Assembly (NCBI RefSeq): GCF_036663835.1
Contig: NZ_JAXOJT010000001.1
Span: 1,798,001 to 1,862,000, forward strand
Length of the DNA: 64,000 nt
Direction of reading: 5' to 3'
Origin: Sphingomonas sp. LT1P40
GTDB taxonomy: Bacteria > Pseudomonadota > Alphaproteobacteria > Sphingomonadales > Sphingomonadaceae
Program-made: the position numbers and the translations under genes
Notes under the pieces: model-generated
Databases searched by the model: none
Seen by the model: the letters and a program-made list of their open reading frames with translations, nothing else
What the model was told of the DNA's origin: nothing
Shown: positions 1 through 64,000 of the stretch, piece by piece
Layout of the letters: each line of letters begins with the position of its first letter
Numbering within the stretch: the first letter of the stretch is position 1

Positions 1-1
1 G

Positions 2-493
2 GGCATCGACTTCAACGCGCGCTACAACGTGCCGGTGTTCAACGGTCAGTTCCGTCTGAACGCGCAGGTCACGAAGTTCGACGAGCGTTACTCGCAGACG
101 CTGCCGACCGACACGATCCGGAATTCGATCAAGACGCTGAACAACCCGGAATGGACCGGCACGTTCGACGCCTCGTTCACGCTGGACAAGTGGAACCTGC
201 GTTACGGCGTGGAGTGGATCGACGGGACCAACACCCCGGCATCGTTCCTCGGCACGACCCAGGCGGTCATCGACACCTATGACTTCAAGGCGGAGGATTA
301 TTTCCTGCACACGCTGTCGATGCAGTATCGCGGTGAGAAGTTCGGCATGACGCTGGGTGTCCGCAACCTGCTCGACGCCAGCCTGCCGACGGTTTCGTCG
401 GGGTCTTACAACCGCATCGGCAACGTGCCGTTGTACAGCGGTTACGACTATGTCGGGCGTCAGTTCTTCGTGAACGTGACGACTGCCTTCTGA
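2..493 (+). CDS. TonB-dependent receptor, C-terminal part (5' end outside window)
   Basis: The open frame runs in from the left edge and ends in a tga, giving the last ~163 residues of an outer-membrane beta-barrel. Alternating aromatic and polar strands (for example YFLHTLSMQYRG, FGMTLGVRNLLD) and the terminal phenylalanine (NVTTAF) are what TonB-dependent receptors show at the C-terminus; the GVRNLLD stretch with its L-D pair is typical of the penultimate strands. The substrate cannot be read from this fragment because the plug and TonB box lie upstream. The GTG at 29 is internal, not a start. A strong terminator follows 50 bases downstream. Confidence 0.85.
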   Translation, partial: GIDFNARYNVPVFNGQFRLNAQVTKFDERYSQTLPTDTIRNSIKTLNNPEWTGTFDASFTLDKWNLRYGVEWIDGTNTPASFLGTTQAVIDTYDFKAEDYFLHTLSMQYRGEKFGMTLGVRNLLDASLPTVSSGSYNRIGNVPLYSGYDYVGRQFFVNVTTAF

Positions 494-542
494 TCGAACG
501 GCGCGCCCTTCGGGACGCGCCGGACGATCCGGTTGGATACAG

Positions 543-579
543 AAAAGCCGGCGGTCTCCTGTGAGACCGCCGGCTTTTT
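543..579. terminator. Bidirectional intrinsic terminator
   Basis: A 12-bp perfect GC-rich stem (547-558 with 563-574), loop CTGT, is flanked by AAAA on the left and TTTTT on the right, so it can end transcription of the receptor on the plus strand and of the alr-exported protein unit on the minus strand. Confidence 0.9.
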
Positions 580-601
580 CGTTGTCAGCGTTGAAGCGCG
601 C

Positions 602-1012
602 TTAGCGCTGGCTGGTTTTCACCCGCTCATAGGGTACGAACTCACCCAACATGACGAACCCGCTCCACATGCGTGAGCTTCGGTCGATCAGATCGACCTT
701 GTCAACGTTGCACAGCTGGCTGCCATAGATTTTGGTCAACAGGATATCGTCGTCATCCAGCTGATCGGCACCACCGCGCGGGCGATTCACGTAAAGTTTC
801 GATCCGCTGCGATACACGATCGCGGTCTTGTCGATGACGGTGCTGTTATCCATCGCAAAGGTCGGCAGGCACTTGACCGGCGTGCCAGCGACGCGTCCCT
901 CCAGCATCTTCGCCAGCTCGGCCTCGCCCTTCGGATAAGCTTTGTCCTGGGCAATCGCGGCACCGGGCAGCGCCAGCAACGCGAGAGAGGCTGCGGTTAG
1001 CAAGGCACGCAT
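602..1012 (-). CDS. Small exported protein of unknown function
   Basis: 136 residues. The frame is open upstream to 1096, but the ATG at 1012 is chosen because GGAGA lies 7 bases before it and because the protein then begins with a clear Sec signal peptide (MRALLTAASLALLALPGAAIAQ, cleavage after AIA-Q). The mature ~114 residues contain two cysteines (in VKCLP and SQLCN) that could form a disulfide, and an acidic DDDD run. I do not recognise a named domain. It follows alr on the same strand, about 75 bases downstream, and is probably cotranscribed with it. A periplasmic location is inferred from the signal peptide. Confidence 0.75.
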   Translation of the reverse strand: MRALLTAASLALLALPGAAIAQDKAYPKGEAELAKMLEGRVAGTPVKCLPTFAMDNSTVIDKTAIVYRSGSKLYVNRPRGGADQLDDDDILLTKIYGSQLCNVDKVDLIDRSSRMWSGFVMLGEFVPYERVKTSQR

Positions 1013-1086
1013 GGGATTTCTCCAATCTGATTGTTGGAGAGATGGTGGCAGATCGCGCCTTTCGCAATGCTGAACCGCTTGCCGCT

Positions 1087-2121
1087 TCAGTGCCAAATCC
1101 GGTCGAACCGCGCACCCAGACCGGTAATCAGCTCATATTGCGACAAGCCCGATAGCGTCGCCGCTTCCGGCAACGCATAATCCATTGCCACCCAGTCGCC
1201 CTCCGCGAGATCGGGTGCGGCGCTCACGTCCAGCGCGGTCAGGTCCATCGACACCCGCCCGATCACCGGCACCGCGACGCCGCCGACCCGTCCGCCGCCC
1301 TTGTCCGAGAAGCAACGCAGATAACCATCGGCATAGCCCAGATTGACCACCGCGACCTCGGTATCGATAGCCGCAGTCCAAGTCGCATTATAGCCGACGC
1401 TCTGCCCCGCCTGCACCAGACGCCGCTGCAACACCTGTACCTCGGGCGTCACCACCTGCCCGATCCGGCCGGCAAACGCCGCCGCCTGCACCCCGCCGTA
1501 AAGCGAGATCCCCGGCCGCGTCAGGTCAAAGGCATAATCCCGCCCCAGCGCGATTCCCGCCGAATTGGCCAGGCTCATGCGTCGCGCCAATGTGCACCCT
1601 GCCAGCGCCGCGAGCGCATCCCGCTGGACCCGGTTTAGCGGGGCATCTTCATCCGCGCTGGCCAGATGGCTCATCAGTGTTTCGATATTCAGCCCGTCGA
1701 GCAGCCCTGCCGCGACATCCTCCGGCTGAATGCCCAGCCGGTTCATGCCGGTGTCGACCATCACGTCGCATGGCCCCCCGCCAGCCTCGCGCCAGCGCCG
1801 CACCTGCTGAACGCTGTTCAGCACCGGACGTGCGGTCGTCGATGCCAGTGCGGCAGCCAGATCCTCCGCCCGCACCCCGTGCAACACCGAAACCGCAACG
1901 CCCCGATCGGTCAACGCCGCCGCCTCGTTCCACGTCGCCACGAAAAAATCCCGGCATCCCGCTTCGGCTAGTCGCCGCACCACTTCATGCGCGCCAAGTC
2001 CGTAACCATCGGCCTTCACCGCCGCGCCGCACGCCGCAGCACCGCTCATGGCAGCGAGCGCCCGCCAGTTGCCGACAAGCGCATCGCCATCGAGGCGCAG
2101 ACGAAGGGGGGACGAAATCAT
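1087..2121 (-). CDS. alr: Alanine racemase
   Basis: Interconverts L- and D-alanine with pyridoxal phosphate, supplying D-Ala for peptidoglycan in the cytoplasm. The 344-residue chain has the N-terminal PLP-lysine signature AVKADGYGLG (Lys36) and the C-terminal domain with the catalytic tyrosine in SVGYNATWTA (Tyr244) and the conserved LTRPGISLYGG segment. The length is a little short for the family (about 360-390). It lies 35 bases downstream of the MFS transporter gene on the same strand. No clear Shine-Dalgarno precedes the ATG, which suits translation coupled to the upstream gene. Confidence 0.93.
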   Translation of the reverse strand: MISSPLRLRLDGDALVGNWRALAAMSGAAACGAAVKADGYGLGAHEVVRRLAEAGCRDFFVATWNEAAALTDRGVAVSVLHGVRAEDLAAALASTTARPVLNSVQQVRRWREAGGGPCDVMVDTGMNRLGIQPEDVAAGLLDGLNIETLMSHLASADEDAPLNRVQRDALAALAGCTLARRMSLANSAGIALGRDYAFDLTRPGISLYGGVQAAAFAGRIGQVVTPEVQVLQRRLVQAGQSVGYNATWTAAIDTEVAVVNLGYADGYLRCFSDKGGGRVGGVAVPVIGRVSMDLTALDVSAAPDLAEGDWVAMDYALPEAATLSGLSQYELITGLGARFDRIWH

Positions 2122-2156
2122 GCCGCCCGGTTAGTCTCGCAAGGCCCGGCCTGCAA

Positions 2157-3758
2157 TCAGGCTTCCTTGTACAGGTCGCTTTCCTTGAGGAAGAAGATCG
2201 TCACCACCAGCGCCATCGCGACGACCCACCAAGTGTACCACAGCCCCGAATAGGGATCGCCGCTCTTCGCCACCATATATTGGCTGATGAGCGGCAGGAA
2301 TCCGCCGAAATAGCCGGTGCCGATATGATAGGGAATCGACATCGAGCTATAGCGGATGCGGGGTGGAAACAGCTCGGTCAGCAATGCCGCGACCGGGCCG
2401 TATGTCGCCCCCGACAGCGCCGCCAGCGCCATCACCGCGATCAGGATCAGCAGGATATTGTCCCAGCTCGGCACCACCTTGTCGAGCGAATAGCCCGCGT
2501 CGGACAATGCCTTGTCGATATCGACCGACGTGTTCGACACCACCGGCACCCCGCCGATCGACACCGACGCCGACGGCGTATATTCTTTGGTGTAGGGGAT
2601 GCCCTTCTTCGACAGATAATCGAGCAACTGCCCACATGTATCGGCCTGCTGCGCCGCAAACGGGTCATAGGCGCAATCCGGGCCGGACACGATGACGGGC
2701 GCGCGGTCCGCCGCATTGGCCAGCCCCGGATTGGCGGCATGTCCCATCGCCCAGAATAACGGAAACAACATCAGCAGCGTGAAACCGTAACCGATGATAA
2801 TCGGCTTCTTACGCCCGATCCGGTCGGACAATTTGCCGAACAGGATGAACCAGAACAGCCCGGCCAGCGCGCCGCCGCCAGCGAGCAATTGCGCCGTCAC
2901 CGGCTCCACCCGCATCGCCCCCTGCAGGAACGACAGGACCGAGAAGGTCGCGGTGTACCAGATCACCGTCAATCCCGCCGCGATCCCGAACAGCGCGACG
3001 AACAGCCGCTTGAGATTGCCGGGATAGGTAAAGCTCTCGACCAGCGGGTTTTTCGACGTCTCGCCCGCCGCCTTCATCGCCTTGAACACGGGGCTCTCGT
3101 TCAGCTTGACCCGCATGTAGAGCGAGATCGCGAGCAGCGCGATCGAGAACAGGAACGGCAGTCGCCAGCCCCATGCGTCCCACGCCCCGCCCGGCAGCAT
3201 CCCGCGCGTCGTCAGCACCACGATCAGGCTGAGGACGAACCCGCCGCCCACGCTCGCCTGAATGAAACTGGTGTGATAGCCGGCCTGTCCCGGCGGCGAA
3301 TGTTCGGACACATAGATCGCCGCCCCGCCATATTCGCCGCCGAGCGCCAGCCCCTGAAGGATGCGCAGCGCAATGACGATCACCGGCGCGGCCATCCCGA
3401 TCGAGGCGTAGGACGGCACCAGCCCGACCCCCGCCGTCGCCACGCCCATCAACGTGATCGTGACGAGGAAGGTATATTTACGCCCGAGCTTGTCGCCCAG
3501 ATAACCGAACAGCACCGCGCCCAAGGGCCGGAACCCGAAACCGACGGCGAACCCCGCCCACGCATATAGCGCCTCCATCACCGGATTGCCGGTGGCAAAG
3601 AAGGTGCGCCCGATGATCCCCGATGCCGCCAGCGTGCCGTAAATGAAGAAATCGTACCATTCGAACACGGTACCCAGCGACGACGCTGTGACCACCTGCC
3701 GCATTTCCGCCTTGCTCGGCTCACGCGGCACTGCCGCTTCGTCTGCTGTGCTCGCCAT
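2157..3758 (-). CDS. MFS transporter of the metabolite:H+ symporter (MHS) type
   Basis: 533-residue inner-membrane protein with about 12 hydrophobic segments. Features of the MHS subfamily (ProP, ShiA, KgtP relatives) are FEWYDFFIYG at residues 32-41 in TM1, the loop motif GDKLGRK near 88-94 and its second copy SDRIGRK near 311-317. A hydrophilic insert of about 90 residues (341-432) sits in the second half where most relatives have a short periplasmic loop; it has two cysteines (362, 375). The likely substrate class is a small organic acid, betaine or amino acid; it cannot be narrowed down here. GGGGAA precedes the ATG at a usable distance. alr follows. Confidence 0.85.
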   Translation of the reverse strand: MASTADEAAVPREPSKAEMRQVVTASSLGTVFEWYDFFIYGTLAASGIIGRTFFATGNPVMEALYAWAGFAVGFGFRPLGAVLFGYLGDKLGRKYTFLVTITLMGVATAGVGLVPSYASIGMAAPVIVIALRILQGLALGGEYGGAAIYVSEHSPPGQAGYHTSFIQASVGGGFVLSLIVVLTTRGMLPGGAWDAWGWRLPFLFSIALLAISLYMRVKLNESPVFKAMKAAGETSKNPLVESFTYPGNLKRLFVALFGIAAGLTVIWYTATFSVLSFLQGAMRVEPVTAQLLAGGGALAGLFWFILFGKLSDRIGRKKPIIIGYGFTLLMLFPLFWAMGHAANPGLANAADRAPVIVSGPDCAYDPFAAQQADTCGQLLDYLSKKGIPYTKEYTPSASVSIGGVPVVSNTSVDIDKALSDAGYSLDKVVPSWDNILLILIAVMALAALSGATYGPVAALLTELFPPRIRYSSMSIPYHIGTGYFGGFLPLISQYMVAKSGDPYSGLWYTWWVVAMALVVTIFFLKESDLYKEA

Positions 3759-3862
3759 TCAGAATTCCCCAACCCCGTTTCGCACAGGGTTTAACGAGTC
3801 GGTTGGGGTCGGCAAGAGGGCGGCCCCTTTCTGGTCGCCGCGTTACGCGATAGGGGGACACG

Positions 3863-5473
3863 ATGATCCGACTTTCCGGCCTCTCCCTTCCCCTCGATCA
3901 CCCGCCCGAAGCGATCGCGCCGGCCATCTGCGCGCGGCTGGGCATCGACGCCGCCGATCTGCGATCATGGACCGTGTTCAAACGCGGCAACGATGCACGA
4001 AAACGAACCGCTATCATGCTGGTTTACACGTTCGACATCGCATTGAATGACGAGGCCACCGTCCTGGCACGTTTAACGGGGGACAAGGACGTCCGCCCGA
4101 CCCCCGACATGACCTACACGCCGCCCGTGATCGCACCGGGCGACTGGTCGGGCCTTCGCCCGGTCGTGGTCGGGGCAGGCCCGTGCGGCCTGTTCGCGGG
4201 TCTGATCCTCGCGCAAATGGGGTTCCGCCCGATCATCCTCGATCGCGGCAAGATCGTGCGCGAGCGAACCAAGGACACCTGGGGCTTGTGGCGCAAGGCC
4301 GTGCTCAACCCCGACAGCAACGTCCAGTTCGGCGAAGGCGGTGCCGGCACCTTCTCGGACGGCAAGCTGTACTGCCGTGTGAAAGACCCCCGCTTCCTCG
4401 GTCGCAAGGTGCTGGAAGAGTTCGTGAAAGCGGGCGCGCCCGACGACATATTGTGGGAAGCGCACCCGCATATCGGCACCTTCCGCCTCGTCACGATGGT
4501 CGAGAGCATGCGCCGCAGCATCGAGGCGCTCGGCGGCGAATATCGCTGGCAGACGCGGGTCGATGAGATCGAAAGGGATGCCAGCGGGCTGCGCGGCCTG
4601 TACCTGAGTGACGGCAGCTTCCTCGAAGCCGACCATATCGTCCTCGCGGTCGGCCACAGCGCCCGCCCCACCTTTGAAATGCTCCACCGGCGCGGCGTGC
4701 ATATCGAGGCGAAACCCTTCTCGATCGGCGTCCGCATCGAACATCCGCAAAGCTGGGTCGATCAGGCCCGCTACGGCAAATGCGCGGGCCACCCGGACTT
4801 GGGGGCCGCCGCCTATAGCCTCGCCCATCACGCCGCGAACGAGCGCACCGTGTACAGCTTCTGCATGTGCCCCGGCGGTCGCGTCGTCGCCGCTGCCAGC
4901 GAACCGGGTCGCGTCGTCACCAACGGCATGAGCCAATATTCGCGTGCGGAATTCAACGCCAATTCCGGTCTCGTCGTCGGCATCGACCCCGCCCGCGATT
5001 ATCCGGACGGGCCGCTGGCGGGGATCGAATTCCAGCGCCACTGGGAAAGCCTCGCCTACACCGCAGGTGGCTCCAACTACCACGCCCCCGGCCAGCGCGT
5101 CGGCGATTTCCTCGCCGCGCGCGCGTCCACCACCCTCGGCGAAGTCATTCCCAGCTACAAACCCGGCGTGACGATGACCGACCTGTCCGCCTGCCTCCCC
5201 GCCTTCGCCATCGAAGCGATCCGCGAAGCTCTCCCCGTTTTCGGTCGCCAGATTTCCCGCTACGACCATCCCGATGCGGTGATGACCGGGGTGGAGACCC
5301 GCACCTCCAGCCCGATCCGCATCACGCGCGGCAAGGATTTTCAAAGCCTCAACACCCCCCGCCTGTTCCCGGCTGGCGAAGGCGCGGGTTACGCCGGTGG
5401 CATCCTTTCGGCAGCGATCGACGGGATCAAGGTGGCGGAAGCGGTGGCCGCAAGTCTGGTGGCGGCACGCTGA
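3863..5473 (+). CDS. FAD-dependent oxidoreductase (COG2509-like)
   Basis: 536 residues. After an N-terminal domain of ~95 residues comes a dinucleotide-binding Rossmann motif VVVGAGPCGLFAG (101-113), a second FAD-contact segment FGEGGAGTFSDGKL near 155 and the C-terminal FAD motif LFPAGEGAGYAGGI near 507. This arrangement matches the uncharacterised FAD-dependent dehydrogenase group that includes proteins annotated as NAD(P)/FAD-dependent oxidoreductases; the physiological substrate is unknown. The ATG has GGGGGA 6 bases upstream. The gene is divergent from the MFS transporter, and its last 85 bases overlap the 3' end of the convergent TPR gene. Confidence 0.85.
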   Translation: MIRLSGLSLPLDHPPEAIAPAICARLGIDAADLRSWTVFKRGNDARKRTAIMLVYTFDIALNDEATVLARLTGDKDVRPTPDMTYTPPVIAPGDWSGLRPVVVGAGPCGLFAGLILAQMGFRPIILDRGKIVRERTKDTWGLWRKAVLNPDSNVQFGEGGAGTFSDGKLYCRVKDPRFLGRKVLEEFVKAGAPDDILWEAHPHIGTFRLVTMVESMRRSIEALGGEYRWQTRVDEIERDASGLRGLYLSDGSFLEADHIVLAVGHSARPTFEMLHRRGVHIEAKPFSIGVRIEHPQSWVDQARYGKCAGHPDLGAAAYSLAHHAANERTVYSFCMCPGGRVVAAASEPGRVVTNGMSQYSRAEFNANSGLVVGIDPARDYPDGPLAGIEFQRHWESLAYTAGGSNYHAPGQRVGDFLAARASTTLGEVIPSYKPGVTMTDLSACLPAFAIEAIREALPVFGRQISRYDHPDAVMTGVETRTSSPIRITRGKDFQSLNTPRLFPAGEGAGYAGGILSAAIDGIKVAEAVAASLVAAR

Positions 5474-7149
5474 CCATATTGCCGCGTCGCGCGTGCGGAC
5501 AAAGTCCACGCCGCGCGAACCTGCCCCGCAAAGATCGGGCGGTATTTGCGGATTTCGGCCTGTGCGCCGCTGGTAAATCCGGTGAACGACCCGACCCGCT
5601 CCATCGCCCCCGCCTCCGCCTCGCGCAGATAGGCGCGCGCCAGTGCCGCCGATCGCTCCTTTGCGTGCAGGCTGTGTCCCAATGCCGTGGCGGTCATGAT
5701 TCGCTCCGGATGGGTCAGCGGGTAGGCACGCCAGATCATCAGCGCGCGCTCGAAATGCCGCACGGCATCGGAAAACCGGTTCTGTACGAACAGACTACCA
5801 CCCAGATTCTGGTGGCTGATCGCAATGTGCGGATGCCCGCGAGGCAAGCCCGCTCGCCGCATCGACAAAGCCCGCTTATGCAGCCGCGCCGCCTCCGCAT
5901 GCTTGCCCTGTGAACTCAAATTGGCGGCAACTTTGCTATAGCTTGCCGCGATGGCCAGATGCCCCTTCGGCAACGACGCCATACGGATGGCCAGCCCCGT
6001 GCGCAGCAACGGTTCCGCCTCGGCTTCACGCCCCTGCGCGTCGAGGCTGGGCGCCAGATTATGATAGGCCGAACCGATTTGATAATGCCCTGTGGGCAAT
6101 TCCTTCTCGTACATTGCCAATGCGGCACGAAACAGCGGCTCGGCCTCGCCATGCCGGTCCTGTCGACTCAAATTGCTCGCCAGACCGTCATAGGCGGTGG
6201 CAATGTTGATATGCCCGGCCGGAAACGCCCCCTCGGTAAACGCAAGCGCGCGGCGGTACAGCGGCTCGCCCTCGGCATAGCGGCCCTGTTCGTCCAGGTT
6301 CAGCGCGAGGTTGCGGTATCCCGCCGCGACATGCGGATGCCCCGCGGGAAACGCCGCTTCCGTCATCGCCAGCGATCGACGGAACAGCGGCTCCGCCTCG
6401 GCGAAGCGACCCAGCAGGTTCAGATTATAGGCCAGATTGTTGAGGCTCGCCGCGATATCCGGATGGCCCGCCGGAAGCGCCGCCTCCCGCATCGCCGGCG
6501 CGCGACGATGCAGCAGTTCGGAATCGGCGAAGCGGCCCTGAAAATTAAGACTATAGGCCAGATTGCTATAGCTCGCCGCGATGTCGGGGTGGCCAGCGGG
6601 CAGCGCCGCTTCGCGCATCGTCAGCGCCCTTCGATACAGGGCTTCGGCCTCAGCGAACTTCCCCAGCGGGTTCAGCGCACCCGCCAGGCTATTGAGGCTC
6701 GTCGCGATATCGGGATGTCCGGCGGGCAACGCCGCCTCACGCAGCGCCAGTGCCTTGCGCAACAGCGGTTCGGCGGCGCGGTGGTCCGCCATATTGGTCA
6801 GGCTGACTCCCAGGCTGTTATACGCTGTGGCGATGTGGGGATGTCCGGCGGGCAATGTTTTCTCCGCCAGTTCGACCGCGCGCCGACCATAGGTGATACC
6901 CGCGCGCGCATCGCCCGCAGCGTCCGCGATCGTCGACAAACCCGCGATCAGATCGAGGCATTCGTCCCCGACCGGCTTGGTCGCCTCACACGCCGTCAAC
7001 TGCTCGCGCAGACCGGCCAGCGACGCCGCGTAATCGCCCCGCTGAAACGCCGCATAAACCGGCTCCCCCACGCGCCAGCGATCGGCGGCCATAGCTGTGC
7101 CGCTCACAAGCAGCGCCGCGAGGGCAAGCAACAGGCGAGTCGGCCACAT
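5389..7149 (-). CDS. Exported tetratricopeptide-repeat protein
   Basis: 586 residues with an N-terminal signal peptide (MWPTRLLLALAALLVSGTAMA). From residue 99 to 476 it consists of nine consecutive 42-residue units, each starting L/F-P-x-G-H and containing N-L followed by A-E-A-E-P-L-x-R-R-A-L-A; this spacing is that of kinesin-light-chain-type TPRs (TPR_10/TPR_12). Such arrays bind peptides or partner proteins; the partner is unknown. The C-terminal ~28 residues are encoded antisense to the end of the FAD oxidoreductase gene, are alanine/arginine-rich, and may be the result of stop-codon drift. The export prediction suggests a periplasmic role. Confidence 0.8.
   Translation of the reverse strand: MWPTRLLLALAALLVSGTAMAADRWRVGEPVYAAFQRGDYAASLAGLREQLTACEATKPVGDECLDLIAGLSTIADAAGDARAGITYGRRAVELAEKTLPAGHPHIATAYNSLGVSLTNMADHRAAEPLLRKALALREAALPAGHPDIATSLNSLAGALNPLGKFAEAEALYRRALTMREAALPAGHPDIAASYSNLAYSLNFQGRFADSELLHRRAPAMREAALPAGHPDIAASLNNLAYNLNLLGRFAEAEPLFRRSLAMTEAAFPAGHPHVAAGYRNLALNLDEQGRYAEGEPLYRRALAFTEGAFPAGHINIATAYDGLASNLSRQDRHGEAEPLFRAALAMYEKELPTGHYQIGSAYHNLAPSLDAQGREAEAEPLLRTGLAIRMASLPKGHLAIAASYSKVAANLSSQGKHAEAARLHKRALSMRRAGLPRGHPHIAISHQNLGGSLFVQNRFSDAVRHFERALMIWRAYPLTHPERIMTATALGHSLHAKERSAALARAYLREAEAGAMERVGSFTGFTSGAQAEIRKYRPIFAGQVRAAWTLSARATRQYGQRAATRLAATASATLIPSIAAERMPPA
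5722..6855. repeat. Nine tandem 126-bp coding repeats in the TPR gene
   Basis: Nine in-frame units of 42 codons each, with no indels between units, make up residues 99-476 of the TPR protein. Units 2-4 are the most alike at protein level (PAGHPDIA), suggesting the most recent duplications. Confidence 0.85.
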
Positions 7150-7216
7150 CGCCGGATGCTAGAATGATTCGATCGCGGAACGAAACTGACATCGTCAGGG
7201 TAATTCGCTTGCGCTT

Positions 7217-7240
7217 CGTCGATGATTCGATATTTCGACG
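7217..7240. promoter_or_regulatory. Possible ArsR operator before arsR
   Basis: Inverted repeat CGTCGA-(12 nt)-TCGACG, with an inner TCGATATTTCGA, ends 3 bases before the arsR start codon. ArsR repressors usually bind a dyad overlapping their own promoter, so this is the natural candidate. There is no Shine-Dalgarno, so the arsR mRNA may be leaderless. Confidence 0.5.
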
Positions 7241-7243
7241 ATT

Positions 7244-7573
7244 ATGGAATCATTTATTGATGAAAACGCAGTAGCCGCCCTCGCCGCGCTGGCGCATGAT
7301 CACCGCCTCGCGCTGTTCCGCCTGCTGATTCAGGCCGGACCCGATGGCATGGCGGCGGGAGTAATCGCGGAGAAGCTCGACGTCCCGGCCTCCTCGCTGT
7401 CCTTCCACCTCGCCCATCTCAATCGCGCGGGACTGGTTACGCAGACGCGGCAGGGCCGTTCGCTGATCTACGCCGCCGACTATGCCGCGATGAACCGGCT
7501 GGTCGGCTATCTCATGGAAAATTGCTGCGGCGGCGCGGACTGCACCCCACCCCCTCCCCTTTGCCGCGATTGA
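7244..7573 (+). CDS. arsR: Arsenic-responsive ArsR/SmtB repressor
   Basis: 109-residue winged-helix repressor, first gene of the ars operon. The recognition helix region reads [19 protein letters not shown] (residues 47-65). The metalloid site is not the classic helix-3 CVC: instead the C-terminus carries Cys94, Cys95 and Cys100 (ENCCGGADC), plus Cys107. This agrees with the Acidithiobacillus-type ArsR, in which As(III) is held by a vicinal pair and a third cysteine near the C-terminus. It should release the operator when arsenite binds. arsC starts 11 bases after its stop. Confidence 0.92.
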
Positions 7574-7584
7574 AGGAACATCGC

Positions 7585-8019
7585 ATGTCCACGCCCATCG
7601 ACATCGTCATCTACCACAACCCCAATTGCGGCACTTCGCGCAACACGCTGGCAATGATCCGCAACGCCGGGATCGAGCCGCATGTGGTGGAATATCTGAA
7701 GACGCCACCATCGCGCGAACTGCTCGTCCAGCTTATCCAGCGCGCGGGCATCGCGCCGCGCGACCTGTTGCGGGAAAAGGGCACGCCCTTTGCCGAACTC
7801 GGCCTTGGCGACGCATCACTTTCGGACGACGCATTGGTCGAAGCGATGATGGCGCATCCGATCCTCATCAACCGCCCGCTGGTCGTGTCCCCGCTCGGCG
7901 TGAAGCTGTGCCGACCGTCCGAAGCCGTGCTCGACTTGCTGCCAACCCCGCAACAGGCCTCCTTCGCCAAGGAAGATGGCGAACAGGTCATCGACAGCGC
8001 CGGTCAGCGCATCGCCTGA
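7585..8019 (+). CDS. arsC: Arsenate reductase, glutaredoxin-dependent type
   Basis: 144 residues, cytoplasmic. Reduces arsenate to arsenite so the pump can export it. The active-site loop is [10 protein letters not shown] with catalytic Cys15, matching the thioredoxin-fold ArsC of E. coli plasmid R773 rather than the low-molecular-weight-phosphatase type; INRPLVVS near residue 95 and the following CRPSE segment carry the family arginines. The ATG at 7585 has AAGGA 8 bases upstream, which rules out the longer in-frame start at 7522 that would overlap arsR. Its stop overlaps the arsB start (TGATG). Confidence 0.93.
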
Positions 8020-9302
8020 TGCTGGCGGCGCTTGCGATCTTCGCCGTCACGATCGCGCTCGTCATCTGGCAGCCGCGCGGTCTCGGCATCGGCTGGAGCG
8101 CGCTGGGCGGGGCGGCCGTCGCTTTGCTGGTCGGCGTCGTCTCGCTGGCGGACGTGCCGGTGGTGTGGGGCATCGTGTGGAACGCGACCGCCACCTTCGT
8201 TGCGATCATCATCGTCAGCCTGTTGCTGGACGAAGCGGGTTTTTTTGAGTGGGCGGCGCTGCATGTCGCGCGCTGGGGCGGCGGGAACGGTCGAACGCTG
8301 TTCGTCCTGATCGTGTTGCTCGGCGCGGCGGTGTCGGCGCTGTTCGCCAATGACGGCGCGGCACTGATCCTGACGCCAATCGTCATCGCGATGCTGCGCG
8401 CGCTGGGCTATGGCGATCGGGCAACGCTGGCGTTCGTCATGGCGGCGGGGTTCATCGCCGATACCGCCAGCCTGCCGCTGATCGTCTCCAACCTCGTCAA
8501 CATCGTCTCGGCCGACTTCTTCAGCATCGGTTTTGCCGACTATGCTTCAGTGATGGTGCCGGTCGATCTGGCGTCGATCGCAGCGACACTGGGCGTGCTG
8601 CTGCTGTTCTTCCGTCGCGACATTCCCGCGCGCTATGACGTCGCACAGCTTCGCGCGCCCGTCGACGCGATCCGCGATGCTGCTACCTTCAAGGCGGGCT
8701 GGATCGTCCTTGCCGCACTGCTCGCCGGCTTCTTCCTGCTCGAACCGCTGGGCGTGCCGGTCAGCGCCGTCGCGGCCGCCGGTGCCGCCCTGCTGCTCGT
8801 GATCGCCGCACGCGGCCATGTGATCGAAACGCGTAAGGTCATGCGCGGTGCGCCGTGGCAGGTCGTGATCTTCTCGCTCGGCATGTATCTGGTCGTCTAT
8901 GGGCTGCGCAACGCGGGCCTGACCGACCATCTGGCGATCTTGCTCGATGCCTCTGCGCAGGGCGGCATATGGGGTGCCGCGTTCGGCACCGGCGTCATCG
9001 CCGCCTTGCTGTCATCGGTGATGAACAACATGCCGACGGTTCTGGTCGGCGCGCTGTCGATCGAAGCCACGCAAGCCAGCGGCGCGGTCCGGGAAGCGAT
9101 GATCTACGCGAATGTCATCGGATGCGATCTCGGCCCAAAGATCACGCCGATCGGTTCGCTTGCGACGTTGCTGTGGCTCCACGTGCTCGGGCAAAAGGGC
9201 ATTCGTATCGGCTGGGGCTATTATTTCCGGGTCGGCGTGACGCTGACGGTCCCGGTGTTGCTGGTGACCCTCGCCGCGCTCGCCATCCGCCTCAGCCTTT
9301 GA
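8019..9302 (+). CDS. arsB: Arsenite efflux membrane protein
   Basis: 427 residues, close in length to E. coli ArsB (429), with about 12 hydrophobic segments. Conserved ArsB features include [20 protein letters not shown] near residue 65, [13 protein letters not shown] near 110 and the second-half equivalent [13 protein letters not shown] near 332. It exports arsenite or antimonite, driven by the proton-motive force or by an ArsA ATPase; no arsA lies in this operon. The start is the ATG at 8019, overlapping the arsC stop; the longer open frame upstream is out-of-frame readthrough inside arsC. Confidence 0.93.
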
Positions 9303-10063
9303 AACACCCGACCTCGACAGGATTCCCCTGATGCCCTTGCGCCAACTCTCCGAACCCGACCACCTGCCGGCGCTCGATCCTCGCTACGTCCTCGAACGCC
9401 CAGCACTCGGGCTCGGGGCGGGCGACCCGCCGCCGCGTATCCTGTTGCTTTACGGATCGTTGCGCGAGCGCTCTTTTTCGCGGCTCTGCGTCGAGGAAGC
9501 CGCGCGTCTGCTCCGGTCCTTCGGCGCGGAAACTCGCATCTTCGACCCTTCCACGCTGCCGCTGCCCGATCAGCATGTCGGCGACGACCACCCGGCGGTG
9601 CACGAACTGCGCGAGCTGTCGATGTGGTCGGAGGGTCACGTCTGGTGCAGCCCCGAGCGTCACGGCCAGATCACCGGCATCATGAAGCTTCAGATCGACC
9701 ATCTGCCGCTCGCCTATAAGGGGTTGCGACCCACCCAGGGCCGCACGCTCGCGGTGATGCAGGTCAGTGCCGGATCGCAAAGCTTCAACAGCGTCAACAC
9801 GCTGCGCATCCTCGGCCGCTGGATGCGCATGGTGACCATTCCCAACCAGTCGTCGGTGGCAAAAGCCTATGACGAGTTCGACGCCGCCGGACGCATGAAG
9901 TCATCCAGCTATTACGACCGCATCGTCGATGTGATGGAGGAGCTTGTCCGCTTCACCGTCCTGATGCGCCCGCACGCGGCCCAGTTGGTCGATCGCTATT
10001 CGGAACGCAAGGAACGCGACCACCCCGTCGAAAAGCCGGTCGACAGCGCTGGCCTTGCGTCCC

Positions 10064-12664
<2,601 letters not shown>

Positions 12665-12674
12665 CTTAATTCCC

Positions 12675-12754
12675 GTCATCCCGGCGAAAGCCGGGATCTT
12701 TCAAAACTAGGCGTGCGCTCGTGGCGAGAGACCCCGGCTTTCGCCGGGGCGACG
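12675..12754. repeat. Palindromic intergenic repeat between the two metH genes
   Basis: GTCATCCCGGCGAAAGCCGG on the left is mirrored by CCGGCTTTCGCCGGGGCGAC on the right, with short inner hairpins CCCGGCgaaaGCCGGG and CCCCGGCtttcGCCGGGG. It lies between the homocysteine and folate/B12 halves of MetH and could affect RNA stability or the expression ratio between them. Confidence 0.8.
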
Positions 12755-12755
12755 G

Positions 12756-13802
12756 TCATGCCGCCATGGTGAACGGTTCCAGCCCGGCCAGCCGCGTCCG
12801 CACTTCCGGCACCGCAATCGCCCGCGCCGGCAAACCCGCCACTGCGTCCGCGATCGCCTTGATATGCGCGGGCGTCGAACCACAGCATCCGCCCAGCACG
12901 TTGACCTGTCCGGCATCGGCCCATTCCTTGACCAGCCCCGCCGTCGTCACCGGCATCTCGTCATATTCGCCAAGCTCGTTAGGCAGACCGGCGTTCGGAT
13001 AAACCATGATCAGCGTGTCGCACAGCGCCGACAGCGTCTTCACATGCGGCCGCAGCTGCTCCGCCCCGAACGAGCAGTTCAGCCCGATCGTGATCGGCTT
13101 GGCATGCCGCACCGCATGCCAGAACGCCTCCACCGTGTGGCCCGACAGGTTGCGCCCGGACAGGTCGGTCAGTGTCATCGACATCATGATCGGCAAGTCG
13201 CGGCCCAGCGCCTCGCCCGCCTCGATCGCCGCCTTGATCCCGGCCTTGGCGTTCAGCGTGTCGAACACCGTCTCGATCAGGATGAAGTCCGCCCCACCCT
13301 CGACCAGCGCGTCGATCTGGTCTCGATACACGTCCTTCAGATAGTCGAACTCGATCTCGCGATAGCCCGGATCGTTGACGTCGGGCGACAGCGACAATGT
13401 CTTGTTGGTCGGCCCGATCGCGCCGGCAACAAAGCGTGGGCGGCCGTCCTTCGCGGCGAATTCATCCGCCAGCCGCCGCGCAATCTGCGCCGACGCAACG
13501 TTGATGTCCCTGACCAGATGCTCGGCGCCATAATCGGCCTGACTGATCAAGTTTGCCGAAAAGGTGTTGGTCGAAACGATGTCCGACCCGGCTTCCAGAT
13601 ATTCGCGCGTGATCGTCTCCGGCACCTCGGGCTTGGTCAGCGCGAGGATGTCGTTGTTGCCCTTCTGGTCGTGGCTCAGGCCAAGGTCGCCGGCATAGTC
13701 CGCCTCCGACAGCTTCCAGTTCTGGATCTCGGTCCCGAACGCGCCGTCGGTAATCAGGATACGCTTGGCCGCTTCGGCCAACAGCATCTCGCGAATGCTC
13801 AC
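12756..13802 (-). CDS. metH: Methionine synthase homocysteine-binding subunit (split MetH N-terminus)
   Basis: 348-residue homocysteine S-methyltransferase (TIM-barrel) domain that corresponds to the first ~350 residues of E. coli MetH. Zinc ligands are Cys243 (GLNCSFG) and Cys306/Cys307 (GGCCGST). The start is a GTG at 13802 with AGGAG 8 bases upstream; it overlaps the metF stop as GTGA. The longer open frame to 14033 lies inside metF and is not used. It must work with the product of the next gene to make methionine; the summed length (348 + 866) equals that of an intact MetH. Confidence 0.92.
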   Translation of the reverse strand: MSIREMLLAEAAKRILITDGAFGTEIQNWKLSEADYAGDLGLSHDQKGNNDILALTKPEVPETITREYLEAGSDIVSTNTFSANLISQADYGAEHLVRDINVASAQIARRLADEFAAKDGRPRFVAGAIGPTNKTLSLSPDVNDPGYREIEFDYLKDVYRDQIDALVEGGADFILIETVFDTLNAKAGIKAAIEAGEALGRDLPIMMSMTLTDLSGRNLSGHTVEAFWHAVRHAKPITIGLNCSFGAEQLRPHVKTLSALCDTLIMVYPNAGLPNELGEYDEMPVTTAGLVKEWADAGQVNVLGGCCGSTPAHIKAIADAVAGLPARAIAVPEVRTRLAGLEPFTMAA

Positions 13803-14719
13803 GCCGCCTTCTCCTGTGCGGGATTGGTGGGCCGCACCCCCAACAGGTGACAGATCGCGTAGCTCAGCTCGGCCCGGTTCAGCGTGTAGAAGTGAAACTG
13901 CCGCACCCCGCCCGCATAGAGTTTCCGGCACAATTCCGCCGCCAGCGTCGCGGACACCAGCTGCCGCGCAGCCGGTCGATCGTCCAGCCCATCGAACAGC
14001 CGTTCCATCCATGCCGGCACGTCCGTCCCACACATCGCCGACATCTTCTTGACCGCGGCAAAGCTCATCACCGGCATGATCCCCGGCACGATCTCCGCAT
14101 CGATCCCCGCACCCGCCGCCGCATCGCGGAAGCGGAAAAACGTATCCGGCTCGAAAAAGAACTGCGTGATCGCGCGGTTCGCACCGGCGTCGATCTTGCG
14201 CTTCAAATTGTCCAGATCATGCGCGGCATCGGGCGAATCCGGATGACATTCGGGATAGGCCGCCACCGAAATCTCAAACGGGTGCAGGCGGCGCAACCCC
14301 GCCACCAGATCGGCGGCATTGGCATAGCCGCCAACAGGCGACTGGAACTTCGCCCCCGCCACCGGCGGATCGCCGCGCAGCGCCACGATATGCCGCACGC
14401 CCGCCGCCCAATATTCCTCCGCAACCGCGTCGATTTCCTCGCGCGTCGCCTCGACACAGGTCAGATGCGCCGCCGCCGCAATCGGGGTCTCGCGCGCGAT
14501 CCGCGCCACCGTGTTGTGCGTCCGCTCGCGCGTCGTCCCGCCCGCACCATAGGTCACCGACACGAACCGCGGGTTCAGCGGAGACAGCGTCTGGACCGAT
14601 TCCCACAACGTCTCTTCCATCTTTTCGGTCTTGGGCGGGAAGAATTCGAACGACAGGTCGATATCGCCCGCGACGTCCGCGAACAGCGGCGGAGCCAGCG
14701 GGTCCACTCGATTACTCAT
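13799..14719 (-). CDS. metF: 5,10-methylenetetrahydrofolate reductase
   Basis: 306 residues. FAD-dependent reduction of methylene-THF to methyl-THF, the methyl donor for the MetH pair encoded next. Recognisable segments are LSFEFFPPKTEKMEETLW near residue 22, VSVTYGAGGTTRERT near 54 and the flavin-binding ITQFFFEPDTFFRF near 185. The start codon overlaps the stop of the upstream ArsR-methyltransferase gene (ATGA), and its own stop overlaps the GTG of the homocysteine-domain gene, so the four genes are translationally linked. Confidence 0.94.
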   Translation of the reverse strand: MSNRVDPLAPPLFADVAGDIDLSFEFFPPKTEKMEETLWESVQTLSPLNPRFVSVTYGAGGTTRERTHNTVARIARETPIAAAAHLTCVEATREEIDAVAEEYWAAGVRHIVALRGDPPVAGAKFQSPVGGYANAADLVAGLRRLHPFEISVAAYPECHPDSPDAAHDLDNLKRKIDAGANRAITQFFFEPDTFFRFRDAAAGAGIDAEIVPGIMPVMSFAAVKKMSAMCGTDVPAWMERLFDGLDDRPAARQLVSATLAAELCRKLYAGGVRQFHFYTLNRAELSYAICHLLGVRPTNPAQEKAA

Positions 14720-15675
14720 GCTGCCTTCACCTCACCCAAAGTCTCGCCGGCCTTGCGCGCCAGCCATAATTTCACGGTCAATTCGCCACCCTTCAGCGTC
14801 TCGGTGCGTACCGGTGCGAGCCCTGCGGCCTCGAACCAGCCCAGCATCTGCTCATCCGAAAAGCCCAGCCGCACATGCCCCTCACGCAGCCGCAATTCCT
14901 CCCGGTCGTGCGGCGCGAAGTCCGCGATCAGCAGCCGCCCGCCGTCACCCAGCACGCGTCCGGCTTCGCGGATCGCCGCCCCCGGCTGCTGCGCGAAGTG
15001 CAGCACGTGATGCAGGATCGCCGCGTCCGCCTCACCGTCCGCCATCGGCAGCGCGTAGAGGTCCGCCTGCCGCAGCTCGGCATTGCCCAGCCCGCGCTCC
15101 GCCAGCTTGGCCCGTGCCAGCCGCAGCATTTCCGAAGACCGGTCGATGCCCAAAGCGCGTTCGGCGCGCGGCGCGAACAGTTCCAGCATCCGCCCGGTCC
15201 CGGTGCCGATATCGATCAGCCGATCAATCGGCACATCCCCCAGCGCGGACGCCATCGCCGCCTCGACCTGTTCCTCGGCAACGTGCAGCGAACGGATCGC
15301 GTCCCATTCGCCAGCATGGCCCTCGAACCATTCCGCCGCCGCCGCCGCGCGATCCGCACGTACCGCCGCCAGCCGCGCGGTATCGGCGACGGTCCAGTGA
15401 TCCGCCTCCTGCCCGCCCCATGCGTCCAGCGCCGCCAGCACCGGCTTCACCCGCCCGGCCTCGCCAAGCGCCACGAACACCCAGCTGCCCTCCTTGCGCC
15501 GCTCGGCCAGGCCGGCATCGCACAGGATCTTCACATGGCGCGACACGCGCGGCTGACTCTGCCCCAGCACTTGCGCCAGTTCGCCGACCGACAGCTCCAT
15601 CGTTCGCAGCAACGCAAGGATACGCAGCCGGGTCGAGTCCGCCAAAGCACGGAAGGTTTCGAGCGCGATCTTCAT
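14716..15675 (-). CDS. ArsR-family regulator fused to a SAM-dependent methyltransferase domain
   Basis: 319 residues, two domains. Residues ~1-85 are an ArsR winged helix (LGQSQPRVSRHVKILCDAG as recognition region). Residues ~125-310 are a class I methyltransferase fold with SAM motif I DIGTGTG (155-161) and motif II-like ALGIDRSSEML. There are no vicinal cysteines, so metal sensing is unlikely. It heads the metF-metH operon with ATGA overlap, and a perfect 22-bp palindrome lies 10 bases before its ATG. I infer a transcription factor that reads SAM or S-adenosylhomocysteine through the methyltransferase fold and controls methionine synthesis. The SahR regulator of Proteobacteria is an ArsR protein with such a role; orthology is untested. 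Confidence 0.85.
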   Translation of the reverse strand: MKIALETFRALADSTRLRILALLRTMELSVGELAQVLGQSQPRVSRHVKILCDAGLAERRKEGSWVFVALGEAGRVKPVLAALDAWGGQEADHWTVADTARLAAVRADRAAAAAEWFEGHAGEWDAIRSLHVAEEQVEAAMASALGDVPIDRLIDIGTGTGRMLELFAPRAERALGIDRSSEMLRLARAKLAERGLGNAELRQADLYALPMADGEADAAILHHVLHFAQQPGAAIREAGRVLGDGGRLLIADFAPHDREELRLREGHVRLGFSDEQMLGWFEAAGLAPVRTETLKGGELTVKLWLARKAGETLGEVKAA

Positions 15676-15685
15676 CTCGCTTATA

Positions 15686-15707
15686 GATATAAAGATATCT
15701 TTATATC
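15686..15707. promoter_or_regulatory. Perfect 22-bp palindrome, probable operator of the methionine operon
   Basis: The half-site GATATAAAGAT (15686-15696) is followed directly by its exact reverse complement (15697-15707). This AT-only-cored dyad stands out in a GC-rich genome. It begins 10 bases upstream of the ATG of the ArsR-methyltransferase gene, where a bound repressor would block the promoter or the start of transcription. Autoregulation is inferred. Confidence 0.8.
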
Positions 15708-15759
15708 ACGTCAACGCGAGTGTGATGGCGGCATAATGACTTAACTTTGAACCTACCCC

Positions 15760-15838
15760 GTCACCCCGGGCTTGACCCGGGGTCCCGCTAATGGCGACCG
15801 GTCGAAGAAGCGGGACCCCGGGTCAAGCCCGGGGTGAC
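15760..15838. repeat. Perfect 30-bp inverted repeat, intergenic palindromic element
   Basis: 15760-15789 and 15809-15838 are exact reverse complements around a ~19-base loop; the arms start GTCACCCCGGGCTTGACCCG. A second, less perfect copy is at 27734-27810. It lies between the methionine operon promoter and the glycosyltransferase stop. Confidence 0.9.
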
Positions 15839-15898
15839 GAGAATCAGTAATGTCATCGCGCTATGAACGATACAGCCTCGACGCCCGCCCTCACCCAA

Positions 15899-15924
15899 CC
15901 CTCTCCCGCGAAAGCGGGAGGGGG
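15899..15924. repeat. Short GC-rich hairpin CCTCTCCCGC/GCGGGAGGGG
   Basis: Hairpin with a GAAA-type loop just downstream (minus strand) of the glycosyltransferase stop. It could act as a transcript end, although no clear T-run follows. Similar CTCCCC hairpins recur at 41140 and 55179. Confidence 0.5.
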
Positions 15925-15934
15925 GCTAGAAGGC

Positions 15935-16972
15935 TCACGCCGCCCGCGCTTCCTCCACGATCGGCACCAGCGCGGCCAAAAACTGCCGCGCACTCGCCTC
16001 CCACGTAAAACTGCGACCATAGGTGGCACAGGCATCACGATCGCGCGTCAACGCCGCTGCAATCGCCACATCCAGATCGTCGTCCATCGCGCCCGTTTCC
16101 GGCGTCAGGATATCGACCGGACCGGTCACAGGATAGGCAGCGACCGGCGTCCCGCACGCCAGCGCCTCGATCATCACCAGCCCGAACGTGTCGGTCTTGC
16201 TGGGAAACACGAACACATCGGCGGCGGCATAGGCGCTCGCCAGTTCGGTTGCGAACAACGGCCCCAAAAACCGCACCGCCGGATATTTCGCCTCCAGCGA
16301 TGCGCGCGCCGGACCGTCGCCGACCACCACCTTCGTTCCCGGATGCGACGACGCCAGAAACGCCTCCAGATTCTTCTCGACCGCGACCCGCCCGACATAG
16401 AGCTGCACCGGCCCGTCCAGCCCTGCCATCGCCGGATGCGGCTCCAGGCCGGGGCGGAAATTGGCCAGATCGACCCCGCGCCCCCAGTCCCGCACCTGCG
16501 TCAGCCCATGCTTGACCAGTGCTTCGCGGATCGAGTTGGTCGAGGCCAGGATCGACTGGGCGGGCGCATGAAACCAGCGGATATAGCGCCACACCCATTC
16601 CGCCGGCACGCCCGAACGCGCCTCGACATAGTCCGGAAACTGCGTGTGATAGGCAGTGGTAAACGGAAAATCATGTTTCAGGCACCAGCGCCGCGCCGCC
16701 ACGCAGATCGGCCCCTCGGTCGCCAGATGCACGGCATGCGGCTGAAATTCGTCGAACATCGCGCCGATGGTGGATGTCCGCACCATGGCCAGCCGGATCT
16801 CGGGATAGGTCGGACACGGCACCGAGTAAAATCGCTCGGGCGATATCACCAGCACCTTGTGGCCCTGCGCCTCCAGCACCCGCCGCACCGATTGCAGCGT
16901 CCGCACGACGCCATTCACCTGGGGCTCCCAGGCGTCGGTTACGATCGCGATCCGCACCTTCGGTTCAATCAA
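15935..16972 (-). CDS. GT4-family glycosyltransferase (MgtA/SqdX-like)
   Basis: 345 residues, GT-B fold. N-terminal region RIAIVTDAWEPQVNGVVRTL (8-27) and LATEGPICVAARRWC near 80 are typical of the group that includes GDP-mannose-dependent alpha-mannosyltransferases and SqdX/SQD2 lipid glycosyltransferases. The C-terminal donor-binding region holds LYVGRVAVEKNLEAFL and the E-x7-E-like segment FPSKTDTFGLVMIEALACGTP. It probably adds a hexose to a lipid. Its start overlaps the stop of the metallophosphoesterase gene (ATGA), so the two form one unit and perhaps one glycolipid pathway. Donor and acceptor cannot be read from sequence. Confidence 0.85.
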   Translation of the reverse strand: MIEPKVRIAIVTDAWEPQVNGVVRTLQSVRRVLEAQGHKVLVISPERFYSVPCPTYPEIRLAMVRTSTIGAMFDEFQPHAVHLATEGPICVAARRWCLKHDFPFTTAYHTQFPDYVEARSGVPAEWVWRYIRWFHAPAQSILASTNSIREALVKHGLTQVRDWGRGVDLANFRPGLEPHPAMAGLDGPVQLYVGRVAVEKNLEAFLASSHPGTKVVVGDGPARASLEAKYPAVRFLGPLFATELASAYAAADVFVFPSKTDTFGLVMIEALACGTPVAAYPVTGPVDILTPETGAMDDDLDVAIAAALTRDRDACATYGRSFTWEASARQFLAALVPIVEEARAA

Positions 16973-17856
16973 GCAGCTGCCAGCGCCTCGACCCTGTCCG
17001 GGACGTGGGGCTCGCGGCGTGCGATCTCATCGGCCCAGTGGAGGATTTCCATCCGGCCATCGTAATGCTCGACCAGCGCGGTGCAACCCTCCACCCAGTC
17101 GCCGTCATTATAATATTCGATCCCGTCGATCTCGCGCATCTCGGCGGTGTGGATATGCCCCGCGATCACGCCATCCACGCCCCGCGCCCCGGCTTCGCGC
17201 GCAACGATTTCCTCGAAGCTGCTGATGAATTCGACCGCGTTCTTCACCTTCTGCTTGGCGTGCTTGCTCAGCGACCAATAGGGCAACCCGCGCCAGGTGC
17301 GGTATTTGTTGCACCAGCGGTTCAGCGCCATGACTGCGGTGTAGGCGGCGTCGCCCAGATGCGCGAGCCAGCGGTGCGACATGGTGATCGCGTCGAATTC
17401 GTCGCCGTGCAGCACCAGCAGACGGCGGCCATCGGCGGTCTCGTGGATCGCCTGTCGCTTGATCTCGACCCCGCCAAAGCTCAGCCCGCTGAACTGCCGG
17501 AAAATCTCGTCGTGATTGCCGGGGATGTAGATCACCCGCGTGTCACGCTTGGCGCGCTTCAACAGCCGCCACACGATGTCATTATGCGCGGCGGGCCAGT
17601 AGAATTTCTTCTTCAACTGCCACCCGTCGATGATGTCGCCGACCAGATACAGCGTGTCGCTGTCGACATGGTCGAGGAAGTCGATCAGCATCTCGGCATT
17701 GCAGCCGCGTGTGCCCAGATGGATGTCGGAAATCCAGATGGTGCGGAACTGCTGCCGTCCGCCGACCACCCGTTCCGGGATCGACGGCGCGGACGCCGTG
17801 AAATCCGCGAGATCGGTGACGTTGCCGTCGAACGGAAGCCGTGTGATCGTGGCCAT
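16969..17856 (-). CDS. Calcineurin-like metallophosphoesterase (UDP-2,3-diacylglucosamine hydrolase-like, COG2908)
   Basis: 295 residues with the dinuclear-metal motifs in order: SDIHLG (43-48), GDIIDGW (73-79), GNHDE (~114), HGDEFD (~150) and GHIHTAE (~234). This set matches COG2908, which includes LpxH, but the protein is longer than LpxH (~240) and lacks an obvious membrane segment apart from amphipathic stretches, so lipid A synthesis is only one option. Overlap with the lipid-type glycosyltransferase suggests work on the phosphate of a glycolipid precursor. Sphingomonads replace LPS with glycosphingolipids, which makes the true substrate an open question. Confidence 0.82.
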   Translation of the reverse strand: MATITRLPFDGNVTDLADFTASAPSIPERVVGGRQQFRTIWISDIHLGTRGCNAEMLIDFLDHVDSDTLYLVGDIIDGWQLKKKFYWPAAHNDIVWRLLKRAKRDTRVIYIPGNHDEIFRQFSGLSFGGVEIKRQAIHETADGRRLLVLHGDEFDAITMSHRWLAHLGDAAYTAVMALNRWCNKYRTWRGLPYWSLSKHAKQKVKNAVEFISSFEEIVAREAGARGVDGVIAGHIHTAEMREIDGIEYYNDGDWVEGCTALVEHYDGRMEILHWADEIARREPHVPDRVEALAAA

Positions 17857-17940
17857 CTGGTCGCCCCGCGCTAGCCCTTGCCTGCGCCGCCTATGGCTAC
17901 CGAATGTTACAGCTCGAATCGTTCGCGCGTCACCGAAATG

Positions 17941-18561
17941 TCATGCGGTGATCGGGATATAGCCAGCCAGTGCTTCGACCCGCTTGAGCCACGCCCGCAC
18001 CGCCGGCCACGGCGACAGCGCGAACCCGCCCTCCTCCGCGACATGGGTATAGGCATAGAGGCACACATCGGCGACGGTCGGCCCATCCCCGACGAACCAG
18101 TCGCGCCCCGCCAGATGCTCGTCCATCAGCTTCAACGCCGCATCGCCGCTGTCACGCTTGCCGGGCAACATCGCGCGTTGCAGGTCGGAGAGGTTCGCCT
18201 CCCCGACCCAACCCATCCAGAACCGCACCGTCGCAATGTTCGGTTCGTGATTATACTGCTCCCAGAACATCCAGCGCAGCATGTCCGCCCGGTCGAAAGC
18301 ATCGGCCGGGATCAGCGCGCTGTCATCTGCGACATAAAATGCCGCCGCATTGCTCTCCGGCAATAACCGGTTGCCATCCTGCAATACCGGAATCCGCCCG
18401 TTGGCATTGACGTTCGCCAGAAACGCAGGCGTCCGCGTCTCCCCCGCCACAATGTCATATTCGCGCCGCTCGATCGTCTTGCCGACAAGCGCCCCCGTCA
18501 GCCGGATCTTGTAGCAATTCCCCGACGCGGCATATTCATGCAGGATCAACGCGCCGCTCAT
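17941..18561 (-). CDS. Glutathione S-transferase family protein
   Basis: 206 residues. The N-terminal thioredoxin-like domain contains LHEYAASGNCYKIRL (7-21), GRIPVLQDGNRLLPESNAA (~54-72) with the conserved cis-Pro and E-S glutathione contact, followed by an all-helical C-terminal domain with DGPTVADVCLYAYTH. Ser13/Cys16 may take the place of the catalytic residue. The ATG at 18561 overlaps the upstream quinone oxidoreductase stop (ATGA); the longer open frame to 19287 is antisense noise in another frame of that gene. Function: conjugation or reduction of electrophiles; substrate unknown. Confidence 0.88.
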   Translation of the reverse strand: MSGALILHEYAASGNCYKIRLTGALVGKTIERREYDIVAGETRTPAFLANVNANGRIPVLQDGNRLLPESNAAAFYVADDSALIPADAFDRADMLRWMFWEQYNHEPNIATVRFWMGWVGEANLSDLQRAMLPGKRDSGDAALKLMDEHLAGRDWFVGDGPTVADVCLYAYTHVAEEGGFALSPWPAVRAWLKRVEALAGYIPITA

Positions 18562-19562
18562 GGTCTGACCGTCAGCACGATCTTCCCCATATGCTCGCCC
18601 GCTTCCATCCGCCGGTGCGCCTCGGCCGCCTCGGCCAGCGGGAATACCTTGTCGATCACCGGCTTCAGCCGCCCCGCCTCGACATAGGGCCACACCGCCC
18701 GCGACAGTTCGTCGGCGACCAGCGTCTTGAACGACACGCTGCGCGCCCGCAGCGTCGATCCGGTCAGCGTCAGCCGCCGCCGCATGATCTCGAACACCGG
18801 CACCGTCGCTTGTCCGCCGCCCTGCACCGCGATCGAAACGTGCCGTCCATCCTCGGCCATGCACTGCATGTTGCGCGCGACATAATCGCCGCCGACCATG
18901 TCGAGCACGACATTGACCCCGCGCCCCTCGGTCAGGTCCTTGACCCGCGCGACGAAATCCTCGGTCCTGTAGTTGATCGCATGATCCGCCCCGTGCGCGA
19001 TGCAGGCCGCGACCTTGTCGTCGCTGCCCGCCGTCACGATCACCGTCACCCCGAACAGCTTGCACAGCGAAATCGCCATCGTGCCGATGCCGCTGGTCCC
19101 GCCATGCACCAGCGCGACATCGCCTTCGCTGGCATAGCCGCGCTCGAACAAATTGGTCCACACAGTGAACAGGGTTTCGGGCATCGCCGCCGCCTCGATC
19201 ATGCTCAGCATTTCCGGCACCGGCAAACACTGGCCCAGCGGCGCGACCGCATATTCGGCGTAGCCCCCGCCCGCGATCAGCGCGCACATCGGCTGGCCGA
19301 TAATCTCCGGCGGCACATCCGCGCCTACCGCGACGACCTCGCCCGCGACTTCCAGCCCCGGAATGCTCGTCACCCCCGGCGGCGGCGGATAGGCACCCAT
19401 GCGCTGGATCACGTCAGGGCGATTGACGCCCGCCGCAGCAACGCGGATCAGCACCTCGCCCTCCCCCGGCACTGGCACGGGACGTTCGATCGTCACCAGC
19501 ACTTCCGGCCCACCGGGTTGTGCCGGGTCGATCGCCGTCATCCGGTCTGGCAGGTCGGTCAT
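18558..19562 (-). CDS. NAD(P)H:quinone oxidoreductase, PIG3-like zinc-independent MDR
   Basis: 334 residues of the medium-chain dehydrogenase/reductase superfamily. N-terminal MTAIDPAQPGGPEVL and VNRPDVIQRMGAYPPPPG are hallmarks of the PIG3 type; the nucleotide-binding motif is VHGGTSGIGTMAI near residue 148. Zinc-ligand cysteines are absent. It would reduce quinones by NADPH in the cytoplasm. The ATG at 19562 has AAGGGGA upstream; the longer frame to 19844 crosses the divergent DUF1192 gene. Cotranscribed with the GST, suggesting a small detoxification unit. Confidence 0.9.
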   Translation of the reverse strand: MTDLPDRMTAIDPAQPGGPEVLVTIERPVPVPGEGEVLIRVAAAGVNRPDVIQRMGAYPPPPGVTSIPGLEVAGEVVAVGADVPPEIIGQPMCALIAGGGYAEYAVAPLGQCLPVPEMLSMIEAAAMPETLFTVWTNLFERGYASEGDVALVHGGTSGIGTMAISLCKLFGVTVIVTAGSDDKVAACIAHGADHAINYRTEDFVARVKDLTEGRGVNVVLDMVGGDYVARNMQCMAEDGRHVSIAVQGGGQATVPVFEIMRRRLTLTGSTLRARSVSFKTLVADELSRAVWPYVEAGRLKPVIDKVFPLAEAAEAHRRMEAGEHMGKIVLTVRP

Positions 19563-19682
19563 GCTTGGTTCCCCTTGCCTGTCTGAATCGGGATGCAAGC
19601 CCGCGACGTCAAGGCTTCGCTGCCCCAATTCGACTGTATATCGCGGTTGACATCGCCACCGGCTGGCCCGACCTTGCCGCAT

Positions 19683-19877
19683 ATGGACGCCGACGATCTT
19701 CCCCGTCGCCCCGACGACACCGCCGCGCACCTCGCCCGGCAAGACCTCGATCCGTTCTCGGTCGAGGAACTGGCCGAACGCATCGAATTGCTGGAGGCGG
19801 AAATCGCCCGTGCCCGGCAAAAAATGGAACGCGCCGTTAACCATCGCGCAAGCGCTGATTCCCTATTCAAGCGATGA
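19683..19877 (+). CDS. DUF1192 family protein
   Basis: 64 residues, acidic N-terminal half and a coiled-coil C-terminal half (VEELAERIELLEAEIARARQ at 32-51, then KMERAVNHRASADSLFKR). This matches the small DUF1192 family found in Alphaproteobacteria, of unknown function. The ATG at 19683 gives the usual family length; the open frame upstream to 19593 is not needed. Divergent from the quinone oxidoreductase and about 105 bases before clpA. Confidence 0.82.
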   Translation: MDADDLPRRPDDTAAHLARQDLDPFSVEELAERIELLEAEIARARQKMERAVNHRASADSLFKR

Positions 19878-19982
19878 CACAGGCCGCGACGCTTCCCGCG
19901 ACAAGGCTTGATGCGGGTGCTCGCACTTCCAACATTGGAAAAGACGGGTCCTGTTCCGATGGCCCGACTGGAGTTCCCCTGA

Positions 19983-22307
19983 ATGCCTAGCTTCGCCTCC
20001 GCCCTCGAATCGACCCTTCACCGCGCGCTCGAAGCGGCCAGCGCGCGCCGCCACGAATATGCCACGCTGGAGCATCTCCTCCTCGCCCTCGTTGATGACG
20101 AGCATGGGTCGAAGGTGATGGAGGCATGCGGCGTCGATATCGGCGAACTCAAAACCACCGTCGCGCATTACCTCGATACCGAGCTTCAGGCGCTGCGCGT
20201 CGACCAACAAACCGATCCGTCGCCGACCAGCGGCTTCCAGCGCGTCGTGCAGCGCGCGATCCTCCACGTCCAGTCCTCGGGCCGCGATGAGGTGACCGGT
20301 GCCAACGTGCTGGTCGCATTGTTCAGCGAGCGCGAAAGCTATGCCGTCTATTTCCTGCAACAACAGGATATGAGCCGCCTCGACGCGGTCAGCTTCATCA
20401 GCCACGGCGTTGGCAAGGGCAGCAACCCGACCGATTCCACCCCGCCCAAGGGCGCGATGGAAGAGGAAAAGCCGCAAAAGGGTGAGGCCAAGGGCAAGGG
20501 CGAAAGCGCGCTCAAGCAATTCTGCGTCGATCTCAATGAAAAGGCGAAGGCGGGCAAGGTCGATCCCCTGATCGGTCGCGGTCCGGAGGTCGATCGCACC
20601 GTTCAGATCCTGTGCCGCCGCAGCAAGAACAACCCGCTCTATGTCGGCGATCCCGGCGTCGGCAAGACCGCCATCGCCGAAGGTCTGGCGCGGAAAATCG
20701 TCGAGGGCGACGTTCCCGAAGTGCTGCTCCCCGCCGTGATCTACTCGCTCGACATGGGCGCGCTGCTCGCGGGCACCCGCTATCGCGGCGATTTCGAGGA
20801 GCGCCTGAAGCAGGTCGTCAACGAGCTGGAGAAGCTGCCGCACGCGGTGCTGTTCATCGACGAAATCCACACCGTGATTGGCGCGGGCGCGACCAGCGGC
20901 GGCGCGATGGACGCCTCGAACCTGTTGAAACCGGCGCTGTCCGGCGGCACGATCCGCTGTATCGGATCGACCACTTACAAGGAATTCCGCAACCATTTCG
21001 AAAAGGATCGCGCGCTGCTGCGCCGGTTCCAGAAGATCGATGTCAATGAACCGACGATTGAGGATACGATCAAGATCATCACCGGCCTGCGCTCGGCGTT
21101 CGAAGACCATCACAAGGTGAAATACACGCCCGACGCGATCAAGACGGCGGTGGAATTGTCCGCGCGCTATATCAACGATCGCAAGCTGCCGGACAAGGCG
21201 ATCGACGTGATCGACGAAGTCGGCGCGATGCAGATGCTGGTGCCGCCATCGAAGCGCAAAAAGACCATCACCACACGTGAGATCGAACAGGTCATCGCGA
21301 CGATGGCGCGGATCCCGGCCAAGACCGTCTCGGCCGACGACACCCGCGTCCTCGCCAGCCTCGACACCGACCTGAAGCGTGTCGTGTTCGGTCAGGACAA
21401 GGCGATCGAGGTGCTGTCGTCCGCGATCAAGTTGTCGCGCGCCGGCCTGCGCGATCCGTCCAAGCCGATCGGCAATTACTTGTTCAGCGGCCCGACCGGC
21501 GTCGGCAAGACCGAAGTCGCCAAGCAGTTGGCCGAAATTCTGGGCATCCCGCTCCAGCGCTTCGACATGTCCGAATATATGGAGCGCCATTCGGTCAGCC
21601 GCCTGATCGGCGCGCCTCCGGGTTATGTCGGTTACGATCAGGGCGGTCTGCTGACCGACTCGGTCGATCAGAACCCGCATTCTGTGCTGCTGCTCGATGA
21701 GATCGAAAAGGCGCATCCCGACCTGTTCAACATCCTGTTGCAGGTGATGGACAACGGCAAGCTGACCGATCACCACGGCAAGACCGTCGATTTCCGCAAC
21801 ACGATCCTGATCATGACCACCAATGCCGGTGCGTCCGATATGGCCAAGGAATCGATCGGCTTCGGCGAAAGCAGCCGCGAGGATGTGCAGGAAGAGGCAG
21901 TGAAGAAACTCTTCACCCCCGAATTCCGCAACCGCCTCGATGCGATCGTGCCGTTCGACTATCTGCCGCCCAAGGTGGTCGAGCGCGTGGTGGAGAAGTT
22001 CATTCTCCAGCTCGAACTCCAGCTGGCCGATCGCAACGTCCATATCCAGCTGGATGACGAGGCCCGGGAATGGCTGATGCAGCGCGGCTATGACAAGCTC
22101 TATGGCGCACGCCCGATGGGCCGCCTGATTCAGGAGAAGATCAAGCAGCCGCTGGCCGAGGAACTGCTGTTCGGCAAGCTCGTCCATGGCGGCGAGGTCG
22201 AGGTGAAGGTCAAGGACAACGTCCTCGTCTTTGCCACCGTATCCGCTCCGCCCAAACGCCCCAAGAAGGGCGGCGGGAAGAAAACCGAGGCGGCAAAAGC
22301 CAAGTGA
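19983..22307 (+). CDS. clpA: ClpA, ATPase subunit of the ClpAP protease
   Basis: 774 residues, a double AAA+ unfoldase that feeds substrates to ClpP. Order: Clp N-domain (1-~145), linker rich in Lys/Glu (~148-175), first ATPase with Walker A GDPGVGKTAI near residue 223 and FIDEIHTVIGAG, second ATPase with Walker A GPTGVGKTEV near 503 and LLLDEIEKAHPD, then the D2 small domain. There is no ClpB-type middle coiled coil. The tail ends in a Lys-rich segment (PKKGGGKKTEAAKAK). GGAG sits ~9 bases before the ATG. clpS, which usually neighbours clpA, is not in view. Confidence 0.95.
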   Translation: MPSFASALESTLHRALEAASARRHEYATLEHLLLALVDDEHGSKVMEACGVDIGELKTTVAHYLDTELQALRVDQQTDPSPTSGFQRVVQRAILHVQSSGRDEVTGANVLVALFSERESYAVYFLQQQDMSRLDAVSFISHGVGKGSNPTDSTPPKGAMEEEKPQKGEAKGKGESALKQFCVDLNEKAKAGKVDPLIGRGPEVDRTVQILCRRSKNNPLYVGDPGVGKTAIAEGLARKIVEGDVPEVLLPAVIYSLDMGALLAGTRYRGDFEERLKQVVNELEKLPHAVLFIDEIHTVIGAGATSGGAMDASNLLKPALSGGTIRCIGSTTYKEFRNHFEKDRALLRRFQKIDVNEPTIEDTIKIITGLRSAFEDHHKVKYTPDAIKTAVELSARYINDRKLPDKAIDVIDEVGAMQMLVPPSKRKKTITTREIEQVIATMARIPAKTVSADDTRVLASLDTDLKRVVFGQDKAIEVLSSAIKLSRAGLRDPSKPIGNYLFSGPTGVGKTEVAKQLAEILGIPLQRFDMSEYMERHSVSRLIGAPPGYVGYDQGGLLTDSVDQNPHSVLLLDEIEKAHPDLFNILLQVMDNGKLTDHHGKTVDFRNTILIMTTNAGASDMAKESIGFGESSREDVQEEAVKKLFTPEFRNRLDAIVPFDYLPPKVVERVVEKFILQLELQLADRNVHIQLDDEAREWLMQRGYDKLYGARPMGRLIQEKIKQPLAEELLFGKLVHGGEVEVKVKDNVLVFATVSAPPKRPKKGGGKKTEAAKAK

Positions 22308-22313
22308 AGAAAG

Positions 22314-22337
22314 GGCCGGGAGCGATCCCGGCCTTTT
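22314..22337 (+). terminator. Intrinsic terminator after clpA
   Basis: Perfect 8-bp stem GGCCGGGA/TCCCGGCC with GCGA loop, followed by TTTT, 6 bases after the clpA stop. Confidence 0.9.
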
Positions 22338-22351
22338 CCTTATCATGACCG

Positions 22352-22915
22352 TCAGGCCGCGATCGCCTGCGCATCCGCCAGACCCTGCGCAATTCCCGAA
22401 GCGCGCGCTTCCTCGCCCATCGCAAGTCCATCGGCGTGGACGAATACGGGGTTGCCGATCCCGATGAACTCCAGCACGCCTCGCAAATAGGTTTCGGCAT
22501 GCTCGAGCGACACGACCGGCGAGTCCACGCCGAACAAGCCGCCCCGCGCCAGTGCAACGAACACGCGCTTGTCGCCTGAAAGCCCCTTCACGCCATCGGG
22601 TCCGTAACCGAAAGTCCGGCCCGCCACTATGATCCGGTCCAGCCACGCCTTGAGTTGGCTGGGGATCGAGAAATTATACATCCCCGCGCCGATCACCACG
22701 ATATCGGCGGCCTCGAACGCGCGTAGTTCGGCATTGGCTTCGGGGTCCGCCAGCACGTCCAGCGTCAGATGCGGCAGCGGATCGGTAGCGAGGTCGCGAT
22801 AGGTGACGGTGAGCGCAGGATGCGCGCCGCGAAGCCGCTCAACCACCGCCGCGCTGATGCTGCGGCTCGCTGATTGCGCGCCCTGGATGCTCGAATCGAT
22901 ATGAAGCAGGTTCAT
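22352..22915 (-). CDS. azoR: FMN-dependent NADH-azoreductase
   Basis: 187-residue flavodoxin-like enzyme (usual length ~200). LLHIDSSIQGAQSASRSIS at 3-21 forms the FMN phosphate loop, followed by GAGMYNFSIPSQLKAWLDRI near 96 and VALARGG near 140, all diagnostic of AzoR. It reduces quinones and azo compounds with NADH, and usually serves quinone or electrophile stress. The ATG has AAGGA upstream. It is divergent from an HxlR regulator with a shared dyad between them. Confidence 0.9.
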   Translation of the reverse strand: MNLLHIDSSIQGAQSASRSISAAVVERLRGAHPALTVTYRDLATDPLPHLTLDVLADPEANAELRAFEAADIVVIGAGMYNFSIPSQLKAWLDRIIVAGRTFGYGPDGVKGLSGDKRVFVALARGGLFGVDSPVVSLEHAETYLRGVLEFIGIGNPVFVHADGLAMGEEARASGIAQGLADAQAIAA

Positions 22916-22938
22916 TGGTCAGTCCTTAAGTCTGGATT

Positions 22939-23007
22939 TGTGACCAGGACCAGTTATGTGACCGACATGCCCACGCCAAGAACGCATATTTTCAGGACCT
23001 GGTCACA
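22939..23007. promoter_or_regulatory. Operator-like inverted repeat between azoR and the HxlR gene
   Basis: TGTGACCAGGACC (22939-22951) and GGACCTGGTCACA (22995-23007) are reverse complements at 12 of 13 positions, and a further TGTGACC half-site is at 22958-22964. The right arm ends 5 bases before the regulator start, which has no Shine-Dalgarno. HxlR proteins commonly control a divergent oxidoreductase gene. Confidence 0.65.
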
Positions 23008-23012
23008 CCGAT

Positions 23013-23396
23013 ATGACTGACTCCCAACCCACCCACAGCGAATGCCGCACCGTCACCGGCATCCTCGCGCGCGTCGGCGACAAATGGACGGTGCTGGTGG
23101 TGATGACGCTGCGTCAGCAACCGCGCCGCTTCAACGACCTGAAACGCGCGGTACAGGGCATCTCGCAACAGATGCTGACGCGCACGCTCAAAGCGCTGGA
23201 GCGCGATGGACTGGTGTCACGCACCGTTCACGCGACCGTCCCGCCGCAGGTCGAATATGGCCTGACCAATCTCGGCCATTCGCTCGCCGAACCCGTCAAA
23301 ATCCTCGGGCAATGGGCGTTTGAAAATCTCGGGACGATCTACGATCACCGCGACCGCTATGACCGCACGGACGACGCGCGCGTCAGTTCCGGATGA
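23013..23396 (+). CDS. HxlR-family winged-helix regulator
   Basis: 127 residues. The HxlR domain runs ~10-110: ILARVGDKWTVLVVMTL (17-33), RRFNDLKRAVQGISQQMLTR (wing and recognition region, ~38-57) and LERDGLVSRTVHATVPPQVEY. A single cysteine at position 11 sits where quinone- or disulfide-sensing HxlR proteins (YodB, HypR types) carry their redox cysteine. With the divergent azoreductase and the dyad between, it is likely a repressor that responds to quinones or diamide-like stress; that is inference. The last 14 bases overlap the convergent UrcA gene. Confidence 0.88.
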   Translation: MTDSQPTHSECRTVTGILARVGDKWTVLVVMTLRQQPRRFNDLKRAVQGISQQMLTRTLKALERDGLVSRTVHATVPPQVEYGLTNLGHSLAEPVKILGQWAFENLGTIYDHRDRYDRTDDARVSSG

Positions 23397-23781
23397 CGAT
23401 CACCGTCGTCGCGGCGGGCTGCGGCGGCGCATAATAACCGGCGGGCTGCGAACAGCGCTGGCGGCACACGCGCAGTTGCGCCGCGCGCTCATTTGCCAGC
23501 CGCCGCCATGCCTGCGCCCGGTCGATCAGTCGGCCGACCTGCCACTCGGTGCTTTCCCATGCCTCTTCCCGGCATCGGCGATCGCCACCGCAGATTCGCT
23601 TGACCGCATGGTCGATCCGGGCGGCCAATATATCGACGCCCGCGTCGCTCGACAGATCCAGCCCCGCCGCAGGCACGGCGATCTGGCGTTCCTCATAGCG
23701 GTCCGAATCGCGCGCCGACGCTGGTGATGCCAGACATGCGGACAACGCAACTATGCTCGTCACGGTTCGCAGCATTTTCAC
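23383..23781 (-). CDS. UrcA family exported protein
   Basis: 132 residues with a signal peptide (MKMLRTVTSIVALSACLASPASA). The mature part starts with the UrcA pattern IAVPAAGLDLSSDAGVDI, then ARIDHAVKRICGGDRRCREE, with paired cysteines and further cysteines in RVCRQRCSQ. UrcA proteins are common in sphingomonads and have no established function. AGGAGG stands 8 bases before the ATG. Confidence 0.85.
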   Translation of the reverse strand: MKMLRTVTSIVALSACLASPASARDSDRYEERQIAVPAAGLDLSSDAGVDILAARIDHAVKRICGGDRRCREEAWESTEWQVGRLIDRAQAWRRLANERAAQLRVCRQRCSQPAGYYAPPQPAATTVIVIRN

Positions 23782-23960
23782 GGCCTCCTTCCCGACAGTC
23801 TAGCGCTGGCGCAGACCGCCGTTAACCATTCTTGTCCGCAGATCGTCCCGGCGTCGGACATGTCGCATCGCTCCGGATATCGGCGTCGGGCCGTCCGATT
23901 CATCGCTAACAGCCGGTAATCTTTACCAGTTGTTCGCCATCCGCCGCCTAGAATGCATTC

Positions 23961-25655
23961 ATGGGTCGGGGGATCATATCGTGCTTTGTGGCAGTTTTGG
24001 TCGCGGCGCTGGCGTTCGTCGTCGCGCCCGCCCATGCGCAACCTGCGGGTCTCAGCGCGGGTCAGGTCGGCCGCCCCTTGCAGGTTTGCGTTCGCGCCGT
24101 GCGACCCGGCGACGATCCGGCCAGGCTGATCCGTCAGCCACAAAGCTTCGACTGCACCACCAGACAAACCGCGTTCGGCCCGGGCAGTTACTGGGTAATC
24201 TCCAGCCCGATCGACCAACGATCGCGCTCGCGGCAACCGCTGGCGGCGCGCATCGGCAGCGTCTGGCAGGACAGGCTGACGCTCCATATACTCTATACCG
24301 ACGGTCGCATCGCCACGATGGCCGACGACCGATACAGTGTCAGCCGCCGCATTCAGCTCGGCGCGATCATCGAATACCCGCTGCCGCGCGATCGGGCCAA
24401 GGTCAAACGGCTGATGTGGCGGGTCGACGGTGCGGCAAATTTGCGCGGCATCGTCGTCGGGGCGCGGCTGGCGACCAAGGCGGAAAGCGATCTGTCGAAC
24501 CTCACAATGGCCGCGATCTACAGCGGCTTTGGCGGACTCGCGCTGGCGCTGCTCACCTATAATCTCGCTTTATGGGCGTCGCTGCGTCACCGGTTCCAGC
24601 TCGCTTACTGCCTGATGGTAAGCGCGCTGATGGCCTATGCCTTCACTTCGTCGGGCGCGATGGCATGGGCGTTTCCCGATGTCGCCAACAATGATCGGCT
24701 GCGGATCAACTATCTGCTGCTGACACTCGCCTGCGCCTCGGCACTGCTGTTCGCCCGCGCCTTTTTCGAGGAGCATGTCTTCGGCCCGCGCTTGCGGCTG
24801 ACCATGCGCATTGCCGTCGGCGTGCTGGTGGCCGCCGGACTGTTCTTCGTGCTGCTCGCACCCATTGGCGTCCAGATGGTGGATCGCATCTATTCCTGGG
24901 TGTTCCTCGGCGTCATCATCAGCGTCGTTGCGACCTTGTGGAGCGCGTGGCGCAACCGTTCCAATTTCCTGTGGCTGTTCGCCATCGCCTGGGCCGTGCC
25001 GATCTTCGCCGCCAGCCTGCGCGTCTTCGCCAATCTCGGGCTGATCCGCTGGAACTTCTGGCTCGACAATTCGACCATATTGTCGATGGCGGCAGAGGCG
25101 CTGATCTCGTCGGTCGCCATCGCCTATCGCATACGCCTGCTCAGCCAAGAACGCGATTCGGCTGTCGCGGCGGAGGCGGTGGCGCGCCGCCTTGCCGATA
25201 CCGATCCGCTCACCGGCCTGTTCAACCGCCGTGCGTTCCTCGCCAATGCGATCGGGCGCGAAGGGCCGCAGACCCTGCTCGTCCTCGATCTCGATCACTT
25301 CAAACAGGTCAACGAGACGCTGGGCCATGATGGCGGCGACGAAGTCCTGCGCGTCGTCGCCCGCACGCTGCGCGCGCTCGCGCCATCGCACGCGCTGGTC
25401 GCGCGCATCGGCGGTGAGGAGTTCGCGGTGCTGACCGACATGGCCCATCCGCTGGATGCCGAGGCGCTGCTCGCCCGTCTGCGCGCGACCCGCATGCCGT
25501 TCGACCTGCGCGTCACCGCCAGCGTCGGCGCCGCGACCGGCCCGCTCGCCGTCGAGGCGCACTGGAAAACGATCTATCGTGCCGCCGACACTGCGCTGTT
25601 CGCCGCCAAATCCGCCGGCCGCGACCGCGTCAGGGCCGCACCGCTGGCGGCATAG
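23961..25655 (+). CDS. Membrane diguanylate cyclase with 7TM-DISM sensory region
   Basis: 564 residues. Signal peptide, a periplasmic ~150-residue DISM extracellular domain (about 25-180), seven hydrophobic segments (~185-385), a short coiled linker and a C-terminal GGDEF domain. DPLTGLFNRRAFL is the domain start and the active-site motif is GGEEF (484-488), a functional variant. LVLDLDHFKQVNETLGHDGGD is intact, so c-di-GMP synthesis from two GTP is expected. No RxxD product-inhibition site is obvious just before the motif. The ligand is probably periplasmic carbohydrate-like, by analogy only. It is a single gene between the UrcA protein and a small membrane protein. Confidence 0.9.
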   Translation: MGRGIISCFVAVLVAALAFVVAPAHAQPAGLSAGQVGRPLQVCVRAVRPGDDPARLIRQPQSFDCTTRQTAFGPGSYWVISSPIDQRSRSRQPLAARIGSVWQDRLTLHILYTDGRIATMADDRYSVSRRIQLGAIIEYPLPRDRAKVKRLMWRVDGAANLRGIVVGARLATKAESDLSNLTMAAIYSGFGGLALALLTYNLALWASLRHRFQLAYCLMVSALMAYAFTSSGAMAWAFPDVANNDRLRINYLLLTLACASALLFARAFFEEHVFGPRLRLTMRIAVGVLVAAGLFFVLLAPIGVQMVDRIYSWVFLGVIISVVATLWSAWRNRSNFLWLFAIAWAVPIFAASLRVFANLGLIRWNFWLDNSTILSMAAEALISSVAIAYRIRLLSQERDSAVAAEAVARRLADTDPLTGLFNRRAFLANAIGREGPQTLLVLDLDHFKQVNETLGHDGGDEVLRVVARTLRALAPSHALVARIGGEEFAVLTDMAHPLDAEALLARLRATRMPFDLRVTASVGAATGPLAVEAHWKTIYRAADTALFAAKSAGRDRVRAAPLAA

Positions 25656-25740
25656 CTTGCCGTCTCGGCGCGCTACCCACCCCAATTCAGTTGCCGTTCA
25701 TCGGCCATAAGCGTAACAACGGAGCCATCGGGAGGACGCG

Positions 25741-25953
25741 ATGGACAGGTTGGACAAGCGGAAGATCGCACTGATCGGCGGTGGCGCGGCATTGCTTGCG
25801 CTGACCGTCCTGCCGCATCCGACGGCGGACATCCGCATCCTCACCCACGACGTGACCGACACCGCCCCGCGCAAGGTTCAGGCGGCGGTCGATCTGGGCG
25901 TGATGGCCGTGTCCGTGCTCTATACATGGACCGCGAAACGCGCGCTGCGCTGA
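25741..25953 (+). CDS. Small membrane protein of unknown function
   Basis: 70 residues with two hydrophobic stretches (IALIGGGAALLALTVL, 9-24, and VDLGVMAVSVLYTW, ~51-64) and a basic C-terminus. A good GGGAGGA Shine-Dalgarno precedes the ATG. No family recognised. The stop codon lies inside the palindrome TGACGTTTACGTCA that precedes the acyl-CoA synthetase. Confidence 0.7.
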   Translation: MDRLDKRKIALIGGGAALLALTVLPHPTADIRILTHDVTDTAPRKVQAAVDLGVMAVSVLYTWTAKRALR

Positions 25954-25964
25954 CGTTTACGTCA
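25951..25964. promoter_or_regulatory. Dyad TGACGTTTACGTCA upstream of the acyl-CoA synthetase
   Basis: Perfect 6+2+6 palindrome 42 bases before the start codon. It resembles the ACGTTTACGT-cored boxes described for MerR-type (LiuR/FadP) regulators of fatty-acid and branched-chain amino-acid breakdown in Proteobacteria; that assignment is from memory of the motif and is inference. Confidence 0.55.
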
Positions 25965-25991
25965 AGCGCTTGCCTCGTTCGGGCGAGTTGC

Positions 25992-26005
25992 TTACACCTG
26001 TGTAA
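25992..26005. promoter_or_regulatory. Dyad TTACACCTGTGTAA abutting the acyl-CoA synthetase start
   Basis: Perfect 6+2+6 palindrome whose last base is immediately before the ATG at 26006. There is no Shine-Dalgarno, so the mRNA may be leaderless and this dyad would then overlap the promoter. Confidence 0.6.
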
Positions 26006-27724
26006 ATGAGCGTTCCCGAACAGCTTTGGCCTGAGCAGGTCTGGCGCACAGCCTATCTCCATCCCGGCCCATGGGATCAGCATCTGCCGCCGCTCTCGAT
26101 GGCCGCCGCCTTCGACGAATCGGCAAAGCGCATGGGGCACGCCCCGCTGCTCGACTTTCTCGGCCGTCATTACAGCTATGCCGAGACGCTGGATGGCGCG
26201 AACCGCGTCGCCTGTGGGCTGCGCGCACTTGGCTATGGCCCCGGCGACCGCATCGGCCTGTTCCTGCCCAACGTCCCACATTACGTCGCCGCTTACTACG
26301 GCATCCTCAAGCTCGGTGCGACGGTCGTCAATTTCTCGCCGCTCTATTCTGTCGAGGAACTCGCGGCCCAGGTAGCCGATTCGGGCACCCGTATCCTGTT
26401 CACAATCAGCGCCACGGCATTGCTGCCCACCGCGTTGAAGGTGCTGGACCAGAGCGGGCTTGAGCGATTGGTCGTAGGTTCGGTCGCGGGCGCGCTGCCG
26501 CCAACCAAGTCGATCCTCTACCGCCTGTTCAAGCGCAAGGAGGTCGCCGAAAAGCCCGACGATCCTCGCATCCTCGCCTTCTCGCACCTCATCGCCAATA
26601 ACGGCGCATGCGAGACCGCGACGATCGATCCCGAAACCCACCTCGCGCTGATCCAATATACCGGCGGCACCACCGGCGTACCGAAGGGCGCGATGCTCAC
26701 GCATCAGAACCTCACCGCCAACGCACGCCAGGTCGCCAAGCTCGACCCCGAACTCGGCGAAAGCCACGACAAGGTACTCGGCGTCCTCCCCTTTTTCCAC
26801 GTTTTCGCCAACACCTGCGTCCTGAACCGCACGATCTTCACCGGCGGCGAAATCGTCATGCTCCCGCGCTTCGACGCAGCACAGGCGCTGGCGGCGATCC
26901 ACCGTACCAAACCGACCGCGCTTCCCGGCGTCCCGACGATGTTTCAGGCGCTGATCGACCATCCCAACGCCGCGACCACCGACTGGTCGAGCCTGAAATA
27001 CTGCATCACCGGCGGTGCCCCCCTCCCCGCCGAATTGCGCACCCGCTTCGAGGCGAAAACGGGTGCCCGCCTGATCGAGGGTTATGGCCTGTCCGAAAGC
27101 TCGGGCGTCGTCTCGACCAACCCGTATCAGAACCTCAACAAGTCCGGCACGATCGGCCAGCCGCTGATCGCCACGCGCGTGCGGCTGGTGGACAAGGAGG
27201 ATGCCACCCGCCCCGCACCCGAGGGCGAACCGGGTGAAATCGTCGTCGCGGGGCCACAGATCATGGCTGGTTACTGGAACCGTGAAGAGGCGGACGACAC
27301 CACATTCTGTGTCGATGCCACCGGCCAGAAATGGCTGCGCACCGGCGATGTCGGCCAGATCGACCAGGACGGTTTCATCTGCATCGTCGATCGCATCAAG
27401 GACATGATCGCGGTCGGCGGCTTCAAGGTATTCCCCAAGCATATCGAGGACGTGCTCTACCGCCACCCGGCGGTGAAGGAGGCTTTGGTGGTGGGAATGC
27501 CCGATGCCTATCGGGGCGAGACCCCGCGAGCCTATGTATCGCTCAACGACGATGCCGAACCCGTCACCGGCGAAACACTGCGCGACTGGGTGAATCCTCA
27601 GATCGGCAAACACGAGCGCGTCGATGCCGTGGTGATCCGCGAGAAACTGCCCAAGACGATGATCGGCAAGTTGAGCCGCAAGGATTTGTTGATCGAGATC
27701 GCGGCGGGAGCATGCCGCACCTGA
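26006..27724 (+). CDS. fadD: Long-chain fatty acid--CoA ligase (AMP-binding)
   Basis: 572 residues. The AMP-binding motif is YTGGTTGVPKG (~216-226), then GVPTMFQALI, the A5 motif EGYGLSESSGV and the hinge/A8 segment RTGDVGQIDQDGFICIVDR; the A10 lysine is in KTMIGKLSRKDL near the C-terminus. It activates free fatty acids to acyl-CoA with ATP, at the inner face of the membrane, for beta-oxidation or lipid synthesis. Two palindromes lie between it and the preceding small gene and suggest ligand-controlled expression. A palindromic repeat follows, then a convergent aldehyde dehydrogenase. Confidence 0.92.
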   Translation: MSVPEQLWPEQVWRTAYLHPGPWDQHLPPLSMAAAFDESAKRMGHAPLLDFLGRHYSYAETLDGANRVACGLRALGYGPGDRIGLFLPNVPHYVAAYYGILKLGATVVNFSPLYSVEELAAQVADSGTRILFTISATALLPTALKVLDQSGLERLVVGSVAGALPPTKSILYRLFKRKEVAEKPDDPRILAFSHLIANNGACETATIDPETHLALIQYTGGTTGVPKGAMLTHQNLTANARQVAKLDPELGESHDKVLGVLPFFHVFANTCVLNRTIFTGGEIVMLPRFDAAQALAAIHRTKPTALPGVPTMFQALIDHPNAATTDWSSLKYCITGGAPLPAELRTRFEAKTGARLIEGYGLSESSGVVSTNPYQNLNKSGTIGQPLIATRVRLVDKEDATRPAPEGEPGEIVVAGPQIMAGYWNREEADDTTFCVDATGQKWLRTGDVGQIDQDGFICIVDRIKDMIAVGGFKVFPKHIEDVLYRHPAVKEALVVGMPDAYRGETPRAYVSLNDDAEPVTGETLRDWVNPQIGKHERVDAVVIREKLPKTMIGKLSRKDLLIEIAAGACRT

Positions 27725-27733
27725 TAATCAATC

Positions 27734-27810
27734 GTCACCCCGGGCTTGACCCGGAGTCCCGCTTCTTGGCCGGGCGAGCTAGCCGGACCCCGGGTCCATC
27801 CCGGGGTGAG
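27734..27810. repeat. Second copy of the GTCACCCCGGG palindromic element
   Basis: The left arm GTCACCCCGGGCTTGACCCG matches the first 20 bases of the arm at 15760; the right arm (GGACCCCGGGTCCATCCCGG) is degenerate. It lies between two convergent genes and may double as a transcription barrier. Confidence 0.8.
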
Positions 27811-27860
27811 GAAAGATAGAATATCACAGTTGGCACATTGGCCTGGATAATAATCCCGCC

Positions 27861-29219
27861 CTAATCCGCCAGCATCACCCCCTTCAAATTCATGAACTCG
27901 TGCAATCCCCATGGCCCCAGCTCACGGCCATGCCCTGACAGCTTCACACCCCCGAATGGCGCTTCCGGCGTCGACGCCAGCATCGCGTTCACCGCGATCA
28001 TCCCCGCCTCGATATCGCGCAAGAACCGCTCGATCTCCGTCTGATCCTGCGACCATACGCTCGACCCCAGCCCGAACGGCACGTCGTTCGCCAGCGCCAC
28101 CGCCGCATCCACATCGTTCGCGCGAAACACCATTGCCACCGGCCCGAAAATCTCCTCCTGCGCAAAGTCGGCATCGGGATCGACGCCGGTCAGCACCCCC
28201 GGCTCCATCCACGCGCCGTCACGCTCGATCTTCACGCCACCCGTCAGCGTCGCCCCCGCCGCCACCGCCCGCTGCAGCTGCTCCAGCACCGTATCGCGCT
28301 GCTCGACACTCGACAGCGGTCCCATATCGACGCCGGTCATGGGATCGCCGACCTGCACCGCCTTCATGCCCGCGACGAACTTTTCCAGAAATGCATCATA
28401 GACGTCAGTATGCACGACCATCCGCTTGGCGCAGATGCACGACTGCCCCGCATTCTGGATGCGTGCCTTCACCGCCACCTTCGCCGCTTCGTCAATATCT
28501 GCAGAGGGCATCACGATGAACGGGTCCGACCCGCCCAGTTCCAGCACGACCTTCTTCAACGCCCGCCCCGCAGCCTCACCGACTTTTGCGCCCGCGCCCT
28601 CGCTGCCCGTCAGCGTCACCGCCACCACGCGCTTGTCGGCGATGATCCGCGACACCTTGTCCGATTTGACGGCCAAATTCTGGAACAGCCCGTCGGGTGC
28701 GCCCGCCGCGCTTACCAGCTGCTGGATCAACGCCGCGCACCCTTGCGTAAGCGAAGCATGTTTCAACAGCCCGACATTCCCCGCCATGATCGTCGGGGCC
28801 AGCCAGCGCACGGCCTGCCAATAGGGGAAGTTCCACGGCATGATCGCCAGGATCGGCCCCAACGCTTGCCACTGCGCCACCGCGCGCCCGGTCGGCGTCT
28901 TCGTCTCGACCGGCTCCAGAAACCCCGGCCCGTTCGCGGCGTAATAGCGAAACCCCGCAACGCATTTCTCGACCTCGGCCACGGCGGATGCCACCGTCTT
29001 GCCCATTTCCTGCGTCGCCACTTCCGCCAGATGCTGCTTGTTCGCTTCGAACTGATCGGCGATCGCACTCAGCAACGCCGTCCGCTGCTCCAACGCGCTC
29101 ACCCGCCACGATCGATACGCCGCCGCCGCCCGCACCAGCGCCGCCTCGATCCCGGCGTCATCCAGTTCCTCAAACGTCGCACCGTCTTTGCCGGTCGCCG
29201 GATTGATGCTGGTGAACAT
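27861..29219 (-). CDS. Succinate-semialdehyde dehydrogenase-like aldehyde dehydrogenase
   Basis: 452 residues. The ALDH fold has the NAD(P)-binding [14 protein letters not shown] (201-214), general base Glu227 in LELGG and nucleophile Cys261 in [11 protein letters not shown]. The short N-terminus beginning SINPATG and total length near 455 match the GabD1-type group rather than the ~480-residue E. coli GabD. It would oxidise succinic semialdehyde or a related aldehyde to the acid. The ATG at 29219 has AAGGAG 6 bases upstream; the open frame runs on to 30392 only as antisense of xseB/ispA. Confidence 0.9.
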
Positions 29220-29304
29220 GGGTATCTCCTTCGCGCTATATCTAGCGAACCCAACGAACGCACGGGAGGTTGAATCCGCCCCGCCCGTGTCGCATAGCGG
29301 CGGC

Positions 29305-29550
29305 ATGACAGAGGCCCCCGACATCGCCGCGCTTTCGTTCGAGGACGCACTCAAGGAACTGGAACGTATCGTCGGTCGGCTCGAAAGCGGCGATGCACAG
29401 TTGCAGGAGGCGATCGACCTGTACGAACGCGGCGACGCGCTGCGCAAGCAATGCGCGGCCCGGCTCGACGCGGCGCAAGCGCGGATCGAGGCGATTCGCG
29501 TCGATGCCGACGGGCGCGTGACCGGCACCACACCTTTCGCAGCCGGATGA
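29305..29550 (+). CDS. xseB: Exodeoxyribonuclease VII small subunit
   Basis: 81 residues, a helical hairpin with the family pattern [20 protein letters not shown] (11-30) followed by [18 protein letters not shown]. It binds several copies to XseA to form the single-strand DNA exonuclease VII. xseA is not adjacent. As in many bacteria it directly precedes ispA, here with ATGA overlap, so it probably starts the xseB-ispA-unknown-coaD operon. The ATG at 29305 gives the normal length. Confidence 0.93.
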
Positions 29551-30458
29551 GCGTCGTCGTGGGGGATGCTTCGCTCACGCTCGAATCCGCGATCCGCGAT
29601 GTCGCGAGCGAAGTCGATCGCCAGTTCGACCTGCTCCTTCCCGTCCCCGCTGACGCCCGCGCGCGCCTGTATGAAGCGATGCGCTACGCCGCGATCGGCG
29701 GCGGCAAGCGGCTGCGTCCGCTGCTCACTTTCTCGACCGCACGCCTGTTCGGCGTCGATCGCACTTGCGCTGCCCGCGCCGCCACCGCGATCGAGTGCAT
29801 CCACGTCTATTCGCTGATCCATGACGACCTCCCCGCGATGGACGATGACGACATGCGCCGCGGCAAGCCGACCGTTCATCGCGCTTATGACGAGGCGACG
29901 GCGATTTTGGCGGGCGATTGCCTCCATGCCCTTGCCTTCGAAATCCTCGCCGATCCGGCGACTCACGCCGACCCGTTCGTCCGCGCCGAGCTGATCGCCG
30001 ACCTCGCCCGCGCCGCCGGCCCGGCTGGCATGGCAGGCGGCCAGATGATGGACCTGGTCGCGGAAGGCACGACCTTCGACCTCGCCACCGTTACCCGGCT
30101 TCAGGCGCTCAAGACCGGTGCGCTGATCGCCTCCTCGGTCGAGGCAGGCGCAATCCTCGGCCGCATCCCGCCCGAAGGCCGCACCGGCCTGCGCGGCTAT
30201 GCCCGCGACATCGGCCTCGCCTTCCAGATCGCCGACGACATCCTCGACGTCGAGGGTGACGAGGAAGCGGCGGGCAAGAAACTGCGCAAGGACGCCGAGG
30301 CCGGCAAGGAAACCTTCCTCTCCCTCCTCGGCCTCGACCGTGCGCGCGAACAGGCGCGGATGCTGGTCGATCAGTCGATCGCCCATCTCCACAGCTTTGG
30401 CGCGGAGGCCGACCTGCTACGCGCCATCGCCCGCTACGTGCTTGAGCGGGATCGGTGA
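29547..30458 (+). CDS. ispA: Polyprenyl (farnesyl) diphosphate synthase
   Basis: 303 residues, all-alpha isoprenyl synthase. First aspartate-rich motif [10 protein letters not shown] (93-102) with the two-residue insert of bacterial type FPP synthases, GGGKRLRP near 51-58 for IPP, and second aspartate motif DDILD near 231. It condenses IPP with DMAPP/GPP to farnesyl diphosphate for ubiquinone, undecaprenyl, hopanoid or carotenoid synthesis. Start overlaps xseB (ATGA) and its stop overlaps the next gene (GTGA). Confidence 0.93.
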
Positions 30459-30907
30459 CGGCGACTGTCAGTGCCGGGCGCTTGAGGCCATGGCGGATTC
30501 GAAAGATCGCCGGAATCCTCGCAGCCTTGCTGTTTCTCTACCTGCTTATAACCGGCCCCGGCCGCCAACTCTACATGTTCGGCCAGCTTCCCTATCTCAC
30601 TGACAATATACCAAATACAAATTGCACCGCCGCCCGATTTGCTTTGGTAGAAGAGAGTGTTGGGCTGCTCGGGGACGGCTATGTAAAGGTGGCCATTCAC
30701 GGTCTCGATTGCGCGAAATCCATACGCACTTCGTTGGCCGCCAATGGCGCGCGTGAAGTCTATATCGCCGAGGGACTCGGCGGCTTGGCAATACCCGGCA
30801 AACATCGTCTTTTGGGGCGTCCTGAAGTCATGTTCAAAGGACCAGTGCTGAACGCATTCGCCTTCGGGGACGATGGCATCACAATCTGGTTGAGGTATTC
30901 AGAATGA
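30455..30907 (+). CDS. Unknown membrane-anchored protein between ispA and coaD
   Basis: 150 residues; GTG start overlapping the ispA stop and ATGA overlap with coaD, so it is cotranslated in the operon. One hydrophobic helix near the N-terminus (IAGILAALLFLYLLITG, ~18-34) after a basic segment predicts an N-in anchor with a periplasmic domain of ~115 residues containing two cysteines (57, 85). No family recognised. Parts of it, around 30595-30690, are clearly more AT-rich than the neighbours, with codons such as ATA and TTG that are rare around it; it may be an insertion into an older operon. Confidence 0.75.
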   Translation: MTATVSAGRLRPWRIRKIAGILAALLFLYLLITGPGRQLYMFGQLPYLTDNIPNTNCTAARFALVEESVGLLGDGYVKVAIHGLDCAKSIRTSLAANGAREVYIAEGLGGLAIPGKHRLLGRPEVMFKGPVLNAFAFGDDGITIWLRYSE

Positions 30908-31410
30908 CCACCCGCACCGGCGTCTATCCCGGCACCTTCGATCCGATCACGCTTGGCCATATGGACATCATCCGGCGCGGCGCGAAGCTGGTCGACCGGC
31001 TCGTCATCGGCGTCACCACCAATCCGTCGAAAAACCCGATGTTCACGGTCGAGGAGCGAATGGACATGGTCCGCCGCGAGACCGCCGGGATCGGCGGCGA
31101 CATCCGTGTCGTCAGCTTCGATTCGCTGCTGATGGACTTTGCCGAGCGCGAGGGCGCGAGCATGATCGTGCGCGGCCTGCGCGCCGTCGCCGACTTCGAA
31201 TATGAGTATCAAATGGCCGGCATGAACCAGCAGCTCAATGGCCGGATCGAGACCGTTTTCCTGATGGCGGACGTTTCGCTGCAACCGATCGCCAGCCGCC
31301 TGGTCAAGGAAATCGCCATGTTCGGCGGCGAAATCGGTAAATTCGTGCCCGCCATGGTGCGTGATGAAGTCGTCGCCCGCGTCGATAAGATCGGACGTAA
31401 AGGATCATAG
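30904..31410 (+). CDS. coaD: Phosphopantetheine adenylyltransferase
   Basis: 168 residues, the usual length. Nucleotidyltransferase signature YPGTFDPITLGHMDII (8-23) with the T/HxGH site, VEERMDMVRRET near 50, and the C-terminal SSR-like stretch in which SLQPIASRLVKEIA replaces the usual ISSS. It transfers AMP to 4'-phosphopantetheine, the penultimate step of coenzyme A synthesis, in the cytoplasm. The last gene of the xseB operon. Confidence 0.95.
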   Translation: MTTRTGVYPGTFDPITLGHMDIIRRGAKLVDRLVIGVTTNPSKNPMFTVEERMDMVRRETAGIGGDIRVVSFDSLLMDFAEREGASMIVRGLRAVADFEYEYQMAGMNQQLNGRIETVFLMADVSLQPIASRLVKEIAMFGGEIGKFVPAMVRDEVVARVDKIGRKGS

Positions 31411-31573
31411 CGGCACCTTCGGGCATGCTGGGGGCATGCCCTGCCGCGAAGATCGACTGCAAAATGCAGCCGTCGAAGCCGTTCGCCGCAATTCCGCCAC
31501 CAGCCGCATTCATTTTGCGGCCAGCGGCGAATTGCTCTAAGCCGTTCCAAACTGACCTCCGCTGGGGATATCG

Positions 31574-32254
31574 ATGCGTTTTGTTGCCCTGTTTCTTGCC
31601 CTTGCGGGTTCGCTCTTCACTTTGTCCGCAAGCGCCCAGATCGTTCCCGCTCCCACCGGCCGAGCGACGCCGCCCGCCACCACGGACAAGGAGAATCTGT
31701 GGATTCTCGACCTGTCCACCGGCGGTCGCGTCACCATCTGGCTGCGTCCCGATGTCGCGCCCAAGCAAGTCGAGCGGATCAAGGAACTGACTCGCAAGAA
31801 ATTCTACGACGGCCTGCTGTTCCACCGCGTGATCGAAGGATTCATGGCGCAGGGCGGCGATCCCAAGGGTGACGGCACCGGCGGCTCGGACCTTCCCGAC
31901 TTGCCCAAGGAGTTTAACTATCTGCCCCACGTGCGCGGTGCAGTCTCGGCGGCGCGCAACGGGGCCCCCGACAATGCCCCGGCGGACGTGAAGGAAAAGG
32001 CGGAGAACAGCGCGAACAGCCAGTTCTTCATCATGCTGGTGCCGCGCCTCTCGCTCGATCAGAAATACACCGTCTTCGGTCGCGTGATCGACGGCATGCA
32101 ATATGTCGATGCCATCCCGCGGGGCGAGCCACCGGCGAACCCCGCGCGCGTCGTCCGCGCCTATATCGCCATTGACAACCCGCCGGCCTATGTCGCAGCG
32201 CCCGCTGCGCCGGTCGAACAACCGGCGGCACTCCCGCCCGGCCCCGGCAAGTAA
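31574..32254 (+). CDS. Exported cyclophilin-type peptidyl-prolyl isomerase
   Basis: 226 residues with a Sec signal peptide ([21 protein letters not shown]). The cyclophilin core holds [21 protein letters not shown] (catalytic Arg in FHRV), then [23 protein letters not shown]. The proline-rich tail (~200-226) is low complexity. It should catalyse prolyl cis-trans isomerisation in the periplasm, helping outer-membrane or exported proteins fold. GGGGAT lies upstream of the ATG. It is 34 bases before queA on the same strand. Confidence 0.92.
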
Positions 32255-32288
32255 TGCCCCGCCCGGCGCGTCCGGGCAAAGGCCGTCG

Positions 32289-33326
32289 ATGAACGTCGAT
32301 CTGTTCGATTTCGAGCTTCCGCCAGAGCGGATCGCGCTGCGCCCCGCGTCCCCGCGCGATTCGGCGCGCCTGCTGCTGCTCGACGGCGACGAGACAAGCG
32401 ACCGCTCGGTCGCCGACCTCCCCGCATTGCTCCGGCACGGCGATCTGCTGGTCTTCAACGACACCCGCGTCATCCCGGCCCAGCTTGAAGGCACACGCGG
32501 TGCGGCGAAAATCGGCGCAACTCTGCACAAGCGCGAAGGCCCGCGTCACTGGATCGCCTTCATCCGCAACGCCAAGCGGCTGCGCGTGGGCGAAACCGTC
32601 GACTTCGGAACCGGCGTCACGGCAGTCGCCGAAGCCCGCCATGAAGACGGCAGCTTCACGCTATTTTTCTCGGGCGACGAGCCTGTCGAACTCCTGCTCG
32701 AACGCGCCGGGCGCATGCCGCTCCCGCCCTATATCGCCGCCAAACGCCCAACCGATGCGCGTGACGCCGCCGATTACCAGACAATGTTCGCAAACGAACC
32801 CGGCGCCGTCGCCGCCCCCACCGCCGCGCTGCACTTCACGCCCGAGCTAATTGCCGCGCTCGACGCAGCGGGCATCGGACACACCACGCTGACCCTGCAT
32901 GTCGGCGCAGGCACCTTTCTGCCGGTCAAGGCCGACGACACCGCCGATCACAAGATGCACGCCGAATGGGGCCGCATTGACGCCGCCACCGCCGACCGCC
33001 TCAACGCCGTCCGCGCCGCCGGGGGGCGCGTCATCGCGGTCGGCACCACCAGCCTGCGCCTGATCGAGAGCGCGACTGGCGAAGACGATATCGTCCGCCC
33101 GTTCGCTGGCGACACCGCGATCTTCATTACCCCAGGTTATCGCTTCAAGGGGATCGACGGTCTGCTGACCAACTTCCACTTGCCTCGCTCGACCCTGTTC
33201 ATGCTGGTATCGGCGCTGATGGGGCTCGACCGGATGCAGGCGGCCTATGCCCACGCCATCGACAATGGCTACCGCTTCTATAGCTATGGCGACGCCAGCC
33301 TGCTTTTACCGGACAAGCCTTCATGA
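32289..33326 (+). CDS. queA: S-adenosylmethionine:tRNA ribosyltransferase-isomerase
   Basis: 345 residues. Begins [17 protein letters not shown], with family motifs [12 protein letters not shown] near 57, [12 protein letters not shown] near 180, [13 protein letters not shown] near 200 and [12 protein letters not shown] near 297. It adds the SAM-derived cyclopentane to preQ1 in tRNA, making epoxyqueuosine. tgt, the preceding step of the pathway, is 2.8 kb downstream on the same strand. The ATG at 32289 is chosen from homology; upstream frame belongs to the cyclophilin. Confidence 0.95.
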
Positions 33327-33850
33327 TCCTTGCCACTCTCCTCAGCCTCGCTGCGCAGACCTCGGAGGGGATGCCCAACCGCGGTCGCGTGCCTGTCACT
33401 GTCGATCTTCGGGGCCAGCCTCAGCAACCGGCCACGCCAGCCCCGATCCCGCTGATGATCGCTGAGCCGGTGGCCATGGCCATCGCCGCGTTCGATGCGG
33501 ACGGCGACGGCATCGTCACCCGCACCGAATTCGACGCAGGGGTGAAGCGCTCGTTCGACGTGATCGCAAAGGGGCAGCCATCGTTCGGCTATATCGCGTT
33601 CGGCGACTGGTCCGATCGCTGGCTGGGCAACCGCAACGCCCTGCCCAGCCCGTTCGAGGTCGATCAGAATGGCGACAACCGCATTTCGCTGCCCGAACTT
33701 CAGGCGCGTTTCGACCTGTTCTTCACCCGTTTCGATGCCGACAAGGATGCTTCGATCCGCCGCAGCGAACTACTTACGATCCGTCAGCCGCCGCAACCGG
33801 GCGGCCGCCCCGGCGAGGAAAAAGATGATAAGCGGAGCCGCCGTCGCTGA
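33323..33850 (+). CDS. EF-hand protein, probably exported
   Basis: 175 residues; ATG overlaps the queA stop (ATGA). Short hydrophobic N-terminus ([12 protein letters not shown]) may be a signal peptide or an anchor. Three EF-hand loops: [13 protein letters not shown] (~58-70), [13 protein letters not shown] (~113-125) and [13 protein letters not shown] (~134-146), all with the D-x-D/N-x-D/N-G pattern or close to it. The C-terminus is basic and ends KRSRRR. Calcium binding is expected. Its role is unknown. Confidence 0.82.
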
Positions 33851-33902
33851 GAGCAATCAGTGTCCTAGCATCACATGGTGCAGTGCGGCTAAGGTCGGCT
33901 CG

Positions 33903-34838
33903 ATGCACGGCTCGCACAAACATTCGCACGGCGACCACGGCCACAGCCACGCCCCCGCCGATTTCGGCCGCGCCTTCGCGGTCGGCACCGCGCTCAACCT
34001 CGCCTTCGTTCTGGTCGAGGGTGCGGCGGGCATCCTCACCGGATCGATGGCGCTGCTCGCCGATGCGGGCCACAATCTCTCCGACGTTCTTGGCCTGTTG
34101 ATCGCATGGGGCGGCGCGTCGCTCGCCAAGCGTCCGGCCTCGCCGCGCTTCACCTATGGTCTGCGCAGTTCCACCATCCTCGCCGCGCTCGCCAACGCGG
34201 TGCTGCTACTCGTCGCGGTCGGCGCGATCACGATGGAGGCGGTTCAGCGCTTCAACGATCCCCGCCCGATCGAGGGGCTGACGGTGATGATCGTGGCAGG
34301 GATCGGTATCCTCATCAACGGGGCGACCGCGATGATGTTCGCACGCGGTCGCAAGGGCGACATCAACATTCGCGGCGCGTATCTGCACATGGCCGCCGAC
34401 GCCGCCGTCTCCGCCGGAGTCGTGATCGGCGGTGCGTTGATCCTGTACACCGCCGCCACCTGGATCGATCCCGCGATCAGCCTGGTCATCGTCGCGGTGA
34501 TCCTGTGGAGCACCTGGGGGCTGCTGCGCGATTCGATCACGATGGCGCTCCACGCCGTCCCGCCCGGCATCGACCCGGAAAAGGTTGAGGCGACGCTTGC
34601 CGCGCTGCCCGGCGTCACCCGTGTCCACGATCTGCACATCTGGCCGATGAGCACGACCGAGGTGGCGATGACCGCGCATCTGCTGATTCCTTCCGGCCAC
34701 CCCGGTGACGCCTTTCTTGACGATGCCCAGCACCGACTGGCGCACGATCACGGCATCGAACATGTCACGCTCCAGATCGAGATCGGCGACGGCGATCCCT
34801 GCCGCCTTCATGCAGGCCACGGTCAGCCAGATGCCTGA
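33903..34838 (+). CDS. Cation diffusion facilitator (zinc/cadmium exporter)
   Basis: 311 residues. A histidine-rich N-terminus (HGSHKHSHGDHGHSH) precedes six membrane helices. The transport-site motifs are HNLSD in TM2 (~59-63) and HMAAD in TM5 (~164-168), the HD-HD arrangement of Zn/Cd-selective CDF proteins such as ZitB and CzcD. A C-terminal cytoplasmic domain (VHDLHIWPMSTTEVAMTAHL) follows. It exports Zn2+ by proton antiport. Its stop lies inside the next gene (8-base overlap). Confidence 0.92.
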   Translation: MHGSHKHSHGDHGHSHAPADFGRAFAVGTALNLAFVLVEGAAGILTGSMALLADAGHNLSDVLGLLIAWGGASLAKRPASPRFTYGLRSSTILAALANAVLLLVAVGAITMEAVQRFNDPRPIEGLTVMIVAGIGILINGATAMMFARGRKGDINIRGAYLHMAADAAVSAGVVIGGALILYTAATWIDPAISLVIVAVILWSTWGLLRDSITMALHAVPPGIDPEKVEATLAALPGVTRVHDLHIWPMSTTEVAMTAHLLIPSGHPGDAFLDDAQHRLAHDHGIEHVTLQIEIGDGDPCRLHAGHGQPDA

Positions 34839-35493
34839 CCCGGCCGCCCCGGTGCGGCTGGTGATCTTCGATTTCGACGGCACGCTATCGGACAGCGGCG
34901 GGTGGTTCCTGTCGGTCATGGACCACCTGTCCGATCGCTACGGCTTCCGCCGCGTCGCGCCGGAGGAGGTTGAGCCGATGCGCCGTCTCAGTTCGCGCGA
35001 CGTCATCCGTCGCCTCGCCATCCCGCGCTGGAAACTCCCCTTCATCGCCCGCTATATCCGCCGCCTGTTCGGGCAGAACACGCATGCGGTTCACCTGTTC
35101 GACGGCGTGCCCGAAATGCTCGCGGCGATTCAGGCGGCTGGGGTGAAACTCGCCATCGTGACCTCCAACAGCGAAACCAATGCCCGCGCCGTGCTCGGTC
35201 CCGAAAACGCCGCCCGCATCAGCTGGTGGGCATGTGGCGCATCGCTGTTCGGCAAGGCGCCCAAGTTTAGCAAGGTGATGCAGGCCAGCGGCGTCCCCGT
35301 CGCGCACATCCTCTCGCTCGGCGACGAAACCCGCGACATCGACGCCGCGCGCGAAACCGGCATCCGTGCCGGGGCCGTGCTGTGGGGCTATGCCAACCCG
35401 GCGGCGTTCGCGCATCTGCATCCCGACATCGCGTTCGACAGCCCCGCTGCGGTTGCCGCCCACGTCGTCGCATCAGCCCAGATGGACGGCTAA
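34831..35493 (+). CDS. HAD-superfamily phosphatase (Gph-like)
   Basis: 220 residues. HAD motif I DFDGTLSDS (14-22), motif II IVTSNS (~108), motif III lysine in FGKAPKFSK (~141) and motif IV LGDETRDIDAA (~158). A cap of ~80 residues lies between motifs I and II, as in phosphoglycolate phosphatases. The substrate is a small phosphate ester that cannot be named. Starts inside the CDF gene, and ends 21 bases into the convergent cupin gene. Confidence 0.88.
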   Translation: MPDPAAPVRLVIFDFDGTLSDSGGWFLSVMDHLSDRYGFRRVAPEEVEPMRRLSSRDVIRRLAIPRWKLPFIARYIRRLFGQNTHAVHLFDGVPEMLAAIQAAGVKLAIVTSNSETNARAVLGPENAARISWWACGASLFGKAPKFSKVMQASGVPVAHILSLGDETRDIDAARETGIRAGAVLWGYANPAAFAHLHPDIAFDSPAAVAAHVVASAQMDG

Positions 35494-36087
35494 CCACACT
35501 GTCGGCACATCGGCGTCGGTCCGCGTCACCCGATGCCGCACCCCCGCCGGGATCGTCAGATGATCGCCCGGTTTCAACGAAACTTCCGCATAGCCGTCCA
35601 GCCGGATCGCCGCACTTCCCGCCAGCAACATCACCCATTCGTCCGCATCCTGCTCGAACGGCTTGTCTGCCGGCGTCACCTGCCCGCCCGACACGATCCG
35701 CTCGATCCGTACCCCGGGTCGCGCCAGCACTTCCGTAAACACCTCGTCGCGCTTGGCCGATGGGAGCTTCGCCAGCAGATTGGCCACCGCAAGCTTCTTC
35801 AACTTCGGCTTTGGCGCGGCCTTGGGCTTCGGCTCTGGCTTCCGCTTCGGCAACCCCTTCGCCGCTTCCGCCCAGTCGCTCCGGCTCGCCCCGCGCAGAT
35901 AATCGGCAATCTCGTCGGCACTGGCGGTCAGCCCGTCCGCACCGAACCCGAACAACTCTTTCCCGCTCGCATCGGTCAGCCCGAACTTGCCTGCATCGCC
36001 GCCCGCCTTGCGCCGCCGCGACTTGACCAGTTTCAACCCCCGGTGCCGCGCACTTTCGCGCAGATCGTCGTCACGCTCGCTTGCCAT
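35473..36087 (-). CDS. Cupin protein with basic N-terminal domain
   Basis: 204 residues in three parts: an N-terminal domain of ~70 ([20 protein letters not shown], then [14 protein letters not shown]); a low-complexity linker rich in Lys and Pro ([18 protein letters not shown], ~81-98); and a C-terminal cupin (~108-204) with [22 protein letters not shown] and [17 protein letters not shown], in which the histidines and glutamate of a metal site are partly present. The first domain resembles small standalone sphingomonad proteins. Function unknown. It converges on the HAD gene with 21-bp overlap and is divergent from tgt, only 28 bases away. Confidence 0.78.
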
Positions 36088-36115
36088 CGGGCCTCCAACG
36101 CATCAATCGGGCGAA

Positions 36116-37243
36116 ATGTCTCCCCGTTTCGACTTCACCATCTCCGCCACCGATGGCAAGGCCCGCACCGGGACCATCGCCATGCAGCGCGGCGATATCC
36201 GCACCCCCGCCTTCATGCCGGTCGGCACCGCCGCCACGGTCAAGGCGATGAAGCCACAGGACGTTTGCGCATCGGGCGCCGACATCATCCTCGGCAACAC
36301 CTATCACCTGATGCTCCGCCCCACCGCCGAACGTATCGACCGGCTGGGCGGCCTGCACCAATTCATGGGTTGGGACCGCCCGATACTCACCGACAGCGGC
36401 GGTTATCAGGTGATGAGCCTGTCCGACCTGACCAAGCGCAGCGAGGAAGGGATTGTCTTCAAATCGCACCTCGACGGGTCGCGCCATATGCTCAGCCCCG
36501 AACGCTCGATGGAAATCCAGCGGCTGCTCGGCTCGAACATCGTGATGGCATTCGACGAACTGGTCCCCACCACGTCCACGCGCGAAGTGCAGGTCGCGGC
36601 GATGGAACGCTCGATGCGCTGGGCCAAGCGCAGTCGTGACGCCTTCGACAGCGGCGGCGCGCATGCTGAAAACAATGCCCTGTTCGGTATCCAGCAGGGG
36701 GCGCTCGACAAGGGTTTCCGCAAGGCCAGCGCCGATGCCCTGCTCGACATCGGCTTCGACGGTTACGCGGTCGGTGGCCTCGCGGTCGGCGAGGGGCAGG
36801 AGGCGATGTTCGCATGCCTCGACTACGCCCCCGGCCAGCTCGACGCCGCCAAACCGCGCTATCTGATGGGCGTTGGCAAGCCCGACGACATCGTCGGCGC
36901 GGTCGAGCGCGGCATCGACATGTTCGACTGCGTCCTGCCGACGCGCAGCGGTCGTACCGGCCAGGCCTTCACCGCACGCGGCCCGCTCAACATCCGCAAC
37001 GCGAAGCATGCCGAGGATCAGGGGCCGCTCGACCCCAGCTGTGCCTGCCCGGTCTGCGCAACCAGCACCCGCGCCTATCTCCACCACCTCGTCCGCTCCG
37101 GCGAAATCCTTGGCGCCATGCTGATGACCGAGCACAACCTGTATTTCTACCAGAGCCTGATGGCCGGCCTCCGCACCGCCATCGCCGCCGGACGCCTGAC
37201 CGATCACGCCAACGCCTTCCGTACCGGCTATTATGGGGGCTGA
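36116..37243 (+). CDS. tgt: Queuine tRNA-guanine transglycosylase
   Basis: 375 residues, TIM barrel. Base-recognition Asp in [11 protein letters not shown] (~93), nucleophile region [10 protein letters not shown] (~142) and [11 protein letters not shown] with the lysine/arginine region, then the zinc site [16 protein letters not shown] (three Cys and a His, ~300-320). It swaps guanine 34 of GUN-anticodon tRNAs for preQ1, the step before QueA. The ATG at 36116 gives the normal family start; the upstream open frame is antisense to the cupin gene. Confidence 0.95.
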
Positions 37244-38021
37244 GCTCGCCGATCGCATTGCCGAAGCGTATCGCTGGCACCACGCCTTGGGCAATTCGAC
37301 AATCGATGCCGGATTTTGCCGCATCGTCGCCAACCCGGCGATTCCACGCATCTGGGATGCCAATCATGCCGATGGCGTCATCATCGACACCGCTGCGGGG
37401 TTCACCGATCTGCTCGCGGTAATGGACCGCGAACTTGCCCATTGCCCTGACCGCATGGTCCATACCGATCATCGCAGCCCACCGGCGCTGCTCGCGATGC
37501 TCGCGCTGGCCGATTTCCGCGAGCAACTGACGATCATTCAGATGGCGTTGACCGGCCCCGTCAGGGGCGATCACCGCGCGCTCCACCTTCATCCGGTCGT
37601 GACTGATGCCAACTGGACGATGCTCGCCGATCTTGTCGCCACCGATTATGCCGAGGGTGCCCGCAGCGGCGGGGTCAGCCATGGCCGTGACATCAGCGAC
37701 GCGCTCGTCGCCGGTTACCGCGCAAAGGGTGCCGCCTATCGCTTCCATCTTGTGATCGAAGATGATGAACCGGTCGCCTATGGCGCATCCGTCGTTTGCC
37801 CGGACGGCATCGGTATGATCGAGGATCTTTATACGCACCCCGAGCACCGCCGCCGCGGCATCGCAAGCGCACTGATCGCCGAATACAGCACGCGGCTGGT
37901 TGCGGTCGGCTGCGATACGATATTCCTGGGCGCGATCACCAGCGAGCCGGCCAAGCATCTTTACCACCGCCTGGGCTTTCAGCCGGTCGCACTTGCCCGC
38001 GCCTGGTTACGCGAAGGCTGA
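37233..38021 (+). CDS. GNAT-family N-acetyltransferase
   Basis: 262 residues; overlaps the tgt end by 11 bases. The N-terminal half (~1-125) resembles a degenerate GNAT copy; the C-terminal half has the acetyl-CoA motif [20 protein letters not shown] (~192-211; R/Q-x-x-G-x-A), then [10 protein letters not shown]. It acetylates an unknown amine. Cotranslation with tgt is likely. Confidence 0.85.
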
Positions 38022-38072
38022 TTGCACGACCCGGCCCACTGTCTTACTGTGTTGTCACGCAAGGAGTATCGC

Positions 38073-38279
38073 GTGACTGACAGCCCCGAAGAAGACGCTA
38101 TCGCCAACGAAATTACCGCCGCCGCCCGCGCCGCCCGTGAAAGCGCCGAACGCGCCGAGGGGACGCCGGAACCCGCCGATAAAAAGAAGTGGCCGCTAAC
38201 CCAGATCGGCATCGGTATCGGCTCCGCCGCGCTCGCTGCCGCCGTCATCTATGCCGCGCGCCCGCGCAAAGACGACTAA
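38073..38279 (+). CDS. Small single-pass membrane protein
   Basis: 68 residues. The GTG at 38073 is chosen because AAGGAG is 6 bases upstream; the alternative TTG at 38022 has none. Highly charged, alanine-rich N-terminal helix (EDAIANEITAAARAARESAE), then one hydrophobic helix (IGIGIGSAALAAAVIYAA, ~44-61) and a basic tail. No family recognised. Lies 24 bases before the M16 protease gene and may be cotranscribed. Confidence 0.72.
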   Translation: MTDSPEEDAIANEITAAARAARESAERAEGTPEPADKKKWPLTQIGIGIGSAALAAAVIYAARPRKDD

Positions 38280-38303
38280 CCTTTTTCCAGACCGGAGACC
38301 TTG

Positions 38304-41132
38304 ATGCGCCTGACCCGTACCGCGCTGCTGATCGGCGCTGCCCTGCTTCCCTTCACCGCCAGCGCTCAGCAGGCGTCTCCTGCCCCGGCAAAAGAAATCG
38401 CGGTAAAGCCGCTCGATTTCACCGAGCGCACGCTGGCTAATGGCCTGAAGGTCTATGCGATCCGCGACACCACGACGGCGAACGTGTCGGTGCAGGTCTG
38501 GTATGACGTCGGCAGCAAGGACGATCCGGCCGGCAAATCCGGCTTTGCGCACATGTTCGAACATTTGATGTTCAAGGGCACCCGCAATCTGGTCGATGAG
38601 CAGTTTGATCGCCTGACCGAGGATGTCGGCGGCTACAACAACGCCTCGACCAACGCCGATTACACCAATTATTACGAGGTCGTTCCCGCCAACCACCTCG
38701 AGCGCCTGTTGTTCGCCGAGGCCGACCGCATGTCGAGCCTGGTCGTCAACGAAAAGATCTTCGCGTCCGAACGCGACGTGGTGAAGGAGGAATTGCGCAG
38801 CCGCGTTCTCGCTCAGCCTTATGGCAAGCTGTTCTACGTCTATTTCCCCAACATCTCTTACAGCGTCCACCCCTATGCCCGCCCCGGCATCGGCAGCATC
38901 GAAGATCTGGACGCCGCGACGATCGACGATATCCGGGCCTTCCACGCCACTTATTACCGGCCCGACAATGCCGTGCTGGTCGTTGCGGGCAATTTCGACG
39001 CCAAGCAGCTCGACCAGTGGGTCGACAAATATTTCGCCAAGATCAAAAAGCCCGACCGCGCCATCCCGCGCGTGACCGTCGCCGAACCGCCACGGACTCA
39101 GGCCGTGCGCCAAACGGTGTACGAGGCCAACACCCCGCTCCCCGCCGTGCTGCTCAGCTATCAGCTGCCCGCCGACAATAATCCCGACACGCCTGCGCTG
39201 ACCGTGCTCGACGGCATATTGTCGGGCGGCGAGAACTCCCGCCTCTACCGCAACCTCGTCTATCGCGATCAGCTGGTGGCTCAGGCCGACACCTTCCTCG
39301 ACACGCGCCAGTCGACAGGCTCCTATGCGATGTATGCGATCCTCGCCGGGGGAAAAACCGCCGCCGACGGCGAAGCAGCAATGCGCCGCGAGATCGCTGC
39401 ACTGCGTGACACGCCGGTCAGCGACGCCGAACTGGCCGAGGCCAAGAATGAAATCCTGACCGGCGCGCTCAAGAGCCGCGAAACTGCGGAGGGCAAGGCA
39501 TCGACCCTCGCCGCGTCGATCATCGTCGACCGCGATCCGCGCCACAGCGACCGTCAGCTGGCCGAAATCGCCCGCGTCACCGCCGCCGATATCCAGCGCG
39601 TCGCGCGCAAATATCTGGGTGACAACCAGTCCGCCGCACTCGTCTATCTGCCGGAGGAAAAGGACAAGAAGGGCGACACCATCGCCGTCGCCTCGACGGT
39701 CAAGGTCGCGCCGTTGGTCACGCCAAAGGACGTCGTCATCCACACCCAGGCAGCCGCCGATCAGCGCATCGCCATCCCGGCTCCCGGGGCGGCAATCACG
39801 CCCGCAATCCCCAAGGCGGTCGAGACCCGCCTCGCCAACGGCATGCGCGTGATCGTAGTCGAAAAGCGCGACCTGCCTATCGTCACTGCCACGGTCGTTA
39901 CCCCCGGCGGCGGTGCCAAGGACGCGACGGGCAAGGCCGGCACCGCATCGCTCGCCACCGGCATCCTGACCAAGGGCACCAAGACCCGCTCCGCCGAACA
40001 GATCGCGCAGCAGATCGAATCGCTGGGCGGCTCGATCGGCGCGGGTGCGGACTGGGATGCCGCCTTCGCCACCGTCACGGTCAAGGCGGATCAGGTCACC
40101 CCGGCAATGACCCTGCTCGCCGATGTCGCGCGCAACCCGGCCTTCGCACAGGCCGAGATCGATCGCGCCCGCACCCAGACGATCGACGGCATCACCGTCC
40201 AGTTGAAGGACCCGGCAGCGATAGCCGGTTTCGCGGCATCGAAGGCGGTGTTCGGCACCGGTCCTTACGGCCATCTCATCTCGGGCTCACCCACGTCGCT
40301 GAAGGGGCTGACGCAAGCCGATCTGCAAACCGCTTACGCCCGCTCGTGGCAGCCCAACCAAGCCGCGCTCGTGGTCGTCGGCGACATCAGCCAGAAGGAC
40401 GCGACCGCGCTCGCACAACGACTGTTCGGCGACTGGAAAAAGGGTGAGGTCACCGTCACCACCGGCCCGGTCACCGCCGCGCCTAAACCGCGCGTGATCG
40501 TCGTCGACATGCCAGGCGCGGGTCAGGCCGGCGTCGTCGTCGCGCGTCCCGGCATTGCCCGCAACGACAAGGATTTCTACGCGGCACAGGTCGCCAACGC
40601 CACGCTCGGCGTCGGCTTCACCTCACGCCTCAACCGCGAAATCCGCATCAATCGCGGCTTGGCCTACGGCGCGGGCAGTAGCGTCGATACGCGCCGCATG
40701 CCCGGCATCGTCACCGCCTCCACCCAGACCAAGAACCCGTCGGCCACCGAAGTCGTCGCGCTCCTGCTCGCCGAAATGAAGAAGATCGGCGAGGCCCCCG
40801 TTCCCGCCACCGAACTCGAATCGCGCAAGGCGGTGCTGGTCGGCAGCTTCGGCCGCCGCATCGAACGCACCGACGGCATCGCCGGTGCACTCAGCGATTA
40901 CGTCGCGGAGGGCGTCTCGCTCGACGAGCTTCAGCGTTACATCCCCGCGATCCAGAGCGTCTCCCCCGCCGCCGTCCAGACCGCGGCGAAGAAGGTGCTC
41001 GATCCCATGGGCGCGAGCATCGTCGTGGTCGGCGATTCGAAGCTGTTCGTGGACGAACTGCGCAAGACCTATCCGCAGCTGGAGGTGATCCCGGCGGCGT
41101 CACTGAATTTGGATAGCCCGACATTGAAGTAA
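38304..41132 (+). CDS. Exported double-domain M16 (pitrilysin-family) zinc protease
   Basis: 942 residues with a signal peptide ending TASA-QQ near 22. Two M16 repeats: the first (~35-470) has the inverted zinc motif HxxEH in FAHMFEHLMF (His83, Glu86, His87) with the distal Glu in ERDVVKEELRS; the second (~490-940) keeps the fold (VETRLANGMRVIVVEK) but has no HxxEH, as expected for the non-catalytic half. Probably a periplasmic peptide-degrading enzyme. GGAG precedes the ATG; the TTG just before it is not needed. Confidence 0.92.
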   Translation: MRLTRTALLIGAALLPFTASAQQASPAPAKEIAVKPLDFTERTLANGLKVYAIRDTTTANVSVQVWYDVGSKDDPAGKSGFAHMFEHLMFKGTRNLVDEQFDRLTEDVGGYNNASTNADYTNYYEVVPANHLERLLFAEADRMSSLVVNEKIFASERDVVKEELRSRVLAQPYGKLFYVYFPNISYSVHPYARPGIGSIEDLDAATIDDIRAFHATYYRPDNAVLVVAGNFDAKQLDQWVDKYFAKIKKPDRAIPRVTVAEPPRTQAVRQTVYEANTPLPAVLLSYQLPADNNPDTPALTVLDGILSGGENSRLYRNLVYRDQLVAQADTFLDTRQSTGSYAMYAILAGGKTAADGEAAMRREIAALRDTPVSDAELAEAKNEILTGALKSRETAEGKASTLAASIIVDRDPRHSDRQLAEIARVTAADIQRVARKYLGDNQSAALVYLPEEKDKKGDTIAVASTVKVAPLVTPKDVVIHTQAAADQRIAIPAPGAAITPAIPKAVETRLANGMRVIVVEKRDLPIVTATVVTPGGGAKDATGKAGTASLATGILTKGTKTRSAEQIAQQIESLGGSIGAGADWDAAFATVTVKADQVTPAMTLLADVARNPAFAQAEIDRARTQTIDGITVQLKDPAAIAGFAASKAVFGTGPYGHLISGSPTSLKGLTQADLQTAYARSWQPNQAALVVVGDISQKDATALAQRLFGDWKKGEVTVTTGPVTAAPKPRVIVVDMPGAGQAGVVVARPGIARNDKDFYAAQVANATLGVGFTSRLNREIRINRGLAYGAGSSVDTRRMPGIVTASTQTKNPSATEVVALLLAEMKKIGEAPVPATELESRKAVLVGSFGRRIERTDGIAGALSDYVAEGVSLDELQRYIPAIQSVSPAAVQTAAKKVLDPMGASIVVVGDSKLFVDELRKTYPQLEVIPAASLNLDSPTLK

Positions 41133-41139
41133 CTGAATA

Positions 41140-41165
41140 AGCCCCTCCCCTGAAGGGGAGGGGCT
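41140..41165. terminator. Hairpin after the M16 protease gene
   Basis: AGCCCCTCCCC-tgaa-GGGGAGGGGCT, an 11-bp perfect stem 8 bases after the stop. No long T-run follows, so it may be a repeat-type hairpin that also ends transcription. Confidence 0.6.
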
Positions 41166-41262
41166 AAAGAAGTTCCACACCCCCAAATATTACATTAACT
41201 ATCAATCGTTTCACCCCGGGACGCCGCAAAATCCGGGGCAGAAAATCAATCCATTCCACGCT

Positions 41263-42291
41263 ATGCCGCCGCCCTTGAGTGGGAAGAACAGCGTGCTGCG
41301 GCAATTTACGCGACTACAGCTTCGGGGCATTGCGGCGGCGCTGCTGGCGTCGTTGATCGGCGCCGGCTTTTCCGCGCATGCCGGACTGTCGTCGCTGCAG
41401 GCCGCCGAACAATCCGCCCGCGCCACCGCGCCTGCCCGCACCGGCTATGAAGCCGACGACCATTTCCCCGGCGCGGCCTATTACCAGCTCGCCAGCGACG
41501 AAATCGCGGCCCCGTCCAGCGGCGTCACCGGCACCGTCGCGCTCCCGGACGCCCCCGTCCCCGAAAACGCGGTTATCGATCCCACGCTGCGCCCCGCCGC
41601 GCCGTTCCAGCTGCGCGGCAGCGCACAGGACAAATCCCGCGCGCTCGAATGCCTCACCACCGCCATCTATTACGAGGCCGCGAACGAGCCCGATGATGGC
41701 CAACGCGCCGTGGCACAGGTCATCCTCAACCGCGTCCGCCACCCCACTTTCCCGTCCACCGTCTGCGGCGTGGTCTATCAGGGGTCGGAAAAGGCCGGTT
41801 GCCAGTTCAGCTATGCCTGTGACGGATCGATGGCCCGCGCCCCGTCGCGCAGCCACTGGCAGCGCGCCGCGCGCGTCGCTTCCGCAGCACTTTCGGGCGA
41901 AGTCTTCGCGCCCGTCGGCATGGCGACGCACTACCATACCTATGCGGTGACCCCAAGCTGGAACAAATCGCTGGTGATGACCGGCGTGTTCGGCGCGCAT
42001 TTCTTCCACCGGTGGAAGGGCTATTGGGGCACCGGGGCCGCATTCAAACAGGCCTATCGCGGCGACGAACCCTATCCCGGCCCGAAGACGCGCCTTGTCA
42101 CGGTCCCTGCGATCGTGCCGGTGGCGCTCGCCGCGATCACGCCGCCAATGCCCGGTAGACCTGCGAAAACCGAAAAAGCCGCCGTTCAGCGCGAATATGT
42201 CCAGAGCGGCGACGTCCAGCCCGAATATGCGGGCGCGCCCGAAACGCAGGTGCTCGACAAGTGGAAGGACAGCGGCCAGCCGATCCGTTAG
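41263..42291 (+). CDS. SleB-type cell-wall hydrolase
   Basis: 342 residues. N-terminal signal/anchor helix (GIAAALLASLIGAGFSAHA), a variable region to ~120, then Hydrolase_2 domain ~125-245 with ALECLTTAIYYEAANEPDDG (catalytic Glu in YYEA), AVAQVILNRVRHPTFPSTVC and CQFSYACDG, ending AVTPSWNKSLVMTG. The family cleaves peptidoglycan (spore cortex lytic SleB relatives, here vegetative wall turnover). The tail after ~275 is low complexity. The GTG at 41293 has a GGGAAG upstream and is a credible alternative start that removes ten residues. Confidence 0.85.
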   Translation: MPPPLSGKNSVLRQFTRLQLRGIAAALLASLIGAGFSAHAGLSSLQAAEQSARATAPARTGYEADDHFPGAAYYQLASDEIAAPSSGVTGTVALPDAPVPENAVIDPTLRPAAPFQLRGSAQDKSRALECLTTAIYYEAANEPDDGQRAVAQVILNRVRHPTFPSTVCGVVYQGSEKAGCQFSYACDGSMARAPSRSHWQRAARVASAALSGEVFAPVGMATHYHTYAVTPSWNKSLVMTGVFGAHFFHRWKGYWGTGAAFKQAYRGDEPYPGPKTRLVTVPAIVPVALAAITPPMPGRPAKTEKAAVQREYVQSGDVQPEYAGAPETQVLDKWKDSGQPIR

Positions 42292-42322
42292 GCTCGCTCC
42301 GACTTATGGAGGGACCAAGCCC

Positions 42323-42706
42323 ATGAAGCTGTTCTGCCTGACCGCACTGCTGCTGCTGCCCGTCCCAGCACTCGCCGCCGACTTCAGCTGTCGCAACGAA
42401 GCCGCCGAACTCACCTGCGACCAAGGTAAATGCGACGTGAAAACTGCCAACGACTTCACCCCGATGAGCATCTCGCGGCGCGGCACTACGCTTACCGCCT
42501 GCGCCTATTCGGGCTGCTGGTCCGGCACCGCCGACCTGCGTCGCGCACGCGGCCACCTCGAATTCCTCCACGCGCGCGTCCGCCAGGAAAATCGCACCGA
42601 TGGCAAACCCGGCCCACCCGAATCGCTCGCCATCATCCACGATCGCACCGGTCGCACAGCCCAAATCCGCTTCCTCGCTTTCTCCAACTCGATGACCTGT
42701 GACTGA
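42323..42706 (+). CDS. Small exported cysteine-containing protein
   Basis: 127 residues with signal peptide (MKLFCLTALLLLPVPALAA). The mature region has five further cysteines, four in the first 50 residues (FSCRNEAAELTCDQGKCDV, ACAYSGCW), suggesting disulfides. No family recognised. GGAGGGA lies 9 bases before the ATG. It follows the wall hydrolase by 31 bases and may belong to the same unit. Confidence 0.75.
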   Translation: MKLFCLTALLLLPVPALAADFSCRNEAAELTCDQGKCDVKTANDFTPMSISRRGTTLTACAYSGCWSGTADLRRARGHLEFLHARVRQENRTDGKPGPPESLAIIHDRTGRTAQIRFLAFSNSMTCD

Positions 42707-42713
42707 CAGCGAA

Positions 42714-42743
42714 ACGGCCCCCGCCAGCTAGGGCGGAGGCCGT
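42714..42743. terminator. Hairpin between convergent small genes
   Basis: ACGGCC-CCGCC and GGCGG-AGGCCGT form a stem with an AGCTA loop between two convergent stops (42706 and 42771). Lacks long T-runs. Confidence 0.55.
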
Positions 42744-42770
42744 CATCGTCAGTCCAGCGGGACGCGCGCT

Positions 42771-43100
42771 TTAGCGGCGGTTCTGCCAGTCGCGGCGTTC
42801 CCAGCGGATCTTCTGCGCCAGCACGGTGAAGCGGCGATCCAGATCGCGGCGCTCCGCCATCGTCAGGCCGGGGGCCGAACGACGGTAGCGATTTTCCAGC
42901 TGCGACAGCTGACGGAACTCGGTGCGCAGACGGGTCGCCTCACGGCGGTTCAACTGACCCGACTGGATACCGCGGTTGATCCGCTGCTCAAGCTGTGCCT
43001 GGCGCTGGTTCATGCCCCACCAGCCCTGCTGAGCCGACGCGGCGGGGATCGTTGCGGCGGCAATGCCGAGACCGGCGATCATCAATGCAATCTTTTTCAT
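42771..43100 (-). CDS. Small exported helical protein
   Basis: 109 residues; signal peptide (MKKIALMIAGLGIAAATIPAASA). The mature part is Gln/Arg-rich and helical, with QAQLEQRINRGIQSGQLNRR (~34-53) followed by EATRLRTEFRQLSQLENRYRR. This pattern (ARxNQGVQSGQLTRREA-type) is common in small proteobacterial exported proteins of unknown role. GAGGAG stands upstream of the ATG. Confidence 0.8.
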   Translation of the reverse strand: MKKIALMIAGLGIAAATIPAASAQQGWWGMNQRQAQLEQRINRGIQSGQLNRREATRLRTEFRQLSQLENRYRRSAPGLTMAERRDLDRRFTVLAQKIRWERRDWQNRR

Positions 43101-43295
43101 GGTATACTCCTCACTCGAAAACCTGACCGTCTCTACGGTCGAATGCCGTTATCGTTGCAGAGTGTCGCAACGATTTGGCGGATTTGCCGCTTTTGTGTCG
43201 CGGCTTGTCGCAAGTCCGGCGGGTCCGTTCAGATTGGTTAACGCGAGTGCGTGTCGTATCTTGCCAAAACACCCGGAAATGCCCATCTTCGTGAA

Positions 43296-43523
43296 ATGTT
43301 GAACATTCTTTCGCTCGTCACCGGTGCCGTGGCCTTGCTCATCGCGCTGGTCGGTATTCTTCCGATCCCGCTGCTTCCGCTCGTCAACTGGATCGCGTTT
43401 CCAATCGCCGTGGTCGGGTTGGTATTCGGCCTGCTGTCCAGCGGGACAGCCGGCCGCAATCTCAATATCGTCGTGCTGGTTATGAGCGGGCTTCGCCTGT
43501 TCCTGACCGGCGGCCTGATCTGA
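43296..43523 (+). CDS. Small membrane protein
   Basis: 75 residues with two to three hydrophobic helices (LSLVTGAVALLIALVGILPI, then WIAFPIAVVGLVFGLLSS). The ATG at 43296 (MLNILSLV) is preferred to the GTG at 43251 because it puts the helix at the N-terminus, though neither has a good Shine-Dalgarno. No function known. Confidence 0.65.
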   Translation: MLNILSLVTGAVALLIALVGILPIPLLPLVNWIAFPIAVVGLVFGLLSSGTAGRNLNIVVLVMSGLRLFLTGGLI

Positions 43524-43531
43524 ACGAAAAA

Positions 43532-43553
43532 GGGACCCGGTTTCCCGAGTCCC
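43532..43553. terminator. Bidirectional terminator between convergent genes
   Basis: GGGACCCGG/CCGAGTCCC stem (one mismatch) with AAAAA on the left, giving a T-run on the minus strand, and TCCTTTCGTT on the right. It separates the small membrane protein from the glycine-zipper protein. Confidence 0.75.
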
Positions 43554-43577
43554 TCCTTTCGTTAAGCTAGATCACCC

Positions 43578-44189
43578 TTAGCGGCAGCGCACGTTGCCGC
43601 GATCGACCGACGAACCGATCGCCGCACCGCCGGCTGCGCCCAGCAACGTGCCGAGCACGCTCGAACGACCGTTCGACAGCGCATTGCCCAACAGGCCGCC
43701 GGCGATGCCGCCAACGATCAGTCCGGTCGTGCCATCGCCACGACGGCAATAATAGCGACCGTCCTGCCCGCGATAGACGCGGTCCTGACGGGTCAGGCGG
43801 CGTTCCTGATAGTAGCGGCCGTCGCGATAATATTGATCGGCATAATATGCGCGCTGGCCGCGTGCCGGACGATTCCAGTCGTAATTGCGTGACTGGCGCC
43901 AATCGCGACGATCGCCTCGGCGGTCATCACGACGGTCGTCGCGGATATCCCGGCGATCCTCACGATAGTCGCGGCGCGCATCGCGCACATCCTCACGATA
44001 TTCGCGTTGGGCTTCGCGTGCCTCACGGGGATTGTCGGCGTCGCGGGCGTCACGGCGATAGTCGCGCTGTGCATCGCGGACTTCGTCTCGATATTCTTCG
44101 CGCGCCTCGCGCGGCGTGTCCTGTGCCGATGCCGCGATCGGGGCGAAAGCCACCGATGCCATGATGGTGGCGATGATTGGGGTACGCAT
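43578..44189 (-). CDS. Exported Arg/Asp-rich protein with glycine-zipper C-terminus
   Basis: 203 residues. Signal peptide (MRTPIIATIMASVAFAPIAASA), then a striking low-complexity stretch from ~25 to 105 built of R/D/E and Y (units like REAREEYRDEVRDAQRDYRR), a tyrosine-rich YYRDGRYYQERR region, and a C-terminal glycine-zipper 2TM-like segment (TTGLIVGGIAGGLLGNAL, ~154-171, and LGTLLGAAGGAAIGSSV). Two cysteines flank the end. Similar layouts occur in RcnB-like and 17-kDa surface-antigen-like proteins. Envelope location is expected; role unknown. AGGAG precedes the ATG. Confidence 0.8.
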   Translation of the reverse strand: MRTPIIATIMASVAFAPIAASAQDTPREAREEYRDEVRDAQRDYRRDARDADNPREAREAQREYREDVRDARRDYREDRRDIRDDRRDDRRGDRRDWRQSRNYDWNRPARGQRAYYADQYYRDGRYYQERRLTRQDRVYRGQDGRYYCRRGDGTTGLIVGGIAGGLLGNALSNGRSSVLGTLLGAAGGAAIGSSVDRGNVRCR

Positions 44190-44283
44190 ATTCGTTCTCC
44201 TGCCTCTTACTGCCGTTGAACGAACGCCTATGGGCAGAGTTGCGTGAACCAGACACTACGCCGCGTTCACACGGCAGCCACAT

Positions 44284-45108
44284 TCACACCCGCATCGTGC
44301 CGGGATAGGCAAATAACAGGTCGCTGTCGGCAGTGGCGGTCAGCTCCACCGATCCTGTCACAGTCACGCACTGACCCGCCTGCCAGTCGACGCCGTCCAC
44401 ATCGCCGGAACCGCGAACCGGCACCAGCCAGCCCGTCACACCCTCGGGCATTGCGATCGAGCGCGTCCCGCCCGGCCAGCGTTCCAGTACGAATTTCGGC
44501 CCTTCGACCAGGATCCTCCGTCCCGGTTCCACGTCGCCCGGCATCGGCGCGGCCACAAACGGTCGCGCGTCGGACACCGCAACGCCATCCTCCAGATGCA
44601 ACTCGCGCGGACGCCCATAGTCGTACAGGCGATATGTCGTTTCGCTGTTCTGCTGAATCTCGATCAGCGTGATCCCCGCGCCGATCGCATGCACCGTGCC
44701 CGATGGCGCGTAAAAGAAATCGCCGGCCTTTACCGGCTTCCAGTCGAGCAATTGCTCGATCGACCCGTCCAGCGCCGCCGCGCGCAGCGTGTCGGCATCG
44801 GCTGGAACATGCGTCCCCAGCGCGATCGTCGAATCGGGTTCGGCGTCCAGCACGACCCAGCACTCGTCTTTCCCTCGCGGCAACCCCCTCGCGCGGGCCT
44901 GTTCGTCGTCGGGATGCACCTGAACCGACAGTTTCTCGCTGGTGAACAGATATTTGACGAGCAGATCGGGTTCGCTGTCGCCCGGTGTCTGGAACCAGAC
45001 CTCACCGACCGGCTCGGCACCGGGTGCGGGGTCGGCGAATCCCGGCCACAGCTTATGGCGTCCCCACGGCTTTTCGACACGATGCGTGGCCAGAAGTGTC
45101 GCGGGCAT
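44284..45108 (-). CDS. manA: Class I mannose-6-phosphate isomerase
   Basis: 274 residues, shorter than E. coli ManA (391) and close to the short cupin-type form. Signature KPWGRHKLW near 13, GEVWF near 36, zinc-binding QVHPDDEQA (~61) and GTVHAIGAGITLIEIQQNSE (~137). It interconverts fructose-6-P and mannose-6-P for GDP-mannose and exopolysaccharide or glycolipid sugars. The ATG at 45108 has CGGAGA upstream; the open frame to 45396 is spurious. Divergent from bamD across a repeat-filled gap. Confidence 0.9.
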   Translation of the reverse strand: MPATLLATHRVEKPWGRHKLWPGFADPAPGAEPVGEVWFQTPGDSEPDLLVKYLFTSEKLSVQVHPDDEQARARGLPRGKDECWVVLDAEPDSTIALGTHVPADADTLRAAALDGSIEQLLDWKPVKAGDFFYAPSGTVHAIGAGITLIEIQQNSETTYRLYDYGRPRELHLEDGVAVSDARPFVAAPMPGDVEPGRRILVEGPKFVLERWPGGTRSIAMPEGVTGWLVPVRGSGDVDGVDWQAGQCVTVTGSVELTATADSDLLFAYPGTMRV

Positions 45109-45227
45109 TGGGTTCTCCGTGCGGTTGAGTGTTGCCGGGGCAACGTGCCAAACCTGACCTTCGATCCGGTTCGCCGCAAGCACTCTAAAAAACATTTCGC
45201 GCGGGGGCATCGCGCCCGTTTGTGAGA

Positions 45228-45313
45228 AGCGGTACCGGTCCGCTGCCCCACCCGGCCGCCCAGCGACAGTGTATTCTATGGGTGGCCGGGTGGGAAGTGT
45301 CCGGCCCGTGACG
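45228..45313. repeat. Palindromic element, copy 1 (pmi-bamD gap)
   Basis: Left arm 45228-45262 matches 31 of 35 bases of the left arm of copy 2 at 56143. The core CCACCCGGCC/GGCCGGGTGG pairs across a loop containing GTGTATTCT; the outer right arm has diverged. It occupies much of the 309-base gap between manA and bamD. Confidence 0.8.
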
Positions 45314-45327
45314 CCCCCGGCATCACT

Positions 45328-45348
45328 GAACAGCGCGGGGCGCTGTTC
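45328..45348. repeat. Perfect hairpin GAACAGCGC-ggg-GCGCTGTTC
   Basis: 9-bp perfect stem with a 3-base loop in the gap before bamD. It lies next to the palindromic element and the 45371 hairpin. Confidence 0.7.
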
Positions 45349-45370
45349 ACCGGTCACTGGCCGGTACCGC

Positions 45371-45393
45371 GAAATGCGCCCTTGGCGCATTTC
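45371..45393. promoter_or_regulatory. Perfect 10-bp hairpin 25 bases before bamD
   Basis: GAAATGCGCC-ctt-GGCGCATTTC. It could be an mRNA leader structure or part of the repeat cluster. There is no T-run, so a simple terminator is unlikely. Confidence 0.5.
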
Positions 45394-45417
45394 CAAACAG
45401 CCTATAAGAACCGCGCC

Positions 45418-46287
45418 ATGCGTATGCTTCCCACCCGTCCTCTCGCGCTCCTACTCGTTGCCGCGCTCGCCCTTCCGCTCGCCGCGTGCAACCGTGGCGG
45501 CGGCACCCGTGCCGACCTTCCTTACGTCGCGCGCGACGTGGGCACGCTCTATGCTGCGGCCAAGCAGCGGCTGGACAACGGCCAGTACAAGCTGGCGGCC
45601 GCGCTGTTCGACGAGGTGGAGCGCCAGCATCCCTATTCCGTCTGGGCGCGCCGCGCTCAGCTGATGGGTGCCTTCGCTTATTATCTCGACAAGAATTACA
45701 CCCAGTCGATCCAGTCGTCGCAGCGTTTTCTGGCGGTCCACCCCGGCAACCGCGACGCGCCCTATGCCTATTATCTGATCTCGCTCAGCTATTATGAGCA
45801 GATCAGCGACGTCACCCGCGATCAAAAGATCACGCAACAGGCGCTCGATTCGCTGGGCGAACTCAACCGCCGTTTTCCCAACACCCGCTACGCCGCCGAT
45901 GCCCGGCTGAAGATCGATCTGGTCCGCGACCATCTTGCGGGCAAGGAGATGGAGGTCGGCCGCTATTATCAGGTTCGCGGCCAGTGGCTGGCGTCGATCA
46001 TCCGCTTCCGCGCCGTGATCGATACCTATCAGACCACGACTCACACGCCCGAAGCGCTGATGCGCCTGACCGAATCCTATTTCGCGCTCGGCATTAAGGA
46101 AGAGGCGAAGAAGGCGGCGGCCGTGCTGGGTGCCAACTATCCCGGCACCGAATGGTATCAGCGCGCATACGAACTGGCGCAGAAACATGGTGAGCCGGTT
46201 CCTGTCCCCGTCGCCACCGCGCCTGTGGGAAAGCCGGCGCGCGACGAAACGCCAAGCCCGGCCCCCACGACCGATCCGGCCAGCTGA
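45418..46287 (+). CDS. bamD: Outer membrane assembly lipoprotein BamD
   Basis: 289 residues. Lipobox LAAC gives lipidation at Cys24. TPR-like helices run ~40-240 with LYAAAKQRLDNGQYKLAAALFDEVERQHPYSVWA-type BamD pattern: YKLAAALFDEVERQHPYS (~49-66) and YYQVRGQWLASIIRFRAVID (~182-201). The Pro/Thr-rich tail (~262-289) is a sphingomonad extension. It is part of the BAM complex that inserts beta-barrel proteins, such as the TonB receptor at the window start. The ATG at 45418 is chosen because it puts the lipobox at the correct depth. Confidence 0.95.
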   Translation: MRMLPTRPLALLLVAALALPLAACNRGGGTRADLPYVARDVGTLYAAAKQRLDNGQYKLAAALFDEVERQHPYSVWARRAQLMGAFAYYLDKNYTQSIQSSQRFLAVHPGNRDAPYAYYLISLSYYEQISDVTRDQKITQQALDSLGELNRRFPNTRYAADARLKIDLVRDHLAGKEMEVGRYYQVRGQWLASIIRFRAVIDTYQTTTHTPEALMRLTESYFALGIKEEAKKAAAVLGANYPGTEWYQRAYELAQKHGEPVPVPVATAPVGKPARDETPSPAPTTDPAS

Positions 46288-46300
46288 TATTCAACCGTCA

Positions 46301-46443
46301 AGGGTGGGTGGACATTTAGTCCAGGCGGAGCCGAGAAGGGTGATTTGTGAGCACCGGAGCGCAGCGTGCTTATGGCACGTGAGCACCGGAGCGCAGCAAA
46401 TCGCGCTTCGCAGGCCCGCATGGGCTGAATGTCCATCCACCCT
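46301..46443. repeat. Composite palindromic repeat between bamD and recN
   Basis: Outer arms AGGGTGGGTGGACATTTAGTCC (in part) at 46301 and its approximate reverse complement ending at 46443 enclose an inner pair GATTTG/CAAATC and two direct copies of GTGAGCACCGGAGCGCAGC at 46347-46365 and 46379-46397. No coding frame is apparent. It fills most of the 192-base gap. Confidence 0.8.
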
Positions 46444-46479
46444 GTCGCCAGACGGAACAAATAGGGGTAATGCGGCGCG

Positions 46480-48141
46480 ATGCTGACCGCACTCTCTATC
46501 CGTGACGTGGTGCTGATCGAGGCGCTCGACCTCGATTTTCACGGCGGCCTTGGCGTGCTTACCGGCGAAACCGGGGCTGGCAAGTCGATCCTGCTCGATT
46601 CGCTGGGGCTGGCACTCGGCATGCGCGCCGACAGCGGCCTGGTGCGACAGGGCGCGGCACAGGCGGTGGTCACCGCCAGCTTCGATCTTGCCGACCCGGC
46701 ACCCGCTGCGGCGCTGCTCGCCGACAGCGGCCTCGACTTCGACACCAGCGAACCGCTTACCATCCGCCGCATCGTCAAGGCCGATGGCGGCAGCCGCGCC
46801 TTCGTCAACGACCAGCCGGCGTCCGCCGGCCTGCTCCGCGAACTCGGCACGCATCTGGTCGAAATTCACGGCCAACACGACGATCGCGGGCTGTTGAATC
46901 CACGCGGCCACCGCGCCCTGCTCGACACCTTCGGTCGCCTAAACATCGCCGCCGTCGCCACCGCACACCGCGTGCTGCGTATAGCCGAAGAGGCCCTGAC
47001 CACAGCCCGCGTAGAGCAGGAAACCGCCGCCCGCGACCGCGAATGGCTCGAACATGCCGTTGCCGAACTCACGGCGTTCGCCCCGGAACCCGGCGAGGAA
47101 GCGATACTCGCCGAACGTCGCGCGACGATGCAACGCGGCGAAAAAATCACCGGCGACCTGCAATCCATCGCCGACCTGCTCGACGGCAGCGACGGCGCGC
47201 TCACCCGCTTCCGTCAGGCCGCCCGCATCCTCGAACGCGTTGCGGAGGATCACCCCGCCCTCGCCGAATCGCTCGCTGCGCTCGACCGCGCGCTGATCGA
47301 GGGGGCCGTCGCCCAGGAAAAGGTCGACGAAGCCGCCGAAGCGCTTGCTTTCGATCCCGCCGCACTCGACGCCGACGAGACTCGTCTGTTCGACCTGCGC
47401 GCCCTTGCCCGCAAGCATCGCGCCCAGCCCGATGATCTCGCCGACCTCACCGAAACCCTTGCCGAACGCCTGTCGCGGATCGAGGGTGGCGAAGGCACCA
47501 TCGCCCGCCTCACCGCCGAACTCGCCACTGCCGAATCGGCCTATGTCGCCGCTGCCGAAACGCTTTCCGCCGCGCGCACTGCCGCCGCCGCACGCCTTGA
47601 CGCCGCCGTCGCGACCGAACTCGCCCCGCTCAAGCTCGACTCCGCCCGTTTTCGCACCGTCGTCGATCCGCTCCCGCGTGACGCATGGTCGGGCTCGGGC
47701 CGCGACCGCGTCGAATTCGAAGTCTCGACCAACCCCGGCGCGCCCTTCGCCCCGCTCATCAAGATTGCATCCGGTGGCGAACTCTCGCGCTTCATCCTCG
47801 CGCTGAAGGTCGCGCTCGCCGAAAAAGGCGGCGCAAACACGCTAATCTTCGACGAAATCGACCGCGGCGTCGGCGGCGCAGTCGCCAGCGCGATCGGCGA
47901 ACGCCTGTCCCGCCTTGCGACTGGGACGCAACTCCTCGTCGTCACGCACAGCCCCCAGGTCGCAGCGCGCGGGAGTCATCATCTGCTGATCGCCAAGAGC
48001 CATGACGGCCTCGTCACCCGCACCGGCGTCCGCGCGCTCGATGAAGCCGCCCGCCGCGAAGAAATCGCCCGCATGCTCTCCGGCGCGACGGTTACCGACG
48101 AAGCGCGCGCGCAGGCCGAACGACTGCTTGAGGCGGCGTGA
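46480..48141 (+). CDS. recN: DNA repair protein RecN
   Basis: 553 residues, SMC-like ATPase. Walker A GETGAGKS (29-36), two coiled-coil stretches (~150-360, with a break), ABC signature region SGGELSRFILALK (~430) and Walker B LIFDEIDRGVGG (~455). It acts early in double-strand break repair with RecA. No SOS box (GTTC-N7-GTTC) was seen upstream. It is followed by an M23 protein with GTGA overlap. Confidence 0.95.
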   Translation: MLTALSIRDVVLIEALDLDFHGGLGVLTGETGAGKSILLDSLGLALGMRADSGLVRQGAAQAVVTASFDLADPAPAAALLADSGLDFDTSEPLTIRRIVKADGGSRAFVNDQPASAGLLRELGTHLVEIHGQHDDRGLLNPRGHRALLDTFGRLNIAAVATAHRVLRIAEEALTTARVEQETAARDREWLEHAVAELTAFAPEPGEEAILAERRATMQRGEKITGDLQSIADLLDGSDGALTRFRQAARILERVAEDHPALAESLAALDRALIEGAVAQEKVDEAAEALAFDPAALDADETRLFDLRALARKHRAQPDDLADLTETLAERLSRIEGGEGTIARLTAELATAESAYVAAAETLSAARTAAAARLDAAVATELAPLKLDSARFRTVVDPLPRDAWSGSGRDRVEFEVSTNPGAPFAPLIKIASGGELSRFILALKVALAEKGGANTLIFDEIDRGVGGAVASAIGERLSRLATGTQLLVVTHSPQVAARGSHHLLIAKSHDGLVTRTGVRALDEAARREEIARMLSGATVTDEARAQAERLLEAA

Positions 48142-49217
48142 AGCCCAGCCTGCCCATCATCGCGCTGGCAATCGTCGCGCCCGTCTCAGCGCAGATGCCC
48201 GTCGCTCTGGAACTAACGCTTCCTGCCCCGCCCGCTTTGGTGACGCGATCGGACGGCGCGCAGATCGCGTATGAGGTTCGCGTCGGCAATCTCCACCACC
48301 AGCCGATCCGTCTGCGGTCGCTGGAGATCGTTACTGCCGATGGCCGGACGCTCCAGCGCTACGAAGGTGAGAAACTCTCGGCGCTGATCGGCGGCCAATG
48401 GGTCGCCGACGATGCCGACCGCAGTTTGATCCCGCCGGGCAGCCGCGCCTTGCTGTTCGTGAATCAGCCGGTTTCAGGACCGCTTTCCGGGATTCGTCAG
48501 CGCGTCGCCTACACGATTGGCGAACGCGCGCCCGTGACGGTCGAAACGCCGATCAGTCCGATCACCGCTGCGCCGCGCCCGTTCGGCCCGCCCCTGCGCG
48601 GCGGTCCGTGGACCGCGGTCTATGCACCAACGCTCGAATTCGGACACCGCCGCTACATTTATGCCATCGGTGGCACCCCGCGCATTCCCGGCCGCTTCGC
48701 AGTCGACTTCTTCAACGCCAACCGCGACGCCAAACAGCAGCATTACGCCGCCGACCCCGGCTTCGGTGCCGAGGTGCTGGCGGTCGCCGATGGCCGTATC
48801 GTCGCCGCCCGCGACGATTTCACCGATCCCGACCGCCGCGATCCGGACGCGCGCATCGATCCCGAAAACGCCGCCGGCAACTATGTTGCGCTCGACATCG
48901 GCGGCGGACGGACGGTGTTCTACGAGCATCTGAAGCGGGGCCTTGCCGTCAAACGCGGCGATCGCGTCCGCCGCGGCCAGCTAATCGGGCGCGTCGGTGC
49001 CACCGGGCAAGTGGGCGGTACCCACCTCCATTTCCACGTCGCCGACGCCAATTCGCCGCTTGGTGCCGAAGGCCTGCCGTTTGCGTTCGACGGCTTCGAC
49101 CAAATCGGCAGCTATTCCTCGATCGACGCAGTGTTCGCGTCGAAATGGCAGGCAACACCATTGCGCCGCATCACCGCCGCGATACCGGCGCCCAACATCG
49201 TCGTCCGCTTCCGCTGA
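48138..49217 (+). CDS. M23 (LytM-type) peptidase-domain protein, exported
   Basis: 359 residues; GTG start overlapping recN. N-terminal signal peptide (MKPSLPIIALAIVAPVSA), a beta-sandwich-like domain ~25-135, then the M23 fold ~175-325. The second zinc motif HLHFHV (~296-301) is intact, but the first His of the HxxxD motif is replaced: IPGRFAVDFF has Arg where His is expected. The enzyme may be inactive (an amidase activator like EnvC/NlpD) or use other ligands. It probably acts on or near peptidoglycan in the periplasm. Confidence 0.85.
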   Translation: MKPSLPIIALAIVAPVSAQMPVALELTLPAPPALVTRSDGAQIAYEVRVGNLHHQPIRLRSLEIVTADGRTLQRYEGEKLSALIGGQWVADDADRSLIPPGSRALLFVNQPVSGPLSGIRQRVAYTIGERAPVTVETPISPITAAPRPFGPPLRGGPWTAVYAPTLEFGHRRYIYAIGGTPRIPGRFAVDFFNANRDAKQQHYAADPGFGAEVLAVADGRIVAARDDFTDPDRRDPDARIDPENAAGNYVALDIGGGRTVFYEHLKRGLAVKRGDRVRRGQLIGRVGATGQVGGTHLHFHVADANSPLGAEGLPFAFDGFDQIGSYSSIDAVFASKWQATPLRRITAAIPAPNIVVRFR

Positions 49218-49778
49218 CTATTTCGCCTTGGCCGGCACCGTCCAGAAATACACCATCCGTCCGTTCACCTCGCGCTCCTGCTCCGGCACCCAGTCGCCCA
49301 TGCGAAAGGCGTGGCTGACGATCCGCGTCCCCGGCTTCAGTTCGGCGAGCAGCTTGGGCCGCAATTTCTCGTTCAGCGTGTCGAGCAAGTACAGCGTCAC
49401 CACTGTCGCATCGCTGAAATCGCTCTTGAACAGATCGGCTTGCTTGAACGTCACTTCATCGGTCACGCCCGCCGCCTTGGCGTTCGCCTTCGCCTCCACG
49501 ATGCGCTGCGGGTCGATGTCGATCCCCGTCGCGCGCACCTTCGCTCGCTTCGCGGCAGCGATCGGGATGCGCCCGTCGCCCGATCCCAGATCGTAGAGCA
49601 CATCGCCATCCTTCACCTGCGCCATGTCGAGCATCGCCTCGACCACTTCGGGCGGGGTGGGGACATAGATCACGTCGGGCGTGCGGTTCTGTGTCGCGGG
49701 AACCGGGGTCAAGGCGGGCGGCGGCGTCACTGCGCTGCCCGCCAGCACCAGCGCGGTGGCGGTGAGGATCAACTTCAT
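49218..49778 (-). CDS. Exported or anchored SAM-dependent methyltransferase
   Basis: 186 residues. N-terminal hydrophobic stretch (MKLILTATALVLAGSAV) looks like a signal peptide, unusual for a methyltransferase. Then TPPEVVEAMLDMAQVKDGDV, SAM motif I DLGSGDGRIPIAAA (~67-80) and ATGIDIDP motif II. Starts as ATGA overlap with the APC transporter stop; GAGGAG lies upstream. Substrate unknown; homologues of this secreted-looking type occur in many proteobacteria. Confidence 0.82.
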   Translation of the reverse strand: MKLILTATALVLAGSAVTPPPALTPVPATQNRTPDVIYVPTPPEVVEAMLDMAQVKDGDVLYDLGSGDGRIPIAAAKRAKVRATGIDIDPQRIVEAKANAKAAGVTDEVTFKQADLFKSDFSDATVVTLYLLDTLNEKLRPKLLAELKPGTRIVSHAFRMGDWVPEQEREVNGRMVYFWTVPAKAK

Positions 49779-51094
49779 TGAGAAAACTCCTCTTCGGGCT
49801 TCAGGAACAGGAGCAGGACAACGCCCACTCCCAACACAGCAACCCCCGCAAATGCCCCCCACCCGGTATAAGCCAGACTCGACCATAGCAGATATGCCGT
49901 CGTCGCACAGAAGATCGCGGGCAGCACCGGATAGAGCGGCACACGATACGGCCGCGCCACATCCGGATAACGCCGCCGCAACACGAACAAGGCGATGCCG
50001 GTTAACAGCAGAAAGAACCAGAATACCGGCGCGGTATATTCCACAGCCATCTGAAACCCGTCGCGCGCAAGCCCGCCCGCGACCACCAACGTCAACGCGA
50101 TCACGCCCTGCGCGACCAGTGCATTGCCCGGCGTATCGCGCCGCAAATCCCACACCCCCAGCCAACTCAGCGCACCGACTCGCCGCCCCAGTGCCGCAGC
50201 CGTCCGCCCGCCGGTAATCGCAGTGGCATTGGCACTGGTCAGCGCCGCCACCGCGATCGCCGCGCTAATCGCTGCCGCGCCACCATCGCCCAATGCGCGC
50301 CGCATTACCTCTGCCGCCACTGCATCCGACCCGGCCATGCCCGCCAGCCCCAGCGAATTGAGCGCGGCAAGATTCATCAGCACATAGAGCAACGTCACCA
50401 GCGCCAGCCCCGCGCTCATGATCGCCGCGATCCGCTTCGGCGGTGCCTTCATCTCGGCGGATACGTACACCGCCTCGCTCCACCCACCATAGGCCAGCAG
50501 CACGAACACCATCATCAAGCCCACTGACCCGCCATCGGTGACCGGCGCGGGTGCGGCCCCGGCGGGCGCAACCATGAAGCCCGCGACGATGATCGCCACC
50601 AACCCGAGCACCTCGACCAGCGTCAGCCATTTCTGCGTCGCAGCGCCCCAGCGCACGCCCAGCCAGTTAACCGCGCTCACCGCCACCACCGCCAGCCCGG
50701 CCCAGATCGACGGCCCGACATCACCCAGCGGCAGCAGAATTTGCAGATAATCGCCGACGATAAACGACAGCAGCGCCAGCGATCCCGTCTGGATCACCGC
50801 CAGCCGCGCCCATGCGTAAAGAAACGCCAGCCGCTCGCCATAGGCACGGCTCAGGAAATGATAATCGCCACCCATATGCGGCCACGCCGCCGCCATCTCG
50901 GCATAGCAGAGCGCCCCGGCGATCGAGAGCAGCCCGCCGACCACCCATGCCGCGATCATCGTCGTCGCATCGGGCGCGACTCCGGCGACCAGAGCAGGCG
51001 TGCGGAAAATCCCCGCGCCGATCACGATGCCGACGGTCAGCGCAAACACATCCAGATCGCCCAGCGTGCGGCGCGGAAGTGCCGATCGGCTCAT
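49775..51094 (-). CDS. APC-family amino acid permease
   Basis: 439 residues, about 12 TM helices. TM1 has the unwound glycine motif VGIVIGAGIFRTPAL (22-36), TM6 holds VLLAYGGWSEAVYVSAEMK (~195-213), a common APC substrate-site pattern, and TM3 region WPHMGGDYHFLSRAYGE. It resembles the LAT/SteT type of amino acid exchangers. Its substrate is unknown. Starts 25 bases after the winged-helix gene. Confidence 0.88.
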   Translation of the reverse strand: MSRSALPRRTLGDLDVFALTVGIVIGAGIFRTPALVAGVAPDATTMIAAWVVGGLLSIAGALCYAEMAAAWPHMGGDYHFLSRAYGERLAFLYAWARLAVIQTGSLALLSFIVGDYLQILLPLGDVGPSIWAGLAVVAVSAVNWLGVRWGAATQKWLTLVEVLGLVAIIVAGFMVAPAGAAPAPVTDGGSVGLMMVFVLLAYGGWSEAVYVSAEMKAPPKRIAAIMSAGLALVTLLYVLMNLAALNSLGLAGMAGSDAVAAEVMRRALGDGGAAAISAAIAVAALTSANATAITGGRTAAALGRRVGALSWLGVWDLRRDTPGNALVAQGVIALTLVVAGGLARDGFQMAVEYTAPVFWFFLLLTGIALFVLRRRYPDVARPYRVPLYPVLPAIFCATTAYLLWSSLAYTGWGAFAGVAVLGVGVVLLLFLKPEEEFSQ

Positions 51095-51119
51095 CGGGCG
51101 TTCGACATAATCAGCATTT

Positions 51120-51413
51120 CTATTCGATCAGCTTGCCGAGCGCCTCAAGATAGGCGGCGAACGCCTTGCGCCCCTTTGCGGTGATGCGGGCGCGGGTCAG
51201 CGGCTTGCGGCCTAGAAAACTCTTTTCGATTTTGATAAATTCCGCCTCCTCCAGCTTGCGCAAATGGACTGACAAATTGCCCTGCGTCGCCTTCAGCAAT
51301 TCCTTCAGCTCGTTGAAATCGGCGGCATCCGCATCGGCAAGATAGGCCATGATCCCCAGCCGCATGCGGCCGTGGATCACGTCGTCAATCTGTCCGATGT
51401 CGAACCCGCTCAT
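51120..51413 (-). CDS. Winged-helix transcriptional regulator (DUF2087/HTH-type, MarR-like)
   Basis: 97 residues. A single winged helix: DDVIHGRMRLGIMAYLADAD (~10-29), FNELKELLKATQGNLSVHLRKLEEAEFI, wing KSFLGRKPLTRARITAKGRK. This fits the small MarR-like family often paired with a membrane protein gene. Starts 5 bases after the stop of such a gene. No strong Shine-Dalgarno, so coupling is likely. The longer open frame to 51923 is antisense noise. Confidence 0.83.
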   Translation of the reverse strand: MSGFDIGQIDDVIHGRMRLGIMAYLADADAADFNELKELLKATQGNLSVHLRKLEEAEFIKIEKSFLGRKPLTRARITAKGRKAFAAYLEALGKLIE

Positions 51414-51418
51414 CGCTG

Positions 51419-52036
51419 TCAGTCGTCGCGCGCGCTTCGCATCAGCACCCAGCCGGGTAGTGCCATCAGCAGCAGCAACGCGGTGCCGATCAGCAGCAGG
51501 AACAGATCGACCCGCTGGAGACTGAGCGCGGCGAGGAAAGCGGTGACGAACCAACCGATCGACACCAGCCCGATCCAGCCACGGCGGCGGATCGCAAAGG
51601 CGATATACCAGACTGCCCCCTGCACCACGCACACCATCAGCGGGTGAAGCAGCCAGATCCCCATATTCTGCTCGCGCCAGGCGAGATAACCGAAGATCGC
51701 GGCGGTGGTCATGGCGGCAAGGCCGGAGCTTCCGAACGCCGCGTTGAGCGCGCGCATCGCCATGCCGTGCGGTGCGGCATTGCCATTGCGCCGCATCAGC
51801 CAGACGATTGCCCCCAGAAAGATCAATGTTGGCAGGAACCCCGCCGTCAGATGCACGGCATCGGGCGCCCGCCAGCCGCTGACAAGGATCAGCCACTGAA
51901 CGACGCACTGGATGCCGTAACACAGCCCGCCCGCCAGCAGGACTTGCCCCAGCGAAGACTGGATCGAACCGCTCTCGCTCACCAGCGCGCGGACGAAGGC
52001 AAGATCGTCACGCGCGCTTTCGGCCGGATCGGTCAT
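51419..52036 (-). CDS. Polytopic membrane protein paired with the winged-helix gene
   Basis: 205 residues, ~6 hydrophobic segments after an acidic cytoplasmic N-terminus (ESARDDLAFVRALVSESG). No enzyme motif seen. It sits between the acyltransferase (4-base overlap) and the winged-helix regulator (5 bases). I infer a membrane sensor or anti-regulator role from neighbourhood only. Confidence 0.72.
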   Translation of the reverse strand: MTDPAESARDDLAFVRALVSESGSIQSSLGQVLLAGGLCYGIQCVVQWLILVSGWRAPDAVHLTAGFLPTLIFLGAIVWLMRRNGNAAPHGMAMRALNAAFGSSGLAAMTTAAIFGYLAWREQNMGIWLLHPLMVCVVQGAVWYIAFAIRRRGWIGLVSIGWFVTAFLAALSLQRVDLFLLLIGTALLLLMALPGWVLMRSARDD

Positions 52037-53256
52037 GCGGTCTGAGCCTCCATCGCCGGTTTCGCTGCGGTCCGGGAATAGGCCCGCCCGTTAAGCCAGC
52101 GGCCCACAAAGCTGCGCCGCACCAGCAGGTGATAGCTGGCGAGCAGGATAAGGGAAGCGCCCGTCACGACGATTGCGAATTTGACGAGCACCGGCAGCGC
52201 GAGCGGGAACACCGCCACCTGAAGCGCCATCACCACCGGCAGATGGAGGAGATAGATCCAGTAGGACGCATCGGCGAGGTAACGGACCCAGCGGCGTTCG
52301 GCATCGAGGAAACGGATCGCCGCGCCGAGCAGCCCCAGCGTCCACGCCCAGCTGGCAATCATATAGGCACCGGCGAGCAGGATGCGGGTCATCGGATCGG
52401 CCTCCGTTCCGAAAAAAGGCATTCCGGCACGGCTCCACAATATCCAGCCGGAGAGCAGCACGGCACCGGCAAGATGAATCGCCCAGCCGCGCGCCAGCCG
52501 CTCGAGCAACAGCGGCTGGCGATGCAGCAGCCACCCCGCAAAGAACGCGGTCGCATAGGCCGCCAGCGCCGCCTTGTTCGGGATCAGGCCCATGTCGGGG
52601 GTCGGAATGCCTGCGGCCGGCACCCAGCCCGGTGAACTGGCCAGCGCCAGAAAGCCGGGAATGGCCAGCAACACGCAGGCCGCGCCATAGCTCACCGCGT
52701 TGGCCAGTGCCGGATCGACGATCCGCTCGGCGACCCATCCCTTGCGGTCGATCAGTCGCGCAACACCGCGCACCGCCAGCGCCGCGAGATAGAGCCAGGT
52801 CAGCAGGTACAGGAACCACAAATGCGTCAGCGGAAACGTGCCGACCGTCAGCGGCGGAGGCGGTGGCGAATCAGTGGGCAACGCACCCCCGTTCATCGCC
52901 GCCGCGCCCCATACAAAGGCGGCAATCGCGCCCGCCAGGATCAGCGGCCAGAAGACGAGCAACGGCCCGACGATGCGCTTGCCCCGGTCGCGGACGAACC
53001 CGGCAGTGCCGCGACGTTCGAGCAACATGCGGCCAAAGAATCCGGCAATCACGAAGAACAACGTCATCCGAAACATGTGCGAAACGATGAAGAACCCGCC
53101 CAGCACCGGATCGGCGGCATCGCGCACCACCCAGATTTGCGGTCCGGGCAGGAAACTCAGACTGGCGTGAAATCCCACGCCCAGCAAAAGCGCGCCGCCA
53201 CGTACCGCGTCCAGCGCATGCAGCCGGCCGGGCTGCGACTCGGTTCTGTCCACCAC
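52033..53256 (-). CDS. Acyltransferase-3 family membrane protein (OpgC-like)
   Basis: 407 residues with ~10 TM helices. Begins with the family motif RLHALDAVRGGALLLGVGFHAS (first R-x-x-x-D..R..A..H, with LDAVRG and H25-type His), then FRMTLFFVIAGFFGRML. It resembles glucan/sugar O-acyltransferases such as OpgC/MdoC. It probably acetylates or succinylates a periplasmic glycan. It heads the minus-strand cluster. Confidence 0.85.
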   Translation of the reverse strand: MVDRTESQPGRLHALDAVRGGALLLGVGFHASLSFLPGPQIWVVRDAADPVLGGFFIVSHMFRMTLFFVIAGFFGRMLLERRGTAGFVRDRGKRIVGPLLVFWPLILAGAIAAFVWGAAAMNGGALPTDSPPPPPLTVGTFPLTHLWFLYLLTWLYLAALAVRGVARLIDRKGWVAERIVDPALANAVSYGAACVLLAIPGFLALASSPGWVPAAGIPTPDMGLIPNKAALAAYATAFFAGWLLHRQPLLLERLARGWAIHLAGAVLLSGWILWSRAGMPFFGTEADPMTRILLAGAYMIASWAWTLGLLGAAIRFLDAERRWVRYLADASYWIYLLHLPVVMALQVAVFPLALPVLVKFAIVVTGASLILLASYHLLVRRSFVGRWLNGRAYSRTAAKPAMEAQTA

Positions 53257-53312
53257 GATTCTCCTTCAGCGCCGCAACGACGGCAGACGCTGAATACAGC
53301 ATATTGTTTGTT

Positions 53313-53330
53313 ATACAAACTGGTTTGTAT
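53313..53330. promoter_or_regulatory. Perfect 18-bp palindrome in the divergent promoter
   Basis: ATACAAAC-TG-GTTTGTAT lies between the acyltransferase gene (start 53256) and the DUF885 gene (start 53413). Shape and size match TetR-type operators. The base composition is clearly more AT-rich than its surroundings, as expected for a promoter. No TetR gene is in view. Confidence 0.7.
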
Positions 53331-53412
53331 TCACTCTTTCGTAGTGCGACGACGGTTGCACATCGGCGGGCGGCGCGTGATAATCGTGGCAACACGGATC
53401 GGGAGGAACAAA

Positions 53413-55170
53413 ATGCGCAACTTTTTGAGGTGGGTCGCCACCGCAGCGTTGATCGCCTCTGCGCCAGCAGCGGCCTCCCCCTCGGATGATTTTAAGGCAG
53501 TGCTGGCGGAGCATTGGGCGTTGTTCGCGAAGAACAGCCCCGTCTATGCCTCGATGGTCGGTGTTCGCGATTACGACACCGAAATCGGCGAGTTCAGCCT
53601 CGAAGCAGCCGATCGTCGCGCGCAGGAAAACAGCGCCCTGCTAAAGAAACTCGACGCGATTCCCGATGGCGGTCTCAGCGTTGCAGACCGCACCAGCAAG
53701 GCAATCCTGCGCCGCATGATCGCCGAGGATATCGAAGAGAATCGCTTCGGCCAGCGCATGGTCACGTTCTCCAGCTATTCCTCCCCGTGGCAGAATGTCG
53801 CCGGACTGGGCGATCAGCTGCCGTTTCGCAGCAAGGTCGACTACGCTAATTATCTGACGCGTCTCGAAAAATTCCCCGCCGCGAACAACGTGCTGCTCGC
53901 GATCACGGCGCGCGGCGTGAAAGAGGGCTATGTCCAACCCTGCGTCGCGGTCAGCGGCATCGAGAAATCCATTCGCGGCGTCGTCGTCACCGACGTCACC
54001 AAATCGCGCATCTACGCGCCCTTCGCCGGGGCCAAGCCGGCCGACGCGACCGACACCGAATGGGCGGCGCTGACGGATCGCGCGGACAGGCTTATCACCA
54101 CCAGCCTCAACCCCGCTTTCACCAAGGCGGCGGACTATATGGTCCGCGACTATCTGCCCAAATGCACGCAGAAGGTCGGCGTCTCGAACCAGCCGCGCGG
54201 TGCCGAATATTATGCGCTGCAGATCCGTCGCCAGACCACCACGACGCTGACCGCCGACCAGATCCACAAGATCGGCCTGAGCGAAGTCGCCCGCATCCGC
54301 ACCGAAATGGATGCCGTCAGCAAAAAGACTGGCTTCCCGACGCGCGAGGCTTTCGTGAAGGACCTGCGCACCAACCCGAAATATTACGCGAAGACGCCCG
54401 AGGAACTGATGGAAGTCGCCTCGCGCCTCGCCAAGACGATCGACGGCAAGATGCCCGGCCTGTTCACGCGCCTGCCGCGCCTGCCCTATGGCGTGAAGGA
54501 AATCCCAGCCGAGATCGCCGAAGGCACGACCACCGCCTATTATAATCCGGGCAGCCCTGACAACGGCATCGCCGGCTTCTATTTCGTCAACACGTCGAAG
54601 CTCGACCAGCGCCCGCTGTACGAAATGCCCGCGCTGACCTCGCACGAAGCAGCTCCCGGCCACCATCACCAGCTCGCCCTTCAACAGGAACAGGACCTCC
54701 CCTTGTTCCGCCGCCACCTCGCCGGCTTCACCGCTTTTGTCGAAGGCTGGGGGCTCTACTCGGAGCGGCTCGGCATCGAGATGGGGCTGTACGACACGCC
54801 CGAAAAGGAAATGGGCCGGCTCAGCTACGAAATGTGGCGCGCTACCCGGCTGGTGGTCGATACGGGCATCCATTCAAAGGGGTGGACGAAGGCGCAGGCA
54901 GTCCAGTTCATGCTCGACAACACCGCGCTCTCCGCCGCGAACATCGACGCAGAGGTGAACCGCTATATCAGCTGGCCGGGTCAGGCGCTGGGCTACAAGC
55001 TGGGCGAGCTGAAAATCCGCGAACTGCGTGCCAAAGCGGAAAAGTCGCTTGGCCCCAAATTCGACCTCCGCCATTTCCACGATGCAGTGCTCGGCCAAGG
55101 CGCCGTCCCGCTCGACGTCCTCGAAGCGCAGATCGACACCTGGATCACGGCGGAGAAGGCGAAGGGGTGA
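53413..55170 (+). CDS. DUF885 family exported metalloprotein (putative peptidase)
   Basis: 585 residues. Signal peptide (MRNFLRWVATAALIASAPAAA), then a largely helical DUF885 domain. The putative zinc motif is HEAAPGHH (His411, Glu412, His417), the HExxPGH signature of this family, with a downstream EGWGLYSERLG segment containing the likely third ligand Glu. Probably a periplasmic gluzincin-like peptidase. GGGAGGA stands 6 bases before the ATG, ruling out the longer in-frame start at 52822. Divergent from the acyltransferase across a palindrome. Confidence 0.9.
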   Translation: MRNFLRWVATAALIASAPAAASPSDDFKAVLAEHWALFAKNSPVYASMVGVRDYDTEIGEFSLEAADRRAQENSALLKKLDAIPDGGLSVADRTSKAILRRMIAEDIEENRFGQRMVTFSSYSSPWQNVAGLGDQLPFRSKVDYANYLTRLEKFPAANNVLLAITARGVKEGYVQPCVAVSGIEKSIRGVVVTDVTKSRIYAPFAGAKPADATDTEWAALTDRADRLITTSLNPAFTKAADYMVRDYLPKCTQKVGVSNQPRGAEYYALQIRRQTTTTLTADQIHKIGLSEVARIRTEMDAVSKKTGFPTREAFVKDLRTNPKYYAKTPEELMEVASRLAKTIDGKMPGLFTRLPRLPYGVKEIPAEIAEGTTTAYYNPGSPDNGIAGFYFVNTSKLDQRPLYEMPALTSHEAAPGHHHQLALQQEQDLPLFRRHLAGFTAFVEGWGLYSERLGIEMGLYDTPEKEMGRLSYEMWRATRLVVDTGIHSKGWTKAQAVQFMLDNTALSAANIDAEVNRYISWPGQALGYKLGELKIRELRAKAEKSLGPKFDLRHFHDAVLGQGAVPLDVLEAQIDTWITAEKAKG

Positions 55171-55178
55171 AAAACATA

Positions 55179-55299
55179 TCCTCCCCCGCCAGGGGGAGGT
55201 GGCACGCGCAGCGTGACGGAGGGGGAGGACGCACATCGCTAATGTTCTGGAATCCTCCCCCTCCGTCGCTTCGCGCCACCTCCCCCTTGCGGGGGAGGA
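55179..55299. repeat. Nested palindromic element of CTCCCCC hairpins
   Basis: The segment 55179-55229 and the reverse complement of 55253-55299 are nearly identical, each with its own hairpin (CCTCCCCC..GGGGGAGG). It lies in the gap before the lipoprotein gene. Similar CTCCCC hairpins are at 15899 and 41140. Confidence 0.85.
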
Positions 55300-55375
55300 T
55301 AAATCGACAAACACATCCCCAACGCTTCCTTAACCCCGTCCTGTCATGACGCTTTCCCAAATGTGGAGCGTGATT

Positions 55376-56119
55376 ATGGGCCGTCGTCCCGAAACCCTTG
55401 CCGTCTTGTTATTGCCACTCGCATTGCTCGCCTGCAGCGGCGGCGACGCACAGCAGAATGTCGATGCGCTGGATAACGAGATCACCGGCAACGGCTCGGA
55501 CCCCGCACTGATGGGCGCGTTGCAGGACCAGATCATGGTCGATCCGCAACTCGCCCAGCAATCGAACAAGGACGCGATCCGCCCGCCCAGCCAACCCTAT
55601 TCCGCCCCGATTCCATCGGAAACGGTCGCGGCGGCAAAAGCCGCGATACCCAAGGATGGCGAACTGCTCAAAGCACCCGCTCCCGTCGAGGGCAGGTCGG
55701 ATATCGTCGATTCGCGTGAGCAATCGGTCACGCTCGGCGCGCTCGCGTCCCGTCAAAAGGACAAGCGCACCGCCGGTTGCGCCGCCAACCTTAACTACTC
55801 CGCCGCCTGGGCTGCCCGCCTGCCCGCGGCGATGCCGCTCCACCCACAGGCCCGGATCGTCGAGGCCGCCGGCTCGCAGAGCGACGACTGCTCGCTCCGC
55901 GTCGTCACTTTCTCTACGCCGCAGCCGCTCCAGACGATGATCGACTGGTATTACACCAAGGCAAAGCGCGGCGGCTACACGGCCGAACATCAGCTGAAGG
56001 ACGGCCAGCACGTCCTGGGCGGCACCCGCGCCAGCGATACCGCCGCCTATGTTGTGTTCCTCTCCGCCCGCGCCGATGGCGGCACCGACCTCGATCTCGT
56101 CGCCAGCGGCGGCAGCTGA
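55376..56119 (+). CDS. Lipoprotein of unknown function
   Basis: 247 residues. The ATG at 55376 (GGAGC upstream) is preferred to 55346 since it gives a proper lipoprotein signal, MGRRPETLAVLLLPLALLAC with lipobox LLAC (Cys20). The middle ~50-110 is disordered-looking. The C-terminal part (~125-247) has two cysteines (AGCAANLNYS and DDCSLRVV) and a compact fold I do not recognise. It is probably in the outer membrane or inner leaflet facing the periplasm. Confidence 0.78.
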   Translation: MGRRPETLAVLLLPLALLACSGGDAQQNVDALDNEITGNGSDPALMGALQDQIMVDPQLAQQSNKDAIRPPSQPYSAPIPSETVAAAKAAIPKDGELLKAPAPVEGRSDIVDSREQSVTLGALASRQKDKRTAGCAANLNYSAAWAARLPAAMPLHPQARIVEAAGSQSDDCSLRVVTFSTPQPLQTMIDWYYTKAKRGGYTAEHQLKDGQHVLGGTRASDTAAYVVFLSARADGGTDLDLVASGGS

Positions 56120-56142
56120 TTTTGTTGCGCTCTATGGCGCGT

Positions 56143-56226
56143 AGCGGCACCGGCCCGCTCCCCCACCCGGCCACCCACAGCGTATTCTGAATGGGTGGCC
56201 GGGTGGGGGAGCGGGCCGGTGCCGCT
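56143..56226. repeat. Palindromic element, copy 2: perfect 35-bp inverted repeat
   Basis: Arms 56143-56177 and 56192-56226 are exact reverse complements around a 14-base loop with GTATTCT. The related copy 1 is at 45228. It lies between the lipoprotein and crcB. Confidence 0.95.
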
Positions 56227-56268
56227 TCAAACCTTGGTTCAGACTCCAATCCGCGCTAACGGGGCGCG

Positions 56269-56646
56269 ATGTTTCATCTCCTCCTCGTCATGCTCGGCGG
56301 CGCGATCGGCGCCGGGGCGCGGCACCTGACCGGGCGCGCGGCGCTTGCGCTGTGGGGTCCGGCCTTCCCATGGGGCACGCTGATCGTGAATGTCGTCGGC
56401 GGCCTGCTGATGGGCGTTCTCGTCGGCGCACTCGCCGCCCGTGCCAGCGGGGACGAAGCGCTGCGCGCCCTGCTCGGCGTCGGCGTGCTCGGCGGCTTCA
56501 CCACATTTTCCGCCTTTTCGCTCGACACGCTGCTGATGCTTCAGCGCAACGAAGTCTGGACTGCCTTGTTCTACATCCTCGCCTCGGTGATCCTTTCGAT
56601 CGCCGCGCTGTTCGCCGGACTCCAGATGACGAGAGCAATGGCATGA
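56269..56646 (+). CDS. crcB: Fluoride channel CrcB/Fluc
   Basis: 125 residues, four TM helices. GGAIGAGARHLTGRAAL (10-26), GTLIVNVVGGLLMGVL (36-51; the Asn in TLxVN is conserved) and GGFTTFSAFSLDTL (~75-88, the fluoride-conducting Phe/Thr-Ser region). It forms a dual-topology dimer that exports F-. No fluoride riboswitch was evident in the 42 bases before it. Its stop overlaps the next start (ATGA). Confidence 0.94.
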   Translation: MFHLLLVMLGGAIGAGARHLTGRAALALWGPAFPWGTLIVNVVGGLLMGVLVGALAARASGDEALRALLGVGVLGGFTTFSAFSLDTLLMLQRNEVWTALFYILASVILSIAALFAGLQMTRAMA

Positions 56647-57866
56647 GCGACGACACGCCCCAGACCGCACCCGACGCCGCGCCCGCCGCTGGTGCCGCGC
56701 AGAATGTCCGCCAGTTCACCGTCGGTCTCGACGATGACGGCATCCGCCTCGATCGCTGGTTCAAACGCCATCTACCCGACGCCAGCTTCAATATCGTCTC
56801 ACGCTGGGCGCGCACTGGGCAGCTGCGCGTCGATGGAGCGCGCGCCAAGCCCGGCGATCATATCCAGGCCGGACAGGTGATCCGCGTCCCGCCTGCCGAA
56901 CCGGTCAAGGAAGCGACCGCCAAGCCCAAAAAACCACGCCCGCAACTCACCCCCGAACAGGCCGAGTTCGCGGAGAGCATGGTGATCCACCGCGATGCCC
57001 AGGCGATCGTCATCAACAAGCCCCCCGGCCTCGCGACTCAGGGCGGCACCAAGACGCACGAGCATGTCGATCAACTGCTCGACGGCCTGTATTTCGATCT
57101 CGATACCCGACCAAAACTGGTTCACCGGCTAGACAAGGATACGTCGGGCGCGCTCGTCCTCGCCCGCACCGCCCGCGCCGCCGCCTATTTCGCCAAGAGC
57201 TTTTCGGGCCGCACTGCCCGCAAAACCTATTGGGCGATCGTCGTCGGCGTGCCCGATATCGAGGATGGCTTCATCGACCTGCCACTGGGCAAACAGCCCG
57301 GCACAGGTGGCGAGAAGATGCAGGTGGACGAGGAGAACGGTCAGCCCGCCCGCACTCGCTATCGCGTGATCGACCAGGCCGGCAACCGTGCCGCCTGGGT
57401 CGAACTGCAGCCGCACACCGGCCGGACGCATCAGTTGCGCGTCCACATGGCCGCAATCGGCAACCCGATCGTCGGCGACGGCAAATACGGCCTGGCCGAA
57501 GCCTTTCTGACCGGCAGCATCAGCCGCAAAATGCACCTCCACGCCCGCCGCATCCGCATCGACCATCCTGATGGCGGCAAGCTCGACGTGACCGCCGACC
57601 TGCCCACCCATTTCGCAGAGACGCTGAAGCAACTCGGCTTCGACCTCGCAATGGGCGACGCGATGCCCTCGGACGAGAAGGTACCGCCGACCAAGGAACA
57701 GGAAAAAGCCTGGGCCAAAGCGCACGCCAAGAATTTCCGCAAAGAACGCCGCGGCGAACGCAAGGGCCGCCGCGACACGACCGCGAAAAAGGCCAAACCC
57801 GGCAAGCCCGAGAAAGCGGCAAAGCCTGCCCGGCCGCCAAAACCCGTAAAACCAGCGAAGAAGTGA
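56643..57866 (+). CDS. RluA-family 23S rRNA pseudouridine synthase (RluC/D-like)
   Basis: 407 residues. S4 domain ~30-85 (DGIRLDRWFKRHLPDASF), then the catalytic domain with HRLDKDTSG (catalytic Asp164) and PHTGRTHQLRVHMAAIGNPI (~259). Isomerises specific uridines of 23S rRNA to pseudouridine. A ~60-residue Lys/Pro-rich tail (from ~345) is an extension beyond the catalytic fold and probably binds RNA. Start is in the crcB stop; ends overlapping the HAD gene. Confidence 0.9.
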   Translation: MSDDTPQTAPDAAPAAGAAQNVRQFTVGLDDDGIRLDRWFKRHLPDASFNIVSRWARTGQLRVDGARAKPGDHIQAGQVIRVPPAEPVKEATAKPKKPRPQLTPEQAEFAESMVIHRDAQAIVINKPPGLATQGGTKTHEHVDQLLDGLYFDLDTRPKLVHRLDKDTSGALVLARTARAAAYFAKSFSGRTARKTYWAIVVGVPDIEDGFIDLPLGKQPGTGGEKMQVDEENGQPARTRYRVIDQAGNRAAWVELQPHTGRTHQLRVHMAAIGNPIVGDGKYGLAEAFLTGSISRKMHLHARRIRIDHPDGGKLDVTADLPTHFAETLKQLGFDLAMGDAMPSDEKVPPTKEQEKAWAKAHAKNFRKERRGERKGRRDTTAKKAKPGKPEKAAKPARPPKPVKPAKK

Positions 57867-58522
57867 CTCGCCTTGCCGTTTTCGACTGCGACGGTACGCT
57901 CGTCGATTCGCAGGCCAATATCTGCCGCGCGATGGAGGCGTGTTTCACCGCGCACCGGCTCGACCCACCGGGCCGCGACGCAATCCGACGTATTGTCGGC
58001 CTCAGCCTGGTACCCGCCATTGCCGAGCTGCTGCCCGATGCCGACACGCATCAGCACGAAGCGATGGCCGAGGCATACAAGCAGGCCTTCTGGGCCATGC
58101 GCGCCGACAAGTCCCTCGACCCCGAACCGTTGTTCGACGGCATCGCCGACGCCATCGCCACGCTCGCCGACAGCGGCTGGCTGCTCGGCGTCGCCACCGG
58201 CAAGTCCGATCGCGGCCTTGCCCACATCCTCAATCACCACGGCCTGACCGACCGTTTCGTCTCGCTCCAGACCGCCGACCGCCATCCCTCCAAACCAAAC
58301 CCGGCAATGCTCCACGCGGCCATCGCCGAAGCAGGTGCGACACCCGAAACCACCGCGATGATCGGCGACACCAGCTTCGACATCCTCATGGCGGTGAACG
58401 CCGGCGCGCATCCGGTCGGGGTTGCGTGGGGCTATCACGACGCGCATGAATTGCACGCAGCCGGCGCGCGTACCGTCAGCACCCACGCCCGCGACCTGCC
58501 CGCGCTGCTGGAGGCGTTATGA
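57863..58522 (+). CDS. HAD-superfamily phosphatase (Gph-like)
   Basis: 219 residues, GTG start overlapping the pseudouridine synthase stop. HAD motif I DCDGTLVDS (8-16), a helical cap, motif II VATGKS (~110), then KPNPAML (motif III Lys) and GDTSFDILMAVNAGA (motif IV). Gph/PhnX-like phosphatase; substrate unknown. It is the middle gene in the crcB-to-ATP12 run. Confidence 0.9.
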   Translation: MTRLAVFDCDGTLVDSQANICRAMEACFTAHRLDPPGRDAIRRIVGLSLVPAIAELLPDADTHQHEAMAEAYKQAFWAMRADKSLDPEPLFDGIADAIATLADSGWLLGVATGKSDRGLAHILNHHGLTDRFVSLQTADRHPSKPNPAMLHAAIAEAGATPETTAMIGDTSFDILMAVNAGAHPVGVAWGYHDAHELHAAGARTVSTHARDLPALLEAL

Positions 58523-58734
58523 TCGAAGACCCCGCCCGTGGCCGCTATTATATGATGGTATCCAGCCAGATCGCCGCCGTCGCAGGCGCGGTGTTCGGTC
58601 TGGTCATCATCGGTCGCTCCAACACCACCGAGCTCAAGATTCTGGGCGCTGCGATCCTGCTCGCCGGACTCTATTGCGTCGCGGTCGTCCCCCGCGCGCT
58701 TGCCCGCCGCTGGCGCACCCCGCCCGAAGCATGA
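58519..58734 (+). CDS. Small membrane protein
   Basis: 71 residues with two hydrophobic helices (QIAAVAGAVFGLVIIG and LGAAILLAGLYCVAVVP). ATG overlaps the HAD gene stop and its own stop overlaps the next start. No function known. Confidence 0.78.
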   Translation: MIEDPARGRYYMMVSSQIAAVAGAVFGLVIIGRSNTTELKILGAAILLAGLYCVAVVPRALARRWRTPPEA

Positions 58735-59420
58735 AGCGTTTCTGGAAGGACGTCGCTACCGTCCCCGCAACCGGCGGCCACGATATCCACCTCGACGGCA
58801 AACCGGTTCGCACGCCGGGCCGCGCCCCGCTGACCCTGCCGTCCCCCACGCTTGCTGAAGCCGTCGCCGACGAATGGCGCACCGTCGCTGAGACGATCGA
58901 CCCGCGCGCAATGCCGCTCACCGGCCTCGCCAATGCCGCAATTGACCGGATTGCGCCCGACCCGCAAACGTTCGCCGCCGGTCTCGCGCAATATGCGGGC
59001 ACCGACCTGCTCTGCTACCGCGCCGACCATCCGCTCGAACTCAGGTTGCGGCAGGACGCCGCATGGGATCCGCTGCTGACCTGGGCAAGCACACGCTATG
59101 GCGCACCGCTCAACATCGCCACCGGCATCGTCCACGTCGCCCAGCCGCCCGAGTCTCTCGCCGCGCTTGGCAACGCCATCGCCGCCCGCACGCCACTTGA
59201 ACTCGCCGCGCTGTCGCCGGTCGTCACGATCACCGGCTCGCTGATCGCCGCGCTCGCCCTGCTGGAACGCGCAGCCACTGCCGACGACATCTGGTCCGCC
59301 GTCAATCTCGACGAGGATTGGCAGGTCGAACATTGGGGCGAGGACGACCTCGCGCGTCAGGCCCGCGCCGCCCGCCGCGCCGATTTCGACGCAGCGGTGC
59401 GCTTGCTAGAGTTGCTCTGA
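58731..59420 (+). CDS. ATP12 family F1-ATPase assembly chaperone
   Basis: 229 residues. Contains the ATP12 patterns DIHLDGKPVRTPGRAPLTLP (~18-37), WDPLLTWASTRYGAPLNIATG (~110) and the C-terminal segment VNLDEDWQVEHWGEDDLA. In mitochondria ATP12 holds the alpha subunit of F1; the bacterial homologue is found in Alphaproteobacteria. The gene overlaps the small membrane protein stop by 4 bases. Confidence 0.92.
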   Translation: MKRFWKDVATVPATGGHDIHLDGKPVRTPGRAPLTLPSPTLAEAVADEWRTVAETIDPRAMPLTGLANAAIDRIAPDPQTFAAGLAQYAGTDLLCYRADHPLELRLRQDAAWDPLLTWASTRYGAPLNIATGIVHVAQPPESLAALGNAIAARTPLELAALSPVVTITGSLIAALALLERAATADDIWSAVNLDEDWQVEHWGEDDLARQARAARRADFDAAVRLLELL

Positions 59421-59990
59421 CGAATACGCCTCAGGCGCGACCACAACTGGTTTCGGCAGCATCCGTGCAATCACCGCGCCCGCCGCCAGCCAGCCCGCAA
59501 TCTCGCTGATCCACAGATAGACGAAATAGCCGGTCGGTGCATGGTTGAAGATCGGCTGACCCAACTGGCTATAAGCCGTAAACGCCACCGCCAGCAGCCC
59601 GACGATCGTCAGCCGTCCGCTGAACGACATGCCCGCAGTCACTCGCTGCAACGCAAACGCCAGCAACAGCGCGCAAACGATGCCCAACACCAGTCCGCCG
59701 ATCAGCGCGGCCGTATCGGGCAGCGCAAAGCCATTGGCATTGAACAGCACCATCGCAATCGGCCCCTGCCCATAAGCGGTCGTCCCGGCGGGCGTCCCCG
59801 GCCACGGCACCGGATAGGCGCCGGTGCCAAGCGGCCCCAGATGCTGAACCAGTGCCGCCTGAATCGCCGCGCTCGCCGCATCGTCGGTCGGGCTGACCGC
59901 GATGCGGCTGAGCGGCGTGCCCCAGAAAATAAATCCGATGATCCACATGGCGAAACCACCCAGCAGGCCGCCCAGCAAAACCCTTGGCAT
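59406..59990 (-). CDS. Integral membrane protein of unknown function
   Basis: 194 residues, about four TM helices (LLGGLLGGFAMWIIGFIFW, LIGGLVLGIVCALLLAFALQ, LTIVGLLAVAFTA, ISEIAGWLAAGAVIARML). GGGGAGA stands upstream of the ATG at 59990. Resembles small DUF-type membrane proteins. Converges with ATP12 (15-base overlap). Confidence 0.75.
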   Translation of the reverse strand: MPRVLLGGLLGGFAMWIIGFIFWGTPLSRIAVSPTDDAASAAIQAALVQHLGPLGTGAYPVPWPGTPAGTTAYGQGPIAMVLFNANGFALPDTAALIGGLVLGIVCALLLAFALQRVTAGMSFSGRLTIVGLLAVAFTAYSQLGQPIFNHAPTGYFVYLWISEIAGWLAAGAVIARMLPKPVVVAPEAYSSEQL

Positions 59991-60064
59991 CGAAACTCTC
60001 CCCTGATTGTTCGCGCAGACTATCGCGTTCCAGACGCGGGCGCGAGGGGGGCAGCGCCCGATTC

Positions 60065-60739
60065 TCAGCGAGTAGCGAGGCCCATTTCGATCGCCTCTTC
60101 TTGCCGCTCGCGGATGAACCCAATCAGGCCGGGTTTGCGCGACCGCTTCTCGCGCTCCGCATTCAGGATGTTGTGAACCTTGCTGAAACACCCGTCGACA
60201 TCGTCGTTCACCACGACATAGTCATAGCCGTCCCAGTGGCTCAGCTCGCGTTCCGCGCGTTTCATACGGAACTGGATCACTTCTTCACTGTCGGTATTGC
60301 GGTCGCGCAACCGCCGCTCCAGCTCGCGCAGCGACGGCGGCAGGATAAAAATCCGCACCACATCCCCGCCTTCCAACTGGAACAGCTGCTGCGCGCCCTG
60401 CCAATCGACGTCGAACAGCACGTCCTGACCCGCCGCCAGCATCGCCTTTACCGGCGCGCGCGGGGTGCCGTAACGATAGTTGAAGACGTGCGCCCATTCG
60501 AGGAAATCGTGGTTCGCGGCGCGCGCCTTGAACTCCTCGGTCGACACGAAATGATATTCGCGCCCGTCCACTTCGCCTTCCCGAATCGGTCGCGTTGTGG
60601 CCGAGACCGAAACGCCCATATCAGGCTCGACCTCAAGCAATTTGCGCGCGATCGTGGACTTGCCCGCACCCGACGGGGAGGACAGCACGAACAGCACGCC
60701 GCGCCGGTCAAACTCATATTCGGATTCGCGTACCGCCAT
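60065..60739 (-). CDS. gmk: Guanylate kinase
   Basis: 224 residues. P-loop SSPSGAGKST (~20-29), GMP-binding VSATTRPIREGEVDGREYHFV (in part) and the lid region RLRDRNTDSEEVIQFRM. It phosphorylates GMP to GDP in the cytoplasm. The ATG at 60739 (MAVRESEYEFDRRG) is preferred to the one at 60775 because it matches the usual alphaproteobacterial N-terminus. The gene is preceded on its upstream side by a ~275-base inverted-repeat element that may contain or separate its promoter. Confidence 0.94.
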   Translation of the reverse strand: MAVRESEYEFDRRGVLFVLSSPSGAGKSTIARKLLEVEPDMGVSVSATTRPIREGEVDGREYHFVSTEEFKARAANHDFLEWAHVFNYRYGTPRAPVKAMLAAGQDVLFDVDWQGAQQLFQLEGGDVVRIFILPPSLRELERRLRDRNTDSEEVIQFRMKRAERELSHWDGYDYVVVNDDVDGCFSKVHNILNAEREKRSRKPGLIGFIRERQEEAIEMGLATR

Positions 60740-60802
60740 CAGCGGCCATTGGCGCGGGCAAGCCGCCCGCGTCAAGCGTCTGTCACGGCAAAAGGGTCAG
60801 GC

Positions 60803-61076
60803 TCAGGACCGATTACTGGCGATGGTCGTGATTGCCCGTGCTTGTTCATCGGCAAGGAACGGCGTGCAGCGCGCAGCGGCGCTACGCGCGATCGCTGTGA
60901 CGCAGTCCAGCGGACGCGTACGGGCAACCGCTTTGCGGCGGGCGGATTTTGGCTCAGGGCGGCGTTATGAGCCAAAGATTCTTGGGGTCACGATGCAATT
61001 GCATCGCTCCGCTCTTCGTTTCTTGCCCTGAATCAAAATCCGCTCCGTCACGACCATCGCCAGTAATCGGTCCTGA
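60803..61076. mobile_element. MITE-like element with perfect 29-bp terminal inverted repeats
   Basis: 60803-60831 and 61048-61076 are exact reverse complements (TCAGGACCGATTACTGGCGA and on). Inside, GCGGATTTTG at ~60947 is answered by CAAAATCCGC at ~61033, and GATGCAATTGCATC forms a self-palindrome near 60993. No substantial coding frame inside. It fills the 339-base gap between gmk and the small membrane protein genes. A non-autonomous transposable element or a structured RNA are both possible. Confidence 0.75.
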
Positions 61077-61078
61077 CC

Positions 61079-61276
61079 CTAAACCCGGCCGCGTCCCTTG
61101 CGACGATCATATGCCTTTTTGGCGACATATGCCCCGCCCAGCACCATGCCCAGCGGACCCATCCGCCGCAGCACACCGCTTGCCAGATAACCCAGCGCCG
61201 CGCCCTTCGCGCCACCGCTGCCGTCACGCTTGTCGATTTCACGCCCGACCAGTGCGCCGATAATCCCGCGAATCAT
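61079..61276 (-). CDS. Small glycine-rich membrane protein, paralogue 2 (third gene of trio)
   Basis: 65 residues. MIRGIIGALVGREIDKRDGS then GGAKGAALGYLASGV and a second hydrophobic helix (MGPLGMVLGGAYVAKKA), ending in Arg/Lys. The first part mirrors the upstream gene (IxGAIGxxID-DG-GGA-GAA), so the two are paralogues. AGGAG upstream, ATGA overlap with the preceding gene. Confidence 0.78.
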   Translation of the reverse strand: MIRGIIGALVGREIDKRDGSGGAKGAALGYLASGVLRRMGPLGMVLGGAYVAKKAYDRRKGRGRV

Positions 61277-61470
61277 GCCATCTTCTCCTGCCAGCGACGG
61301 CTGAGATACCGCGCACCCCATGCCGCCGCGCCGATCACCAGCAAGGCCGGAATCACGTTTTTGGCAACCTTCCACGTCACGACGCCGACGGCGGCACCCA
61401 ATGCGCCACCCTCGCCATCGCTGGCGTCGATCTGGTGGCCGATGGCCCCTGCAATCGCTTCGCCGATCAT
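61273..61470 (-). CDS. Small glycine-rich membrane protein, paralogue 1 (second gene of trio)
   Basis: 65 residues. MIGEAIAGAIGHQIDASDGE then GGALGAAVGVVTWKVAKN and a TM helix IPALLVIGAAAWGARYL. AAAGGAG is 9 bases before the ATG at 61470. The larger open frame up to 61713 is readthrough into the preceding small gene in a different frame. Function unknown. Confidence 0.8.
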   Translation of the reverse strand: MIGEAIAGAIGHQIDASDGEGGALGAAVGVVTWKVAKNVIPALLVIGAAAWGARYLSRRWQEKMA

Positions 61471-61601
61471 CGTTTCGTCTCCTTTAATCCTTTGGAGAGG
61501 GCAAGCACATCGCCGATGCCGCGCACGAACGACCATCCGGCCATCGCGCCTGCCGCAACCACCACGCCACCCAGCAGCGCGCCGATCGTTCCTGCATCCA
61601 T
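61467..61601 (-). CDS. 44-residue membrane protein, first gene of trio
   Basis: MDAGTIGALLGGVVVAAGAM starts a single TM helix, followed by a short tail ending KGLKETKR. GGGAGGG stands 7 bases before the ATG at 61601, and its TGA overlaps the next ATG (ATGA). The clean Shine-Dalgarno, overlap and membrane pattern support it as a real gene despite its size. No family known. Confidence 0.72.
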   Translation of the reverse strand: MDAGTIGALLGGVVVAAGAMAGWSFVRGIGDVLALSKGLKETKR

Positions 61602-61666
61602 GAAAAGTCCCTCCCTCGTTCGAGGAGAGAAAAGCGCGAACCGCCAACAGGTTCCGTGTGGTTAAT

Positions 61667-63052
61667 TCAAACCATCGTCTCGGGCCGCACCAGCCGGTCG
61701 AAGGTCGCCTCATCGACCAGCCCTAGCTTCAAACCCGCCTCGCGCAGCGTCAGGCCTTGCTCATGCGCCACCTTGGCGATCTTCGCCGCATTGTCGTATC
61801 CGATCTCGGGTGCCAGCGCGGTTACGAGCATCAACGACCGCTTGACCAGTTCGGCGATCCGCCCCTCATTCGCCACCAGCCCCTCGACGCAGCGTTCGGC
61901 AAAACTCTCCATCCCAACGCTCAGCAAATGGATCGATCGCAGCACCGCCGCGCCGATCATCGGCTTGAACACGTTCAGCTCCAGATGCCCCTGCATGCCG
62001 CCGACCGTCACGGCCATGTGATTGCCGATCACTTGCCCCGCCACCATTGTCAGCATCTCGCACTGCGTCGGATTGACCTTGCCCGGCATGATCGAGCTGC
62101 CCGGCTCGTTTGCGGGCAATTCCAGCTCGCCCAGCCCCGACCGCGGGCCGCTGCCCAGCAAGCGGATATCATTGGCGATCTTGGTCAGCGCCACGGCCAG
62201 CGTGTTGAGCGTGCCGGACAAATGAACCAGCGGATCGTTCGACGCCAGCGCCTCGAACGCATTTTCGGCGGGCATGAACGGATGGCTGGTAATCTCCCCC
62301 AGCGCCGCGCAGAATTCGCCCGCAAAGCCATCCGGCGCATTCAGCCCGGTGCCCACCGCCGTGCCGCCCTGCGCCAGCCGGTTGGTGCCATGCGTGATCC
62401 CTGGCTCGATCCGGCTCCTGGCGCGATACAGTTGATTGGCCCAGCCCGATGCTTCCTGCCCCAATGTTAGCGGCGTTGCATCCTGCAAATGCGTCCGCCC
62501 GATCTTCACGATCCCCGCCCACGCCTCGGCCTTCACCTCCAGCGCCCGCTGCAACCGCGCCGCCGCTGGGAAAAGGTCTCGGGTCACCGCCAGCGACGCC
62601 GCGATGTGAATCGCCGTCGGAAAGCTGTCGTTCGATGACTGGCTCATATTGACATGATCGTTGGGATGCACCGGCGACTTCCCGCCCCGCACGCCCGCCA
62701 GCATCTCGTTGGCGCGCCCAGCGATCACCTCGTTCACGTTCATGTTGGTCTGGGTGCCGCTACCGGTCTGCCAGATCACCAGCGGAAACTGGTCGTCCAG
62801 CTTCCCCGCCCCGACCTCCGCCGCCGCCGCCTCAATCGCATCTGCCAATCCAGCGTCCAGCCCATGCCGCCGGTTCACCCGTGCCGCCGCCTGCTTCACC
62901 AGCGCCATCGCATGCATGATCCCGATCGGCATCCGCTCGGTCGCGCCGAACGGGAAATTCTCGATGCTGCGCTGGGTCTGCGCACCCCAATAGGCGTCGG
63001 CAGGCACTTCGATCGCACCGATCGAATCACTCTCTGTGCGGGTGTCAGTCAA
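61667..63052 (-). CDS. fumC: Class II fumarase
   Basis: 461 residues. Signature GSSIMPGKVNPTQCE (~316-330) with the catalytic Ser, TGSGTQTNMNVNEVIA (~96), GRTHLQDATPLTLGQE (~186; catalytic His) and HPNDHVNMSQSSNDSFPTA. Iron-independent hydration of fumarate to malate in the TCA cycle. I choose the TTG at 63052 (TDTRTESDSIG after fMet) because GGAG is 7 bases upstream, whereas the GTG at 63073 has no Shine-Dalgarno and adds an Arg-rich septapeptide. Downstream of an MarR-like gene on the same strand. Confidence 0.94.
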   Translation of the reverse strand: MTDTRTESDSIGAIEVPADAYWGAQTQRSIENFPFGATERMPIGIMHAMALVKQAAARVNRRHGLDAGLADAIEAAAAEVGAGKLDDQFPLVIWQTGSGTQTNMNVNEVIAGRANEMLAGVRGGKSPVHPNDHVNMSQSSNDSFPTAIHIAASLAVTRDLFPAAARLQRALEVKAEAWAGIVKIGRTHLQDATPLTLGQEASGWANQLYRARSRIEPGITHGTNRLAQGGTAVGTGLNAPDGFAGEFCAALGEITSHPFMPAENAFEALASNDPLVHLSGTLNTLAVALTKIANDIRLLGSGPRSGLGELELPANEPGSSIMPGKVNPTQCEMLTMVAGQVIGNHMAVTVGGMQGHLELNVFKPMIGAAVLRSIHLLSVGMESFAERCVEGLVANEGRIAELVKRSLMLVTALAPEIGYDNAAKIAKVAHEQGLTLREAGLKLGLVDEATFDRLVRPETMV

Positions 63053-63109
63053 TCCTCGTCTCCGCCGCGCCACATGTCGTTCGGCGCATGTCGGATCGCA
63101 GGACGATGA

Positions 63110-63634
63110 TTACCAGAACAAATGCAGCAGCAACGTCAGCGGTGCCGCGACCAGAACGACTGCCAACGGCCATTTTTCCAGCAGCAATTGCAACCGCTGC
63201 CGACCCATCGACGTCAACCGGACGAGCACAACGCGCCGGTCGGCGGGATGTACGGACCGCTCCACCAGCCCTGCGGTTTCCAGCATTGCAAGGTATCGCA
63301 ACGCCGTGGTTGGCGGGACTTCAGCGTCATAGCTGATCGCCGAAATCTGCACATCCGGCTTGGCCGGGTTCATCGCCGCCAGCGACAACAGGATATCCCA
63401 GGCTGGCTCAGTGAACAGGCCGGGGAACATCTTGTTACGTGCCTTGCGGTTCTTGAGCAGCAAACCGGCCACCTCGGGCATCGCGGACAAGCGCGCGCCG
63501 CCCTTGCCGGTAAGCCTGTGCAACTCGGTCTCGACTTCACTCACCTTGGACGTGAGCCGTTCGAGCTCGGAAAACAGCACGCTCGCCGCCTTCCGGTCAT
63601 TATCGCTTGGGAGGTCGGACCATTCGCGCAGCAT
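63110..63634 (-). CDS. MarR-like winged-helix protein with a C-terminal membrane helix
   Basis: 174 residues. N-terminal ~60 coiled-coil-like region (LFSELERLTSKVSEVETELH), then a winged helix ~68-150 (PAWDILLSLAAMNPAKPDVQ, VPPTTALRYLAMLETAGLVE, HPADRRVVLVRLT). The last 20 residues (PLAVVLVAAPLTLLLHLFW) are purely hydrophobic, so a tail anchor is possible. Membrane-bound transcription factors of this form are unusual. Function unknown. Confidence 0.82.
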   Translation of the reverse strand: MLREWSDLPSDNDRKAASVLFSELERLTSKVSEVETELHRLTGKGGARLSAMPEVAGLLLKNRKARNKMFPGLFTEPAWDILLSLAAMNPAKPDVQISAISYDAEVPPTTALRYLAMLETAGLVERSVHPADRRVVLVRLTSMGRQRLQLLLEKWPLAVVLVAAPLTLLLHLFW

Positions 63635-63683
63635 GTCCGAATCATATGCGATGCGGCACGCGCGTCAACGCTTCATGGAAACA

Positions 63684-64000
63684 CTATTTCTTCCGCTTGA
63701 AATCCACCGCCACAACGTTCGAGCCGTCCTCAACCGGCACTGCGGTCGGCCCGTCATTCTCGGCCTCTTCATGCGGATCGGGACCGTCCGGGTCTTCCGC
63801 CGCCTGGAAGCGCAGCTCGAAATTGACCGCCGGATCGCTGAACCCGGTCACCGCCGAATAGGGTATCTCCAGCATCGACGGGATCTGGTTGAAGCTCAGC
63901 CCCACCGAAAACCGCTCGTCATCGACGGTCAGGTCCCAGTAACGATGCTGCATCACGATCGTCATCTCGTCCGGAAAGCGCTCGATCAGCCGTTCGGGGA
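63684..64000 (-). CDS. sspB: SspB-type ClpXP adaptor, C-terminal part (5' end outside window)
   Basis: The frame is open to the right window edge (visible residues start P-E-R-L-I-E-R-F-P-D-E-M) and contains the SspB core IVMQHRYWDLTVDDERFSVG and MLEIPYSAVTGFSDP, then an acidic linker (EDPDGPDPHEEAENDGP) and the C-terminal ClpX-tethering tail ending NVVAVDFKRKK. In Caulobacter the alphaproteobacterial SspB delivers ssrA-tagged proteins to ClpXP. Confidence 0.9.
   Translation of the reverse strand, partial: PERLIERFPDEMTIVMQHRYWDLTVDDERFSVGLSFNQIPSMLEIPYSAVTGFSDPAVNFELRFQAAEDPDGPDPHEEAENDGPTAVPVEDGSNVVAVDFKRKK

Follow-up and report, generated by a model that had tools for sequence, protein, structure and literature searches.

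A probable SahR repressor with a palindromic operator and a predicted three-promoter methionine-cycle regulon in Sphingomonas sp. LT1P40

Introduction

The SahR of Proteobacteria was reportedly described by Novichkov et al. in 2014.

By its published description, SahR is a regulator of the ArsR family with a 20-bp palindrome and a core regulon of sahR, ahcY, metH, metH2, metF and metK, all of which recur in the genome studied here. The core is given for Alphaproteobacteria with ahcY and metK included, regulons have already been predicted in seven of seven Sphingomonadales genomes, metE is named as a target in some genomes, and in one case SahR is accompanied by a SAM-alpha riboswitch (PMC4239095). 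In Ensifer aridi, the account of a sahR mutant describes de-repressed sahR and sites before ahcY, metH, bhmT and metK (PMC8877191). The SamR of Xanthomonadales is presented as a distant SahR homologue (about 30% identity) that likewise controls split metH, and it differs from SahR in its 24-bp motif and in a regulon that lacks ahcY (PMC4239095).

A similar operon has been published under another name. Li et al. (2023) describe a 5649-bp arsR^M-metF-HMT-metH operon with a 960-bp arsR^M gene in Brevundimonas sp. M20, in which, as at the present locus, a fusion protein of about 320 aa is encoded in the same order with metF and a split metH, and a palindrome precedes the start codon (PMC10190100). 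According to the same account, ArsR^M bound its own promoter in EMSA and, unlike SahR, it was published as an arsenite methyltransferase, a function for which ArsM enzymes carry conserved arsenite-binding cysteines (PMC10190100). The word "SahR" occurs zero times in the main text of that paper.

Here, a 64,000-nucleotide stretch of the Sphingomonas sp. LT1P40 genome (the window) was analysed, and its methionine operon was compared with the rest of the genome and with related genomes.

Results

The genes sahR, metF, metH1 and metH2 form a minus-strand operon in the window by Pfam and NCBIfam matches (Table 1). MetH is split between two genes, as it is in Sphingomonas koreensis (PMC7857596), and the metH1 product aligns with positions 2-354 of full-length MetH models. 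The starts of metH1 (GTG at 13802) and metH2 (ATG at 12664, in an ORF that opens at 12679) are our choices. The four genes had been described in the initial annotation as overlapping or tightly spaced. This holds for the first three, with 4-bp overlaps between sahR and metF (14716-14719) and, given the GTG start, between metF and metH1, but the last gap is looser, at about 90 bp, and contains an inverted-repeat pair. Repetitive extragenic inverted repeats are found in the window at 15759-15839, 12679-12749 and 27738-27806; the first is a perfect 31-bp pair directly upstream of the sahR promoter, and the second lies between metH1 and metH2.

Table 1. Positions of the met operon genes, protein domains and predicted regulatory elements in the window
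Feature	Coordinates	Strand	Basis and remarks
sahR	14716..15675	-	ArsR winged helix + class I methyltransferase fold, 319 aa; Pfam, NCBIfam
DNA-binding part of SahR, residues 5-75	15451..15663	-	recognition segment QSQPRVSRH invariant or nearly so
Methyltransferase-fold ligand domain of SahR, residues 152-254	14914..15222	-	motif I DIGTGTGR 155-162, D178, H222, D252
metF, methylenetetrahydrofolate reductase	13799..14719	-	PF02219 and NF006950 above cut-off
metH1, homocysteine-binding part of split MetH	12756..13802	-	PF02574
metH2, folate-, B12-binding and reactivation parts of split MetH	10064..12664	-	PF00809, PF02607, PF02310, PF02965; TIGR02082 above cut-off
SahR operator (predicted), perfect 22-bp palindrome GATATAAAGATATCTTTATATC	15686..15707	.	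sequence, shuffle test, conservation
Putative -35 element TTGACG of the sahR promoter	15709..15714	-	inferred from conservation
Putative -10 element TATATC within the operator (spacing to -35, 17 nt)	15686..15691	-	sequence and spacing

The proposal that an ArsR winged helix is joined to a methyltransferase fold with the motif DIGTGTG was confirmed. The sahR product matches the ArsR helix-turn-helix model PF01022 at residues 13-58 (48.2 bits, cut-off 22) and the class I methyltransferase model PF08241 at residues 154-250 (77.3 bits, cut-off 21.2), with DIGTGTGR at 155-162, and it passes the general ArsR model NF033788 (82.4 bits, cut-off 55). Among 44 diverse SahR rows, D155, G157, T158, G159, T160, G161 and R162 of motif I are invariant, as are D178, D217, H222, L225, D252, H256, R262, H267 and L270-G271-F272, and the recognition segment is mostly invariant. 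This conservation fits a retained SAM/SAH pocket and would look the same in a sensor and in an enzyme. When sequences of solved structures were searched, no chain spanning both domains appeared among the 60 of 79 matches listed, which are separate methyltransferases and separate ArsR/SmtB regulators only. A metal-sensing ArsR/SmtB reading was dropped because the helix-turn-helix domain has no conserved thiol pair; C52 is kept in 41 of 110 orthologues and has no partner cysteine.

Upstream of sahR, an exact 22-bp palindrome had been noticed 10 bases before the first gene, and it was found just there, separated from the ATG by bases 15676-15685. It is thus a site of the kind required of SahR, the 20-bp palindromic operator. 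The palindrome has one match in the window at up to three mismatches, against 0.00 expected from 100 shuffles, and genome-wide reversed-pattern controls gave zero, so it is not a chance match. The 20-bp core occurs at two places in the genome at up to three mismatches (reversed control, 0).

A check of whether the palindrome precedes metF, metH, ahcY or metK in sphingomonad genomes had been suggested. Across the 3.47-Mb genome, ATATAA-N8-TTATAT is found exactly at three places, namely before the sahR-metF-metH operon, before ahcY (contig C1, 73 bp before the ORF) and before metK (contig C2, with an altered centre), whereas the reversed control gave none; one mismatch adds a single further place, C1:791765. 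The core SahR genes ahcY, metH, metF and metK therefore have predicted operators in their own genome with exactly three full pattern matches. Judged from these sites, the predicted regulon is three promoters, those of sahR-metF-metH1-metH2, ahcY and metK.

The conservation of the system was evaluated in 149 genomes of the family. SahR orthologues (E <= 1e-20) were detected in 132 of them, and operator sites with up to two mismatches in 115, whereas the reversed-pattern control gave none in all 149. Sites are present in 114 of the 132 genomes with SahR versus one of the 17 without (P = 2.7e-11, Fisher test, uncorrected for kinship). The lone exception, G025, has one site before ahcY and another at base 2 of a contig; given that position, its sahR gene may be lost to a gap at the contig end. 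Among the 18 SahR genomes with no site at up to two mismatches, the 15 in the fetched set mostly have a degenerate site by sahR. The other 16 family genomes with no SahR match (e.g., G008, G017, G026, G060, G069) have no sites either. Searches for SAH and SAM-alpha riboswitches in LT1P40 and the 17 SahR-less family genomes gave 0 of 18 for each, and the control genomes also gave none.

At the level of loci, 110 sahR loci were taken from 136 match rows (30 came with the search output and 80 were retrieved in addition; the 26 left out include split or second matches). Absence of the palindrome before orthologues had been named as the outcome that would count against the initial reading, and the opposite was found. 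In 103 of the 110 loci, 12 or more of the 16 outer positions match at a site within 300 bp, whereas 288 background windows never exceeded 11. All 98 loci in which sahR is followed by metF in the same orientation carry the palindrome, and the seven loci with no such site all lack an adjacent metF. The complete order sahR-metF-metH1-metH2 is kept in 70 of the 80 longer loci in this set. In a separate comparison, the best 80 named loci of the genome collection, 79 carry a site that matches 13 or more of 16 positions (the exception is L286). In one genus, there are two SahR-like copies per genome (L093 and L107 in G076; L095 and L106 in G144), none beside metF, and one of the four has a site.

Class-wide, a SahR match was obtained in 121 of 240 genomes, a few of them partial. 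Outside the family, 27 loci were compared; metF follows in 26 of them, and 23 carry a site within 150 bp that matches 12 or more of 16 positions. The SahR of Acetobacteraceae (L261, L270, L271, L277, L289) is 56-65% identical to the LT1P40 protein, as close as the Sphingobium ones, and on the strength of that equal identity may reflect lateral transfer. A record titled Bacillus sp. 2B10 (L272) holds a 73% identical SahR operon with operator, and it is probably a mislabelled or mixed assembly.

Sites away from sahR in relatives were drawn from the listed part of the family site scan and 15 further-checked genomes. Among those listed, they precede ahcY in 30 distinct sequences, metK in 18, and metF and metH1 once each. 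Nine other listed sites comprise six before a cobalamin riboswitch, one at a contig end and two with no assigned target; the last two (L170:2001-2020 in G043 and L198:2001-2020 in G123) are a SahR-like site common to two species of one genus, with no adjoining methionine gene.

A strict sigma-70 scan of 15600-15900 reported no promoter and no terminator, and the sahR promoter elements in Table 1 are for this reason argued from conservation. Among 92 distinct sahR upstream sequences, 52 have an exact TTGAC covering positions -9 to -5 relative to the 20-mer, 30 have a related TTG and 10 have neither. With the elements so placed, transcription of sahR would start 3-5 bases before the ATG. At ahcY, when one mismatch per box is allowed, a TTGC box is located at +20 (18 of the 30 sites listed) or at +25 (7 of 30), with GCTA 21 bases on, while 5 of 30 fit neither version; LT1P40 has the +25 version. 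For metK, 14 of the 18 sequences listed have a GCTA-like box 8 to 19 bases upstream of the operator, as does LT1P40. The placement of the operator thus appears to depend on the class of promoter: it lies between the -35 and -10 elements at sahR, abuts the -35 at ahcY and comes just after the GCTA box at metK, a pattern that goes beyond what we found published. Inside, before or just after the promoter, each of these positions would be expected to hinder RNA polymerase.

A further class of sites was observed at metE. Full-length MetE above the family cut-off was detected in 13 of 149 genomes. In 12 of these 13 a cobalamin riboswitch precedes metE, with a SahR site 26-30 nt before the riboswitch; the thirteenth, G017, has no SahR match, no site and no riboswitch at metE. 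All 12 metE genes in relatives with both SahR and full-length MetE hence have a SahR-like site, although three of the 12 sites are degenerate (13-14 of 16). The search of MetE covered 30 loci, of which 18 (13 full-length metE and 5 shorter matches) entered the riboswitch scan. In G134, a mesX-mesD operon (PF08908, PF01717) has a SahR site and a cobalamin riboswitch. In 13 of 14 cases (the 12 metE genes, mesX-mesD of G134 and a cluster in G110), the site and the TTGAC that follows it are exactly 5 nt apart. In 16 genomes, which comprise LT1P40 and others picked for metE or leftover sites and in which a limited number of candidates per genome was scored, at least 42 cobalamin riboswitches were found; a site accompanies 14 of them (matching 13 to 16 of 16 positions), and the other 28 lack one (no more than 10 of 16). 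The one found in LT1P40 has no SahR site. The layout in the examined genomes with SahR and full-length MetE is fixed, in the order operator, 5 nt, -35 TTGAC and riboswitch.

In G110 (L379), a SahR site and a cobalamin riboswitch precede a TonB receptor gene, which is followed by quinone reductase-like, glyoxalase-like and hydrolase-like genes, two short MetE-like genes and a formyl-THF deformylase-like gene, as named from our reading of their N-termini. In G043 (L172/L209), metE and a TonB receptor gene diverge with separate cobalamin riboswitches, and the SahR site is positioned for metE.

Discussion

The architecture, operator, regulon sites and conservation of SahR, and its promoter geometry as read from sequence, are shown for this genome and its relatives. 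The initial annotation had cited SahR as an analogue. The kinship stands, but mere analogy does not, because the same architecture, the same operon, a palindrome kept before orthologues and further sites before ahcY and metK indicate that the protein is SahR itself. No feature was found that separates the LT1P40 protein from the SahR family, the Desulfovibrio SahR being matched by description. The same evidence supports the earlier suggestion of a SAM/SAH sensor, as far as sequence can. Taken together, we are highly confident that the protein is a SahR repressor acting on the palindrome, with its methyltransferase fold serving as a SAH pocket and with sahR-metF-metH1-metH2, ahcY and metK as its regulon.

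We infer the ligand, the direction of control and the dimer. A SahR dimer would bind the palindrome ATATAAAG-N4-CTTTATAT, and at low SAH it would sit on its operators and block RNA polymerase. As methylation proceeds, SAH would accumulate and bind the C-terminal methyltransferase fold, whereupon SahR would leave the DNA. AhcY (SAH hydrolase), MetF, the split MetH, MetK and SahR itself would then be made, and the derepressed enzymes would clear SAH and remake methionine and SAM.

By homology, SAH is the most likely ligand. Methyltransferase folds with an intact motif I bind both SAM and SAH in general, and a repressor of the same type could instead sense SAM itself or the ratio of SAM to SAH, SAM then acting as co-repressor in the manner of MetJ and as proposed for SamR. 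The presence of metK in the regulon would suit such a sensor, and the effector of SamR itself is left open between SAM and SAH in its description (PMC4239095). However, operators precede ahcY, the gene for the enzyme that clears SAH, both in LT1P40 and in its relatives, whereas SamR, which is thought to sense SAM, is described with no ahcY in its regulon (PMC4239095); the Desulfovibrio SahR, moreover, responds to SAH as cited in PMC4239095 and PMC8877191. Sensing of SAM is thus unlikely.

The position of the operator upstream of -35 at ahcY and metE, where it abuts that element, is one that activators also use, and it counts against the reading of SahR as a repressor. SahR could accordingly activate ahcY and metE from the upstream site while repressing sahR and metK. 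The spacing at ahcY, however, comes in two versions 5 bp, or half a helical turn, apart (18 and 7 of the 30 sequences listed), which steric blocking would tolerate better than an activating contact, and SahR is described as a repressor. We therefore regard a mixed role of this kind as rather improbable, and hindrance of RNA polymerase as favoured.

An arsenic reading was prompted by the adjacent ars cluster and by the Brevundimonas report (PMC10190100). Under this reading, the protein would be ArsR^M, which is claimed to act both as a regulator and as an arsenite methyltransferase and to link arsenic with methionine metabolism. The published account reports a raised arsenite MIC in Escherichia coli and a kit-measured activity of 0.87 U/mg, but the kit measures SAH formation, and the part of the paper at hand contains no identification of the product (PMC10190100). 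The arsenic contacts proposed there, Q224 and Y228 (PMC10190100), correspond, as mapped by motif only, to H223 and F227 here, at positions that vary. In the window, arsR, arsC, arsB and an arsH-like flavin reductase gene (7244-10110, plus strand) head towards the met operon and run into its 3' end, where the last ars ORF (to 10110) and metH2 (to 10064) have a 47-bp tail-to-tail overlap. Against this reading, the only cysteine of the LT1P40 protein is C52, within its DNA-binding part. Of 110 orthologues, 33 lack cysteine altogether, and only columns 52 and 95 have it in at least 10%. On this pattern, the family-wide cysteines would give the arsenite activity no support. Arsenite methyltransferase models score 48.6 bits (cut-off 263 for NF008823, and 263 or more for the NCBIfam models), among 38 genomes with both ArsH and SahR the two genes are no more than 10 kb apart in just two (LT1P40 and G146), 94 of 132 SahR genomes have no ArsH match, and the operator sites precede methionine-cycle genes. 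The protein does not fit an ArsM-type arsenite methyltransferase, as the conserved arsenite-binding cysteines are absent and the score is far below the NF008823 cut-off. The arsenic reading is consequently very unlikely, and given the cysteine-poor orthologues, the low scores and the lack of a conserved ArsH link, the ars neighbourhood is probably incidental. From gene order and size, the ArsR^M of Brevundimonas is probably SahR under another name.

The initial annotation allowed that the enzyme fold may still methylate something. A catalytically active domain that uses a different acceptor, with regulation coupled to turnover, is very unlikely. The SAM motif and nearby polar residues (H222, H226, D252, H256, R262, H267) are kept, in keeping with an enzyme, but they would equally be kept for ligand binding, and no acceptor is suggested by the neighbours, which in 70 of the 80 longer loci all belong to the methionine cycle.

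Returning to SahR as a SAH-responsive repressor, the paired sites at metE suggest a role in the choice of methionine synthase. We think it somewhat more probable than the contrary that sphingomonad SahR and the cobalamin riboswitch form a two-input gate that decides which methionine synthase is made, presuming that each works as in its own family. Accumulating SAH would open both the promoter for split MetH, which depends on B12, and that of the B12-independent synthase (MetE, or MesX-MesD in one genome), while the message of the latter would be completed only under B12 scarcity. The SAM-I/AdoCbl tandem riboswitch of Bacillus clausii metE is described as a comparable arrangement, in which methylation status and B12 control the B12-independent methionine synthase, but both of its sensors are RNA (PMC9481103), whereas the first sensor in the relatives studied here would be a DNA-bound repressor. 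No published description of the SahR-cobalamin riboswitch pairing was found in the literature covered, which was part of the whole.

SahR with its operator is of an already described kind. What is added here is the completeness of the regulon, the promoter placements, the riboswitch pairing and the likely double naming; of these, the promoter geometries and the pairing appear to extend the SahR picture given in PMC4239095. The palindrome and fusion gene of the window are thereby settled as SahR and its operator, with a complete three-promoter regulon that spans the SAM cycle from SAH through homocysteine and methionine to SAM. One protein family has likely been named twice in print, as the SAH sensor SahR and as the claimed arsenite methylase ArsR^M. 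In the relatives with metE, the SahR site and the cobalamin riboswitch would be a natural case of one gene controlled in series by a protein sensor and an RNA sensor.
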